Of a stretch of DNA of 43,226 bases, positions 1 through 43,226 are shown piece after piece. The DNA is taken from positions 1 through 43,226 of IMG/VR virus record IMGVR_UViG_3300045918_000106. One strand, written 5' to 3'. Below the pieces are notes generated by a model. It worked only from the letters and a program-made list of their open reading frames with translations. It searched no databases and was not told where the DNA came from. This DNA comes from a virus. Position 1 is the stretch's first letter; each line of letters opens with the position of its first letter. Both the position numbers and the translations under genes were made by a program.

Positions 1-684
1 TACTGATATACTATTACCGCTTAAACTAACACCAATACTAGGTATAGCAGATAAAGCAGACCCAGTCGCTGAAACTCCTGTAGCAGTTATATTTATATTA
101 GTAGTTGTACTAGGTGTAGCAGATAAGGCAGAACCCGTAGCAGTATTGCCACTTAAACTAACACCAATACTAGGTATAGCAGATAAAGCAGAACTAGTAG
201 CAGTATTACCACTTAAACTAGCCAGTATAGTAGGAGCCTCGCCATTAGTATATACTGATATACTATTACCACCTAAACTAATACCAATACTAGGTGTAGC
301 GGATAAAGCAGAACTAGTAGCAGTATTACCACTTAAACTAGCCAGTATAGCAGGAGCCTCGCCATTAGTATATACTGATATACTATTACCGCTTAAACTA
401 ACACCAATACTAGGTATAGCAGATAAAGCAGACCCAGTCGCTGAAACTCCTGTAGCAGTTATATTTATATTAGTAGTTGTACTAGGTGTAGCAGATAAGG
501 CAGAACCCGTAGCAGTATTGCCACTTAAACTAACACCAATACTAGGTATAGCAGATAAAGCAGAACTAGTAGCAGTATTACCACTTAAACTAGCCAGTAT
601 AGTAGGAGCCTCGCCATTAGTATATACTGATATACTATTACCACCTAAACTAATACCAATACTAGGTGTAGCGGATAAAGCAGA
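1..684. repeat. Perfect 312-bp direct repeat, 372-bp period
   Basis: Bases 1-312 match 373-684 exactly, including silent positions. The repeat begins before the window. It lies inside the partial structural gene and keeps its reading frame (124 codons per unit). Confidence 0.95.
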
Positions 685-834
685 CCCAGTCACTGAAACT
701 CCTGTAGCAGTTATATTTATACTAGACGTAGTAACAGGGGTAATTCCTCCAGGTGTACTAGAAGAACTTACCCCTGTTATGGATACGTTAGATGATCCAG
801 GAGAAGATCCAGTAAGCGCTAATAGTAGTGACAT
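1..834 (-). CDS. Repeat-rich structural protein, C-terminal part missing (cut by window edge)
   Basis: The frame is open from an ATG at 834 to the left edge (278 codons), so the gene is partial at its 3' end. The start has a clear AAGGAG site just upstream. The product begins MSLLLALTGSSPGSSN and then consists of Ser/Thr/Ala/Gly-rich beta-type motifs such as GNSISVYTNGEAP and SLSGNTATGSALSA. These are arranged in a repeat of 124 residues (372 bp), and 1-312 is identical to 373-684. The composition resembles Ig-like or adhesin repeats of phage tail-associated proteins. Its position at the end of the virion operon supports a structural, perhaps surface-exposed, role. Exact function is unknown. 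Confidence 0.75.
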   Translation of the reverse strand, partial: MSLLLALTGSSPGSSNVSITGVSSSSTPGGITPVTTSSINITATGVSVTGSALSATPSIGISLGGNSISVYTNGEAPTILASLSGNTATSSALSAIPSIGVSLSGNTATGSALSATPSTTTNINITATGVSATGSALSAIPSIGVSLSGNSISVYTNGEAPAILASLSGNTATSSALSATPSIGISLGGNSISVYTNGEAPTILASLSGNTATSSALSAIPSIGVSLSGNTATGSALSATPSTTTNINITATGVSATGSALSAIPSIGVSLSGNSISV

Positions 835-859
835 AACTTCTCCTTAAATCAAAATTAAA

Positions 860-1150
860 CTACTTAGAAGATATATGAGAATATAAACTAGATAACATAA
901 TATATACTTGTAAGTACGTGCTAGTACCAATAGTCTCCCCAGTTTCTGGGCTTAATAAAGGGAACTCCTCGTTAGGGTTAGATAAATTTTCACTTATACT
1001 ATTAATTCCTCCAAGACAAGATATAGTACCATCTTGGAAAGAAGATATTATTTCCTGATTAAATACTATACTAGGAACTCCTTGGTAGGGGTTACTTATA
1101 TTAGCACTATTTGATCTTATCCATTTTTTACCTGCGGTCTCTATACTCAT
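860..1150 (-). CDS. Small hypothetical virion-operon protein
   Basis: This encodes 96 residues, beginning MSIETAGKKWIRSNSANI. The start is preceded by GGGAG and lies 2 bp after the stop of the upstream gene, so the two are probably co-translated. The phrase NPYQGVPSIVFNQEIISSFQDG suggests a soluble beta-containing protein, with no signal peptide or membrane segment. I do not recognise the family. Its place between two structural-type genes suggests a minor virion or tail-associated protein, but this is inference from context only. Confidence 0.6.
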   Translation of the reverse strand: MSIETAGKKWIRSNSANISNPYQGVPSIVFNQEIISSFQDGTISCLGGINSISENLSNPNEEFPLLSPETGETIGTSTYLQVYIMLSSLYSHISSK

Positions 1151-1152
1151 GA

Positions 1153-2640
1153 TTACTCCCAGTGTGCATCAAATCCAACTATCATTGCTATTGCCCCTGC
1201 TGTTGTTACTACTCCCAAATTACGCATTACTACAGCTACATACTCTCCGGGATTAACATGTATAGGAGCGTTAAATGTCATACCTCCAGGATTATCACTA
1301 ACTCCTGCTACTGCGGCGGCTTGATAGTTCTGCATACTTATAGGTATACGACGAGGAGCTTTAGTAGTACCTGAAGCAAAGGAGGCAGACTCAGTGGTAG
1401 CCATGGATACCGCAGTATGCCCATAGGCTAAAGATACTGCCCAAAGTATAGGACCTCCTGTTAATGCTGTTTGTATAGCCCCCGATATTTTAACTCCATA
1501 TATAACAAGTCTACGAGGAGTCTGGTTAATACCTCCAATAGGAACTTGGTAAGAGCATAAAATACCGTCTGTACCCGCAGTTAGGGTAGGTAATACTTGG
1601 AAACATCCTCCTAAGCCAACAAACTGTGCAGCAGCGGCAGTATTAGATATAGCAGCGGCGGCAGCCGTTGCAGCATTACTAATAAGTGCTGTTGATCCTA
1701 CTGTACCTCCATCTTGTCCTTGGGAGCCCATTAATCCCATACCTGCTAATAATACGGCATTAGCCTTATTATAAAAACCAAGTTGATCAACGTGCGTGGA
1801 CGCAATCTTAACCTGCATCTGTGTTCCGGTAAGACCTGCATTATTTCGCTGTTGAAAGCTGATTGGTAAAGATGAGGTCATAAAAGGCTCACCTTGACCA
1901 GTTGCTACAGGCAAAGGTATTACAGCCAGAATACCATTAACCCAGAACTCAGCCTCTCTTTGTGTGACTACTATTCGGTATTGACCATTCACGTTTAACG
2001 GAATTGCCGCGGCAGCCATAATCAATGCCGTGATTGTCTCTGTGCCGTTGTAGTTCATCACACCATACAGCCCAACTTCATTGACGCGAAAGTAAACACC
2101 TTCAGTTGGGGCTGTTTGTGCGTTCGCACCGTAAGGGAAAAATCCTGCTTCGAATACTTGACCTACCAGTGGTACTGCGGTAATTACGCCAGTCGCTTCC
2201 CAGTGAATACCATTTGAACCAAACAACGGGAATGTCTGCCATGTTGTATATTGGCATCCGGTGGCAGTCGTGGCTGTTGAGTTGGCGTTGCACAGTAGAT
2301 AACCAGCACCCATGGTCATCGTCATCGTAGTGAACTGATACCGCCAAATAGCCGTGTTCTGCGTAGTCTCCGTGAAGTTATCGAAGAATATCGGAGTGTC
2401 AATAGCTACTTCCATTCTCCCGTCATCCGTTACTTGTGGTGAGTCAAGGTAGGGAACGCCAGTCATTTGACCTGCATCATTCTCGCAGAACATCCGCACA
2501 GCCCCTACTGAGGATGGTTTTGGTGTTACGCCACCTAATCTTTGATTAACTTGTGGTAATGTATTATACGCAAATCCATCTGAATCAACCTTGGCTGCAA
2601 CGCCTGTTGATGGGTCTACTATTGTAGTTGCTAATGCCAT
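1153..2640 (-). CDS. Probable virion structural protein
   Basis: The start chosen is the ATG at 2640, which has AGGAGAC five bases upstream. A longer reading frame to 2667 uses a non-ATG codon and overlaps the previous gene. The product is 495 residues, beginning MALATTIVDPSTGVAAKVDSD. The N-terminal part is typical of phage structural proteins. Residues ~85-290 look like a lectin- or jelly-roll-like beta domain (WQTFPLFGSNGIHWEATGV, PTEGVYFRVNEVGLYGV, YRIVVTQREAEFWVNG). An Ala-rich helical segment and a second beta domain follow. The first two thirds of the gene are richer in G+C than the rest, suggesting a mosaic origin. The exact role is unknown. Confidence 0.7.
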   Translation of the reverse strand: MALATTIVDPSTGVAAKVDSDGFAYNTLPQVNQRLGGVTPKPSSVGAVRMFCENDAGQMTGVPYLDSPQVTDDGRMEVAIDTPIFFDNFTETTQNTAIWRYQFTTMTMTMGAGYLLCNANSTATTATGCQYTTWQTFPLFGSNGIHWEATGVITAVPLVGQVFEAGFFPYGANAQTAPTEGVYFRVNEVGLYGVMNYNGTETITALIMAAAAIPLNVNGQYRIVVTQREAEFWVNGILAVIPLPVATGQGEPFMTSSLPISFQQRNNAGLTGTQMQVKIASTHVDQLGFYNKANAVLLAGMGLMGSQGQDGGTVGSTALISNAATAAAAAISNTAAAAQFVGLGGCFQVLPTLTAGTDGILCSYQVPIGGINQTPRRLVIYGVKISGAIQTALTGGPILWAVSLAYGHTAVSMATTESASFASGTTKAPRRIPISMQNYQAAAVAGVSDNPGGMTFNAPIHVNPGEYVAVVMRNLGVVTTAGAIAMIVGFDAHWE

Positions 2641-2648
2641 AATGTCTC

Positions 2649-2942
2649 CTAGTCTGCCCAGACCCAACGCACGGTAAAGTTACCTTGCATCTGATCCAAA
2701 CACGTTCCATAAATTGTAAATCCAGTTCCTGCCGTTGGCGTGCCACAAGTAAGACCAATCAGTGCAGCCGCATAACGATGGTCTGATGCTGTATGATCTG
2801 TAGACGTGTCATCACCCATCATGTACGCTTCTGCTTTACTCGTCGCACTGATCCCCGTCTGACCTGTAACGGCAACAGATACTTCATTAACTCCCGGGAA
2901 GGAACCGAAGTCTATAGTTGCTGTACCTTGTCCAATAGCCAT
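2649..2942 (-). CDS. Small probable virion protein
   Basis: The product is 97 residues, beginning MAIGQGTATIDFGSFPGVNEVSV and ending VRWVWAD. An AAGGAAT site precedes the ATG. Small proteins with the pattern 'TATIDFGSFPG.NE.SV..TGQ..I' are familiar among small structural proteins of proteobacterial phages; this is recalled, not searched. No membrane segment is visible. The gene ends 8 bp before the next start. Like the following gene, it uses more G and C at third positions than most of the window. Confidence 0.65.
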   Translation of the reverse strand: MAIGQGTATIDFGSFPGVNEVSVAVTGQTGISATSKAEAYMMGDDTSTDHTASDHRYAAALIGLTCGTPTAGTGFTIYGTCLDQMQGNFTVRWVWAD

Positions 2943-2952
2943 ATATTATTCC

Positions 2953-3384
2953 TTAAGCAAGGTTAATAAGAGCAGTACCACCAGCATTAGTAGGCATAGT
3001 TAATGTAAACGTTCCTGCTGTAATGGACTGTGAGCTAAATGTATGAACACTAATAGCCTTATTAGTTTTAGCTGTATTATACACTAAAGCTGCACTGAAT
3101 CCTGTGGCACTAAAGCTTGTCCAAGATACTGTAGATGCGGATGTGGGTCCCGCATATGCAATAGTACCTGTAGCTCCCGGAGTTGCAAAAGTGATTGTAG
3201 CTCCTCCTGCTACATAAGTACCAGAGTTAGCAACTTCAGAAGTTGCGCTATATGCAGCAGTAGCTGCACTAAGTGTAGCTGCATCTAAATAGAGTGCGAT
3301 TTTTAGTGCATCAGTACCTAGTACATGTGTACCAGTTAATAGTTCCGTTTTGAAAGATGTGCAAAGTGCTTGTGTGCTAGCCAT
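2953..3384 (-). CDS. Putative phage structural protein (Ala/Thr/Ser-rich)
   Basis: The product is 143 residues with a good AAGGAG site. The N-terminus CTSFKTELLTGTHVLGTDALKIALYLDAATL resembles a recurrent small structural family in tailed phages (pattern 'F...LL.GTH.....D..KIALY....L'). The rest alternates short beta strands with TVSWTSFSATGFSAALVYN and VHTFSSQSITAGTFTLTMP. No enzymatic motif is visible. It probably belongs to the tail or head decoration set, but the exact role cannot be read from sequence. Confidence 0.65.
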   Translation of the reverse strand: MASTQALCTSFKTELLTGTHVLGTDALKIALYLDAATLSAATAAYSATSEVANSGTYVAGGATITFATPGATGTIAYAGPTSASTVSWTSFSATGFSAALVYNTAKTNKAISVHTFSSQSITAGTFTLTMPTNAGGTALINLA

Positions 3385-3394
3385 AACTTACTCC

Positions 3395-3586
3395 TTAATT
3401 GAATTCTGCAGCAAGTACCGTACCGGTATTGCCTTCTTTTAAATGTACATGAACAGATCTATGAACTAGCTGCCCCTCATACCAATATTCAACCCATTCT
3501 GTAGAGTCTGTATCAGTATCATTTATTCCAGTTCTTTTTTCTAAAACTGAATCATCCATCTCTCCATGGATTGTTGTTATATTCAT
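3395..3586 (-). CDS. Small hypothetical protein
   Basis: The product is 63 residues, acidic in the first half (MDDSVLEKRTGINDTDTDS), then WVEYWYEGQLVHRSVHVHLKEG. The start overlaps the stop of the preceding gene by 4 bp (ATGA) and a GAGGT site lies seven bases upstream, so translation is probably coupled. I do not recognise the family. Its place in the virion operon is the only functional clue. Confidence 0.55.
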   Translation of the reverse strand: MNITTIHGEMDDSVLEKRTGINDTDTDSTEWVEYWYEGQLVHRSVHVHLKEGNTGTVLAAEFN

Positions 3587-4176
3587 CTAGTAACCTCTTT
3601 AATTAGTGTAATAGTGCCAGTAAGTACTTGCGTTACTGTACCTGTTGATGTTTGTACCATTTCTAAACTATATACAGCCGTACTAAATGTATAGGCTGCT
3701 GTTATAATAGCAGGTACTAAAATAATTATAGACTTTGTTATATTGTCAATAATTATTTTACCCTCTGATGTATATTCATCTATAGTAGTTGTGGAATCAA
3801 TTTTTGCTCTTAACTGCATTCTAGCAGTATAACCAGTTAAATCTATAGGAGCATAGTATTCTAGAATCCCTCCTGTACCATAGGGTGTAAATGCAAGGGA
3901 GTTTATATCGTTGAAGGTTAAGGTGTCAGAAGTAAGTGTTGTTACTACATTATAATTTTCTGTAGAGTTTATCTCTTTCATTCCACCAACGTTCGTAATT
4001 TTAGTACGCCATCCGGTTGTTAAACCGTGTCCTACAGAAGTTACGACTATTGGTGCACTTTGGGAGATTGCTGTAATAGGTTTATATACTTTAGTATCTG
4101 ATTCCCAACGTAATACCTCATTAAAAGTACTACCTTGATACATCTTCATATTGAGTTTAATTGGAGCAGTACTCAT
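3583..4176 (-). CDS. Putative tail-associated structural protein
   Basis: The product is 197 residues with AAGGAT upstream of the ATG. Residues ~42-95 (IVVTSVGHGLTTGWRTKITNVGGMKEIN ... VTTLTSDTLTFNDINS) resemble the small beta domain often described in phage tail proteins as like the FCCH domain of ubiquitin-activating E1. Residues ~110-197 form a beta domain (DLTGYTARMQLRAKID ... YSLEMVQTSTGTVTQVLTGTITLIKEV) of the type seen in phage baseplate upper-protein or fibre-like genes. It is the first gene downstream of the promoter at 4219-4247, so it leads the transcript running to the left edge. Confidence 0.65.
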   Translation of the reverse strand: MSTAPIKLNMKMYQGSTFNEVLRWESDTKVYKPITAISQSAPIVVTSVGHGLTTGWRTKITNVGGMKEINSTENYNVVTTLTSDTLTFNDINSLAFTPYGTGGILEYYAPIDLTGYTARMQLRAKIDSTTTIDEYTSEGKIIIDNITKSIIILVPAIITAAYTFSTAVYSLEMVQTSTGTVTQVLTGTITLIKEVTR

Positions 4177-4218
4177 AGGGTATCCTTAAGAAATTTAATA
4201 TCATTACTGATTTTACAC

Positions 4219-4247
4219 ATTATAGCACTATAGATGCAAAAAGTCAA
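4219..4247 (-). promoter_or_regulatory. Sigma-70 promoter for 4176 and genes to its left
   Basis: On the minus strand, TTGACT (4242-4247) and TATAAT (4219-4224) are separated by 17 bp. The A/T-rich block AAAAATTTTTATCC lies directly upstream of the -35, as at three other promoters in the window. Confidence 0.85.
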
Positions 4248-4274
4248 GGATAAAAATTTTTATCCTTGACTTTT
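4239..4274. terminator. 36-bp perfect palindrome, possible bidirectional terminator overlapping a -35 box
   Basis: Two 18-bp arms, AAAAGTCAAGGATAAAAA and its complement, meet at 4256/4257 without a loop. The palindrome follows the stop of the gene at 4278 and includes the -35 of the promoter at 4219-4247. It may act as a weak terminator, a symmetrical UP element, or both. Confidence 0.5.
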
Positions 4275-4277
4275 GGA

Positions 4278-4703
4278 TTACGGCACTGTTAAATGTATGT
4301 CTGGTAGAGCAAACCAATGATCTTCTATAGATGCCATAGGTTGCCATACTATTATTGTTCTAATAATATAGTCTCCGGTAGGGACTCCTCCAGGGGCCTC
4401 TAAGATAATAGAACATTCTTTTAATCCCCCGAGGTCAAAATACCTATAAGCTATAGGAAAATCAAAAATTAAGCCAGTTTTAGTATTGATTAACTGCCTC
4501 TGTACCATACTATTATTATGGTAATCCTCTATTAGTATTTTTATGTTATACTCTATTTCTAGAGCACTATGGATTTTTTCTACTCTTACTATATTAGCTT
4601 CAACAACTTGGTAAATATCTGGATGGGGTGCGTAGCTTTGATATACAGTAAACAACACTAAAAAGGTAAGAATAGCTACTATAACGCTTGTAAACTTTCT
4701 CAT
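4278..4703 (-). CDS. Membrane-anchored hypothetical protein
   Basis: The product is 141 residues. Residues ~5-24 (FTSVIVAILTFLVLFTVYQS) form one hydrophobic segment after a basic start MRK, indicating an N-in anchor or uncleaved signal. The rest is a predicted periplasmic beta domain (VEANIVRVEKIHSALEIEYNIKILIEDY ... DYIIRTIIVWQPMASIEDHWFALPDIHLTV). The start overlaps the stop of the upstream coiled-coil gene by 4 bp. It lies beside holin-like genes, so an accessory lysis or envelope role is possible. No lytic catalytic motif is present and the function is unknown. Confidence 0.6.
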   Translation of the reverse strand: MRKFTSVIVAILTFLVLFTVYQSYAPHPDIYQVVEANIVRVEKIHSALEIEYNIKILIEDYHNNSMVQRQLINTKTGLIFDFPIAYRYFDLGGLKECSIILEAPGGVPTGDYIIRTIIVWQPMASIEDHWFALPDIHLTVP

Positions 4704-5125
4704 GATTTATGTGCCAATATTTTAATATACTCAATTAGAGCATAGCCTATTAAAGTTATACCACCCCAAGTTACTCCAGATACCACCTTCTTTTTAGTTT
4801 CCAAAGCTATGGCCTTTTTTTCCGTTTGATCTTCTTTTCTCTCTATATACATCCTACCGTGCCCTGCAAAATCTTTATCCGGTATAGCAGTATGTAGTTG
4901 CTCTGTAAGAAGTTCGTGTCTTCTTTTCCCTTCGTCTGAGTGTTCTTTTAACATAGAAGATATTGCTTCTATTTTCTCATCTAAGGCGGCGGATCTATTA
5001 ATAGATAGTTTTCTACTTGCTTTTACTTCATCAAGTATTTCCTTATATCTAATCATTTCTTCTCTAGAGTGATCTTCGAAGGTATCTTGCCATCTTATCA
5101 TAGCAGTTGTTAGTTCATCCACCAT
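4700..5125 (-). CDS. Coiled-coil protein with C-terminal membrane anchor (holin-associated type)
   Basis: The product is 141 residues with AAGGAG upstream. Residues ~1-75 are strongly helical and charged (coiled coil). A short motif DKDFAGHGRMYIERKED follows, and residues ~115-136 (VSGVTWGGITLIGYALIEYIKIL) form one membrane segment. The arrangement 'PD.D..GH..YHE..' plus a terminal anchor recurs in small phage proteins encoded next to holins. The neighbours are a two-segment holin-like protein and another anchored protein. A role in the lysis timing complex is inferred from this context. Confidence 0.6.
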   Translation of the reverse strand: MVDELTTAMIRWQDTFEDHSREEMIRYKEILDEVKASRKLSINRSAALDEKIEAISSMLKEHSDEGKRRHELLTEQLHTAIPDKDFAGHGRMYIERKEDQTEKKAIALETKKKVVSGVTWGGITLIGYALIEYIKILAHKS

Positions 5126-5141
5126 ACTGCTCCTTTATACT

Positions 5142-5330
5142 TTATTTAGCAGTTATAGGCTGCGTAGTTACTAGTCTAAGAATTAAAACTAGTATAGAGA
5201 TTATTATACCTACGTACATCTGATTAACTGGAGTAATAGGAAGTAAAAATACATACCCCTGCATTACAGAAATAATAGCAATAAATATAGAAAATAATAC
5301 CGTTTTACTTTTTAATAATTGTAGAATCAT
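5142..5330 (-). CDS. Putative holin (two membrane segments)
   Basis: The product is 62 residues. Residues ~10-30 (TVLFSIFIAIISVMQGYVFLL) and ~36-56 (NQMYVGIIISILVLILRLVTT) are two hydrophobic helices, and the tail ends LRLVTTQPITAK. The pattern 'LLKSKT....PV...VG...ILVLILRLVTT.PI' is familiar in small holin-like phage proteins. The start overlaps the preceding stop by 4 bp. Holins of this class permeabilise the inner membrane to release or activate the endolysin. No endolysin gene was found in this window, so the assignment rests on topology and neighbours. Confidence 0.6.
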   Translation of the reverse strand: MILQLLKSKTVLFSIFIAIISVMQGYVFLLPITPVNQMYVGIIISILVLILRLVTTQPITAK

Positions 5331-5599
5331 AGTTCTGAATCCGTAACTGTACCTAAGTCCGTTCTAGCTGAGAAGGCCTTATCTAATGTAACTAGTGGAT
5401 CTTCTCCATGAACTAATTTAGCATTTACACTAATACTACTTAAGCCCCCCATTCCGGGTATTCCATTTGTAGTAGTTTCTAAGGACTCTACTCCGTTAAT
5501 TAAAGTTACTGCGTGTAACACATATGTACCATATAAATTACCTTGCACATCTCCGGAGAAGTTTTGTAACTTAGCTACTACTGTAAATTTTTTTGACAT
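5327..5599 (-). CDS. Hypothetical small virion-operon protein
   Basis: The product is 90 residues, beginning MSKKFTVVAKLQNFSGDVQGNLYGTYVLHAVTLINGVESL, with AAGGAAT before the ATG. It looks like a soluble beta protein with a flexible Gly/Ser-rich middle (GIPGMGGLSSISVNAKL). No membrane segment or catalytic motif is visible, and I do not recognise the family. Its 4-bp overlap with the holin-like gene implies coupled translation. Confidence 0.55.
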   Translation of the reverse strand: MSKKFTVVAKLQNFSGDVQGNLYGTYVLHAVTLINGVESLETTTNGIPGMGGLSSISVNAKLVHGEDPLVTLDKAFSARTDLGTVTDSEL

Positions 5600-5609
5600 A
5601 ATTTATTCC

Positions 5610-5894
5610 TTAAAGTTTAAGACCTATTTTATAGTTTTTGTAGATTATTACTACTTCAATAGTAAGTATTAATAGGTCTAATATAACATTTACTGTCTCT
5701 GAAGCATAATAAGTGCAAGATATTACGATACCTATCCAGGATAAAAAATAAATAACTACATTTATATTTGTTGGATGCTTACCCAATATAGGATTTATTT
5801 CATACATGCCCTCATGGTTCTGTATATCTAAAGTTTGCCCCATATCTATTAGAAGGGATATTACTACTAATACGGAAAGAAAAAATAATACCAT
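5610..5894 (-). CDS. Three-segment small membrane protein
   Basis: The product is 94 residues with hydrophobic stretches at ~2-20, ~45-62 and ~66-86. The loop DMGQTLDIQNHEGMYEINPILGKHPTNINVVIYF carries the 'E.NP.LG.HP....V..Y' pattern seen in a widespread family of small membrane proteins of phages and bacteria, whose function is not established. The start codon shares one base with the stop of the upstream gene (TAATG), so translation is coupled. A role with the holin-like neighbours is possible but unproven. Confidence 0.6.
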   Translation of the reverse strand: MVLFFLSVLVVISLLIDMGQTLDIQNHEGMYEINPILGKHPTNINVVIYFLSWIGIVISCTYYASETVNVILDLLILTIEVVIIYKNYKIGLKL

Positions 5895-6754
5895 TATACC
5901 TCCTCTATATCTATTTGGGTGGCATAATAGTCTAATATTGGTAGACTAAGGCTTGGTAGTTGAAGCATTTTACCGTATATTTGATGTGCTTGTTCTTTTT
6001 CCCAATCTGCTGAGTTATCAGGAAATAAACTAATAAATACTGCCTTAGCACTTCCATTACCTCTAAGCATTTTTGATAGTTGTACTCTTTCCGTATTTAT
6101 AATATAAGGTAAAGTAAAACTAAGAGTATTATACCTTATACCTCTATTAGATATTAGATCTCCTGACTCTGTTCTTTCACTAACAGTAGTATCCTTGAAA
6201 GTAGCGGACATACCATATGTTGTATTATACGTAGGAGACCAGTAAGGCCCTATTATAAGCCTAGAGGCTTCTAAATACCCTACTACGTTACTAGTATCTG
6301 TTATAACTATTCTAACACTTAATCCCGATGGTTGGGAAGGTATCCATAGTCTTGCGTACGTTCCTCCTCCAAAAGCATATGTATTAACTCCGCTAGCTGT
6401 GGTAGCCCAGTCCCATAAACTTAAAGATTGATAAGGAGAACATAGAGTAGGTCCTGCTACAGTACTGGTTCCTGTAAAGTTATTTGCAGAAAATACTGTA
6501 ACTGTTAAAGTAGCAGTAGCACTTAAGTTACAAAAAGGTAATATAACTGCTCCTACTGTAGTAGCTGATGTAAATACTGCTGTAAGAGTAGCAGTAGTAG
6601 TAGCTGCTGTAGATCTCCATACTTTACCCTTGGCATCTAGGGTAAGATTTGTTACAGGAGTAGTTATGCTATTTAATACACTACTTGCAGTAAGTGCAGT
6701 GGAAGGCAGATCTACTGCATTTTGATATATTATTCTTAAATTATTTGCACCCAT
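5894..6754 (-). CDS. Putative tail protein with carbohydrate-binding-like beta domain
   Basis: The product is 286 residues with AGAGGAT before the ATG. The N-terminal domain (LNSITTPVTNLTLDAKGKVWRSTAA ... VGAVILPFCNLSATATLTVTVFS ... YARLWIPSQPSGLSVRIVITDTSN ... YLEASRLIIGPYWSP) has the strand pattern of galactose-binding-like phage tail proteins. The C-terminal part (MSATFKDTTVSERTESGDLISNRG ... HQIYGKMLQLPSLSLPILDYYATQIDIEEV) resembles tail-fibre attachment proteins. It is the first gene after the strong promoter at 6785-6813. A role at the tail tip or fibre base is likely, but the specific partner is unknown. Confidence 0.65.
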   Translation of the reverse strand: MGANNLRIIYQNAVDLPSTALTASSVLNSITTPVTNLTLDAKGKVWRSTAATTTATLTAVFTSATTVGAVILPFCNLSATATLTVTVFSANNFTGTSTVAGPTLCSPYQSLSLWDWATTASGVNTYAFGGGTYARLWIPSQPSGLSVRIVITDTSNVVGYLEASRLIIGPYWSPTYNTTYGMSATFKDTTVSERTESGDLISNRGIRYNTLSFTLPYIINTERVQLSKMLRGNGSAKAVFISLFPDNSADWEKEQAHQIYGKMLQLPSLSLPILDYYATQIDIEEV

Positions 6755-6784
6755 ATAAGATCCTCTGCCTAAATTATACTACTA

Positions 6785-6813
6785 ATTATACCTACTATGC
6801 TACCAAATGTCAA
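6785..6813 (-). promoter_or_regulatory. Perfect-consensus sigma-70 promoter for 6754 and genes to its left
   Basis: On the minus strand, TTGACA (6808-6813) and TATAAT (6785-6790) are separated by 17 bp. AAAAAATTTTATCC lies directly upstream of the -35. The predicted start is about 24 bp before the ATG at 6754. Confidence 0.9.
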
Positions 6814-6825
6814 GGATAAAATTTT

Positions 6826-7353
6826 TTATACTATTGGCATGCTACCTTCTGGAGCTATAAATACTGGTAGTAATGAAATTATCTCGGATTCTGTAGGTAT
6901 TGATTTAGTTCCAGCGGATACGTCCGATAAGTAAGAGTAGCAAAAAGTCCATACAGCATCTCTCCATAAGACAAATGCCTGAGACTCCGCGGAGAATATT
7001 AGATTAGAGGAGTTAGTATACGTACAAGCAGAAATAATATTATTGTACCCATACTGTATAGCAGTATTATTTAGATACCTTTGTACTGCTAAGGATAGTT
7101 GTTTCTCTATTTCTTTTGGTGTAAGGGATATACTAGTTACTAAAGCCTGTATATCTTCCTCATTAGAAGCTATGGGAGGAGAGGATGCTTCTATAGCATT
7201 ATTAATATAGTTTTCCAGTAATCTATCTAGGGTTGCACCTGTAATATATTTTCCCTCTACTATAGGTACTGGAAAATTAATAGTAACTTGTTTAATACCA
7301 TTATGAAAGTTTAAAGCTATTTGACCATTACTAAATCCTACTATTGTATACAT
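6826..7353 (-). CDS. DUF4376-like tail fibre assembly protein
   Basis: The product is 175 residues with AAGGAAT before the ATG. The N-terminus (YTIVGFSNGQIALNFHNGIKQVTINFPVPIVEGKYITGATLDRLL) is a small beta domain. Residues ~85-170 (LSLAVQRYLNNTAIQYGYNNIISACTYT ... FSAESQAFVLWRDAVWTFCYSYL ... IPTESEIISLLPVF) match the helical pattern of DUF4376-type proteins, with conserved Tyr/Trp positions. These are usually encoded next to tail fibres and are thought to help fibre assembly. It overlaps the sulfotransferase gene by 13 bp and ends just before the promoter at 6785. Confidence 0.75.
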   Translation of the reverse strand: MYTIVGFSNGQIALNFHNGIKQVTINFPVPIVEGKYITGATLDRLLENYINNAIEASSPPIASNEEDIQALVTSISLTPKEIEKQLSLAVQRYLNNTAIQYGYNNIISACTYTNSSNLIFSAESQAFVLWRDAVWTFCYSYLSDVSAGTKSIPTESEIISLLPVFIAPEGSMPIV

Positions 7354-8132
7354 CTTAATTCCTTATCTGTCATTATGCTATATCCCCAAAAGGTTACTGC
7401 ATCTATATGGGGTTCCAAATACTTATTTATCTTAGGTATAATACCTGGTATACTATTTATTAGACTATTAAGTTTAATAAATGAAGTATCTTCAATTTTA
7501 TCATACTTAGTGCCTTTTATAAATAGTTCTTTGGATATATCTAAAGTCTCTATTTCAGGCATCCACTTTAGAATACCTTCTATATGTGCGGAAGGCTTTT
7601 TACAAAATTCTTCATATGTCATTATATATGGAGAATTTATTATATCTAAATTACTTTGTTGTATCTCTAAAACTCTTCCTACATGATAGCATATCTGATC
7701 TAACTGTTTAATAGGATCCATTAAATATGTAGATTTACGCATAATTGATTCTATGTATGTATAGGGATTTCTTACAGAAACTATCCATCTAAGATTTTCA
7801 AAGTACTTTTGTATTTGAGTAATACGAAATATGTCTGCTGGAGTTTTTTGAATTTTAATCTTGGGGGAGTCCCCCCACTTTTTATCCCAGGATTGTTTAA
7901 TAAGGGGCCAATTATAATTAGTAGGGTCAGAATATATATGTTCCATATTAGCTTCTATGGAGTGGGGACCTGCTAGATTATTATATCCTATTTTTACTAG
8001 TACGTTTCCTTCTACTATTCCGTTTTTAGTATCTTTAGAGTATTTCAAAGGTTTAATATTTGGACTAGTTTCTAATATATTATGTATAAGAGTAGAACCA
8101 CAAAAATTAGGTATAGCTAGAAATAAGTACAT
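7341..8132 (-). CDS. Sulfotransferase-family protein
   Basis: The start chosen is the ATG at 8132, preceded by GGAGGAA and sharing a base with the stop of the adhesin gene (TAATG). A longer frame to 8177 lacks these signals. The product is 263 residues. MYLFLAIPNFCGSTLIHNIL carries the P-loop-like PAPS-binding loop (PNFCGST, residues ~8-14). WIVSVRNPYTYIESIMR (~114-130) matches the 3'-phosphate-binding R..P motif. These are hallmarks of PAPS-dependent sulfotransferases. Genes on both sides encode the receptor-binding apparatus, so it may modify a virion or host glycan; that target is inference. Confidence 0.75.
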   Translation of the reverse strand: MYLFLAIPNFCGSTLIHNILETSPNIKPLKYSKDTKNGIVEGNVLVKIGYNNLAGPHSIEANMEHIYSDPTNYNWPLIKQSWDKKWGDSPKIKIQKTPADIFRITQIQKYFENLRWIVSVRNPYTYIESIMRKSTYLMDPIKQLDQICYHVGRVLEIQQSNLDIINSPYIMTYEEFCKKPSAHIEGILKWMPEIETLDISKELFIKGTKYDKIEDTSFIKLNSLINSIPGIIPKINKYLEPHIDAVTFWGYSIMTDKELRCIQ

Positions 8133-9058
8133 TAAGAGATTCCTCCGTATACTCGGGTATTTCCTGCCCAAGTCCATGATCCCGATTGTCCATTAATTGT
8201 ATTAGTATTTCTTTGTATAGCCAATCCATGGCCTCCTTTAGCCCCCCCTACTCCTACTGCACCATCTGAACCACTATATCCAGATGCTCCATGATTACCT
8301 CCCTGTCCCCCTGACCCCCCATTTCTATGTCCTATTGACCCCGCCCCCCCATTTTGAGCAAAAGTAATCCCACCATAAATATACCCTAGTCCAGGATCTT
8401 TACCTACTCCACCTCCTCCGTCTCCCCCATATGCACTAGTAGTAGTAGGTGTACCTCCGCCGCCTCCCCCTCCGCCACCCCCACCAGAGTATATATATCC
8501 ATTAGTATTATCTATATTAACGGCGAATTGAAGATTTATAGAGGGTCCACCAGAGTATCCACTTTCTCCCCACCAGCCCACACTTCCACCAGTACCTCCC
8601 CTTCCTCCCTTACCTATAATATACCCATTATTAATAATATTTATTATATCCCCAGAAACCCATCCTGTACCAGTATCTAAGGTATAGGTAGATGTAGAGG
8701 TAGATCCTAGAATTGCTCCTGAAGATACAGTAAGATTTACAGTAGTATGCCCTGCAACGTAGCTACCTCCTATAGCTGTTTTAATATTAATATTCTTATT
8801 CGTAGCAGTATTATTATTAGCACTAGTATATGTTAAGGTTAGAGTAGTTTGAGATACTGCAGATTTTCCATGTAATGTATTCATATCAGCAACAGTCCCA
8901 GAACCTCCGAATCCTCCAAGAGTTCTGACTGCTGCATCATTAATAGAAATAGTTTGATTATAGGGGCTAGCTTTACCTAATTCTTTATTAACACTTTGAG
9001 TTGTAGTATCCCCTGAATTATTCGCAAGGGATATAGCTCCTGAAGCTGGTAAGGTCAT
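8132..9058 (-). CDS. Glycine-rich receptor-binding adhesin (gp38-like)
   Basis: The product is 308 residues. The start MTLPASGAISLANNSGD is typical of phage tail receptor-binding proteins (MxLPxSGxISL). Residues ~55-140 are a beta domain. Residues ~150-308 are a long Gly-rich region with blocks such as GKGGRGGTGGS, GGGGGGGGGGG, GGDGGGGVGKDPG and GGSGGQGG. This resembles the polyglycine-helix tips of T-even-type gp38 adhesins, in which variable loops between Gly blocks contact the receptor. The start overlaps the stop of the large fibre gene by 4 bp (ATGA), which fits an adhesin mounted on that fibre. Confidence 0.8.
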   Translation of the reverse strand: MTLPASGAISLANNSGDTTTQSVNKELGKASPYNQTISINDAAVRTLGGFGGSGTVADMNTLHGKSAVSQTTLTLTYTSANNNTATNKNINIKTAIGGSYVAGHTTVNLTVSSGAILGSTSTSTYTLDTGTGWVSGDIINIINNGYIIGKGGRGGTGGSVGWWGESGYSGGPSINLQFAVNIDNTNGYIYSGGGGGGGGGGGTPTTTSAYGGDGGGGVGKDPGLGYIYGGITFAQNGGAGSIGHRNGGSGGQGGNHGASGYSGSDGAVGVGGAKGGHGLAIQRNTNTINGQSGSWTWAGNTRVYGGIS

Positions 9059-12000
9059 TGTTTATCCCCTAATAATAAAGCTTTTAATTCTTCAATCTGC
9101 TCTTTTAAAGATACTACTTCTTTAGCTAATTCTACAACAGATACCATAGCAGCATTACCGTAAGCTACGGATAAAATACCTTTATCGTCCTCTATTACCG
9201 CATTCGGTAGTATTTTCCTCAAAGATTGCGCAGATACGCCTACTTGAGTAGTTTTTACGTCTATACGGTCAAATATACCTGATTTTAACTTAGAAAGATT
9301 AGTAACGAAATTCTCACCCAAATTTCTCCAGTTTTTCTTAAGAGACTCATCGGAATATGCGGTAATATTCCCTGTCATAGTAAGATTACCAGAAGTATCC
9401 ATCGTACACCTAATAGATCCATTTATAGCAAATTTAAGAGGGTAACCTCCTACTGACATAATTAATGTATCATAGGCAGAAGCTCCACTTTGAAGTTGTG
9501 CTGTAGCAGATCCTTCCGCACCTATATATACTTTAGAAGTACTATTACCAAACATAGAATAGCTAAAAGTAGTAATAACAGGGGCAGCTCCTATTAATAA
9601 ACCACTATTAGGGTTCGATAAGTATATTGGACCTGCAAAAGAGCTATAACCATTTACAGTCAATCCACCAACGCCTATCGTGACAGCATTGGTGGAGGTA
9701 TTCATTTGCAATGTAAGCGATGGCGTATACCCAAATGTGGCGTTTCCTATTGTATAGATGTTTGAGGCTGTCTCGGCTAATATGAAATTTGTCGCCGTGC
9801 CATTATTACAAAGAATATTTCCTGAGGCTGCCCCTACTCTCCCCATCGTAGATATATAGTTACCTGAGGATACAGAAAACGAACTTACACTCGTAGCCCC
9901 CAACGTAGCAGCTTGACCGCCTGTTATCGCACCGCTGAATACGGTTGCTCCCAATGAATTACTAGCTGCGGTGGAGGTAATCCCATTCGTAGCACTGATA
10001 GCACCTGTTACGGCGAGGCCAGTGGAGGTTGCATTTAGAATTAACGCATTGTTTATGTAACCGGATATGGATTTTGTAGTATCGTTACCAATTAAGTAAG
10101 TTGTTGTACCCCACGTAATTCCTGCATTCACTGTTGATAGCTGTATCCCACCAGTAGCACCGATAGAGCCTGTTACTGTAACTCCCGTTGCAATAGCTTG
10201 TAATTTATTACTACCATTAATCTGTAGTCCTACATAACCTCCTGCAGGAGAGTTTAGTTGAAGATTATCGCCGTTAGTTGCTAATAAATAGTTATTATTA
10301 CTAGGAGTATAAAGCGGATTTTTACTATATAAGGCAAAATATGCTCCTCCGGTATAGGTTTGTAGAGTTACTCCCGAAGGTCCAAAGCCAATAGATTGAG
10401 TACCTGTAAATATATTAGACCCTAAACTAGCTGCGGCGCTCCACATAGTTCCATTATACCAATTAAAGGTACACCCTGCAGAGTAGTCTATATAAATTGA
10501 TCCTGGCATAACATTTGTGCTTGGAGCACTACTTTGTGGTTCAATACGTAAAGGTACTCCCGTACCTGCTATAAGGTATGCTCCAGTTCCGGATACAGTT
10601 TGTCCCAGTACTCCTATTTGTTCCCCTATTCCACTTACTCCTGTAGAATTACTACTATACCCCCGTACACCAAAACCATCGTCAGATACTCCATATACTC
10701 CACTACCTAGTAGGGATCTTCCCTCTATACCGTCTCCATATGTGGCTACTGCTTTTAATGGTTGATTAGTTTCTAAAAAATTGCCCATATAATCACAAGG
10801 TACTAATATTGTACCCGCTATTAAATTTATAGGATAATAAGTCCCTGATACTATATAACATCCTGTAAACCCTCCTGTAGTTATACCAGTATACCTTACT
10901 ACGGCTCTAGGAGTAGTAAGGACTTTATCAAATACTAAAAAATACCCAGGGGGGTTCTGTACAAAATTAGAGGTTATCCCCAACATAGTAGTTATAGGTA
11001 CAGTTGCAGATCCAGTCATGTAGGGTATTGTAACATTTATATCTGCGAATACGTAAGGATACTCAGCACCAAAATATCCTATAATATTATCAGGTATTCC
11101 AGTCCATGGGTCTACTATAGCACTTAACCCAATACTACCCATTCTTTGAGGTATTCCATTACCATTATCAGCGTATATTCTAAGTTCTTTAGTTGGAGTA
11201 CTTCCTGAAATCTCGTTTATAGTAATTCTATTACCCGAAACCGCTGTTTCAAATGTACCTGCTGTAATCTTTCCTGAAGTAATAGTACCCAGATCCGCAG
11301 CAATTGCAGAAAGACTACCAACTTTTAAACTGCTTAAGTAAGGATTTCCCCAGACTATATTCCCTACTGAAGTATAAAGTCCATCACTTTGCCACATGTA
11401 TTGTCCAACAGCGATAGTAGCAAAACTATTGGCTTGCCAAGAGGATACTACATTGCCTCCAGATATCACAGTAGGTTGTACATCCCCAGTTCCACTAGCT
11501 ACTGTAGGAGCTGTACTTGTATTAGTAAGGGAGTAGGATCTTCTAGCTGCGGTACCGTTAGTACCGTTAGTACCGTTAGTACCGTTAGTACCGTTAGTAC
11601 CGTTAGTACCTGCACTACCTATAGAATATGGAACAGTACTATTCCAGGTAGCAGTTGAAGTAGCCGTAGTTAATGCATCCGATACATTAACTGATATAGC
11701 CCATAAAGTATATCCAACTGTAGGGGCTCCTGGGGTTAATGCCCATGAGTTTGCAGTACTTGCTAGGGTATATGTTCCAGTAGCCCATGTATATGTACTA
11801 GTACCTGCTGGATACGTTGAAGGTGCTGAAGCAGCCCATTGAAATAGTGTTAATACTCCTACTCTTTGACCGTTACTGCCTGTATTTCCTGTAGCACCTA
11901 CTTGAGCAAATATAGTAGATGCTCCCCAAGCACTAGCTGTACCTGTTGTACCTCCTGCAGCACTACTAATAGTAACCATACTCATGTATACGGGTACACC

Positions 12001-13731
12001 TAATGTAGCTGTAGGAGCTGTCTGGCTCCAACCAGTTATAACAGAAGTTACAGCCCCTGTAGTAAAGTTAAATGCTGGAGCTGCTGGAGGTATAGTAGAG
12101 GTAGTATTGCTATATATATGAACTACTGCTGTAGATACTCCACTAGTTCCATTAGTTCCATTACTGCCTGCTATTGCCTCTGTAATAACATTAGCCCAAG
12201 TAGTGGCTGTAATAGTAGAACCTGGTGCTCCTGAAAATACAAAATCACAAGCCCAAGTAGGTGTAGTAGTAGTAGCTGGTTGGAGTACAAACCACCCAGA
12301 AGGGGGTGTTAGTACTCCGGTAGTAAAGTTATATGTACCTCCTGTAGGGGCTATAGGAGCTCCTGCCTGTTGTAAATATACAGTAGCCGCATATGTTGAG
12401 GTACCATTAGTACCTGCAGTACCTGTAGCACCTACTTGAGCAAATACAGTAGATGCTCCCCAAGCACTAGCTGTACCTGTTGTACCTCCTGCAGCACTAC
12501 TAATAGTAACCATACTCATGTATACGGGTACACCTAATGTAGCTGTAGGAGCTGTCTGGCTCCAACCAGTTATAACAGAAGTTACAGCCCCTGTAGTAAA
12601 GTTAAATGCTGGAGCTGCTGGAGGTATAGTAGAGGTAGTATTGCTATATATATGAACTACTGCTGTAGATACTCCATTAGTACCTGCAGTACCTGTAGCA
12701 CCTATTTTAGTTGCTGCAACAGGAACTATTTCAGTAAATGTTTGACCTGCATAGGTTGCACTAAATGTGATAGTATCTACAGAGGCTGCAGTATAGGATC
12801 CCGCCATAGTAGGGGTAAAAGTTAAACTAGCACTACCAGTTCCAGTTAAATTTCCTGAAGTTGTCCAAGTAACCGATGTCATGCTGCCCACAGCAACTGC
12901 TGTGCCATTTTCATAAAGTGCGGCAGTATACGCAGTCTGTGCTGGTACTGGATTAGCTCCAGTAGCATCATACGTGGGAGTACGATTACCTCCTGTTACA
13001 GCTACATAATAAAATTTACCGTTAGTACCTGCAGTACCAAACATTGAAAATACTTGATTACTAGACCAAGAAGATATAGCAGTAGTACCTCCCGGCGTTC
13101 CTATAAAGGTAGCTGTATTTACATAGCAGGGGGCAGTTAGGGTAGGAGTAGTAGGAGTAGTACTCCATCCTGCATTAAATGCGGGAGATATAAATCCCGT
13201 AGCAAAAGTATACGTGGGAGTAGTAGTAGTAGGAGCTGTAGTAGGAGTAGGGGTAGTAGTACTATAATAATATACAGGTACTACTGCTGTAGCTACTCCA
13301 CTAGTACCTGCTGTACCGTCACTCCCTTGTATGGAGTAAGATATAGGATAGTCATATGAGCTAGTATCTAATCCGGTCTCTACTACTGTACACCTATATA
13401 TAATATCTGTATTTTGGGAAATTAAAGATAGATACACCTCATTACTAATAATAGCTCTATTATTAGTAAACCCATCAGTAGAGGATAGGTATGTTGAGGA
13501 TACTGTAGTAAGTATACTTGGATTAATTGTTGTATAATACTGCCAAGTAATTGTTGCTGCTGTACTATATAATACAGGAGTTGCAGTTAAAACAATAGAA
13601 GCAGGTACTGTTCCAGCATTATTTTTTAAAGTAAGAAAACTAGATCCTGTACCTATTACAGTAACAGAAGATCCTGTACTTCTTATAGCACCGGATATTA
13701 CTAAGTCTCTTGTATTTATTGTATTTGCCAT
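9055..13731 (-). CDS. Large tail fibre protein with C-terminal S74 intramolecular chaperone
   Basis: The product is 1558 residues, starting MANTINTRDLVISGAIRSTGSSVTV. Residues ~100-700 hold repeated beta domains joined by collagen-like GTNGTNGT linkers. Residues ~780-1450 are fibre-shaft repeats (SNNYLLATNGDNLQLN, TGSIGATGGIQLS). Residues 1460-1558 (SDESLKKNW ... GVSAQSLRKILPNAV ... VVSLKEQIEELKALL) match the Peptidase_S74 chaperone, with the Ser and Lys of the SDESLKKN motif in place and a trimeric coiled coil at the end. Such domains fold the trimer and cut themselves off. The gene start shares a base with the stop of the hub gene. Two internal segments differ in G+C and silent usage. Confidence 0.88.
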   Translation of the reverse strand: MANTINTRDLVISGAIRSTGSSVTVIGTGSSFLTLKNNAGTVPASIVLTATPVLYSTAATITWQYYTTINPSILTTVSSTYLSSTDGFTNNRAIISNEVYLSLISQNTDIIYRCTVVETGLDTSSYDYPISYSIQGSDGTAGTSGVATAVVPVYYYSTTTPTPTTAPTTTTPTYTFATGFISPAFNAGWSTTPTTPTLTAPCYVNTATFIGTPGGTTAISSWSSNQVFSMFGTAGTNGKFYYVAVTGGNRTPTYDATGANPVPAQTAYTAALYENGTAVAVGSMTSVTWTTSGNLTGTGSASLTFTPTMAGSYTAASVDTITFSATYAGQTFTEIVPVAATKIGATGTAGTNGVSTAVVHIYSNTTSTIPPAAPAFNFTTGAVTSVITGWSQTAPTATLGVPVYMSMVTISSAAGGTTGTASAWGASTVFAQVGATGTAGTNGTSTYAATVYLQQAGAPIAPTGGTYNFTTGVLTPPSGWFVLQPATTTTPTWACDFVFSGAPGSTITATTWANVITEAIAGSNGTNGTSGVSTAVVHIYSNTTSTIPPAAPAFNFTTGAVTSVITGWSQTAPTATLGVPVYMSMVTISSAAGGTTGTASAWGASTIFAQVGATGNTGSNGQRVGVLTLFQWAASAPSTYPAGTSTYTWATGTYTLASTANSWALTPGAPTVGYTLWAISVNVSDALTTATSTATWNSTVPYSIGSAGTNGTNGTNGTNGTNGTNGTAARRSYSLTNTSTAPTVASGTGDVQPTVISGGNVVSSWQANSFATIAVGQYMWQSDGLYTSVGNIVWGNPYLSSLKVGSLSAIAADLGTITSGKITAGTFETAVSGNRITINEISGSTPTKELRIYADNGNGIPQRMGSIGLSAIVDPWTGIPDNIIGYFGAEYPYVFADINVTIPYMTGSATVPITTMLGITSNFVQNPPGYFLVFDKVLTTPRAVVRYTGITTGGFTGCYIVSGTYYPINLIAGTILVPCDYMGNFLETNQPLKAVATYGDGIEGRSLLGSGVYGVSDDGFGVRGYSSNSTGVSGIGEQIGVLGQTVSGTGAYLIAGTGVPLRIEPQSSAPSTNVMPGSIYIDYSAGCTFNWYNGTMWSAAASLGSNIFTGTQSIGFGPSGVTLQTYTGGAYFALYSKNPLYTPSNNNYLLATNGDNLQLNSPAGGYVGLQINGSNKLQAIATGVTVTGSIGATGGIQLSTVNAGITWGTTTYLIGNDTTKSISGYINNALILNATSTGLAVTGAISATNGITSTAASNSLGATVFSGAITGGQAATLGATSVSSFSVSSGNYISTMGRVGAASGNILCNNGTATNFILAETASNIYTIGNATFGYTPSLTLQMNTSTNAVTIGVGGLTVNGYSSFAGPIYLSNPNSGLLIGAAPVITTFSYSMFGNSTSKVYIGAEGSATAQLQSGASAYDTLIMSVGGYPLKFAINGSIRCTMDTSGNLTMTGNITAYSDESLKKNWRNLGENFVTNLSKLKSGIFDRIDVKTTQVGVSAQSLRKILPNAVIEDDKGILSVAYGNAAMVSVVELAKEVVSLKEQIEELKALLLGDKQ
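11552..11605. repeat. Six tandem 9-bp units (collagen-like linker)
   Basis: Six exact copies of GTACCGTTA encode the Asn-Gly-Thr repeats of the fibre on the minus strand. Exact units of a multiple of three bases can change number without breaking the frame. Confidence 0.95.
11888..12676. repeat. 255-bp near-identical direct repeat in the fibre gene
   Basis: Bases 11888-12142 match 12422-12676 (offset 534) with a single difference seen (TATAG versus TACAG). Each copy encodes the same ~85-residue beta domain (STAVVHIYSNTTSTIPPAAP...). Confidence 0.92.
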
Positions 13732-15434
13732 TAAATTATTACCTCTATATCTATTGTGGATCTTATCCAGTCTGGGGATAAGGATATTACTTGTCCTACT
13801 TGTCCGTTACCTGAGTTATATAGATTAAATCTATTATGTACTAAAGTAACTTGCTGCCCTAACTTAAGAGTTAGTAATTTTGCTATTCCAGTAAATTTAT
13901 AAACGGTTTTAGGGATTTTAAAATAATCTCTAAGTCTTATGGCTTCAGCGATAGCATCTTCTGTAGTTATTAACATTGTCTGCTTTTCAACTGGAGCTAG
14001 GTCTAATTTATAACGGGACTGTATTGTAGCATCTGATTGTGTTGTAGTAAAGAACTCTAGCGCATAACTATCTTTATGTGCTGCAGGAATATCAGTAACT
14101 AGATTAGACTGTACTGTCCAGTTTTTACAGTATGCTAAGGTAGAGGCTGCTTTAACTGGTGGCCTATTAGATATACTTAAACTATGTAGTATAATGTCGT
14201 TATCTGTAATAGTTACAGGAGTATCTAGTGTAGGTACTCCTAGTTGTAGTATTTGTAACTTCCCAGTTCTAGTCATATACAGCTGTGCCCCTATACTACC
14301 TGCAATATCTTGACATATATTTAATATATTAGTTCTATCTGATACATAGTATCCGATTTTTTGGGGATTTAAAGCTTTAAATATAGATAGATTAGTATAG
14401 TCTAAGTCAGTTGCTAATAGCCTATTATTAGTATTACCGTACTGAGTAGATATAACCCCTATCAAGTTAGCAATATTATTATCAAATAAAGAAGATATAC
14501 TTACTACTCCTCTATTTCCTAAATCTAGGGATTGTTTAACTCCTTGTACTGACGCAGTAATTTGTGCTACAGTGGCTCCAGAAGTAAGTGTTATTTTACC
14601 TGTAGAATTATTTGCTGTATAGGATATGGGTACTCCACTATCTCTAACTTCAATAACTCTTTCCATTGTACCATTATTTATATAATATTCTCTATTAGGG
14701 GGATCTATAAGCGTAGGAGATATATTAAATACTTCCCCAAATACAATAGGTTTTATAATATCTTTATTAGTCTGTCCTCCAGACCAGGTACCATATACCC
14801 CTAGTTTATCTTCTGTAAGAGGGGTATTTAATCTTTGTAGTTTATCCACTAAATTTATACTTAATAACTCTCTACTTTTAGAGTCTATACTACTCACTAC
14901 TCCATTAAATATCATTAAAAAGTCGTTCTCTAGTTGCACTTGAGAAGGTGTTAGGGTAAATGGGTCTCCTAAAAATATCTGTATACTTTGATTATTCCAT
15001 ATATACTTATTACTGTCTAACCAAGTATCATACTCTCCATTTAAGTTTTTAATTTGTAATGATCCATAGGATAAACTAGTAGTTCCCTCTATAGATATAC
15101 TTTCTGTAAATTGTATACCTTGAGTTAATACTGCATCATAGGTAACAACCCCATCCTGTGTTGTATAACTTGTATTAGATAGATAGAAAGTATTTATAGA
15201 AGAACTTACCCAAGAATTAGCAGAGTATAAAGTATTAACTTTTACGAATATACCCTTAATAGAGGAAGGTCTTTCTACCCAACTTTGTAAATTTAAGATA
15301 TTGGGAGAAATAATGTCTCCTGGCCAAGTATACACATTATTACCTCCTATATAAATAGTAGTAGGAGGTATAAGAGTACCTACTCTAGTGCTTGATAAGC
15401 TACCTCCCGGTAAATTAATAGTTATATTTGCCAT
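13731..15434 (-). CDS. Tail hub / baseplate protein
   Basis: The product is 567 residues with GGGGAAG before the ATG. It lies directly downstream of the tape measure and upstream of the fibre, where siphoviruses encode distal tail or tail-hub proteins. Residues ~120-200 (SISIEGTTSLSYGSLQIKNLNGEYDTWLDSN ... IQIFLGDPFTLTPSQVQLENDFLMIFNGVVSSIDSKS) look like a hub ring domain. Residues ~330-450 (NILNICQDIAGSIGAQLYMTRTGKLQILQLG) and the C-terminal beta region (LKLGQQVTLVHNRFNLYNSGNGQVGQVISLSPDWIRSTIDIEV) resemble the gp27/hub fold. Assignment rests on gene order and strand pattern. Confidence 0.7.
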   Translation of the reverse strand: MANITINLPGGSLSSTRVGTLIPPTTIYIGGNNVYTWPGDIISPNILNLQSWVERPSSIKGIFVKVNTLYSANSWVSSSINTFYLSNTSYTTQDGVVTYDAVLTQGIQFTESISIEGTTSLSYGSLQIKNLNGEYDTWLDSNKYIWNNQSIQIFLGDPFTLTPSQVQLENDFLMIFNGVVSSIDSKSRELLSINLVDKLQRLNTPLTEDKLGVYGTWSGGQTNKDIIKPIVFGEVFNISPTLIDPPNREYYINNGTMERVIEVRDSGVPISYTANNSTGKITLTSGATVAQITASVQGVKQSLDLGNRGVVSISSLFDNNIANLIGVISTQYGNTNNRLLATDLDYTNLSIFKALNPQKIGYYVSDRTNILNICQDIAGSIGAQLYMTRTGKLQILQLGVPTLDTPVTITDNDIILHSLSISNRPPVKAASTLAYCKNWTVQSNLVTDIPAAHKDSYALEFFTTTQSDATIQSRYKLDLAPVEKQTMLITTEDAIAEAIRLRDYFKIPKTVYKFTGIAKLLTLKLGQQVTLVHNRFNLYNSGNGQVGQVISLSPDWIRSTIDIEVII

Positions 15435-15461
15435 TTACTTCCCCATATTTAAGAGTAATTA

Positions 15462-15483
15462 CATAAACCCAGAAGGGTTTATG
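15462..15483 (-). terminator. Hairpin overlapping the tape measure stop codon
   Basis: Arms CATAAACCC and GGGTTTATG flank a 4-base loop, and the TAA of the tape measure gene lies inside the stem. No U-tract follows, so it is more likely an RNA-stability or attenuation hairpin than a full terminator. Confidence 0.4.
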
Positions 15484-18400
15484 CAACTTTTAATGCTGAG
15501 CGATTTGCCCATTGTGTGTCTACTGCTACTTCTTGTGTTGCATTAACTATTCTGGCCGCACTATCATTACTACTAGTAAAGACTGTCTGTATTAGATGCC
15601 CTGTTTGTACTTGTTGTTCTTGTCTAAGAGAAGCTACTTCTTCACGTAGTGAACGAATTTCTGCAATTAGCTCACTATTATCTTGTTTAAACATAGCTCT
15701 AGTTTGGTCATGAGAGAATATATTAGAAGGTCCGGTTACTTCTAGTTCTGGTCCTTTCTCTCCTACAATTCTCGCACCGCCAGTATGGCGGCCGCCTTGC
15801 GCGAAGTACGGAACATATTGAGTATCTGATGCAAAATCTGCAAAACTTTGATACCCTTCACCATCGGCATTTTGATAATTATCATATCTAATACCTACAC
15901 CTAACCATGCATTTTCCATATCAGCTAAGTGGCCCCCTCTAGGAAGTAAGTACTTATACGCTGCCTGCATATCATTATTATTAGCGAATTGATCTAGTAT
16001 TCCTGCCTGCCATTGAATATCTCCAGCATTTGTATTTAGTATACTTGCTGATGCAGCAGCCTGAGTAGCTTGAGCTGTTAGGGTTGCTGCAGTTACTTGT
16101 GCAGTAGTATTAGCATCATTAGCAGCGGATACCTGCTGTTGAGTTAAACTAGAAGTACTTGTAAGTTTAGACGGCACTAAGGAGTCTGATATAGGCATTA
16201 TAGTCTTTTTATTTGAACTATTCATAGAGGACATAGACCCTGCATCTACTGAAGCTTGTCTTGCTGCTTCTGTGACTAAGGCCATATCTAATAGTTGTTG
16301 TAATAAAGAAGCTGTTGTATCAGTATTATCTTGTATTAATCCAAGTGCTGTAACACTTTCTGTCATAGCACTTAATTGGAGGTCTGCAATAGTAGCTTGT
16401 TCCCCTAATACTGTTCCTGTATTTCCTAAAGCATCTAAAACACTTTGATAGTCTACCGTATAAGCATCTGAGCTAGCATATAAGACTTGGGAGTTAGTTA
16501 ATAAGTCGTTAGCTGCTTGAGAAATTTTTCCTATAGCATCATTCTTTGCTTGAGTTTCCTCTGCTGTAGCAGTTAAAGGATTAAGTATTTGCTGCGCTGC
16601 TGTTTTAATATTTAAAAAGTCTACTTTAGAATTATCATATTTTTGTTTAGCTGTTAGAGTACTTAAAGTTCCTTGTTGTAGTGACTTTCTTAAATCTGAC
16701 AAAGTTATTACTGCTGCTTTAAGACTAGTAATTGTAGTACTTAAAGTAGCACTTTCTTTATCATAGGCAGTTTTAAGTTTGGTTTTAACTGTTGCCTCAT
16801 CTTCTAAAGCATTAAGGTATACTTGCATAGGCCTTAAAGAAGCATCCATAACATCTAGAGTTGCTTGTCTAGTAAGTAGTAGTGCTTGTTCTGTCTTACC
16901 AAGTGCTGTATAAATTTTAACTTCTAAGTCGTTTTTTGCTTTTAATGAGGCAGTAGATTTTTGTAATTCATATGTTTCATTTATTAGAGCTATATTATTA
17001 TTAATTATAGCTGCAGTTGCTGCTCCTGTACTATTAGCTGAAGTATCTACTATTGCTGCTAATAGGGCTTGCTGTGCTGCTATATCATTATTTCTTTGGA
17101 TTTCTGCGTCAGTAGTATTTCCTTTTAGTACATTTAACTTATTATTTAGAGTTATACTATCTTTGGTACTTTGCATTAAAGATTTATATGTTGCATTTAA
17201 GTTATACTGTGCTAAAGCTGCGGCTCCGGCGGAGGTAGCTACATCTGTATTAGCTAAGTCTAATTTTCTTTGTAGGTCCACAGCCCCCCATAAGTTTCCC
17301 TGTGCTGTAAACATTTGCACCTGTAAATCAAGAAAACTTTTTTGTAGAGCATTTAGACTTAGTGCTGCTGCACCTACTATCTGATGAACTGCATCAAAGG
17401 CAGGAGCTATTTTCAGTAATGAAGCATATAAATTAATACTATTTGAATTAGTACTATCTAGCTCAGAAGCTACTGTTTGCATTAGCGTTTTAAACTCTTC
17501 TCTAGTAGTTGGAATAGTATGGTTAGCTAATGCAAGTTGTGCTCCTAATCCTCCTATAGTATCTGCAGTTGCTGCGGTAGTATCTTTAAACTCTGTAGAT
17601 AAGGAGTCAGCTAATATTTTTACGGATTCATCTGCGGAAATAAATTTTGAAGTAACAAAATCCATTTGGGTATTATATGCGTCTACACCTCCTGTCGCGG
17701 CATACAGTTTATCTGTTAATAATGCCATTTCCTGAGTATAATATGCTAAACTATCTCCATTAAAAGCATTAGTCATAATATCTACTTGGGCCTGTAATGA
17801 TTTTAACGCAGGAGTCGCTTTTTCTAAACTATCTATAGTACTTTGAGCCGCTGCAACTACTTGTGCATCTGTATATAGTTGCATTACAGGAAGACCTCCC
17901 CCCCCTGGTGTATTATACTTAGCAGTATCGCTTGTTTGATTGGCCTTTGCAGTACTTAATGCAAATATTGCTCTTGTATAGTCCGTAGCCTTTGGTTGTT
18001 TATTAAAAAGATCTACTGCACTAGTTAACTTAGTATAAATTATTTGCATCTGTGCAGGCATTGGGGCGGGTGTTTGCATATCTTTAATATATTGTGGGGA
18101 CCATATTCCTTTAATAGTTTCTATTATATTATGCACTACTACTTGCTGATATGCCTTATTTGAAGATATAATTTCTGAATTTGTTTTAGCGGCTCTATGT
18201 ACGGGATCCGTGTATATAGTCCCTATTAGTTTAAGAGACATACCAACATTTTGTATTTGTTTAGCTATCCTAGCAAATGTTTGTCCTGCAGATTCTCCTG
18301 CTTGTATAAATAAATCAATATTAGGCATAGCAGTTCGGGCAAAAGAATCAAATACATTACTAAAGGTTGTATTTAATTTCTTTAATTGTTCATCGGGGGT

Positions 18401-21400
18401 TAGCCCATTTAAAGCTATTGCAAGATCTATAGGTACTGCTTGTATTTTAGCCATAGCTTGATCAATAGTTTGTTGACTAATGCTGCCCTCCATTTGCTTT
18501 AGGCCTTCCTTAATTGTATTAGATATTCCGGTTATAATCTTTCCTACCTTTGCAGATGCTTCCTCCATACCTGCTGTAGAAGTTTGTACCCAACTACTAT
18601 AACTATCTGAGGCAAACCATCCTCCACTAGTTTTCTGGGTTATATTAGCATAGGAAATTACTGCACCATTAAAAGTTCCTACAGCATCTATAAACCCTTT
18701 TATTTGTATGCCTGTTTGAGTAATAGAGGTAGTTGTACTCCCTCCAAATATACTTCCTATAATATTCCCTAATATAGGAGCAATAGTTCCAAAAGCTTTA
18801 GTTAATCCCGATACTGTTTTACTCTCTATACCTGCCCAAGGAGAGTCTAGGGCACTAGGATCGTTTATTCCTGCTATTTTATAAATAGCTGTAGATAACC
18901 CAGACATGTCACCAGCAATACTTTGCATACTAGCTAACATCTTTTTATTATAGTCTAATAAAGGATTTGAGTTTTTAGCAAGTAAGTCAATACCTTGTGT
19001 TATTGAGTCGGAGGATTTGGTTTTATCTCCAAGTACTCCACCTCCTTGTGCTGCCCCTAAATTTTCAGGTATTGCAGGAGCACCCCCTCCCCCACCACCG
19101 CTATGTCCTAAAGTTGCTAATAGGGCCATCATTGCTGCTACCCCTATAAATCCTGCCCACCCTGACTCCGCAAAAAAAGCAGCAGCTCCAGTAATTATAT
19201 TAGAGGCTGTTTTTAGTCCATTTTGTACTAAAGTTACTCCTGTACTAAACATCTTTGCAGCATTTTCTTTTAGGTATATTCCCATGGTTACTAAGTGAAC
19301 GGCCATTTCTATTTTAGATATGGCTTGGTATGCAGATGATTTTTCACTAAATAACTTTTTAGTCGACGATAAGTTACCCATGGTAAGCTCATCGGTTTGT
19401 TTAGCGTAGTTTTTATCTAATGCAGCTCTTTCTGCAGTTTCTGTAGCATACTTATTCTTTTGATCTTCATATCCTGCATCTAATTTAGCTTGTTTAGCTG
19501 TATTATTTGCCCAATCACTAGATACTGTGCTTATAGTAGTACCTAAAGTACTAAATAAAGAAGTAAGACTGGTTATAATACCTTGCTGCTCTTTTAGTTT
19601 ATCATTTACATTTGCCTGAGCTACTGCTATATCCGCAGTACTTTTTACCGAAGCTCTTTGGGCCTCTGAATTTGCTATTATTTTACTAGTTTGATCCTCA
19701 TATGCCTTACTTACCTCGGCGATTTGAGCAGATCTACCAACACCGATAGAGGATATTTTTGATTCTAAAGTACTGCTAGCAGAGGCTTTTTCAGATCTAG
19801 TAGCTTTAGGATTATTAGATACTCTGTTAAACTCTAGCTGCGCTTCTATTTTAGCATCTGCAATAGCCATTTCTATTTTACCTAGTGCTATTGCTTTATC
19901 ACTTGCTACTTTATTAAGATCTAGTACTTCTTTACTATTAATTCTTTCTGTTTCTAATTTTAATTTACTTTGAGCGTATAGTTGTTGATTAAGGGTATAT
20001 AATGAATTAGCGGTTTCTAGTTCAGTTAAGCCTATGGATATTTTACTTTGGCGCTGCTCCTCTAAGGCTTGTAGGTGTGCATTATCTAAGGCGACTATTC
20101 TTGTACTTTCTGCAAATTTATTTTTATTATACTCAGCCTCTGAGGCATGAACTGCTTCTGTAGATGAGTTTAATTGTAATAATAAAGCATTATGTTTATC
20201 TGTTATATCTGCATTTTGTTGTGCTAACACACCTTCCTCTATTATTCCCTTCTTAGTATGGTCAGAAATAATTTTAGTAGACTTATCAATTTGATTTTGT
20301 AAATCTCTTTGCTTATCTTTAATAAGCAGTTCTTCACGGCTATTAACTAGGGATACTGCTTCAACTTCTAAAACAGTATTATAGGATCCTAAAGAACTCC
20401 TTAAGGTAGTATTACTTGCTAGTCTATTATCTAATATACTTTTTTCAAACGTACTAACTTTTTGTAATTGAGTATTAGTTGCTGTGAGTATCCCAATAGC
20501 TCCATCTTCTATGATATTTGTTTTTTGAGCTCCTAAGCCTACTTTTTGTTGCGAGGCCCCAATTCCTTGCTTAAGCAAACTTAATGCAGGGGTTAAAACA
20601 ACATCACCTTTATACTTATCAGAAATTTTCTGTAGTTCTGTTGGACTATTAAAAGCTTTAGTTACTTCTTCTAATATTTTTTGACTTCTTTGACTTATCT
20701 CTATAGTAGAGTTATTGGAGGCTATTGCGACTCTTGCTGCTGCTACTGCGGCAGGGGAGGAAGCTCCATCTTTAATTATTGCTTCTTGTTTACTACTATT
20801 TATGCCTGCATCAGTTATCGTTTTAGATATTGCAGCTTCTTCCATATTTTTAGATAAACTTAATGTAGCATCTATTAATCTAATTTGAGTATTTATACCT
20901 TCTACTTCTAACTTAGTCATAGCTGCTACTGCTTCTGGAGTAGTTACTCCTCCTTTAAAAGCATTTTTTGCTATTGCTATACCTGCTGCTTCCCCTGCTT
21001 CTATTAATTTTTTAGTTAAGTTTTTAACTCCTTGATCGAACATATCTCCTGAAACAAGTGCCCCTATACCTTTAGTCATTTTTTCAAGTTCAGGAGCAAG
21101 CTTATTAGCTGTATCTCTAGCTTCTTGTGCTTGTTTTTGTAGGGTAACTATCTCATACTTAGTAGCTGTAGAGGCCATACTTCCTGACTTCTGCTTTAAG
21201 TCTTGTGCTTTTTTCTCGTAGTTAGACGCTTCAGATGTTGCTTTAGAGTATGCTTCTTGAAGGCTGTTTATTACAGAAGATTGTTCCTCAAACTGTTTTC
21301 TAACACTAGGGGACATCATTTGTATCATATTTAAATCTTCTGTGGCTTTTGAAAGTGCTTCTACTCCCTGAATAGGGTTATGTAGGGCTTTAGCAAGAGC

Positions 21401-23884
21401 ATTTGCTGAATCTATTTGATCAGATGCAAATTTTCCTGCTGTATCTGAAGGTAATAAACTTGTAGTCATAGCTTTAAAACTTTTACCTGCATTATCCAAG
21501 CTAGTAGTAAATGTAGTAGTATTAGAAGTAGCATTATTTATATTATTGCTTAATGCTTTTTCTGCAGCAGCTATTTTCTCTACCGCGGCTATTCTCTCTG
21601 GTTTAGTTAGTCTATTTAAAGCCTCTTCTGCAGTTTTTAAGTTAAGAGTCTCTTCAGGTTTTAATTGTAGTATATCAGATAAAGTACCCCTAAACTTACT
21701 TTTAGATACCTCATCTGTAGCTAAATTTAATGATTGTTCAATATTTTTAGGTAAGTTCTCTATTAAAGTACTAGAAAGGTCTCCGTACAATTTTATACTA
21801 TCTAGTCCTCTACTCCATATTCCTGAATTTCTATCCGCTTCATTATATGCTTCTGCTGTTTTAATAAGGCTATCTGCTAGTCCTGCTACGGCATTGCTTC
21901 TTGCTTTCATACTTTCTTCATTTAGAAAGTCCTTAGTGTTCTTTTTATTTAAATTATCAATAGTACTAGAGGCTGTATCTACTGCTGTACTCATAGATTC
22001 TACTTCTGATTTAAATTTCTCTACTTGTTTTGCATTACTATTAAAAGCACTATTAAGCATATCAAATACCATTACTACCATACCTATAACTGCAAATACG
22101 TTCATTAAACTCATTGCTATGGTAGTTATTGATACTGCTAATATTCTTGCTGTTCCTGACGTTAAAGTCGCGATTGCTCTCCATACTATTAATCTATTTG
22201 TACTTTTCTCTACTACTTTACCATTTTCATCGAATGAAGCATTTGTACCATTTAAAGTATCTGACCACAGTTTTTTCAGTGCAGCTCCTGGACCCATTTC
22301 TTGAGTATTTTGTCCTACATTAGCAAGTACAGCAGCGGATTCGGCTTTCTGTGCAGCGGACTTAGCATTTCTATTATGAGCTGCTTCTAAACTAGCGAAG
22401 TTACCTGGTCTACCTATTGCTTCGGCTGTTTTTGCAGCTTCTATGGATAGTTTTTCTTGCTCTACTATAGTAGCCTGTAGTTCCATCCTGGCTATTTTTA
22501 TTAAATCTATATCTTTTTCTCTTGCGGCTATTGTTTGTTGTACTATTATTTTTTGGCTTTCTGATAGAGCATTATTATCCATCAGTATATTGGCCTGTTT
22601 TAACTGACTTTCGTTAAGTTTTTGTTGTCTTTCGAAAGATTTATCATCGGAAGTACTAGGAGTATAAGCCTCAGACATTATTTTACTAAGTAATCTTGAA
22701 TTTTCTGGTAATGCTTTAGCTAAGTTAGTTCTGATATTAGCTATTCCTGCGTTAATTTTTGCATTTAGAGGCTCCATTATGGCGTCTCCTGCTTGAGCAG
22801 CTGCATTTGCTTTAAATAGCTCATGAGTTTCGGCTAGTTTTTTTGCTGTTACTGCGGCAGCCTCTGCTGATTTAACAAGTCCCACCCTCCACTCTGATAA
22901 AGCTGGAATTGCTTTTGATACTAGCATAGTTGCTATTCCTGCCATAACTAAAGCTAAGGTAGTAGGACTTTCAGCTAAATATTTAGCAACAGGGCCTAAT
23001 ACAGTATTTATTAGGTTTAATCCAGACGTAGCTAGATCTGTCATACTAGCCATTAGTTTTGAATATGGATTTACTTCTACATTAATAGCTCCAAATTTAA
23101 TCTCACCTTGTTTAATAGCTTCATTTGCGAAAGCTTGGCTTTTCTGATACGCTGTAAGAGAGGTTACTGATACCCCTAGTTGTCTAGCGTACGCATTTTG
23201 GGCTTGAGTTACACGAACAATAATACCAAGTTCGTCTAATAATTCAGGCTGTGATTTAACTACCCCTAGGGTTAATCTACTTAAGGATTCCGGAAGGTCT
23301 CTTCCTAGAGCAGTAGATGCATTTTTAGCTACCTGTGCTAGGCGAAGAAACTGATCTCCGCTTAATTGGCCTGCATTAGCTTGTGCTGTAGCAGTCATAG
23401 CGGCCTTCATACTTATAGCCCCCTCTGTTACATCTCTAAGTTGTCTAGCCACGTTAGTTAAGCTTTTTCCACTAGATACAGATAATTGGTCCATTCCTTT
23501 AATAAGATTTGCTGTATCAGCTGCTATACTTAAGGCTGTCCATGCAGCACCTACGGCAAATAAATTGGCAGCGAAAGTTGCATAGACGTGTACAAGCCCG
23601 CCCAGCCCTTGGGCTTGACGAGCAAAATCTTTAGATGCATCTCCTCCTCCTGCGCCAGTAGTACCCCTATCCATACCCGAAGAAGCAGCGTATTGAGGTA
23701 TTCCTGCACTAGCCATAGCAGCTCCTGCAGGTCTAGCACCCGCCTGGCTAACCGCTTTAGATGTTCTGGTAGCCTGTTGTTCTGTAGCTAGTAATTGTTC
23801 TTTTAACGTTTGTACATCTTTTGTAGTTAGTTTTATTGATCCACCATCTACAAGACTTAGGGTTATTTGTACATCAGCGGCCAT
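15479..23884 (-). CDS. Tail tape measure protein
   Basis: The start chosen is the ATG at 23884 with GAGGT upstream. A longer frame to 23959 would include the promoter. The product is 2801 residues, beginning MAADVQITLSLVDGGSIKL, with long Ala/Lys/Glu-rich helices and heptad-like segments. Hydrophobic segments lie at ~310-335, ~580-620 and ~1600-1640, the last followed by HSGGGGGGAP. The C-terminus carries the familiar motif FAQGGRHTGGARIVGEKGPELEVTGPSNIF. Its place after the chaperone pair and before the hub is canonical. It sets tail length and is ejected with DNA; at about 0.15 nm per residue it predicts a tail near 420 nm. It has its own promoter. Confidence 0.95.
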   Translation of the reverse strand: MAADVQITLSLVDGGSIKLTTKDVQTLKEQLLATEQQATRTSKAVSQAGARPAGAAMASAGIPQYAASSGMDRGTTGAGGGDASKDFARQAQGLGGLVHVYATFAANLFAVGAAWTALSIAADTANLIKGMDQLSVSSGKSLTNVARQLRDVTEGAISMKAAMTATAQANAGQLSGDQFLRLAQVAKNASTALGRDLPESLSRLTLGVVKSQPELLDELGIIVRVTQAQNAYARQLGVSVTSLTAYQKSQAFANEAIKQGEIKFGAINVEVNPYSKLMASMTDLATSGLNLINTVLGPVAKYLAESPTTLALVMAGIATMLVSKAIPALSEWRVGLVKSAEAAAVTAKKLAETHELFKANAAAQAGDAIMEPLNAKINAGIANIRTNLAKALPENSRLLSKIMSEAYTPSTSDDKSFERQQKLNESQLKQANILMDNNALSESQKIIVQQTIAAREKDIDLIKIARMELQATIVEQEKLSIEAAKTAEAIGRPGNFASLEAAHNRNAKSAAQKAESAAVLANVGQNTQEMGPGAALKKLWSDTLNGTNASFDENGKVVEKSTNRLIVWRAIATLTSGTARILAVSITTIAMSLMNVFAVIGMVVMVFDMLNSAFNSNAKQVEKFKSEVESMSTAVDTASSTIDNLNKKNTKDFLNEESMKARSNAVAGLADSLIKTAEAYNEADRNSGIWSRGLDSIKLYGDLSSTLIENLPKNIEQSLNLATDEVSKSKFRGTLSDILQLKPEETLNLKTAEEALNRLTKPERIAAVEKIAAAEKALSNNINNATSNTTTFTTSLDNAGKSFKAMTTSLLPSDTAGKFASDQIDSANALAKALHNPIQGVEALSKATEDLNMIQMMSPSVRKQFEEQSSVINSLQEAYSKATSEASNYEKKAQDLKQKSGSMASTATKYEIVTLQKQAQEARDTANKLAPELEKMTKGIGALVSGDMFDQGVKNLTKKLIEAGEAAGIAIAKNAFKGGVTTPEAVAAMTKLEVEGINTQIRLIDATLSLSKNMEEAAISKTITDAGINSSKQEAIIKDGASSPAAVAAARVAIASNNSTIEISQRSQKILEEVTKAFNSPTELQKISDKYKGDVVLTPALSLLKQGIGASQQKVGLGAQKTNIIEDGAIGILTATNTQLQKVSTFEKSILDNRLASNTTLRSSLGSYNTVLEVEAVSLVNSREELLIKDKQRDLQNQIDKSTKIISDHTKKGIIEEGVLAQQNADITDKHNALLLQLNSSTEAVHASEAEYNKNKFAESTRIVALDNAHLQALEEQRQSKISIGLTELETANSLYTLNQQLYAQSKLKLETERINSKEVLDLNKVASDKAIALGKIEMAIADAKIEAQLEFNRVSNNPKATRSEKASASSTLESKISSIGVGRSAQIAEVSKAYEDQTSKIIANSEAQRASVKSTADIAVAQANVNDKLKEQQGIITSLTSLFSTLGTTISTVSSDWANNTAKQAKLDAGYEDQKNKYATETAERAALDKNYAKQTDELTMGNLSSTKKLFSEKSSAYQAISKIEMAVHLVTMGIYLKENAAKMFSTGVTLVQNGLKTASNIITGAAAFFAESGWAGFIGVAAMMALLATLGHSGGGGGGAPAIPENLGAAQGGGVLGDKTKSSDSITQGIDLLAKNSNPLLDYNKKMLASMQSIAGDMSGLSTAIYKIAGINDPSALDSPWAGIESKTVSGLTKAFGTIAPILGNIIGSIFGGSTTTSITQTGIQIKGFIDAVGTFNGAVISYANITQKTSGGWFASDSYSSWVQTSTAGMEEASAKVGKIITGISNTIKEGLKQMEGSISQQTIDQAMAKIQAVPIDLAIALNGLTPDEQLKKLNTTFSNVFDSFARTAMPNIDLFIQAGESAGQTFARIAKQIQNVGMSLKLIGTIYTDPVHRAAKTNSEIISSNKAYQQVVVHNIIETIKGIWSPQYIKDMQTPAPMPAQMQIIYTKLTSAVDLFNKQPKATDYTRAIFALSTAKANQTSDTAKYNTPGGGGLPVMQLYTDAQVVAAAQSTIDSLEKATPALKSLQAQVDIMTNAFNGDSLAYYTQEMALLTDKLYAATGGVDAYNTQMDFVTSKFISADESVKILADSLSTEFKDTTAATADTIGGLGAQLALANHTIPTTREEFKTLMQTVASELDSTNSNSINLYASLLKIAPAFDAVHQIVGAAALSLNALQKSFLDLQVQMFTAQGNLWGAVDLQRKLDLANTDVATSAGAAALAQYNLNATYKSLMQSTKDSITLNNKLNVLKGNTTDAEIQRNNDIAAQQALLAAIVDTSANSTGAATAAIINNNIALINETYELQKSTASLKAKNDLEVKIYTALGKTEQALLLTRQATLDVMDASLRPMQVYLNALEDEATVKTKLKTAYDKESATLSTTITSLKAAVITLSDLRKSLQQGTLSTLTAKQKYDNSKVDFLNIKTAAQQILNPLTATAEETQAKNDAIGKISQAANDLLTNSQVLYASSDAYTVDYQSVLDALGNTGTVLGEQATIADLQLSAMTESVTALGLIQDNTDTTASLLQQLLDMALVTEAARQASVDAGSMSSMNSSNKKTIMPISDSLVPSKLTSTSSLTQQQVSAANDANTTAQVTAATLTAQATQAAASASILNTNAGDIQWQAGILDQFANNNDMQAAYKYLLPRGGHLADMENAWLGVGIRYDNYQNADGEGYQSFADFASDTQYVPYFAQGGRHTGGARIVGEKGPELEVTGPSNIFSHDQTRAMFKQDNSELIAEIRSLREEVASLRQEQQVQTGHLIQTVFTSSNDSAARIVNATQEVAVDTQWANRSALKVA

Positions 23885-23930
23885 ATTTATACCTCGCGTA
23901 AAGTCTATAGACTTATAAATTTTATATGCC

Positions 23931-23959
23931 AGTATAACATAACACCAAGCATATGTCAA
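23931..23959 (-). promoter_or_regulatory. Sigma-70 promoter for the tape measure gene
   Basis: On the minus strand, TTGACA (23954-23959) and TATACT (23931-23936) are separated by 17 bp. The A/T-rich ATATTTTATCC precedes the -35. It lies between the chaperone terminator and the tape measure start at 23884. Confidence 0.88.
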
Positions 23960-23981
23960 GGATAAAATATTTAATGCATAG

Positions 23982-24015
23982 AAAAAGCCTGCTAATTTTA
24001 TTTAGCAGGCTTTTT
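23982..24015 (-). terminator. Rho-independent terminator after the chaperone genes
   Basis: Two perfect 14-bp arms (AAAAAGCCTGCTAA and its complement) enclose a 6-base loop. A T-run follows on the minus strand. The stop codon of the second chaperone frame lies in the left part of the hairpin, and the tape measure promoter begins a few bases later. Confidence 0.85.
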
Positions 24016-24303
24016 ATTTTTACTATTGATAATTTCACTTCTATGTCTGTCTAGTGTGGAAATAATAAAGAAGCAACTTTTTGCATCCTCTACGCCCATA
24101 ATATTAAATACATCATAAATACCTGACATACTTTTACCTAAATAGTTTCCGTTCATACTATCCCAGTTATCCTGGAGCATATTATATACACCTATAGCTT
24201 CTTGGACTTCTTCATGTAAATCCTCGTACTCTATAGGTATATTTTCTTTAATAGGGTCCTGATTAAGCATTTCACACATCTCAAAATATTGATTTTTAGT
24301 CAT
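23998..24303 (-). CDS. Tail assembly chaperone, second frame (lambda gpT-like)
   Basis: From the first ATG this frame has 101 residues (MTKNQYFEMCEMLNQDPIKENIPIEYEDLHEEVQEAIGVYNMLQDNWDSMNGNYLGKSM...). The frame is open upstream for 22 more codons, encoding SESQWEQVGIQIKSFYQNSQVG, up to the slippery site at 24369-24375. The sequence before the ATG is protein-like and the ATG has no well-spaced ribosome site. It is therefore most likely made only as a -1 frameshift fusion of about 257 residues with the upstream gene, as with lambda gpG-T. Such fusions load the tape measure and recruit tail tube subunits. The stop lies within the terminator hairpin. Confidence 0.85.
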   Translation of the reverse strand: MTKNQYFEMCEMLNQDPIKENIPIEYEDLHEEVQEAIGVYNMLQDNWDSMNGNYLGKSMSGIYDVFNIMGVEDAKSCFFIISTLDRHRSEIINSKNKKPAK

Positions 24304-24332
24304 TCCTACTTGAGAGTTCTGATAAAATGATT

Positions 24333-24770
24333 TTATTTGGATTCCGACTTGCTCCCACTGGGACTCTGAAAATTTGATAATTCAGTAACGGTTTCACTAA
24401 TAAAAGAGTCAAAGTTAGATGACGCCTTCATTAAAAATAGTGCATTTTCACGCGAGTAAGCCAATGTATTATCTGATTTTTGTCCAGATACATCTACAGG
24501 GGCTAGAGATTCTAAGTAGGCGAACTTAAGACCAGTCCATCCTTGGATACACCCATCTACATATAGTTGTAGGAATAGGTCATCATTTAGTGTTTCCACA
24601 GGCTGACGATTTTTATACTCAATTTTTGTAGCCTTTTTACGAATCTTCATTAGTTCTTCACGAGATAAGAAGCAAAGATTAAGTTTAAACCCTTCAAACC
24701 CAGGGTATTCTACTTCTACTGATTTAGTAGGAACTAAAAGACTTTTAAGACTTACGATTTCATCTGACAT
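24333..24770 (-). CDS. Tail assembly chaperone, first frame (lambda gpG-like)
   Basis: The product is 145 residues. SVEVEYPGFEGFKLNLCFLSREELMKIRKKATKIEYKNRQPVETLNDDLFLQLYVDGCIQGWTGLKFAYLESL is the typical pattern of siphovirus tail assembly chaperones. It ends in a polar tail (NFQSPSGSKSESK). A canonical AAATTTT slippery heptamer lies at codons 132-134, in phase for a -1 shift into the next frame. The gene sits between the tail tube terminator and the tape measure, its canonical place. The only nearby ribosome site is weak (AAGG, 12 bases upstream). Expression probably depends on read-through of the terminator at 24802-24831, which fits a non-virion protein needed in small amounts. Confidence 0.88.
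   Translation of the reverse strand: MSDEIVSLKSLLVPTKSVEVEYPGFEGFKLNLCFLSREELMKIRKKATKIEYKNRQPVETLNDDLFLQLYVDGCIQGWTGLKFAYLESLAPVDVSGQKSDNTLAYSRENALFLMKASSNFDSFISETVTELSNFQSPSGSKSESK
24369..24375 (-). promoter_or_regulatory. -1 ribosomal frameshift site A AAT TTT
   Basis: Read on the minus strand this is AAATTTT, phased as A-AAT-TTT in the first chaperone frame, which is the canonical X-XXY-YYZ pattern. After slippage the codons continue TCA GAG TCC CAG TGG with no stop into the second frame. A small stem (TCCC with GGGA) follows closely. Confidence 0.85.
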
Positions 24771-24793
24771 TTTATTATTATACCTTATTATTG

Positions 24794-24831
24794 TTAAAAA
24801 GAGGGGTGGGCAAGCTTTTTATCCCACCCCT
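24794..24831 (-). terminator. Rho-independent terminator after the tail tube gene
   Basis: On the minus strand, AGGGGTGGG pairs with CCCACCCCT (24802-24831) and CTTTTT follows. It separates the abundant tail tube gene from the tail assembly chaperones. Confidence 0.88.
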
Positions 24832-24845
24832 GTGAAACTTATTAC

Positions 24846-26438
24846 TTAAGCAGAGAAGTAACGAATACTAATATCATTAGTATTTGCAATATCGTAGCTA
24901 GTTGCTGTAGTGTTAGAAGTACCTTGAGCATTGAATGTAATAGCGGTTGAGATAACGTCTGCTACATCTACGCTTGGAACACCTAACATAACACCAGGCA
25001 TTTCTAGTTCTAGACGAGTACCATTAGCTCCTCCACCGAGCTCTACTTGTATACGGAACTTAGTTTCAGCAGAAGTTCCTGCTGCGGATAATACGTCCGT
25101 TAATAGTGTAGAGGCTTCATTAGTACCTGTTTTTAAATAGGCATTTAAAGTTCCGCTAATTGCTCTAGTTCCAGTAAAGTATCCTATAGGAGTATTTACA
25201 ACACCCATATTAGTAGGAGTTACATATGTAATATTATTAGCTATAGTAATATTACCCGCAGTAAGCACTAGAGAATATGTTTTATCAGATCCTAAAGTAT
25301 CTCCTATATTTCCTAGTAAGCTCTTAACCTGTAATGTAGACAACTTATTAGTAATGTAGTTTGCACTAGTTACTTTTCCTTGGGCTGTCCCTGCTAGGTT
25401 AGTCGCTCCAAATACTACTGTAGCATTATCTAGTCCCGCATTTGTATCCGAAGATACAGTAGCTATGCTTGCTCCCGCTAGTTGAATAAGCTTAGTACCT
25501 TTAGCAGTCCAAGCGGCTGTTGCAATAGCATCTAGACCAAAATCTACCTGTACTTGATCTATAGCACAGTTTTCAATAACATAAGTAGAGTTATCTACTA
25601 CAAATATAAATGCTATAGCTTGTAGTTGGTTTTTATTAGAAGTTGCAGAAGTTACTTCTGCATAAGAAGTTCCTCCTGTTACAGAAGCATTTTCTACCCA
25701 AGCTGCTCGTTCCCATGTAACTGTTACAGGAGAAGCATTTGCTGTACCTGCTGAAACTATAGGAGTGTCTAAATAGTTAAATACAATGCTAGTAGCGGAA
25801 GCGCTAACTACTTGTGCGGGTCCGTTCCATCCTATCATATTTGCTGCTACCGAAGCTTGTTTAATATAAACAATATCATTAACTACTGGCAGGCCAGACA
25901 TTGCTGTGCCTGCTAAAGTTATGGCAGAAGCGGCAGTTGTTGCACGAGTAAATCCTGTAGCTCCGGTAATAGTAGTTGCAGATATTACTGCACCCCCTGC
26001 TGTACCGTTAGGATCTGAACACTTACTTACTGCTACGGACCCTAGTAAGGCATTCCAAAGTACTCTTTCTTCCGCTGTAGTATTTCCTAAGGTAAATGCT
26101 GTTCCTGCTGTTCCTGAGGGCTTACGTGGACGAATATACGTAGAGAAACTAATATCTACAGGATTAAGAGCTGTATTAAAGGCTCTCTGTCCACGAATAG
26201 GAGTGTTCCCTGCTTCTTTGATTTGAATATTAGCAGTACTTGTAGCTTGAGAGAATTTAAATCCGTCAAGTACTTGTAGTTCAAAGGTATTAGTTGTATT
26301 AAATCCTGTAGTAAATACTTGTCCTGCGGCGCTACTTGTTCCAGAGCCCGCTGCAGTAATAACAGTTCCCTGCCCTGCTCCAGTACTTAGGTTCGTAGTA
26401 ACAAATACTCTACTATTTCTTGATAAATTATATGCCAT
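24846..26438 (-). CDS. Major tail tube protein
   Basis: The product is 530 residues with AAAGGAA before the ATG. It begins MAYNLSRNSRVFVTTNLSTG and then FELQVLDGFKFSQATSTANIQIKEAGNTPIRGQRAFNTALNPVDISFSTYIRP, the pattern of siphovirus tail tube proteins that bind neighbours through beta hairpins. Residues ~235-300 (WVENASVTGGTSYAEVTSATSNKNQLQAIAFIFVVDNSTYVIENCAIDQVQVDFGLDAIATAAWTAKG) and the C-terminal domain ending NTNDISIRYFSA support the call. Its place between the tail terminator and the chaperones is canonical. A strong terminator follows, as expected for a very abundant product. Confidence 0.88.
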   Translation of the reverse strand: MAYNLSRNSRVFVTTNLSTGAGQGTVITAAGSGTSSAAGQVFTTGFNTTNTFELQVLDGFKFSQATSTANIQIKEAGNTPIRGQRAFNTALNPVDISFSTYIRPRKPSGTAGTAFTLGNTTAEERVLWNALLGSVAVSKCSDPNGTAGGAVISATTITGATGFTRATTAASAITLAGTAMSGLPVVNDIVYIKQASVAANMIGWNGPAQVVSASATSIVFNYLDTPIVSAGTANASPVTVTWERAAWVENASVTGGTSYAEVTSATSNKNQLQAIAFIFVVDNSTYVIENCAIDQVQVDFGLDAIATAAWTAKGTKLIQLAGASIATVSSDTNAGLDNATVVFGATNLAGTAQGKVTSANYITNKLSTLQVKSLLGNIGDTLGSDKTYSLVLTAGNITIANNITYVTPTNMGVVNTPIGYFTGTRAISGTLNAYLKTGTNEASTLLTDVLSAAGTSAETKFRIQVELGGGANGTRLELEMPGVMLGVPSVDVADVISTAITFNAQGTSNTTATSYDIANTNDISIRYFSA

Positions 26439-26505
26439 ATTGATTCCTTTATATGGTTATGTGTTTTAATATATTATTGACTAGATATTTATCTGTACTT
26501 AATAA

Positions 26506-26946
26506 TTAAATCACGTAGTGTTGCACTGTAATATTGATTTCACCAACTCCGTACGGCTCTAACAGCCCTTCATCTGTAATTATTGAAGTGATACTTATTT
26601 CCAATAATTGCGCTCCGGGAACGGTTTCATCATATACTAAATTGCGATTTGCATCTAGACATCTCTCTACATCTTCTAAGAGGTTCTCTAATGCTGCTTG
26701 TGGGTCTTCTTCTTTTACATAACATTTTATCGATATGCTTAAAAAAGCCCATTTGAATGCTCCTGGTTTATACTCTCTAGTCTCAGACCCTGCTGCTAAG
26801 TATACTGCAGGTAGGTCTTGTACTTCATCCCAGAACTTTAGCTTAGGATAAGCATTACCATTAATACTTGTTTTATATTGCCCAGTTCCATCTATTGCTT
26901 TTAGTTTCTCTGCAAGGGCCTTTACTATACTTGTTCTAGCGCTCAT
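26506..26946 (-). CDS. Tail terminator / tail completion protein
   Basis: The product is 146 residues: MSARTSIVKALAEKLKAIDGTGQYKTSINGNAYPKLKFWDEVQDLPAVYLAAGSETREYKPGAFKWAFLSISIKCYVKEEDPQAALENLLEDVERCLD. The pattern of an N-terminal helix, 'D....PAV.....', then a beta sheet and a helix with 'LE.L..D.......' matches lambda gpU-like tail terminators. These form the ring that stops tube growth and joins head to tail. The start overlaps the preceding stop by 4 bp and GAGG lies upstream. It directly precedes the tail tube gene, as expected. Confidence 0.78.
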   Translation of the reverse strand: MSARTSIVKALAEKLKAIDGTGQYKTSINGNAYPKLKFWDEVQDLPAVYLAAGSETREYKPGAFKWAFLSISIKCYVKEEDPQAALENLLEDVERCLDANRNLVYDETVPGAQLLEISITSIITDEGLLEPYGVGEINITVQHYVI

Positions 26947-28259
26947 ATTGATACTGCCCTCATTCTGTTTCCTACTAATGTTGCTCCTATCTCTCTTATA
27001 CTTTTAGAGATTAGTAATTTAGGATTCCGTGTTGTAGGACTTCCTTGTGCAAATCCTGGCTCAAATGTTTGATAAGGGTACTTCATATAGGAATAAAAAG
27101 CAGTTATCATACCTTCTTTTGATTGAGATAGCCTTTGTACTGTTACAGAATCTGCAAATCTACCAGACCTATAGTTAAGGATATTTTTACTTGTTCCTTT
27201 GCCCATATTCTTAGCTATTTGCTCAGATAGGGCTTGGTTTAGTATTACCTGTAAGGACGCAAGCGAAGTGAAGCGTCCTTGAAGGTTGCGCATCTGCGCT
27301 TTCTCTATAGTTGCTTTAAGTTTTCTAACTTTATCTAGGTCATCTTTAATAGCTTTTTGAATAGCGCTTTTATCTATCTTTACTGTATTAGTAGCTACTA
27401 ATACTTCAGGACTATTAAATTCTAGTTTCTCGCTTTTACCTTTTAGTATACTAACTAGTTCTTTACTAAGAATATCCACAAAACTGGGGGATCCTTTAGT
27501 ATTAATTAACGTTTTCATGAACTTATCGTCGCGCTCTCTTAAATTCTTTTCTAGGGCAACATAGTTTTCTGGGTCAAAATACCTACGTAACTGATTAGTT
27601 ATTACTTTAGTATTTTGTCCTGCTATTTGATTGTCTGATTTTAACTGCATTTCTACTAAGTATTTTTTTGAGGTCTTTTTATACTTAGCATATAGTCTAT
27701 GTTCTGGATTTTTTAAATTAGTGGTAACTTCATCTTGTTTTATTAGCTCTTTTTCAAAAGAACTAAGAGCACTTAATAGTATTTTCTTTGCCTCTTCAGG
27801 TACTTGACTTCTTCCTAGATTATTCATAGTTTGTGAGAGCAAGTTAGTAGCTATACCATATACATGTCCTTTTTCAAACTTATCGGAAATCTTACGCCCT
27901 TCAATACTTATAATATCTTTAAACCCCTTTTCAAGTATACTAGATATAGTTTTAAAACTAACTCTAGGGAAGTATAAATCATTATTAGGGGATATATCAA
28001 AACTTTTCTTTTTTCCCATAAAAGACATCATATTATCTTTTACTTCTTTAATCTGCTCTATAGTAGCTTCTTCCCCGGATAAGTAAGATAGTATATCTGC
28101 TATAGTATCCTCTGTTATCATAAAAGAAGTTTTTTTAGCTGCCTGCTCTTCTTCCCGTAAATATGAGGCAGTTTGCACCAATATATTTTTGTCTGATGCT
28201 TTAAACCACTTTTTATACGCTTGATTTTGTAAACAAGCACTAAATTCTTCTACACTCAT
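26943..28259 (-). CDS. Head-tail joining / gp10-like structural protein (candidate)
   Basis: The start chosen is the ATG at 28259, one base after the previous stop and preceded by GGAAT. The longer frame to 28295 runs into the connector gene. The product is 438 residues. It is Lys/Glu-rich and helical for ~300 residues. The C-terminal segment NYRSGRFADSVTVQRLSQSKEGMITAFYSYMKYPYQTFEPGFAQGS recalls HK97 gp10-like neck proteins ('SGRLA.S......'). It lies between the head-tail connector and the tail terminator, where a head-closure or neck protein is expected, but it is much longer than typical gp10. The role is inferred mostly from order. Confidence 0.6.
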   Translation of the reverse strand: MSVEEFSACLQNQAYKKWFKASDKNILVQTASYLREEEQAAKKTSFMITEDTIADILSYLSGEEATIEQIKEVKDNMMSFMGKKKSFDISPNNDLYFPRVSFKTISSILEKGFKDIISIEGRKISDKFEKGHVYGIATNLLSQTMNNLGRSQVPEEAKKILLSALSSFEKELIKQDEVTTNLKNPEHRLYAKYKKTSKKYLVEMQLKSDNQIAGQNTKVITNQLRRYFDPENYVALEKNLRERDDKFMKTLINTKGSPSFVDILSKELVSILKGKSEKLEFNSPEVLVATNTVKIDKSAIQKAIKDDLDKVRKLKATIEKAQMRNLQGRFTSLASLQVILNQALSEQIAKNMGKGTSKNILNYRSGRFADSVTVQRLSQSKEGMITAFYSYMKYPYQTFEPGFAQGSPTTRNPKLLISKSIREIGATLVGNRMRAVSI

Positions 28260-28260
28260 A

Positions 28261-28878
28261 TTAATTCCACGCCGAAGTATATATATCGAACACACGTGCG
28301 ATATGGGCTGGTAAAGTATTTTTAGTAATATACTCGACTTGAACTGTAGAAGATCCTGCTGTACGTTGGGACTTAACTGCCATATCCGATCTAAGATAGT
28401 ATCCTAGTAAATCTAGTACTGCTACTTTAAGGTCCGACGGAAGCGGGTCGAAGCCTGCTGTGTAAGTTACTTTATACGCATTAATTTTCTCTGGAAAAAT
28501 ATATGCTTCTGTATTTATTGGCTTTCTACGACTTGAAAACACTGAAATAGGAGCGATTGCTTGTATACTGCTATCTTCATTATCTACTACATATTCTTGA
28601 AACTCTGTAAGTACTGTATACGTTAGTCCAAAGTCATTAGAATATTCAACAGAACTAACTGCTATAAGAGGGTACTCACTCATTAATAGTTTATCTTTTC
28701 CACCCTTAAATACTTCGATCTTGGGGTCGTCTACATAGTCTACAAAACTTCTAGCGCAGAAGGTTTTTGTAAAATTACTGACGATAGGGATTAGATTTTT
28801 TATTTGTACATCTTGTGTGGTACTTGTAATTCCTGCGTATACTTTATACTCTGCTAGAGTAATTAGGTCTATTCCCAT
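28261..28878 (-). CDS. Head-tail connector (HK97 gp6-like)
   Basis: The product is 205 residues with AAGGAG before the ATG. DLITLAEYKVYAGITSTTQDVQIKNLIPIVSNFTKTFCARSF is the typical N-terminal helix pair of gp6-like connectors. A central beta insertion follows (KDKLLMSEYPLIAVSSVEYSNDFG). The C-terminal helices include YKVTYTAGFDPLPSDLKVAVLDLLGYYLRSDMA. Such proteins form a ring below the portal. It is the first gene after the major capsid gene and is separated from it by two hairpins, which probably lower its expression. Confidence 0.82.
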   Translation of the reverse strand: MGIDLITLAEYKVYAGITSTTQDVQIKNLIPIVSNFTKTFCARSFVDYVDDPKIEVFKGGKDKLLMSEYPLIAVSSVEYSNDFGLTYTVLTEFQEYVVDNEDSSIQAIAPISVFSSRRKPINTEAYIFPEKINAYKVTYTAGFDPLPSDLKVAVLDLLGYYLRSDMAVKSQRTAGSSTVQVEYITKNTLPAHIARVFDIYTSAWN

Positions 28879-28896
28879 TTGTTACTCCTTAATATT

Positions 28897-28930
28897 CTTT
28901 AATAAGAACTCAAATAAGTTCTTATTAAAG
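28897..28930. other. 14-bp perfect stem-loop in the capsid-connector gap
   Basis: Arms CTTTAATAAGAACT and AGTTCTTATTAAAG enclose a 6-base loop. It lies just after the G-rich terminator on the minus strand, ahead of the connector's AAGGAG site. It may be an RNase III site, a second terminator arm or a structured leader. Confidence 0.7.
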
Positions 28931-28932
28931 AA

Positions 28933-28950
28933 GGGGGAGGTGCCTCCCCC
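28933..28950 (-). terminator. Probable terminator after the major capsid gene
   Basis: Arms GGGGGAGG and CCTCCCCC are separated by 2 bases and followed on the minus strand by TTCTTT. It sits about 10 bp after the capsid stop codon. Confidence 0.75.
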
Positions 28951-28959
28951 AACTTTATA

Positions 28960-30885
28960 TTACGACCAACGAAGTGTTGAAACGCCCATACCATTAACGG
29001 TAGAAAGTTGAGTCATGCCAGTACGTAGGCTAGCTACTAATACTTTACGTTGAGTTTCAACTAGATCTTGTGTATCAAAACGTAGACCCCGTTGATTTCC
29101 TGATAGGAAGTTTCCTGCGGCTAGGCAAATAGCTCCAATGTTAGTAGTGGCTGAACTAGTACCTCCGGCCTTAGATCCAAATGAATCAGATACTAGAACT
29201 GGGCTATTACCAACTTGACCAACTTGACCTGTTAGCAAGGTTGCTTGAGGCCCAACTTGATTCATTGTTTGGAAAGTAGTGTCATCTAGCAAATCGTAGT
29301 AGACATCTGTAGAAACTACGTAGACTACTTCAGCTGGGTCAAGTCCCCAATAGCCTAGATCTTTACGCATAGCACGTAGATTAGCAATAGTGCATACACC
29401 AGTATTTGTTGGTACAACTACTGAAGTTGCATCGTAGATACCAAGACCTTTAACTGGGTCAGCACCACTACCTGCACCAACTAAATACGCTTTATCTACT
29501 GCACGAGCAACACGACGAACCATAGCATCACGTACGATTGGTAGAAGAATCAATAGTGTATCTTCCTCTTCTTCGTATGCTAAGTACTCGGCGGTTGCCA
29601 CTTTGTATGCATTAAGAGTAATTTCTTTAAGTTGATGAGTTTGAGTAGTGCCTGCAGATGCTGTTGTACCGAAGGATGTATTAGCCATCCATGTTGCTAC
29701 ACCCGCTTCTGGATTGACAGGGATAGTCATAACATTAGTATTCATGCTGATTGAACGAATCAATGGAGCAACTACTAAACGACGACGAATTTCAGCTTCC
29801 ATATTAGTAGAAACTTCAAGTTCCCAAGTAGCAGAAGCCATGTGTGTACCTGCTTTTTGAATTGTAGCAGCACCAAACTTAGTTTGGTCAATGCTTTTAT
29901 TCATAATCTTAGCAAGCATAACTGACTTTTCACGTTCATCATATGAACAAGTTTCAGCTCCTTTATCTGCAAAAGACATTTTGCTCTTTTGGATAGTTTC
30001 AAGTTCTGTTGCTTTTTCTTTTATAGAAGCTTCAAGACCTGCTAAAACATTTTTCGATGCTTCGGTTTGATCAGCAAAACGCTTTTCAATATCAGCAAGC
30101 AATCTTTCTGCCCCAGAGTCGGTACTCTTAATCACAGATGCAATTTTACTAGTAAGAGCAGCATCTTCTGCAGCAGCTTTTACTTCTGCTTCTTTTTGTG
30201 CTACTTGTTTAGCTAAGATTGCTTCTGTTGCCTTTGTTGCTGCTTCTGTAGCTGCTTTAGCTAACATTTGTTCCAATTCTTTTGGATCCATATTCCATTC
30301 CTTTGTGATTGTGTCTAGTTGCTTAGCTTCTGGAAGTTCTAGCCCTTTAGCTGATTCTTCTTTTGTAGCAAACTGACTTTTAAAATTACTATAATCTTCG
30401 GCACTATCAAAAGCCTTAGACAAACTAAATGTACTATCTTGATTACAGGGGATTGATACTACCGAGATCTCTAGAAGTTCTAGTTGCTTGATAATAAATA
30501 AATCTGTTACTGCATCATACATAGCATCTTTGATTGTGAATCCTACGCTAAATGCTGTAAGTACACCATCTTTTACTAAATTAAATACATCTTCCGCAGC
30601 GGCTGAGATTCTTGCTTTAACCCAGAAACCCTGTGCATCAATTCTATGATCAACCATTCTACCTATAGGCTGGTCATCTTCATGATAGGCTAATATAATA
30701 GGGTTTTTCAAGTAATTAACTAAAGCATCATTCCATGCTGTCATAGGGATTACATCACCAACTCTATCTACTTGTGTAGTATTTGCATATCCTTCAATAT
30801 TGATAGAATCAATAGTGTCTGATAGCATTGGTGTTGTATCTTTTGTAAATTGCTGCGTAAGGTATAAAACTTTATCTTTTTTCAT
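28960..30885 (-). CDS. Prohead protease - scaffold - major capsid fusion (HK97 type)
   Basis: The product is 641 residues with AAGGAG before the ATG. Residues ~25-150 match the HK97-family prohead protease: EGYANTTQVDRVGDVI, ILAYHEDDQPIGR with His68, LTAFSVGF with Ser113, and LELLEISVVSIPCN with Glu139 as likely triad members. Residues ~165-315 are an Ala/Lys/Glu coiled coil acting as scaffold (delta-like). Residues ~325-641 are an HK97-fold capsid (ATWELEVSTNMEAEIRRRLV, EEEEDTLLILLPIVRDAMVRRVARAVDKAYLVGAGSG). Usually protease and capsid are separate genes; here one frame carries all three. This part of the window has more balanced codon use, fitting high expression. Confidence 0.88.
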   Translation of the reverse strand: MKKDKVLYLTQQFTKDTTPMLSDTIDSINIEGYANTTQVDRVGDVIPMTAWNDALVNYLKNPIILAYHEDDQPIGRMVDHRIDAQGFWVKARISAAAEDVFNLVKDGVLTAFSVGFTIKDAMYDAVTDLFIIKQLELLEISVVSIPCNQDSTFSLSKAFDSAEDYSNFKSQFATKEESAKGLELPEAKQLDTITKEWNMDPKELEQMLAKAATEAATKATEAILAKQVAQKEAEVKAAAEDAALTSKIASVIKSTDSGAERLLADIEKRFADQTEASKNVLAGLEASIKEKATELETIQKSKMSFADKGAETCSYDEREKSVMLAKIMNKSIDQTKFGAATIQKAGTHMASATWELEVSTNMEAEIRRRLVVAPLIRSISMNTNVMTIPVNPEAGVATWMANTSFGTTASAGTTQTHQLKEITLNAYKVATAEYLAYEEEEDTLLILLPIVRDAMVRRVARAVDKAYLVGAGSGADPVKGLGIYDATSVVVPTNTGVCTIANLRAMRKDLGYWGLDPAEVVYVVSTDVYYDLLDDTTFQTMNQVGPQATLLTGQVGQVGNSPVLVSDSFGSKAGGTSSATTNIGAICLAAGNFLSGNQRGLRFDTQDLVETQRKVLVASLRTGMTQLSTVNGMGVSTLRWS

Positions 30886-30893
30886 AAGACTCC

Positions 30894-32078
30894 TTACGGT
30901 GCGGGATTTTTATCCTTAGGAGGGGCACCACCAACTCCTGGATTAACAGCGGAACCTGCTATATTCGCTGGTACTCTTAAACTATCACTATCAGGCATTG
31001 GAGGATAACGTAACTCCGCACGCGCTTCATTTGGGGAGATTATACCCCCGTTAACCAATGATGCGTGGTATGCTGCGATATCTTTTATGTCCGGTTGAAG
31101 GGATGATACGTTTGAAGTAACTACCTCTATGTCATATCCAAAGAAGCGTTCTACGGCCGAAGTAAACTTACGAGCTATAGGTAAAACGGTTTCTAAGTAA
31201 AATAATCGTAGATTAGGGGATATATTAGCGTTATTACCTCCATCTAAAAGAATTGGGGGTACACCTAGTGCTGTTAGTACTTTTGTGTTATGGGCTGTAA
31301 TAGAACTATCAAAGTCCATATCTTTAAAATTAGTATCTCCGATGCTTTTTAGTTTTAATCCGCTATCTAGGATCATTGGCTGTCTAGCACCGTTTTTTAC
31401 GCTGTATTTTTGTTTCCAGTTAGCGATTGTTCTATCTTTTGCTATTTGGCTTAATGTATTATCTGTTTCGATTACTATACCAGCTATAGCTCCGTTGTCA
31501 AAAAATTGATCTTGAAACTGCTGCATTTTATATAGGGTTTTAACACTTCTATCAGAAGATACTAATCTACTAGTACCTCTATATACAGAGGTACTACTTA
31601 GATCTTTAATATGTATAATTTCTGATGGATTAAATTTAGTAATTCCATGATACGTATACCCAGCTACAAAGGTTTTATCATCTGGTTCTACCGTCATTTT
31701 AGACGCAGGTAAATGATATAAGTATAAACCGTCATAATATATAAATATATTACCTTCTAGGATAAAATCTGTAAATATATGAGTTCTGAATTCTTGTGCT
31801 GATTGGTACGGATTAGGCGTAGTATTTAATATATTAACTAAACTTTTTTGTCTAACCGCCGATACTTGTCCTTGAGTAAGTTTATCTTTAACATCATAAT
31901 CTAGACTGGAGCAGGCTCCTACTATTAAAGATACTCCTCTATTAACACTCTCTAATTTGTCAAAAGCTTGTGCATATGTTATAGGTGCATTACTGTATAT
32001 GTTACTTCCATGTTCGTGCGCAATATACGACTGCGCGGGATTTTCTTTCTTAAACCAACTAAGAGGGTTTAAATTCAT
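30894..32078 (-). CDS. Portal protein (HK97 family)
   Basis: The product is 394 residues with AAGGAAT before the ATG. ITYAQAFDKLESVNRGVSLIVGACSSLDYDV, LVNILNTTPNPYQSAQEFRTHIFTDFILEGNIFIYYDG, LYHLPASKMTVEPDD, IIHIKDLS and GVPPILLDGGNNANISPNLRLFYLETVLPIARKF are diagnostic of HK97-type portals. The C-terminal helix ends in a Pro/Gly-rich tail. It forms the dodecameric ring at one capsid vertex through which DNA enters. It lies 8 bp before the protease-capsid gene and after the HNH gene. Confidence 0.92.
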   Translation of the reverse strand: MNLNPLSWFKKENPAQSYIAHEHGSNIYSNAPITYAQAFDKLESVNRGVSLIVGACSSLDYDVKDKLTQGQVSAVRQKSLVNILNTTPNPYQSAQEFRTHIFTDFILEGNIFIYYDGLYLYHLPASKMTVEPDDKTFVAGYTYHGITKFNPSEIIHIKDLSSTSVYRGTSRLVSSDRSVKTLYKMQQFQDQFFDNGAIAGIVIETDNTLSQIAKDRTIANWKQKYSVKNGARQPMILDSGLKLKSIGDTNFKDMDFDSSITAHNTKVLTALGVPPILLDGGNNANISPNLRLFYLETVLPIARKFTSAVERFFGYDIEVVTSNVSSLQPDIKDIAAYHASLVNGGIISPNEARAELRYPPMPDSDSLRVPANIAGSAVNPGVGGAPPKDKNPAP

Positions 32079-32086
32079 ATTATTCC

Positions 32087-32509
32087 TTAGTAGAACTTAG
32101 CAAAAGACCCTGCTTTAGGAGTACCATCAACTATACCCAAGACTTTAGCTTTTTGTATTTCAATCCATCTATTCTGCTTAGTTGATGAAGTTAGTGGGGG
32201 AGCTTTGCCAAATACTGAATGTAGTTTTAAATGGTGCTTAAGACATAAAGTAAATACTTCCACATAAATTTCAGAATGATGCTCGTCTATAAACTGATCC
32301 CTAATATTTAGTACCTCTTCATCAGTACTAATAGGATTTCCTGTATCTCTAGACCACTTATCTAATAACAGGGTTAAAGACGTAGTATGATGAAGTTCTA
32401 AATTATCAGTAGAAGAACAAATGTGACAACATTCTTTCTTCTCATATGCCGATTTAGCTCTATCACGTACATGCTTAACTGCTACTCTTTTATTGGTATT
32501 GGATGCCAT
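32087..32509 (-). CDS. HNH endonuclease-like protein
   Basis: The product is 140 residues with GGAA about nine bases before the ATG. CCHICSSTDNLELHH (Cys28, Cys31, His40, His41) and CLKHHLKLHSVFG form an HNH/treble-clef zinc core. HNH proteins next to terminase and portal genes are common in HK97-type phages and are known in several to assist packaging-linked DNA cleavage. The gene heads the transcript from the promoter at 32554-32582 and lies 8 bp before the portal gene. A homing-type role is the alternative. Confidence 0.8.
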   Translation of the reverse strand: MASNTNKRVAVKHVRDRAKSAYEKKECCHICSSTDNLELHHTTSLTLLLDKWSRDTGNPISTDEEVLNIRDQFIDEHHSEIYVEVFTLCLKHHLKLHSVFGKAPPLTSSTKQNRWIEIQKAKVLGIVDGTPKAGSFAKFY

Positions 32510-32553
32510 TTTTCAGTTTCCAGATTTTTGTTGCTATTTCGATTTTACAGCAT

Positions 32554-32582
32554 ATTGTAACATATGTGCAGGGGGAAGTCAA
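32554..32582 (-). promoter_or_regulatory. Sigma-70 promoter for HNH, portal and capsid genes
   Basis: On the minus strand, TTGACT (32577-32582) and TACAAT (32554-32559) are separated by 17 bp. AAAAATTTTTATCA lies directly upstream, the same element as at 4219, 6785 and 23931. Confidence 0.87.
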
Positions 32583-32617
32583 TGATAAAAATTTTTATGC
32601 CTGGTGCTACCAACGTA

Positions 32618-32648
32618 AAAAAGCCCACCTATTATAGGTGGGCTTTTT
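32618..32648. terminator. Rho-independent terminator, probably bidirectional
   Basis: Perfect 13-bp arms AAAAAGCCCACCT and AGGTGGGCTTTTT flank a 5-base loop, with T-runs on both strands. It ends the TerS-TerL-GIY transcript just before the promoter for the HNH gene. Confidence 0.92.
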
Positions 32649-32653
32649 AGTAT

Positions 32654-32875
32654 TTAACAGCCTGGTTTTCCTGAAGAGTTTTTATTTGGAACTGCTGCAT
32701 CCGCTACAGCAGTTGGGTGCATAGTAGAGGTTGATCCTGCTGTATTATCTGCACAATTTCCTCCAGCGCACATACCAAGATGCTCTTGAATAGAGGCTCC
32801 AGGCCCTACATGACTAGAAGGTAAGTGATCTGAGGACAATGCTACTGCGTTATTTACTTTTGGTTTACATCCCAT
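32654..32875 (-). CDS. Small Cys-containing hypothetical protein
   Basis: The product is 73 residues with AAAGGAAA before the ATG. It begins MGCKPKVNNAVALSSDHLPSS and contains MCAGGNCADN, ending KPGC. Four cysteines (3, 36, 41, 73) and three histidines could bind metal or form disulfides. Otherwise it is rich in Ala, Ser, Asn and Gly, without predicted helices or membrane segments. It is the last gene before the terminator at 32618-32648. I do not recognise the family. A small capsid-decoration or packaging-associated protein is possible but unsupported. Confidence 0.55.
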   Translation of the reverse strand: MGCKPKVNNAVALSSDHLPSSHVGPGASIQEHLGMCAGGNCADNTAGSTSTMHPTAVADAAVPNKNSSGKPGC

Positions 32876-32885
32876 AGTATTTCCT

Positions 32886-33452
32886 TTATAAATTGAATAA
32901 GCGGGAGAAGAATCCGCGATGTTTAAGTCTATACACTTCTTCAGTAAGTGTTTGAGATTCCCTCTTTAGAAGTTGAATCTCTTTTTCCAGCTTAGGTATC
33001 TTCGTACCCTTCTTAATTTGATCTAATTCATAATCACATTCTAAATTAGTCCTGTCTAGTTCTATAGATAAGTTTTTTATTTTCTTTCCTTGTTCTTGTA
33101 GGGCCTGTACTACACTAGCTGTGGAATTCTTTAATATTTCTGGGTCACTTAGTAGTACCTTGTAGTCTGCATTGGTAAGGGGCGGGGGTCTAGTTGTATT
33201 TAGTATCTTATTAGACCACATATTATTTATAAAATATGTCTCTACTATATCTAAGTGGTCTGAATGACATCCCCATATTACTTCGCGACTAGGGTATCCG
33301 TACTCGAAGTACTCCGCCTGCATATTTTTAGCGGCTTTTCCTTTACTAAATTTATCGAAGTGCTCTGACCATCTGCGATCAATATTATTACTCTTACCTA
33401 TATAGTAATTACCACTTCTAAAAGTTAGTTTATATATTCCCGAGATTATCAT
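32886..33452 (-). CDS. GIY-YIG nuclease-domain protein with coiled coil
   Basis: The product is 188 residues. Residues 5-7 GIY and 17-19 YIG, Arg26/27 in NNIDRRWSEH, Glu71 and Asn76 in VETYFINN are the catalytic and structural positions of the GIY-YIG fold, so the domain appears intact. Residues ~115-175 form a coiled coil, ending RGFFSRLFNL. No clear Shine-Dalgarno site is visible and the start is 2 bp after the TerL stop, so translation is probably coupled. Its neighbours suggest a homing nuclease or a packaging-associated nuclease; sequence alone does not decide. Confidence 0.82.
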   Translation of the reverse strand: MIISGIYKLTFRSGNYYIGKSNNIDRRWSEHFDKFSKGKAAKNMQAEYFEYGYPSREVIWGCHSDHLDIVETYFINNMWSNKILNTTRPPPLTNADYKVLLSDPEILKNSTASVVQALQEQGKKIKNLSIELDRTNLECDYELDQIKKGTKIPKLEKEIQLLKRESQTLTEEVYRLKHRGFFSRLFNL

Positions 33453-33454
33453 AA

Positions 33455-34762
33455 TTATGTTGTAAATGTGTAAAGTGCGTATCGTAAAGCGTCTGCCATG
33501 TGAGAAGCTTCATTATGTACAGGTTTCTCTTTGGTTAAATTATCGTTTGGATCCCACTGATATTGATCTAGTGCATCTAAGGTGTTAGTACACCTGCGCA
33601 GTATCTTTATTCTATCTTGCTGTACTAGGTTCTGTACGAACGTAATGCCAGGCAATATTTCTTTCTTTGCTTTAGTAGTAGCTATATCATATATGTAAGC
33701 CAAGTCTGAGGCTAACTGAGCTGCAGCACTATCTATAAATATAGTTTCTACTGCGTATTCGTTAATAAGTTCTTGTATTGCTGAAGCATGCTGAGCAGTT
33801 ACTTTTTCTGCTTCTAGATAGTCTGCGACAATATAAAATATTTCGGTCTCTATATTATATGCAACTACTATGAATGCTGTAGGATCTTTATACCCTGGAT
33901 CTAGTCCCCCGAAGTACTCATAGTTACCTTCAGGTAGTTCGTCTATTATATTCTCTTCTGATAACATATATACCTGTCCTTGGTAAGAGGTAAAGGACGC
34001 CATATACTCTTGATCAAATTCTGCAGCAGACATACTGCGCTTAGCTTCTGCAACGTCTTTATCAGACATTCGCTTATTCTCACTATAATCTGCTGTTAAT
34101 GAGCACCACTCATCATATTGTTCGTCAAACCCTCTTGCGTAGAACCTAGAAAACCAGTTCTTCTTACCTCTAGGGGTACTAATAAATATACATTTAGAAT
34201 TTGGCTTGTCTAGAGTAGGTCTTAAAGATACATTAAATGCAGCCTCTCCATTACTAGATAAAGCAGCCTCATCAAATATAATAAGGTCATAGCTACGTCC
34301 TACGCAGGAGTCAACTTGGGAAACTGACCCCATTCTCACAGTAGAGCCGTTTGAGATCTCTAAAATACGATCTTTTAAGTTATCCCTGATTATCTCTAGA
34401 TCAAATGTACCAATTAATTTACGTTGTAGTTCAAAACTAATAGTAGATAGGTTATAGTTAGGAGACATAATTAAAACATTACAGTTTGGTATAAGCAGTA
34501 CTAGCTGCCCTATTATGTTACTAATATAAGTCTTTCCTAGGCGTCTAGCTAATGCAGCACTAATAAATCTGAACCTAGGGTCATTGATCGCGTTAATTAA
34601 GGCAATTTGAGGGTCGTTTAATTCATCAAATACTGTACTACCTTTTTTACTCCCGGGCAGTAGTTTTAAATAGGTATCAATTGGTAGTTTTATATACCGT
34701 TTATTGGTATCAAATTCTGTTATCTCTGTCCTAGATACATTTTTACGAGATATTATTAGCAT
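33455..34762 (-). CDS. terL: Terminase large subunit
   Basis: The ATG at 34762, with GAGGAA five bases upstream, is preferred over an in-frame TTG at 34774. The product is 435 residues. The ATPase domain has a Walker A-like ARRLGKT (~72-78), Walker B DLIIFDEAA (~159-167) and the coupling motif IFISTPRGKKNW. The RNase H-like nuclease has acidic residues in GGLDPGYKD (~288), IFIDSAAA (~344) and HMADALRYAL (~424). It cuts and pumps DNA into the prohead through the portal. The start overlaps the glycosyltransferase gene by 20 bp. Confidence 0.95.
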   Translation of the reverse strand: MLIISRKNVSRTEITEFDTNKRYIKLPIDTYLKLLPGSKKGSTVFDELNDPQIALINAINDPRFRFISAALARRLGKTYISNIIGQLVLLIPNCNVLIMSPNYNLSTISFELQRKLIGTFDLEIIRDNLKDRILEISNGSTVRMGSVSQVDSCVGRSYDLIIFDEAALSSNGEAAFNVSLRPTLDKPNSKCIFISTPRGKKNWFSRFYARGFDEQYDEWCSLTADYSENKRMSDKDVAEAKRSMSAAEFDQEYMASFTSYQGQVYMLSEENIIDELPEGNYEYFGGLDPGYKDPTAFIVVAYNIETEIFYIVADYLEAEKVTAQHASAIQELINEYAVETIFIDSAAAQLASDLAYIYDIATTKAKKEILPGITFVQNLVQQDRIKILRRCTNTLDALDQYQWDPNDNLTKEKPVHNEASHMADALRYALYTFTT

Positions 34763-35972
34763 TACGTTCCTCAATCCACTTTACTAGAGTAGCCTCTACC
34801 TTATCAAAAGTTACTGTCCAGTCTCTGGGATTTTCAAATATTCTTACTGAGTTATACCATAGACACTTCTCAACTCCCTCCCCCCATCTAAAGTCGGTTT
34901 CTTGCATAGGCTGTAACACCCATGTTTCCTTGCCCATAGAGCCAGCTAAATGTACTACCGATGTATCGACACTAATGATAAGATCGAGTCCGTTAATATA
35001 TTCTGCTGTATCAATCCACGAGTTAATAGGAAGCGATTTAATGAATTTATTGCTTTTAAAACCAGGTGTAAGGCAATAAAGATTAGCATACTTAGCAAGC
35101 CTATGAAACCTAGCCACGTCAACGCTACGATAGCGATTATTAGTATGAGTATTGCTGCCACTAAAGACAATACCGATATTAGGACGAGTTTTATCATCAA
35201 ATTCTCTTTTATTTGTAAAGTGCAGCCATTCGGATGAGGGTATAAAATCAAAACATTGTGCTAAACTACATATAGGGTATGCATACTCTACATCCACGTT
35301 AATAGCATCATCTGTGCACTCTACTCCCTCTATAGAATTAAATATAGGATATAGGTAAGGAGCGCATTGTACATATACTTTATCTGCATAGTCTCGTAGA
35401 TATTCTATATATCTACCAAACATTATGGCGTCTCCAATACCTTGTTCAGTAAGAACTATTATAGAACCAACTTTAGTTCTTGGAGTCCAAAATAGTAAAT
35501 TCTCTTTTTTATTTTTAAGGGCAACTGGTGCGGCTTTTAAAAATCTAGCATTATACATCTCCCAGCCCTTAGCAAAATCTGCAGAAGTTCCGTTGGTAGA
35601 TGCTTTTCTTAGTACTGCTGTACTACAATTCCACCAGGCATCCCAAAATTTAGGGTCTAGTTTAATAGCTTTAGTATAGTATTCAATAGCTAGGTCCGTA
35701 TTGCCCAACGTATATTCTGCTAAGCCAAGATTATTATATGCGTGTTTAATAGTGGTTGGGTCTAATGCGGGAGTATCTTCTTTAGCCGCGAATTGGTACA
35801 TTTTATACGCTTCTAGCTCTTGGCCGTTAGCCCTAAAACAATTACCTAAGTTAACTGCTAACTCTCTACATTTATATAGTTTAAAGCAGGCTTTAAATAT
35901 AGACATAGCTTTTTTCCATTTACCTTGGGCTAATAGTTCTGTACCTTTATTATACTCGTGTATTACGTCCAT
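34743..35972 (-). CDS. TPR-domain glycosyltransferase (GT9/GT41-like)
   Basis: The product is 409 residues. Residues ~5-130 hold TPR repeats, e.g. AYNNLGLAEYTLGNTDLAIEYYTKAIKLDPKFWDAWWNCSTA. Residues ~165-400 are a GT-B type glycosyltransferase: VLTEQGIGDAIMFGRYIEYLR, NIGIVFSGSNTHTNNRYRSV, and DLIISVDTSVVHLAGSMGKETWVLQPMQETDFRW, the usual nucleotide-sugar-binding end. Related TPR-GT proteins are found in bacteria and phages; protein or envelope glycan targets vary. The start directly follows the TerS stop, and the end overlaps TerL. Location between the two terminase genes is unusual. The acceptor is unknown. Confidence 0.85.
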   Translation of the reverse strand: MDVIHEYNKGTELLAQGKWKKAMSIFKACFKLYKCRELAVNLGNCFRANGQELEAYKMYQFAAKEDTPALDPTTIKHAYNNLGLAEYTLGNTDLAIEYYTKAIKLDPKFWDAWWNCSTAVLRKASTNGTSADFAKGWEMYNARFLKAAPVALKNKKENLLFWTPRTKVGSIIVLTEQGIGDAIMFGRYIEYLRDYADKVYVQCAPYLYPIFNSIEGVECTDDAINVDVEYAYPICSLAQCFDFIPSSEWLHFTNKREFDDKTRPNIGIVFSGSNTHTNNRYRSVDVARFHRLAKYANLYCLTPGFKSNKFIKSLPINSWIDTAEYINGLDLIISVDTSVVHLAGSMGKETWVLQPMQETDFRWGEGVEKCLWYNSVRIFENPRDWTVTFDKVEATLVKWIEERNANNIS

Positions 35973-36443
35973 TTAATTAGACCCTATTAACTTACTAATA
36001 AGAGAAGAGTATTTTGTCTCTCCTCCGAATTCATTTAGTTGTACATTTGTTTGGTGTTTAGGAGAGTTGCCTTGTCTTACCTTTTCTAGTGATATTTGTC
36101 TATCTAAGACTTCCATAGTCATTTTATGAGATAAGGCTAGTAGATCCGCTATATCCTTACCGGATCCCACGTCTGCTTCGTCTAATTCTTGCAGTTTTTT
36201 CTGGATTATAGTATCCATTACATTTCTAATACGGAATCTATTATTAAATCCCACATCTAAGAAAATATGGTCTATATAAGAACGTACTTCTTTTCTATCT
36301 AAAGTTTCTGACACTTGGTCGGCAGGAATCCCTAATTTATTAGCTGCTTCAGTTACTGACTGTGTCTCCAAGTAAGCATTTGCTATTTCTAAGGCTTCTG
36401 GGGAGATTGTGAGAGAATGGGCGGGGGAGACTATTGGTAGCAT
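35973..36443 (-). CDS. terS: Terminase small subunit
   Basis: The product is 156 residues. Residues ~13-50 (ISPEALEIANAYLETQSVTEAANKLGIPADQVSETLDRKEVRSYI) form a helix-turn-helix for DNA recognition. The central helices (FRIRNVMDTIIQKKLQELDEADVGSGKDIADLLALSHKMTMEVLDRQISLEKVRQG) fit the oligomerisation region, and the tail ends SSLISKLIGSN. It is the first gene after the divergent control region. Its leader is only ~20 bases and has no clear Shine-Dalgarno site. It is assumed to bind the packaging start site, possibly in the adjacent repeats. Confidence 0.82.
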   Translation of the reverse strand: MLPIVSPAHSLTISPEALEIANAYLETQSVTEAANKLGIPADQVSETLDRKEVRSYIDHIFLDVGFNNRFRIRNVMDTIIQKKLQELDEADVGSGKDIADLLALSHKMTMEVLDRQISLEKVRQGNSPKHQTNVQLNEFGGETKYSSLISKLIGSN

Positions 36444-36471
36444 GGTTTTATAAAATTATTTCAGAATACAT

Positions 36472-36500
36472 ATTATAACATAAGGGGAACTTAAAATCAA
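36472..36500 (-). promoter_or_regulatory. Sigma-70 promoter for the packaging genes
   Basis: On the minus strand, TTGATT (36495-36500) and TATAAT (36472-36477) are separated by 17 bp. It lacks the ATTTTTATCC block of the other minus-strand promoters. Confidence 0.8.
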
Positions 36501-36510
36501 GTTCAAATTT

Positions 36511-36719
36511 ATGGAACTTTATGGAACTTTATGCATACTGTCGCACCTTAGCTTACCTCTCTTTTTATTAATATTTTTTTCCTGGGTGTGGGCCCACAGG
36601 CTTATGAAAAATTGACTGTCTGATAACCCCCTAGGGTCGTGTGCATTTTACACACAACCCTAGTAGTCTATACTTTTTAGCCTAAACTGGTTAGTCTATA
36701 CTTTTTAGCCTAAACTGGT
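36511..36719. repeat. Non-coding repeat block between terS and the early genes
   Basis: It contains two tandem ATGGAACTTT units (36511-36530), the 12-bp palindrome TGTGGGCCCACA (36587-36598), a stem-loop with 13-bp arms and one mismatch (CTAGGGTCGTGTG at 36631-36643 with 36651-36663), and two exact tandem 28-bp units (36664-36691 and 36692-36719). No gene is visible in 36444-36875. Confidence 0.85.
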
Positions 36720-36776
36720 TAGTTAATAATACTTGAGTAATTTGTAGGGTAATCGACATATTTATTAAAATAAATG

Positions 36777-36804
36777 TTGCTTTCCTGGATGATTACTGTA
36801 TAAT
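36777..36804 (+). promoter_or_regulatory. Promoter for the first HTH gene
   Basis: TTGCTT (36777-36782) and TATAAT (36799-36804) are separated by 16 bp. The spacer begins in a TTTCCTGG site. Other plus-strand promoters share the -35 and the 16-bp spacing. Confidence 0.8.
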
Positions 36805-36811
36805 GATTTCA

Positions 36812-36843
36812 CTGGATGACGAAATGAGCGCAACGAAATCCAG
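36812..36843 (+). ncRNA. Conserved leader RNA element, copy 1
   Basis: CTGGAT and ATCCAG form a stem around a 20-base loop with two ACGAA motifs. The loop is almost the same as at 40850-40886, while the stem there has a different sequence that still pairs. It lies in the 5' leader, 32 bp before the ATG. Confidence 0.65.
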
Positions 36844-36875
36844 ATACCCTAACCCGCGTTCATTAGGAAAATATC

Positions 36876-37283
36876 ATGAATAAAATACTCGACTATACCT
36901 CTCTTGACTATACTGTTAATGGTGCTGCCTATGTTATGGCTGCAACCGCTAAGACTCCTAACTATACAGAAGAACAGACTTCTACTATGGTAGCTGCCTA
37001 TCTTGCTAATCCTACTCAAGAGACTGTAGCTATGCTTTCTAGCACTATGGCACGCTCTGTTCGTTCTATCGTGGCTAAATTAAGCCGTGAGAAGGTTTAT
37101 GTAAGCAAGATTTATGTCACTAAGACAGGTGAGGCCATTATTAAAAAAGAGACTCAAGCCGATATGATTGGTGATCTTCTTGATCTTACTGAAGCTGATA
37201 CTTCTAGTTTGAGCAAAGCTAATAAGACTGCCTTGGCTAAGGTATTGGAAGCGGTACAAGCATATAACTGCCTGATTAAATAA
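36876..37283 (+). CDS. Small helix-turn-helix protein, paralogue 1
   Basis: The product is 135 residues with AGGAAAA before the ATG. Residues ~30-78 (YTEEQTSTMVAAYLANPTQETVAMLSSTMARSVRSIVAKLSREKVY) look like a helix-turn-helix, with RSVRSIVAKLSRE as the recognition helix. A small C-terminal helical domain follows (MIGDLLDLTEADTSSLSKANKTALAKVLEAV). Two other genes in this window (40914, 42906) encode the same domain pair. A 178-bp core is 97% identical to the 40914 gene. A DNA-binding regulator acting on the repeated intergenic elements is plausible; this is inference. Confidence 0.75.
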   Translation: MNKILDYTSLDYTVNGAAYVMAATAKTPNYTEEQTSTMVAAYLANPTQETVAMLSSTMARSVRSIVAKLSREKVYVSKIYVTKTGEAIIKKETQADMIGDLLDLTEADTSSLSKANKTALAKVLEAVQAYNCLIK

Positions 37284-37303
37284 CGTGCTTAATTAACTAA
37301 CAT

Positions 37304-37328
37304 AAACAGGGTACCTTATACCCTGTTT
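37304..37328 (+). terminator. Hairpin after the first HTH gene
   Basis: Arms AAACAGGGTA and TACCCTGTTT enclose a 5-base loop. No T-run follows; instead the AAGGGGG ribosome site of the next small gene is adjacent. It may be a weak terminator or a structure that affects that site. Confidence 0.5.
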
Positions 37329-37342
37329 ATAAGGGGGTTGAA

Positions 37343-37480
37343 ATGAGATACTTAATATTAAGAGCTATAGACTTTAATTCTAACTCTCCATGCGATGCCT
37401 TGTTTATTGGTACTTTTGAACAATGTAACCAACAGGCGAGGCGCTGGCTTGAAATGGATATTATAATTAAACCTTATTAA
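37343..37480 (+). CDS. Small hypothetical protein
   Basis: The product is 45 residues, MRYLILRAIDFNSNSPCDALFIG..., ending EMDIIIKPY, with AAGGGGG before the ATG. The middle (FIGTFEQCNQQARRWLEMD) looks like a short amphipathic helix, and there is no membrane segment. It probably shares a transcript with the next membrane peptide, 11 bp downstream. I do not recognise the family. Confidence 0.6.
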   Translation: MRYLILRAIDFNSNSPCDALFIGTFEQCNQQARRWLEMDIIIKPY

Positions 37481-37491
37481 GAAGGACTATT

Positions 37492-37575
37492 ATGCTTACT
37501 ATTTTTATTAAAGGAATGCTTTACTTTATCTTTGTTATCTTTATTGCTTCCTTGCTTGCCTACTTGGTAAGGTAG
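37492..37575 (+). CDS. Tiny membrane peptide
   Basis: The product is 27 residues, MLTIFIKGMLYFIFVIFIASLLAYLVR. It is nearly one hydrophobic helix with Lys and Arg at the ends and has a GAAGGA ribosome site. It ends just before cassette A. The role is unknown; similar tiny single-span peptides occur twice more in this module (38014, 41558). Confidence 0.6.
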   Translation: MLTIFIKGMLYFIFVIFIASLLAYLVR

Positions 37576-37641
37576 AAAAAGCCCTTATAAAATAAGGGCT
37601 TGGCTGCGCCAATTTTATCATAGCCCGCTATGACTTGTCAA
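37576..37641 (-). ncRNA. Cassette A: minus-strand promoter plus terminator (predicted tiny RNA)
   Basis: On the minus strand, TTGACA (37636-37641) is followed after 18 bp by TAAAAT (37612-37617) with an extended TGA. About 10-15 bases later comes a hairpin (AAGCCCTTAT with ATAAGGGCTT, 37579-37601) and a T-run. The predicted transcript is about 30 bases, near 37576-37605. Confidence 0.55.
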
Positions 37642-37728
37642 GCATTTTTTGTAAATAAATATCTTGCTTTCCTGGCCGATTTATGCTTTTAAATAAAAAA
37701 GTATTTCCTGGCCTATATAAAATAATGC

Positions 37729-37777
37729 TTGCTTTTTATTTTAAGAGGGGTATAATTACTCCATCAACTAGAGGAGT
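37729..37777 (+). promoter_or_regulatory. Cassette A plus-strand promoter with start-site dyad
   Basis: TTGCTT (37729-37734), 16 bp, TATAAT (37751-37756). The dyad ACTCC-N10-GGAGT at 37758-37777 spans the expected start site and an AGGAG ribosome-site sequence. The same block occurs at 38316 and 39191. Confidence 0.8.
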
Positions 37778-37840
37778 TCTATAAACTTCTTAAAAATGAA
37801 GCAATTATTTCTATGTTAAAAAGGTTAAGGGATAACTAAA

Positions 37841-38014
37841 ATGATTAAAATAAATATGGTGTGCCTTGCAACAGGTAAAGAAGTTATGGTACTGGATAGG
37901 GTAGCCAGTATTATCGACTCTAAAAAAATTGTTAGGCATCTTAATAACATGAATAAACATACTGCCCTTGCTATGGGTAAGGCTATAACCTTTTATTTCA
38001 AGGTAATTAAATAA
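37841..38014 (+). CDS. Small hypothetical protein
   Basis: The product is 57 residues, MIKINMVCLATGKEVMVLDRVASIID..., then KKIVRHLNNMNKHTALAMGKAITFYFKVIK, with AAGGG upstream. It is predicted as a mixed beta/helix domain with a basic C-terminal half. The 85-base region between the start-site dyad and this ATG holds only a seven-codon frame. The stop shares a base with the next start (TAATG). Family not recognised. Confidence 0.6.
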   Translation: MIKINMVCLATGKEVMVLDRVASIIDSKKIVRHLNNMNKHTALAMGKAITFYFKVIK

Positions 38015-38109
38015 TGGATAATTTATTCTTGCTTCTTTTTGCCCTTGTACTTTTATTTATTACCCCTAATATTTGTGACATAATTCATTCATTAACTGAT
38101 AAAGATTAA
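38014..38109 (+). CDS. Tiny membrane peptide
   Basis: The product is 31 residues, MDNLFLLLFALVLLFITPNICDIIHSLTDKD. It has a hydrophobic helix (~4-20) and a polar tail. The ATG overlaps the preceding stop, so it is translationally coupled. It ends before cassette B. Role unknown. Confidence 0.6.
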   Translation: MDNLFLLLFALVLLFITPNICDIIHSLTDKD

Positions 38110-38111
38110 CT

Positions 38112-38178
38112 AAAAAAGTCCTTATAAAATAAGGACTTAGCTGCGCCAATTTTATCATAGCCCGCTATGACTTGTCAA
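38112..38178 (-). ncRNA. Cassette B: minus-strand promoter plus terminator (predicted tiny RNA)
   Basis: On the minus strand, TTGACA (38173-38178), 18 bp, TGA-TAAAAT (38149-38154). The hairpin AAGTCCTTAT/ATAAGGACTT (38116-38138) and T-run follow. Compared with cassette A one stem pair changes from C-G to T-A on both arms, keeping the pairing. Confidence 0.55.
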
Positions 38179-38286
38179 GCATTTTTTGTAAATAAATATC
38201 TTGCTTTCCTGGATGATTTATGCTTTAAAATAAACGATAATACTTGACTATCCCAAGGGGTCTTTCCTGGGCAATATAAAAAATGC

Positions 38287-38335
38287 TTGCTTTTTATTTT
38301 AAGGGGGGTATAATTACTCCATCAACTATAGGAGT
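38287..38335 (+). promoter_or_regulatory. Cassette B plus-strand promoter with start-site dyad
   Basis: TTGCTT (38287-38292), 16 bp, TATAAT (38309-38314). The dyad ACTCC-N10-GGAGT is at 38316-38335 and its right arm overlaps the Shine-Dalgarno sequence of the GTG start at 38344. Confidence 0.82.
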
Positions 38336-38343
38336 AATACAAA

Positions 38344-38562
38344 GTGATTAAGGTTATAGGATGGATTGGAACATTTTGCGGCATATTAGGCAGCATTTCT
38401 CTTGCTACTAAATTTTACCCTGCTATAGGTTATGCTTCCTTCTTACTAGGTAGTATGGCTTGCCTGTATATTGCCTTAATAAACAAAGATAAGGCAAATA
38501 TTACTTTATGGGGTTTTTTCTTTTGTATCAATATACTAGGGGTATATAATTATGCGATTTAA
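38344..38562 (+). CDS. Small three-segment membrane protein
   Basis: It starts at GTG with AGGAG nine bases upstream, giving 72 residues. Three hydrophobic segments are seen: ~3-20 (KVIGWIGTFCGILGSISLA), ~27-46 (AIGYASFLLGSMACLYIALI) and ~52-70 (NITLWGFFFCINILGVYNYA). The pattern WIGT..G......AT..YP..GY..FL..S..... I.....W.F......GV..Y is seen in small phage and bacterial inner-membrane proteins of unknown function. The end overlaps the SprT-like gene by 11 bp, so the two are probably co-translated. Confidence 0.7.
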   Translation: MIKVIGWIGTFCGILGSISLATKFYPAIGYASFLLGSMACLYIALINKDKANITLWGFFFCINILGVYNYAI

Positions 38563-38941
38563 TTCTATAATAGAAGCTCAAGTTTACCTTGACGACTCGG
38601 TAAAATTATGGTGGAATAAGGCTTATTCTATTTGGGGGAATAAAATAGGGGTGTGTCCTCCTGTTAAATTTAATAAAAGACTAACCAAAACAGCTGGACG
38701 TGCTTTTATGCTTATTCCTAAAAATGCTATCAATTTTCCTTATATGAAGGAAGAAATTGACTTCAGCCTAAAATTGTTTATGGATAATGTAGAAAATTAT
38801 CATACTAATATTATTCCACATGAGTTAGCTCATTTTATAGCTTTTCGGGTATATTCTGAAACTAACCACGGTATGCCTTGGAAAAAAGTTTGTCAAATGT
38901 TAGGCTGTTCTAATGCCAGATGTCATAATATGCTTTGTTAA
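38552..38941 (+). CDS. SprT-like zinc metalloprotease, short form
   Basis: The product is 129 residues. IIPHELAHFIAFRVYSETNHGMPWKKVCQMLG contains HExxH at 90-94 and the third ligand His106, the arrangement of SprT-like proteases. The upstream strands (GRAFMLIPKNAINFP) fit the fold. The C-terminal zinc ribbon is reduced to CSNARCHNMLC. Family members cleave DNA-bound proteins in eukaryotes (SPRTN); in phages the role is not established. It overlaps the membrane protein gene upstream and is followed by a terminator. Confidence 0.82.
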   Translation: MRFNSIIEAQVYLDDSVKLWWNKAYSIWGNKIGVCPPVKFNKRLTKTAGRAFMLIPKNAINFPYMKEEIDFSLKLFMDNVENYHTNIIPHELAHFIAFRVYSETNHGMPWKKVCQMLGCSNARCHNMLC

Positions 38942-38943
38942 TT

Positions 38944-39136
38944 AAATCAATAACTTACCTAAGCCTGCATAAGCAGGCTTTTTTACGTTTAAAATTAAAG
39001 ACTTAGCCGCGCCAATTTTATCACATAAAATTGGCTGCTGTCAAGCATTTTTTGTAAATAAATATGTTGCTTTCCTGGATGATTTATGCTTTAAAATAAA
39101 CGATAATACTTGAATATCTCAAGGGGTCTTTCCTGG
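38944..39136. repeat. Cassette C, near-identical to cassette D
   Basis: Bases 38944-39136 match 40505-40697 (offset 1561) with two differences seen, both in the terminator loop. It holds the terminator, an 11-bp inverted repeat (39011-39035), a minus-strand promoter (TTGACA 39039-39044, 18 bp, TAAAAT 39015-39020) and two TTTCCTGG sites. Confidence 0.92.
38961..38984 (+). terminator. Terminator after the first SprT-like gene
   Basis: Arms AAGCCTGC and GCAGGCTT flank an ATAA loop, followed by TTTT. The same hairpin with the loop inverted (TTAT) occurs at 40522. Confidence 0.88.
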
Positions 39137-39161
39137 TACTAAAAATAAATTGAAATAATAC

Positions 39162-39210
39162 TTGCTTTTTATTTTAAGGTAGGTATAATTACTCCATCAA
39201 TTACAGGAGT
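39162..39210 (+). promoter_or_regulatory. Cassette C plus-strand promoter with start-site dyad
   Basis: TTGCTT (39162-39167), 16 bp, TATAAT (39184-39189), with ACTCC-N10-GGAGT at 39191-39210. It drives the HAD gene at 39219. Confidence 0.82.
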
Positions 39211-39218
39211 TATATAAA

Positions 39219-39701
39219 ATGATTAAAAAATTGGCAATATACGATATGGATGGAACAATAATTGATTCCTCTCATAGATATAAAACACTTACAAAAAATG
39301 GTGTGGAAGTTATAGACTTAGACTACTGGCGTAAAAACTGTACTCCTGAAAAGATAGCAAAAGATAGCCTTTTGCCTTTGGCAAGCCAATATCAGGCAGA
39401 TTTAAAAGACTCTGAATGTTATGTTATTATTGCAACAGCAAGGGTTATGAGTCAAGCCGATTTTACTTTTATAAATAATGTTTTGGGCACTCCTAATCAT
39501 ATTATTTATCGTAAAGAGGGTGATAATCAAAGTGGGGGAAGTTTAAAAATCAAAGGATTACAAAAGTTTTTTAATTTAAAAAATTTTAAAGTTGCCTTTG
39601 CAAATGCTTGTTTTTATGAGGATAATACTACATATTTAAAGGCAGTTTGCGATTATTTTAAAATCAAGGGGCTATATGTTCCTAGCACACAGGGGCATTA
39701 A
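39219..39701 (+). CDS. HAD-superfamily phosphatase
   Basis: The product is 160 residues with AGGAG before the ATG. Motif I YDMDGTI has nucleophile Asp9 and Asp11. Motif II is IATAR (~70-74), a Lys in SLKIKGLQKF serves as motif III, and motif IV is FYEDNTTYL. The small size and lack of a large cap suggest a nucleotide or polynucleotide-end phosphatase, similar in layout to the phosphatase half of polynucleotide kinase. The next gene is a DnaQ-like exonuclease, consistent with nucleic-acid metabolism. The exact substrate is not predictable. Confidence 0.8.
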   Translation: MIKKLAIYDMDGTIIDSSHRYKTLTKNGVEVIDLDYWRKNCTPEKIAKDSLLPLASQYQADLKDSECYVIIATARVMSQADFTFINNVLGTPNHIIYRKEGDNQSGGSLKIKGLQKFFNLKNFKVAFANACFYEDNTTYLKAVCDYFKIKGLYVPSTQGH

Positions 39702-39705
39702 ATAC

Positions 39706-39734
39706 TTGACAAGGTAATAATAGGCGCATATAAT
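39706..39734 (+). promoter_or_regulatory. Perfect-consensus promoter for the exonuclease gene
   Basis: TTGACA (39706-39711), 17 bp, TATAAT (39729-39734). It is unlike the TTGCTT promoters around it and matches the minus-strand promoter class. The leader is about 60 bases. Confidence 0.88.
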
Positions 39735-39803
39735 TATGCCTAGTTTGAAGGGGCGACTATCCTACCCCATATAAATAGGTATAGAATCAAGGAGTTAGAA
39801 AAA

Positions 39804-40505
39804 ATGGCTAAGAAAAACTACTATATTATAATAGATACAGAGACAACAGCATTAGATCACGTCGCAGATTTCGGGGCAATTGTCGTGGATAAACAAGGGA
39901 TTATTCATTCGGAATGTAGCGTATTGGTTGCTGAATTTTATGGTATAGAACCTCTTTTTGCAGATAAAAATGCTAAGGGGATATGGGGGCTAGCAGGACG
40001 TTCAAAACGTCAACAAGCCTATGATTTTATGGTGCAAAATGGGTCTCGTCAAATTGCCTCTGTAGCGTCGGTCAATCGCTGGCTTGCCAAGGTTATCGCA
40101 AAATATAACCCTGAATTAACGGCCTATAATATCGCCTTCGACAAAGATAAACTAAATAAGTCGGGTATTATAACCGACGGATTTAAAAGTAGTTTTTGCC
40201 TTTGGCATCTTGCGGCAGGACTTTTTGCTAAGACTAAGGCCTATAAGCAATTTATTCTTGATAATCATTTATTTGGGAATAGAACTGAGTTAGGTAATTT
40301 AGCCTATAAAACAAATGCGGAAGTTATGTGTGCTTTTATCAAAGGAGAAAATACCCTTATAGATGAACCACATACTGCATACGAGGATGCAAAAGATTTT
40401 GAATTACCAATCCTTTTGGCCTGTTTGAAAAAGTCAAAATGGCGTGAAAAGTCAAAGCCTTATAATTGGAGAGATTATCAATTAAAAGATAACTTTAAGG
40501 TTTAA
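39804..40505 (+). CDS. DnaQ-like (DEDDh) 3'-5' exonuclease
   Basis: The product is 233 residues with AAGGAG before the ATG. ExoI is IIIDTETT (Asp11, Glu13), ExoII is AYNIAFDKDKL (Asp near 115), and ExoIII is HTAYEDAKDFELPILL (His and Asp five residues apart). The four metal ligands and the general-base His are present, so it should be active. It could proofread, trim ends or degrade host DNA or RNA. No polymerase gene is in the window. It ends directly before terminator and cassette D. Confidence 0.85.
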   Translation: MAKKNYYIIIDTETTALDHVADFGAIVVDKQGIIHSECSVLVAEFYGIEPLFADKNAKGIWGLAGRSKRQQAYDFMVQNGSRQIASVASVNRWLAKVIAKYNPELTAYNIAFDKDKLNKSGIITDGFKSSFCLWHLAAGLFAKTKAYKQFILDNHLFGNRTELGNLAYKTNAEVMCAFIKGENTLIDEPHTAYEDAKDFELPILLACLKKSKWREKSKPYNWRDYQLKDNFKV

Positions 40506-40697
40506 AATCAATAACTTACCTAAGCCTGCTTATGCAGGCTTTTTTACGTTTAAAATTAAAGACTTAGCCGCGCCAATTTTATCACATAAAATTGGCTGCT
40601 GTCAAGCATTTTTTGTAAATAAATATGTTGCTTTCCTGGATGATTTATGCTTTAAAATAAACGATAATACTTGAATATCTCAAGGGGTCTTTCCTGG
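40505..40697. repeat. Cassette D
   Basis: This is the second copy of cassette C. It includes the 11-bp inverted repeat (40572-40596), the minus-strand promoter (TTGACA 40600-40605, TAAAAT 40576-40581), and TTTCCTGG at 40632-40639 and 40690-40697. Confidence 0.92.
40522..40545 (+). terminator. Terminator after the exonuclease gene
   Basis: Arms AAGCCTGC and GCAGGCTT with loop TTAT, followed by TTTT. Confidence 0.88.
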
Positions 40698-40713
40698 GCA
40701 ATATAAAAAATAC

Positions 40714-40828
40714 TTGCTTTTTATTTTAAGGGGGGTATAATAGATTCTGTTGGATGTAGCAAGCAAAGCAAAAAAGAGTTAAAAAAGTTTTAAAAAATGC
40801 TTGCATAATGTTTTATATACTGTATAAT
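40714..40828 (+). promoter_or_regulatory. Tandem promoters for the second HTH gene
   Basis: P1 is TTGCTT (40714-40719), 16 bp, TATAAT (40736-40741). P2 is TTGCAT (40801-40806), 16 bp, TATAAT (40823-40828). The 25-bp sequence around each -10 and start site is duplicated exactly (40735-40759 and 40822-40846). Confidence 0.8.
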
Positions 40829-40849
40829 AGATTCTGTTGGATGTAGTAA

Positions 40850-40886
40850 AACCTAGTTGACGAAATGGCTCAACGAAAACTAGGTT
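40850..40886 (+). ncRNA. Conserved leader RNA element, copy 2
   Basis: AACCTAGTT and AACTAGGTT form a perfect 9-bp stem around GACGAAATGGCTCAACGAA. The loop matches copy 1 while the stem bases differ and still pair. Confidence 0.68.
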
Positions 40887-40913
40887 CCCTTAATGAGCTA
40901 AGGTGCTGATATT

Positions 40914-41285
40914 ATGACTAAAAATACTTCTTTTGTTTCTGCCGTATCCACAACCCCTAAGGCTCCTAACTATACAGAGGAACAGACTTCTACTATGGTA
41001 GCTACCTATCTTGCTAATCCTACTCAAGAGACTGTAACTATGCTTTCTATCACTATGGCACGCTCTGTTCGTTCTATCGTGGCTAAATTAAGCCGTGAGA
41101 AGGTTTATGTAAGCAAGATTTATGTCACTAAGACGGGTGAAAAGGTTGAAAAGAAAGATTCAACGGCTACCGCAATAGGCAGTATATTGAGTCTAAGCGA
41201 AAATGATACTTCAAGCCTTGCTAAAGCTAATAAAACTGCCCTTCAAGCTATTTTTAATGCGCTGGCTAACTCTAAGCCGTTGTAA
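40914..41285 (+). CDS. Small helix-turn-helix protein, paralogue 2
   Basis: The product is 123 residues. NYTEEQTSTMVATYLANPTQETVTMLSITMARSVRSIVAKLSREKVYVSKIYVTKTGE is almost the same as in paralogue 1. The N-terminus and the C-terminal half (AIGSILSLSENDTSSLAKANKTALQAIFNAL) are more diverged but clearly related. AAGGTG lies upstream of the ATG. It has tandem promoters and the conserved leader element. A DNA-binding regulator is likely. The near identity of the core suggests recent duplication or gene conversion. Confidence 0.75.
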   Translation: MTKNTSFVSAVSTTPKAPNYTEEQTSTMVATYLANPTQETVTMLSITMARSVRSIVAKLSREKVYVSKIYVTKTGEKVEKKDSTATAIGSILSLSENDTSSLAKANKTALQAIFNALANSKPL

Positions 41286-41353
41286 TTAAAAAAGTTTCCT
41301 AGGTTCTTTATAAAAACCTAGATTAACCCTTGATTTTATAGGAGAATTTAAAA

Positions 41354-41542
41354 ATGAAAAAAGCTTTTGTTAATACCGATAAATTGAGTAAAATCAATAC
41401 TTTCCGCGCATCTCAAGGTCTTGAATTGATTGTCCCTAAAAAGACTGCTGACAAAAAACAACAAAGGGCTAATAGATCCGCACATTCTGAAAAGTGTCGT
41501 GAAATCAAAGCCTTACGCACTTCCGGCAAAAAATCTAAATAA
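41354..41542 (+). CDS. Small basic protein
   Basis: The product is 62 residues with AGGAG before the ATG. It begins MKKAFVNTDKLSKINTFRASQGLELIVPKK and continues with a Lys/Arg-rich helix (KKQQRANRSAHSEKCREIKALRTSGKKSK). The pattern 'KLSKIN..R...GLE.......K......NR......R.IKALR' recurs in small phage and bacterial proteins of unknown function. A nucleic-acid-binding role is suggested by charge only. A 7-bp hairpin (41299-41321) precedes it, using the CCTAG sequence of the leader element. Confidence 0.65.
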   Translation: MKKAFVNTDKLSKINTFRASQGLELIVPKKTADKKQQRANRSAHSEKCREIKALRTSGKKSK

Positions 41543-41557
41543 ATCAAGGGGCTATAA

Positions 41558-41653
41558 ATGTACTCAACTAAATCAAAGACTGTTCCTATGCTAGTGGCTC
41601 TAAGTTCTTGTTTATTCTATATTTTTTTCGCGGTAATTCATGCGATTAGTTAA
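41558..41653 (+). CDS. Tiny membrane peptide
   Basis: The product is 31 residues, MYSTKSKTVPMLVALSSCLFYIFFAVIHAIS, with AAGGGG before the ATG. A short basic N-terminus precedes one hydrophobic helix (~10-30), so the N-terminus is predicted to be cytoplasmic. It is followed directly by a strong hairpin. Role unknown. Confidence 0.6.
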   Translation: MYSTKSKTVPMLVALSSCLFYIFFAVIHAIS

Positions 41654-41663
41654 TATTTAATTT

Positions 41664-41698
41664 AAATATTAAGCCCGCTTTATGCGGGCTTAATATTT
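41664..41698. terminator. Strong 15-bp hairpin ending the second HTH operon
   Basis: Arms AAATATTAAGCCCGC and GCGGGCTTAATATTT enclose a 5-base loop. A/T-rich ends on both sides could act as the T-run in either direction. Confidence 0.8.
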
Positions 41699-41716
41699 AA
41701 TTACCAGGATACAAAA

Positions 41717-41809
41717 ATAAAAAAGTCTTTAAAATCAAAGACTTAGCTGCGCCGCGTGGGCAAGCCTTTCCATATTTATCATTTTACTCGTGTATGTGCA
41801 AGATGTCAA
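41717..41809 (-). ncRNA. Cassette F: minus-strand promoter plus terminator (predicted small RNA)
   Basis: On the minus strand, TTGACA (41804-41809), 17 bp, TAAAAT (41781-41786). The conserved GGCGCAGCTAAG motif, hairpin AAGTCTTT/AAAGACTT (41723-41744) and T-run follow. The predicted transcript is about 55-60 bases. Confidence 0.6.
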
Positions 41810-41859
41810 GTTTTATTTTCTGGCACGACTTTTGCTTTCAAGCAAGAATTATGCCATCT

Positions 41860-41979
41860 AGCGAAGTAAACACTTACTAACCCAGCGAAGTAAACACTTA
41901 CTAACCCAGCGAAGTAAACACTTACTAACCCAGCAAAGTGAGCACTTACTAACCCAGCAAAGTGAGCACTTACTAACCT
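41860..41979. repeat. Five 24-bp iterons
   Basis: There are five tandem units of the form AGCGAAGTAAACACTTACTAACCC. Units 1-3 share GCGAAGTAAACAC; units 4-5 have GCAAAGTGAGCAC. Each contains a small dyad (AGTAA...TTACT or AAGTG..CACTT). Confidence 0.93.
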
Positions 41980-41986
41980 ACTATAA

Positions 41987-42006
41987 AGGCGCGCTTAAGC
42001 GCGCCT
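41987..42006. other. 20-bp perfect palindrome
   Basis: AGGCGCGCTTAAGCGCGCCT is self-complementary throughout and stands out as G+C-rich in A/T-rich DNA, next to the iterons. Confidence 0.9.
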
Positions 42007-42297
42007 AGTGCGCAATCTAGAATTTCCGGATGTGCTCTACGAAACCTAGTGCGCAATCTAGAATTTTCTAAAGTCTATTCTAATTGTACCAATTCGCGCA
42101 ATTCCCCAACCCAGGATTCAAATTAGGGGAATTCGCGCACTTTGGTACATATTCCAACATATTTCAATATTTTAGTACAATTATGGGTATTTAGAGACAT
42201 TAGGCTGAAAAATTGACAAAGTTTGGGAGTTAATTTGTCGAGTTGGCAAAGTTAGATAGGAGAATTGACAAAGTTTGGAAGTTAATTTGTCGAGTTG
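42004..42297. repeat. Nested direct and inverted repeats, candidate origin region
   Basis: A 22-bp direct repeat lies at 42004-42025 and 42045-42066 (CCTAGTGCGCAATCTAGAAT...). A nested inverted repeat spans 42085-42149 (TGTACCAA...AATTCCCC...GGGGAATT...TTGGTACA). A 35-bp direct repeat with one mismatch lies at 42211-42245 and 42263-42297, each with GACAAA...TTTGTC. No gene is convincing in 41654-42442. Confidence 0.88.
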
Positions 42298-42388
42298 CGC
42301 TGACTAGTGCATAGTACAATTTCTAACTCGCTAAATTATATGCCTTTTCGAACCGCTTATTTACCAAATAAGGAGAATAAATATTCTA

Positions 42389-42417
42389 TTGAAAAATTTT
42401 TGAGAAATCTGTATAAT
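42389..42417 (+). promoter_or_regulatory. Promoter for the second SprT-like gene
   Basis: TTGAAA (42389-42394), 17 bp, TATAAT (42412-42417), about 25 bp before the ATG at 42443. Confidence 0.78.
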
Positions 42418-42442
42418 TATAAAATCGAAAAGGGAGAAAGAA

Positions 42443-42859
42443 ATGACACAGTTAGAAGCGGCAAGATTTTACGGAGATTACAGGGAATTGATAGAAGAAA
42501 TCAATGAACTTGATGTACAAGAAAATACCAAGCTACAGGAGACCCTAATGAAAGAGTATGAGTTAAATAAAATTTTCTGTATTTTCTTAAGCGAATTTAG
42601 TCTGGAATGGCGCACTCGTATAGGGGTGGCTAAAGGGAAGAAAGACTGGATGGGAATGTACGAAGAATATCCTTTTAGTAAAAAACATAAAATTAGGGTA
42701 TGCCTAGAACAGTGTAAGGACTATGATGCTGTAGTAGCTACTATAGTACATGAAATGGTTCATGCATGGCAAAATGAAACAGGACATAGTGTAGCACACG
42801 GTAAAAGCTTTAAGAAGTGGAAAGTGTACTTTAAACAAAGATATGGATTAAAAATTTAG
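42443..42859 (+). CDS. SprT-like zinc metalloprotease, second type
   Basis: The product is 138 residues with AGGGAGAAAG before the ATG. ATIVHEMVHAWQNETGHSVAHGKSFKKWKVYF holds HExxH at 103-107 and a further His119 in AHG..F, the standard SprT/wss1-type ligand set. The N-terminal third is helical and charged. There is no zinc ribbon. It is only distantly like the 38552 protein, so the phage carries two separate genes of this type. It has its own promoter beside the repeat-rich region. The substrate is unknown. Confidence 0.82.
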   Translation: MTQLEAARFYGDYRELIEEINELDVQENTKLQETLMKEYELNKIFCIFLSEFSLEWRTRIGVAKGKKDWMGMYEEYPFSKKHKIRVCLEQCKDYDAVVATIVHEMVHAWQNETGHSVAHGKSFKKWKVYFKQRYGLKI

Positions 42860-42861
42860 TG

Positions 42862-42890
42862 TTGATTTACAACTGATTTGCTAGTATAAT
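42862..42890 (+). promoter_or_regulatory. Promoter for the third HTH gene
   Basis: TTGATT (42862-42867), 17 bp, TATAAT (42885-42890). The leader is very short and has no conserved RNA element. Confidence 0.8.
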
Positions 42891-42905
42891 ATATTGGAGA
42901 ATATA

Positions 42906-43202
42906 ATGAACAAAGTAACTTCTTACACCGCTGAACAAACTGCAACTATCGTAGAAGCTTTTAAAGCTGGTACTCCTATTGAAGTTATTGCAACTACTGT
43001 AGGCAAAAGCGCTCGTAGTGTAATCGCTAAGCTTTCTCGTGAAGGCGTATATACTAAGGCCAACAAAACTACCACTACTGCAACTAAAGTAACTAAGGCT
43101 GATCTAGTAGCTAAGATTGCTATAAAATTCAATGTAACTACCGAATCTTTGGCTAATCTTGTAAAAGTTGATAAAGCTACTTTGGAAATCATAGCAGCTT
43201 GA
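42906..43202 (+). CDS. Small helix-turn-helix protein, paralogue 3
   Basis: The ATG at 42906 has GGAG well placed; an in-frame TTG at 42894 lies too close to the -10. The product is 98 residues. SYTAEQTATIVEAFKAGTPIEVIATTVGKSARSVIAKLSREGVYTKANK aligns with the other two paralogues through the helix-turn-helix. The C-terminal domain (TKADLVAKIAIKFNVTTESLANLVKVDKATLEIIAA) matches the same short helical domain. DNA identity to the others is low, so this is the older branch. A regulatory DNA-binding role is inferred. Confidence 0.75.
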   Translation: MNKVTSYTAEQTATIVEAFKAGTPIEVIATTVGKSARSVIAKLSREGVYTKANKTTTTATKVTKADLVAKIAIKFNVTTESLANLVKVDKATLEIIAA

Positions 43203-43226
43203 CCCTAGTCCCTCACTTACGCAGTA

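Follow-up and report, generated by a model that had tools for sequence, protein, structure and literature searches.

The stretch of DNA analysed here (the window) is a virus record of 43,226 bases that carries no end repeats and represents a T5-like phage of bacteria, as its terminase large subunit is closest to those of T5-like phages, with 46% identity to that of Pectobacterium phage My1. Structural genes are found on the minus strand as far as the small terminase (35973-36443), and small genes follow on the plus strand from 36876. The repeat block that is the subject of this work sits within a non-coding gap (41542-42443), for which the first-pass annotation's view that no convincing gene is present was borne out, and the contig stops 1.2 kb downstream of its array of iterons. 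The gene run upstream of the gap ends in an inverted repeat (Table 1) that appears terminator-like by eye and was unflagged in our terminator scan, while the downstream genes are preceded by a sigma-70-like promoter, a kind of match whose count in the block region shows no excess over shuffled sequence. The same early region contains other duplicated elements as well. D5-like HTH paralogues occur three times, at 36876-37283 and at the two positions listed in Table 1 (relatives also have several), and a SprT-like metallopeptidase gene at 38552-38941 accompanies the one that borders the block. An intergenic module made of a terminator-like stem, a TGCGCCAATTTTATCACATAAAATTGGC palindrome and a GCTTTCCTGG motif, most copies of which also possess a TTGCTT-TATAAT promoter-like end, is repeated at 37590-37800, 38120-38330, 38980-39200, 40510-40760 and 41710-41830, and 2.1 copies of a 28-bp repeat, TAGTCTATACTTTTTAGCCTAAACTGGT, lie between the terminase and the early genes (36664-36723). 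A separate IMG/VR contig, IMGVR_UViG_3300045747_000119 (L105), is 100% identical to window positions 36401-39136 over 2,736 bases, and comes from the same virus or a very close one.

Upon re-measurement of the block, the five 24-bp iterons described earlier were found to form a tandem array (TRF match 96%, score 196) in which units 1-3 read AGCGAAGTAAACACTTACTAACCC and units 4-5 read AGCAAAGTGAGCACTTACTAACCC/T. The two subtypes, said in the first-pass annotation to keep a small dyad, do differ within a dyad, with units 4-5 restoring AAGTGAGCACTT, and relatives having the full 20-bp dyad. The perfect 20-bp palindrome and the 22-bp direct repeat, CCTAGTGCGCAATCTAGAATTT, were also confirmed. Two elements had to be corrected: the 65-bp nested inverted repeat exists but is imperfect, as its 23-nt arms are 74% complementary, and the direct repeat believed to be 35 bp long is in fact a 46-nt repeat whose copies, at 42200 and 42252, are 87% identical. 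In place of the latter, relatives carry a different direct-repeat family. The overall description of the block as a dense control region that acts in cis and whose iterons are dyads holds. The block had no Rfam match over threshold and no BLAST match among isolate phages.

Table 1. Features of the repeat block and its surroundings in the window.
Feature	Position	Strand	Basis or remark
D5-like HTH paralogue gene, upstream	40914..41285	+	Homologue borders the array in relative G004
Inverted repeat	41662..41700	.	17-nt arms, 5-nt loop; ends upstream gene run
Whole array, 5 x 24 bp	41860..41979	+	TRF; start-to-start spacing exactly 24
Candidate SlmA-type site 1, CGAAGTAAACACTTACTAAC, weak	41862..41881	+	Profile score 10.7; 16/20 identical to E. 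coli SBS12
Candidate SlmA-type site 2, sequence as site 1	41886..41905	+	Profile, repeat search
Candidate SlmA-type site 3, sequence as site 1	41910..41929	+	Profile, repeat search
Candidate SlmA-type site 4, CAAAGTGAGCACTTACTAAC	41934..41953	+	Profile score 19.0; 15/20 identical to SBScons, also to SBS12
Candidate SlmA-type site 5, sequence as site 4	41958..41977	+	Profile, repeat search
Perfect 20-bp palindrome, AGGCGCGCTTAAGCGCGCCT	41987..42006	.	Sequence check
22-bp direct repeat, two exact copies (42004-42025, 42045-42066)	42004..42066	+	Repeat search
Imperfect inverted repeat, arms 42085-42107 / 42127-42149	42085..42149	.	Arm complementarity
Two 46-nt direct repeats (87%), TTGACAAAG...TTTGTCGA type	42200..42297	+	Repeat search
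Sigma-70-like promoter, TTGAAA-17-TATAAT	42389..42417	+	Precedes downstream genes
SprT-like metallopeptidase gene, downstream	42443..42859	+	Gene annotation
D5-like transcriptional regulator gene (phrog_323)	42894..43202	+	Homologue is the first conserved gene past the array in relatives

Further array-bearing contigs were retrieved by searching for the core of the iterons as a pattern. One of them, G004, is a T5-like phage whose gene order is conserved and most of whose matched proteins are approximately 45-65% identical to those of the window. Its array is flanked by the homologue of the gene at 40914 and by that of the D5-like gene at 42894, and so lies in the same interval as in the window; this also holds for the close relatives of G004, namely G005, G008, G017 and G019. 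The first unit begins with CTAGCGAAGT in these relatives and in the window alike; past this unit, every copy in the relatives is a 20-bp dyad without mismatch, for example GTTAGTGAGCACTTACTAAC, and the spacing is 28 bp as opposed to the 24 bp seen in the window. Dyads were thus retained while linkers and spacing diverged. The first-pass annotation had named absence of the block from close relatives as something that would speak against its candidate origin; the array is syntenic in the relatives above, and is absent from other T5-like relatives.

The dyad is also found well beyond this lineage. Its pattern in the relatives, GTTAGTRAGYRCTYACTAAC, matched at least 120 stretches in IMG/VR, where the reversed control pattern matched none, and 25 stretches in a 257 Gb genome collection. 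In several unrelated phage groups it forms clustered arrays of 2-6 sites, plus singletons, and part of the first-scan matches (L003-L022) are isolated dyads, some perhaps due to chance. Grouping the loci by shared proteins yielded seven groups and 17 singletons. Almost all exact sites (105/108) fall outside ORFs of at least 100 aa, 30 of the 54 arrays that could be placed are in divergent gaps, and a single cluster per genome is present in most of the larger records searched. Genes next to the arrays vary between groups; in one large group the arrays are near the small terminase gene (TerS), many of them close upstream of it, and a search for a common neighbouring gene returned terminases and family-specific genes only. 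Spacing between sites is not fixed across lineages (24, 28, 29, 37 and other values), and a pooled signal of helical phasing (p ~7e-6) was owed to related loci, as the unique spacings gave a p of 0.40.

The core of this dyad equals the binding site of SlmA, a nucleoid-occlusion factor of the TetR family for which a ChIP consensus, GTGAGTACTCAC, has been reported (PMC3116907), together with an in vitro consensus site for the E. coli protein, SBScons (AAGTAAGTGAGCGCTCACTTACGT; PMC4423959, PMC7468209), and chromosomal sites such as SBS12 (CGCGAAGTGAACGCTAACTCACTG) and SBS17 (TCAACGTTAGTGACCATTTACTTACTTTTG; PMC4423959). The dyad fits both GTGAGTACTCAC and SBScons, the latter matching the 20-bp consensus of the relatives at 18/20 positions, and the chromosomal SBSs of E. 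coli and V. cholerae have the same dyad core, GTRAGYRCTYAC, as the phage sites. When scored with a profile built from phage sites, from which four T5-like loci were left out and in which the remaining T5-like arrays were unused, SBScons reached 30.2, which is within the training range (training median 31.9) and was equalled by none of 200,000 random palindromes. The ChIP consensus gave P=2.7e-4 against this profile, and SBS17 and SBS12 scored 14.1 and 5.4, respectively; reversed genomic sequence gave a maximum of 4.7 over 213,581 positions, and 2.8 Mb of reversed loci contained no match above 8. The top five matches to the profile in the whole window are the five iterons (Table 1). They are degenerate in comparison with the units of the relatives, which score 34, and lie far over background and under most phage sites. 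Identity between the window units and E. coli SBSs is 15-16/20, units 1-3 having the left half CGAAGT in common with SBS12, and because the best match in shuffled windows is 15/20, the case for the window units as SlmA sites comes from the family they belong to and not from direct identity.

A link to SlmA is also suggested by bacterial genomes. Among 150 Pseudomonadota genomes the number of GTRAGYRCTYAC sites tracks the presence of a strong slmA gene (Mann-Whitney p=1e-7; p=0.14 for the control pattern), with 65 sites versus 42 for the control in the genomes with strong slmA (n=18) and 49 versus 214 in those where slmA is absent (n=122). Two candidate hosts, which pertain to relatives and not to the window phage itself, are slmA-positive. 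One is G033, a betaproteobacterial MAG with a motif-bearing phage contig, for which the site count was corrected accordingly; the other is G095, whose PstS is 76% identical to that of the G005 phage (next best 64%). The SlmA proteins of both share RITTA..SEAALYRHF, the recognition helix, with that of E. coli. The phage PstS, a phosphate-binding protein, is encoded at L113:3-731 (approximately 59.7-60.7 kb in G005). In the slmA-positive relatives of G033 the 14-bp core was not enriched over the control with strict patterns, but the real E. coli sites SBS12 and SBS17 also miss these patterns, and hence this null result is weak evidence both ways. No full dyad was returned by BLAST of 50,697 isolate phage records, even though many of these phages infect slmA-positive bacteria, and the core was absent from the whole records of the annotated sequences closest to the terminases of groups 1 and 2.

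SlmA bound to DNA, as two dimers on each site, brings about the disassembly of FtsZ (PMC4423959), and two SBSs in tandem on a multicopy plasmid were reported to spread active SlmA in E. coli and to cause a lethal, SlmA-dependent division block, which required SlmA at about 4 times the native level (PMC3573117, PMC4117426). As tandem SlmA sites on such a plasmid block Z-ring assembly, we propose that a replicating phage could stop division in the same manner, and we consider it somewhat probable that the five iterons of the window are tandem candidate binding sites for host SlmA through which replicating phage DNA would block division. Judging from sequence, SlmA very probably binds the arrays; that the phage delocalises SlmA and thereby halts division is proposed by analogy with the plasmids. 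Host SlmA would load two dimers on each 20-bp dyad, and once bound to array DNA it would disassemble FtsZ filaments; since each replicated copy of the genome would add several sites, active SlmA-DNA complexes would become dispersed through the cell, off the chromosome, and Z-ring assembly would be blocked. The division inhibitor would be the DNA itself, with no phage protein required. The same kind of array in many unrelated uncultured phages suggests that they may use their own DNA against host division. The wider reading, in which the arrays of diverse uncultured phages hijack the nucleoid-occlusion protein and the phage genome, as a nucleoid mimic, turns division off without a phage gene product, is plausible, and we put it forward more tentatively. 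We infer that SlmA occupies the arrays during infection, and that the outcome is a division block and not titration or transcription control; this outcome is preferred because the SBS plasmid has its natural equivalent in a phage that replicates with several sites on each genome.

Transcription control would mean that host SlmA, by itself or along with a phage factor, activates or represses neighbouring promoters at an early/late gene hub. The intergenic location of the arrays, often in divergent gaps and in many cases close upstream of TerS, would agree with such a role, as would the T5-like arrangement, in which the array is followed by a promoter-like site and by the gene of a D5-like regulator, and SlmA is indeed known to act in transcription at the V. 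cholerae chb promoter (PMC5519180). We regard this role as rather unlikely, however, as lineages vary widely in how the sites are spaced and in how far away the next gene lies, neighbouring genes are not the same from one lineage to another, and E. coli SlmA is not known to regulate genes (PMC3116907). The evidence for the sites themselves would be identical if the array served to titrate SlmA off the chromosome, or to keep septa at a distance from the compartment where the phage replicates, with no global block. E. coli has 24-52 sites and, with 300-400 SlmA per cell (PMC4423959) or about 500 dimers per nucleoid (PMC3573117), only some ten times as much of the protein, a supply that the sites of replicating arrays could exceed. 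Nonetheless, such a sponge or shield seems to us quite unlikely, given that SlmA is active when bound to DNA, which means that relocation would activate and not remove it, and that in E. coli the delocalised protein has an inhibitory effect (PMC4117426).

It is unlikely as well that the dyads are operators of a different protein, either a host repressor of the TetR type or an unrecognised phage protein. TetR-type operators can resemble one another, similar dyads are found in actinobacterial genomes and Rhizobium phages, and the lack of core enrichment in the G033 relatives would fit; on the other hand, the core tracks slmA across genomes, SBScons fits the phage profile, and the arrays of unrelated phages have no neighbouring gene in common outside families. 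A phage-encoded TetR-type regulator was rejected as the binder, as a TetR_N domain over cut-off was found in 0/48 motif-bearing records, many of which are fragments, and the simplest binder for unrelated phages to have in common is a protein of the host. As for the origin of replication with initiator-bound iterons envisaged by the first-pass annotation, a palindrome, direct repeats and dense repeats do occur together in one non-coding gap, and relatives carry further repeat families beside the array. DnaA boxes are absent at 41000-43226, however, and GC skew, by which the proposal was to be judged, changes near 36.5 kb, at the point where the genes switch strand, with no extreme at the block. 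The variable phasing of the iterons across lineages, the T5-like phages devoid of an array and the different genes that the same dyad adjoins in unrelated phages also argue against an origin, and no initiator gene was seen among the genes examined near the array, on a contig that ends shortly downstream. An origin that uses the iterons thus received no positive support and is very improbable, whereas the remaining repeats (41987-42297) could still belong to one.

Similar dyads also occur where another binder may be at work, which speaks against the SlmA reading. Eight dispersed single dyads with the core AGTAAGYRCTTACT are distributed around the genome of a Rhizobium phage (RHph_X66, W02; L294), which has ParA/ParB-like genes, a layout unlike that of the clustered arrays; to our knowledge, alphaproteobacteria do not have SlmA. 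In actinobacterial (Asanoa) genomes (L127, L129, L138), similar dyads form short arrays with a spacing of about 26 bp, and are perhaps operators of another TetR-type protein.

In spite of the common core, chromosomal SBSs are dispersed single sites, mostly inside genes in E. coli and excluded from Ter, whereas the phage sites are tandem, intergenic, usually confined to one cluster per genome and often near-optimal. Plasmids pHC534 and p2SBSK, with their two tandem SBSs, are multicopy non-chromosomal DNA, as a phage genome would be during replication, but are engineered and needed the elevated SlmA mentioned above for a lethal block. With lambda Kil, DicB and DicF the likeness lies in the proposed outcome, as Z rings would be lost during phage growth; these inhibitors, and the phage blocks of host division that we found in the literature, work through peptides, proteins or RNA, while the inhibitor proposed here would be a site on DNA to which a protein of the host is recruited. 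Searches of the open-access literature brought up no description of phage-borne SlmA sites. The injection stop signal (iss) and terminal repeat of T5 are likewise a repeat-rich non-coding block near T5-like early genes, but the T5 ends have no SBS-type dyad and the whole of T5 lacks the 14-bp core. With no dyad in common, the iss was set aside as an explanation; as regards a position at the end of the pre-early terminal repeat, only a dmp-like gene upstream of the window array was seen. If our proposal of a division block is true, a DNA-only SlmA route could act on genome entry and scale with phage replication, which would explain the motif common to unrelated phages and provide a testable link from nucleoid occlusion to infection; it would also allow an slmA-positive host range to be predicted from phage DNA alone, and make natural near-optimal SlmA sites available for biochemistry.

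One further element was seen close to some of the arrays. The window has no Fur-box-like sequence upstream of its array, unlike several T5-like relatives: in L006, L007, L010 (L010:1628), L019, L021 and L161 the array is immediately preceded by a perfect Fur-box-like sequence of the 7-1-7 type, TGAGAATNATTCTCA, which may be another site for a host regulator within the block.
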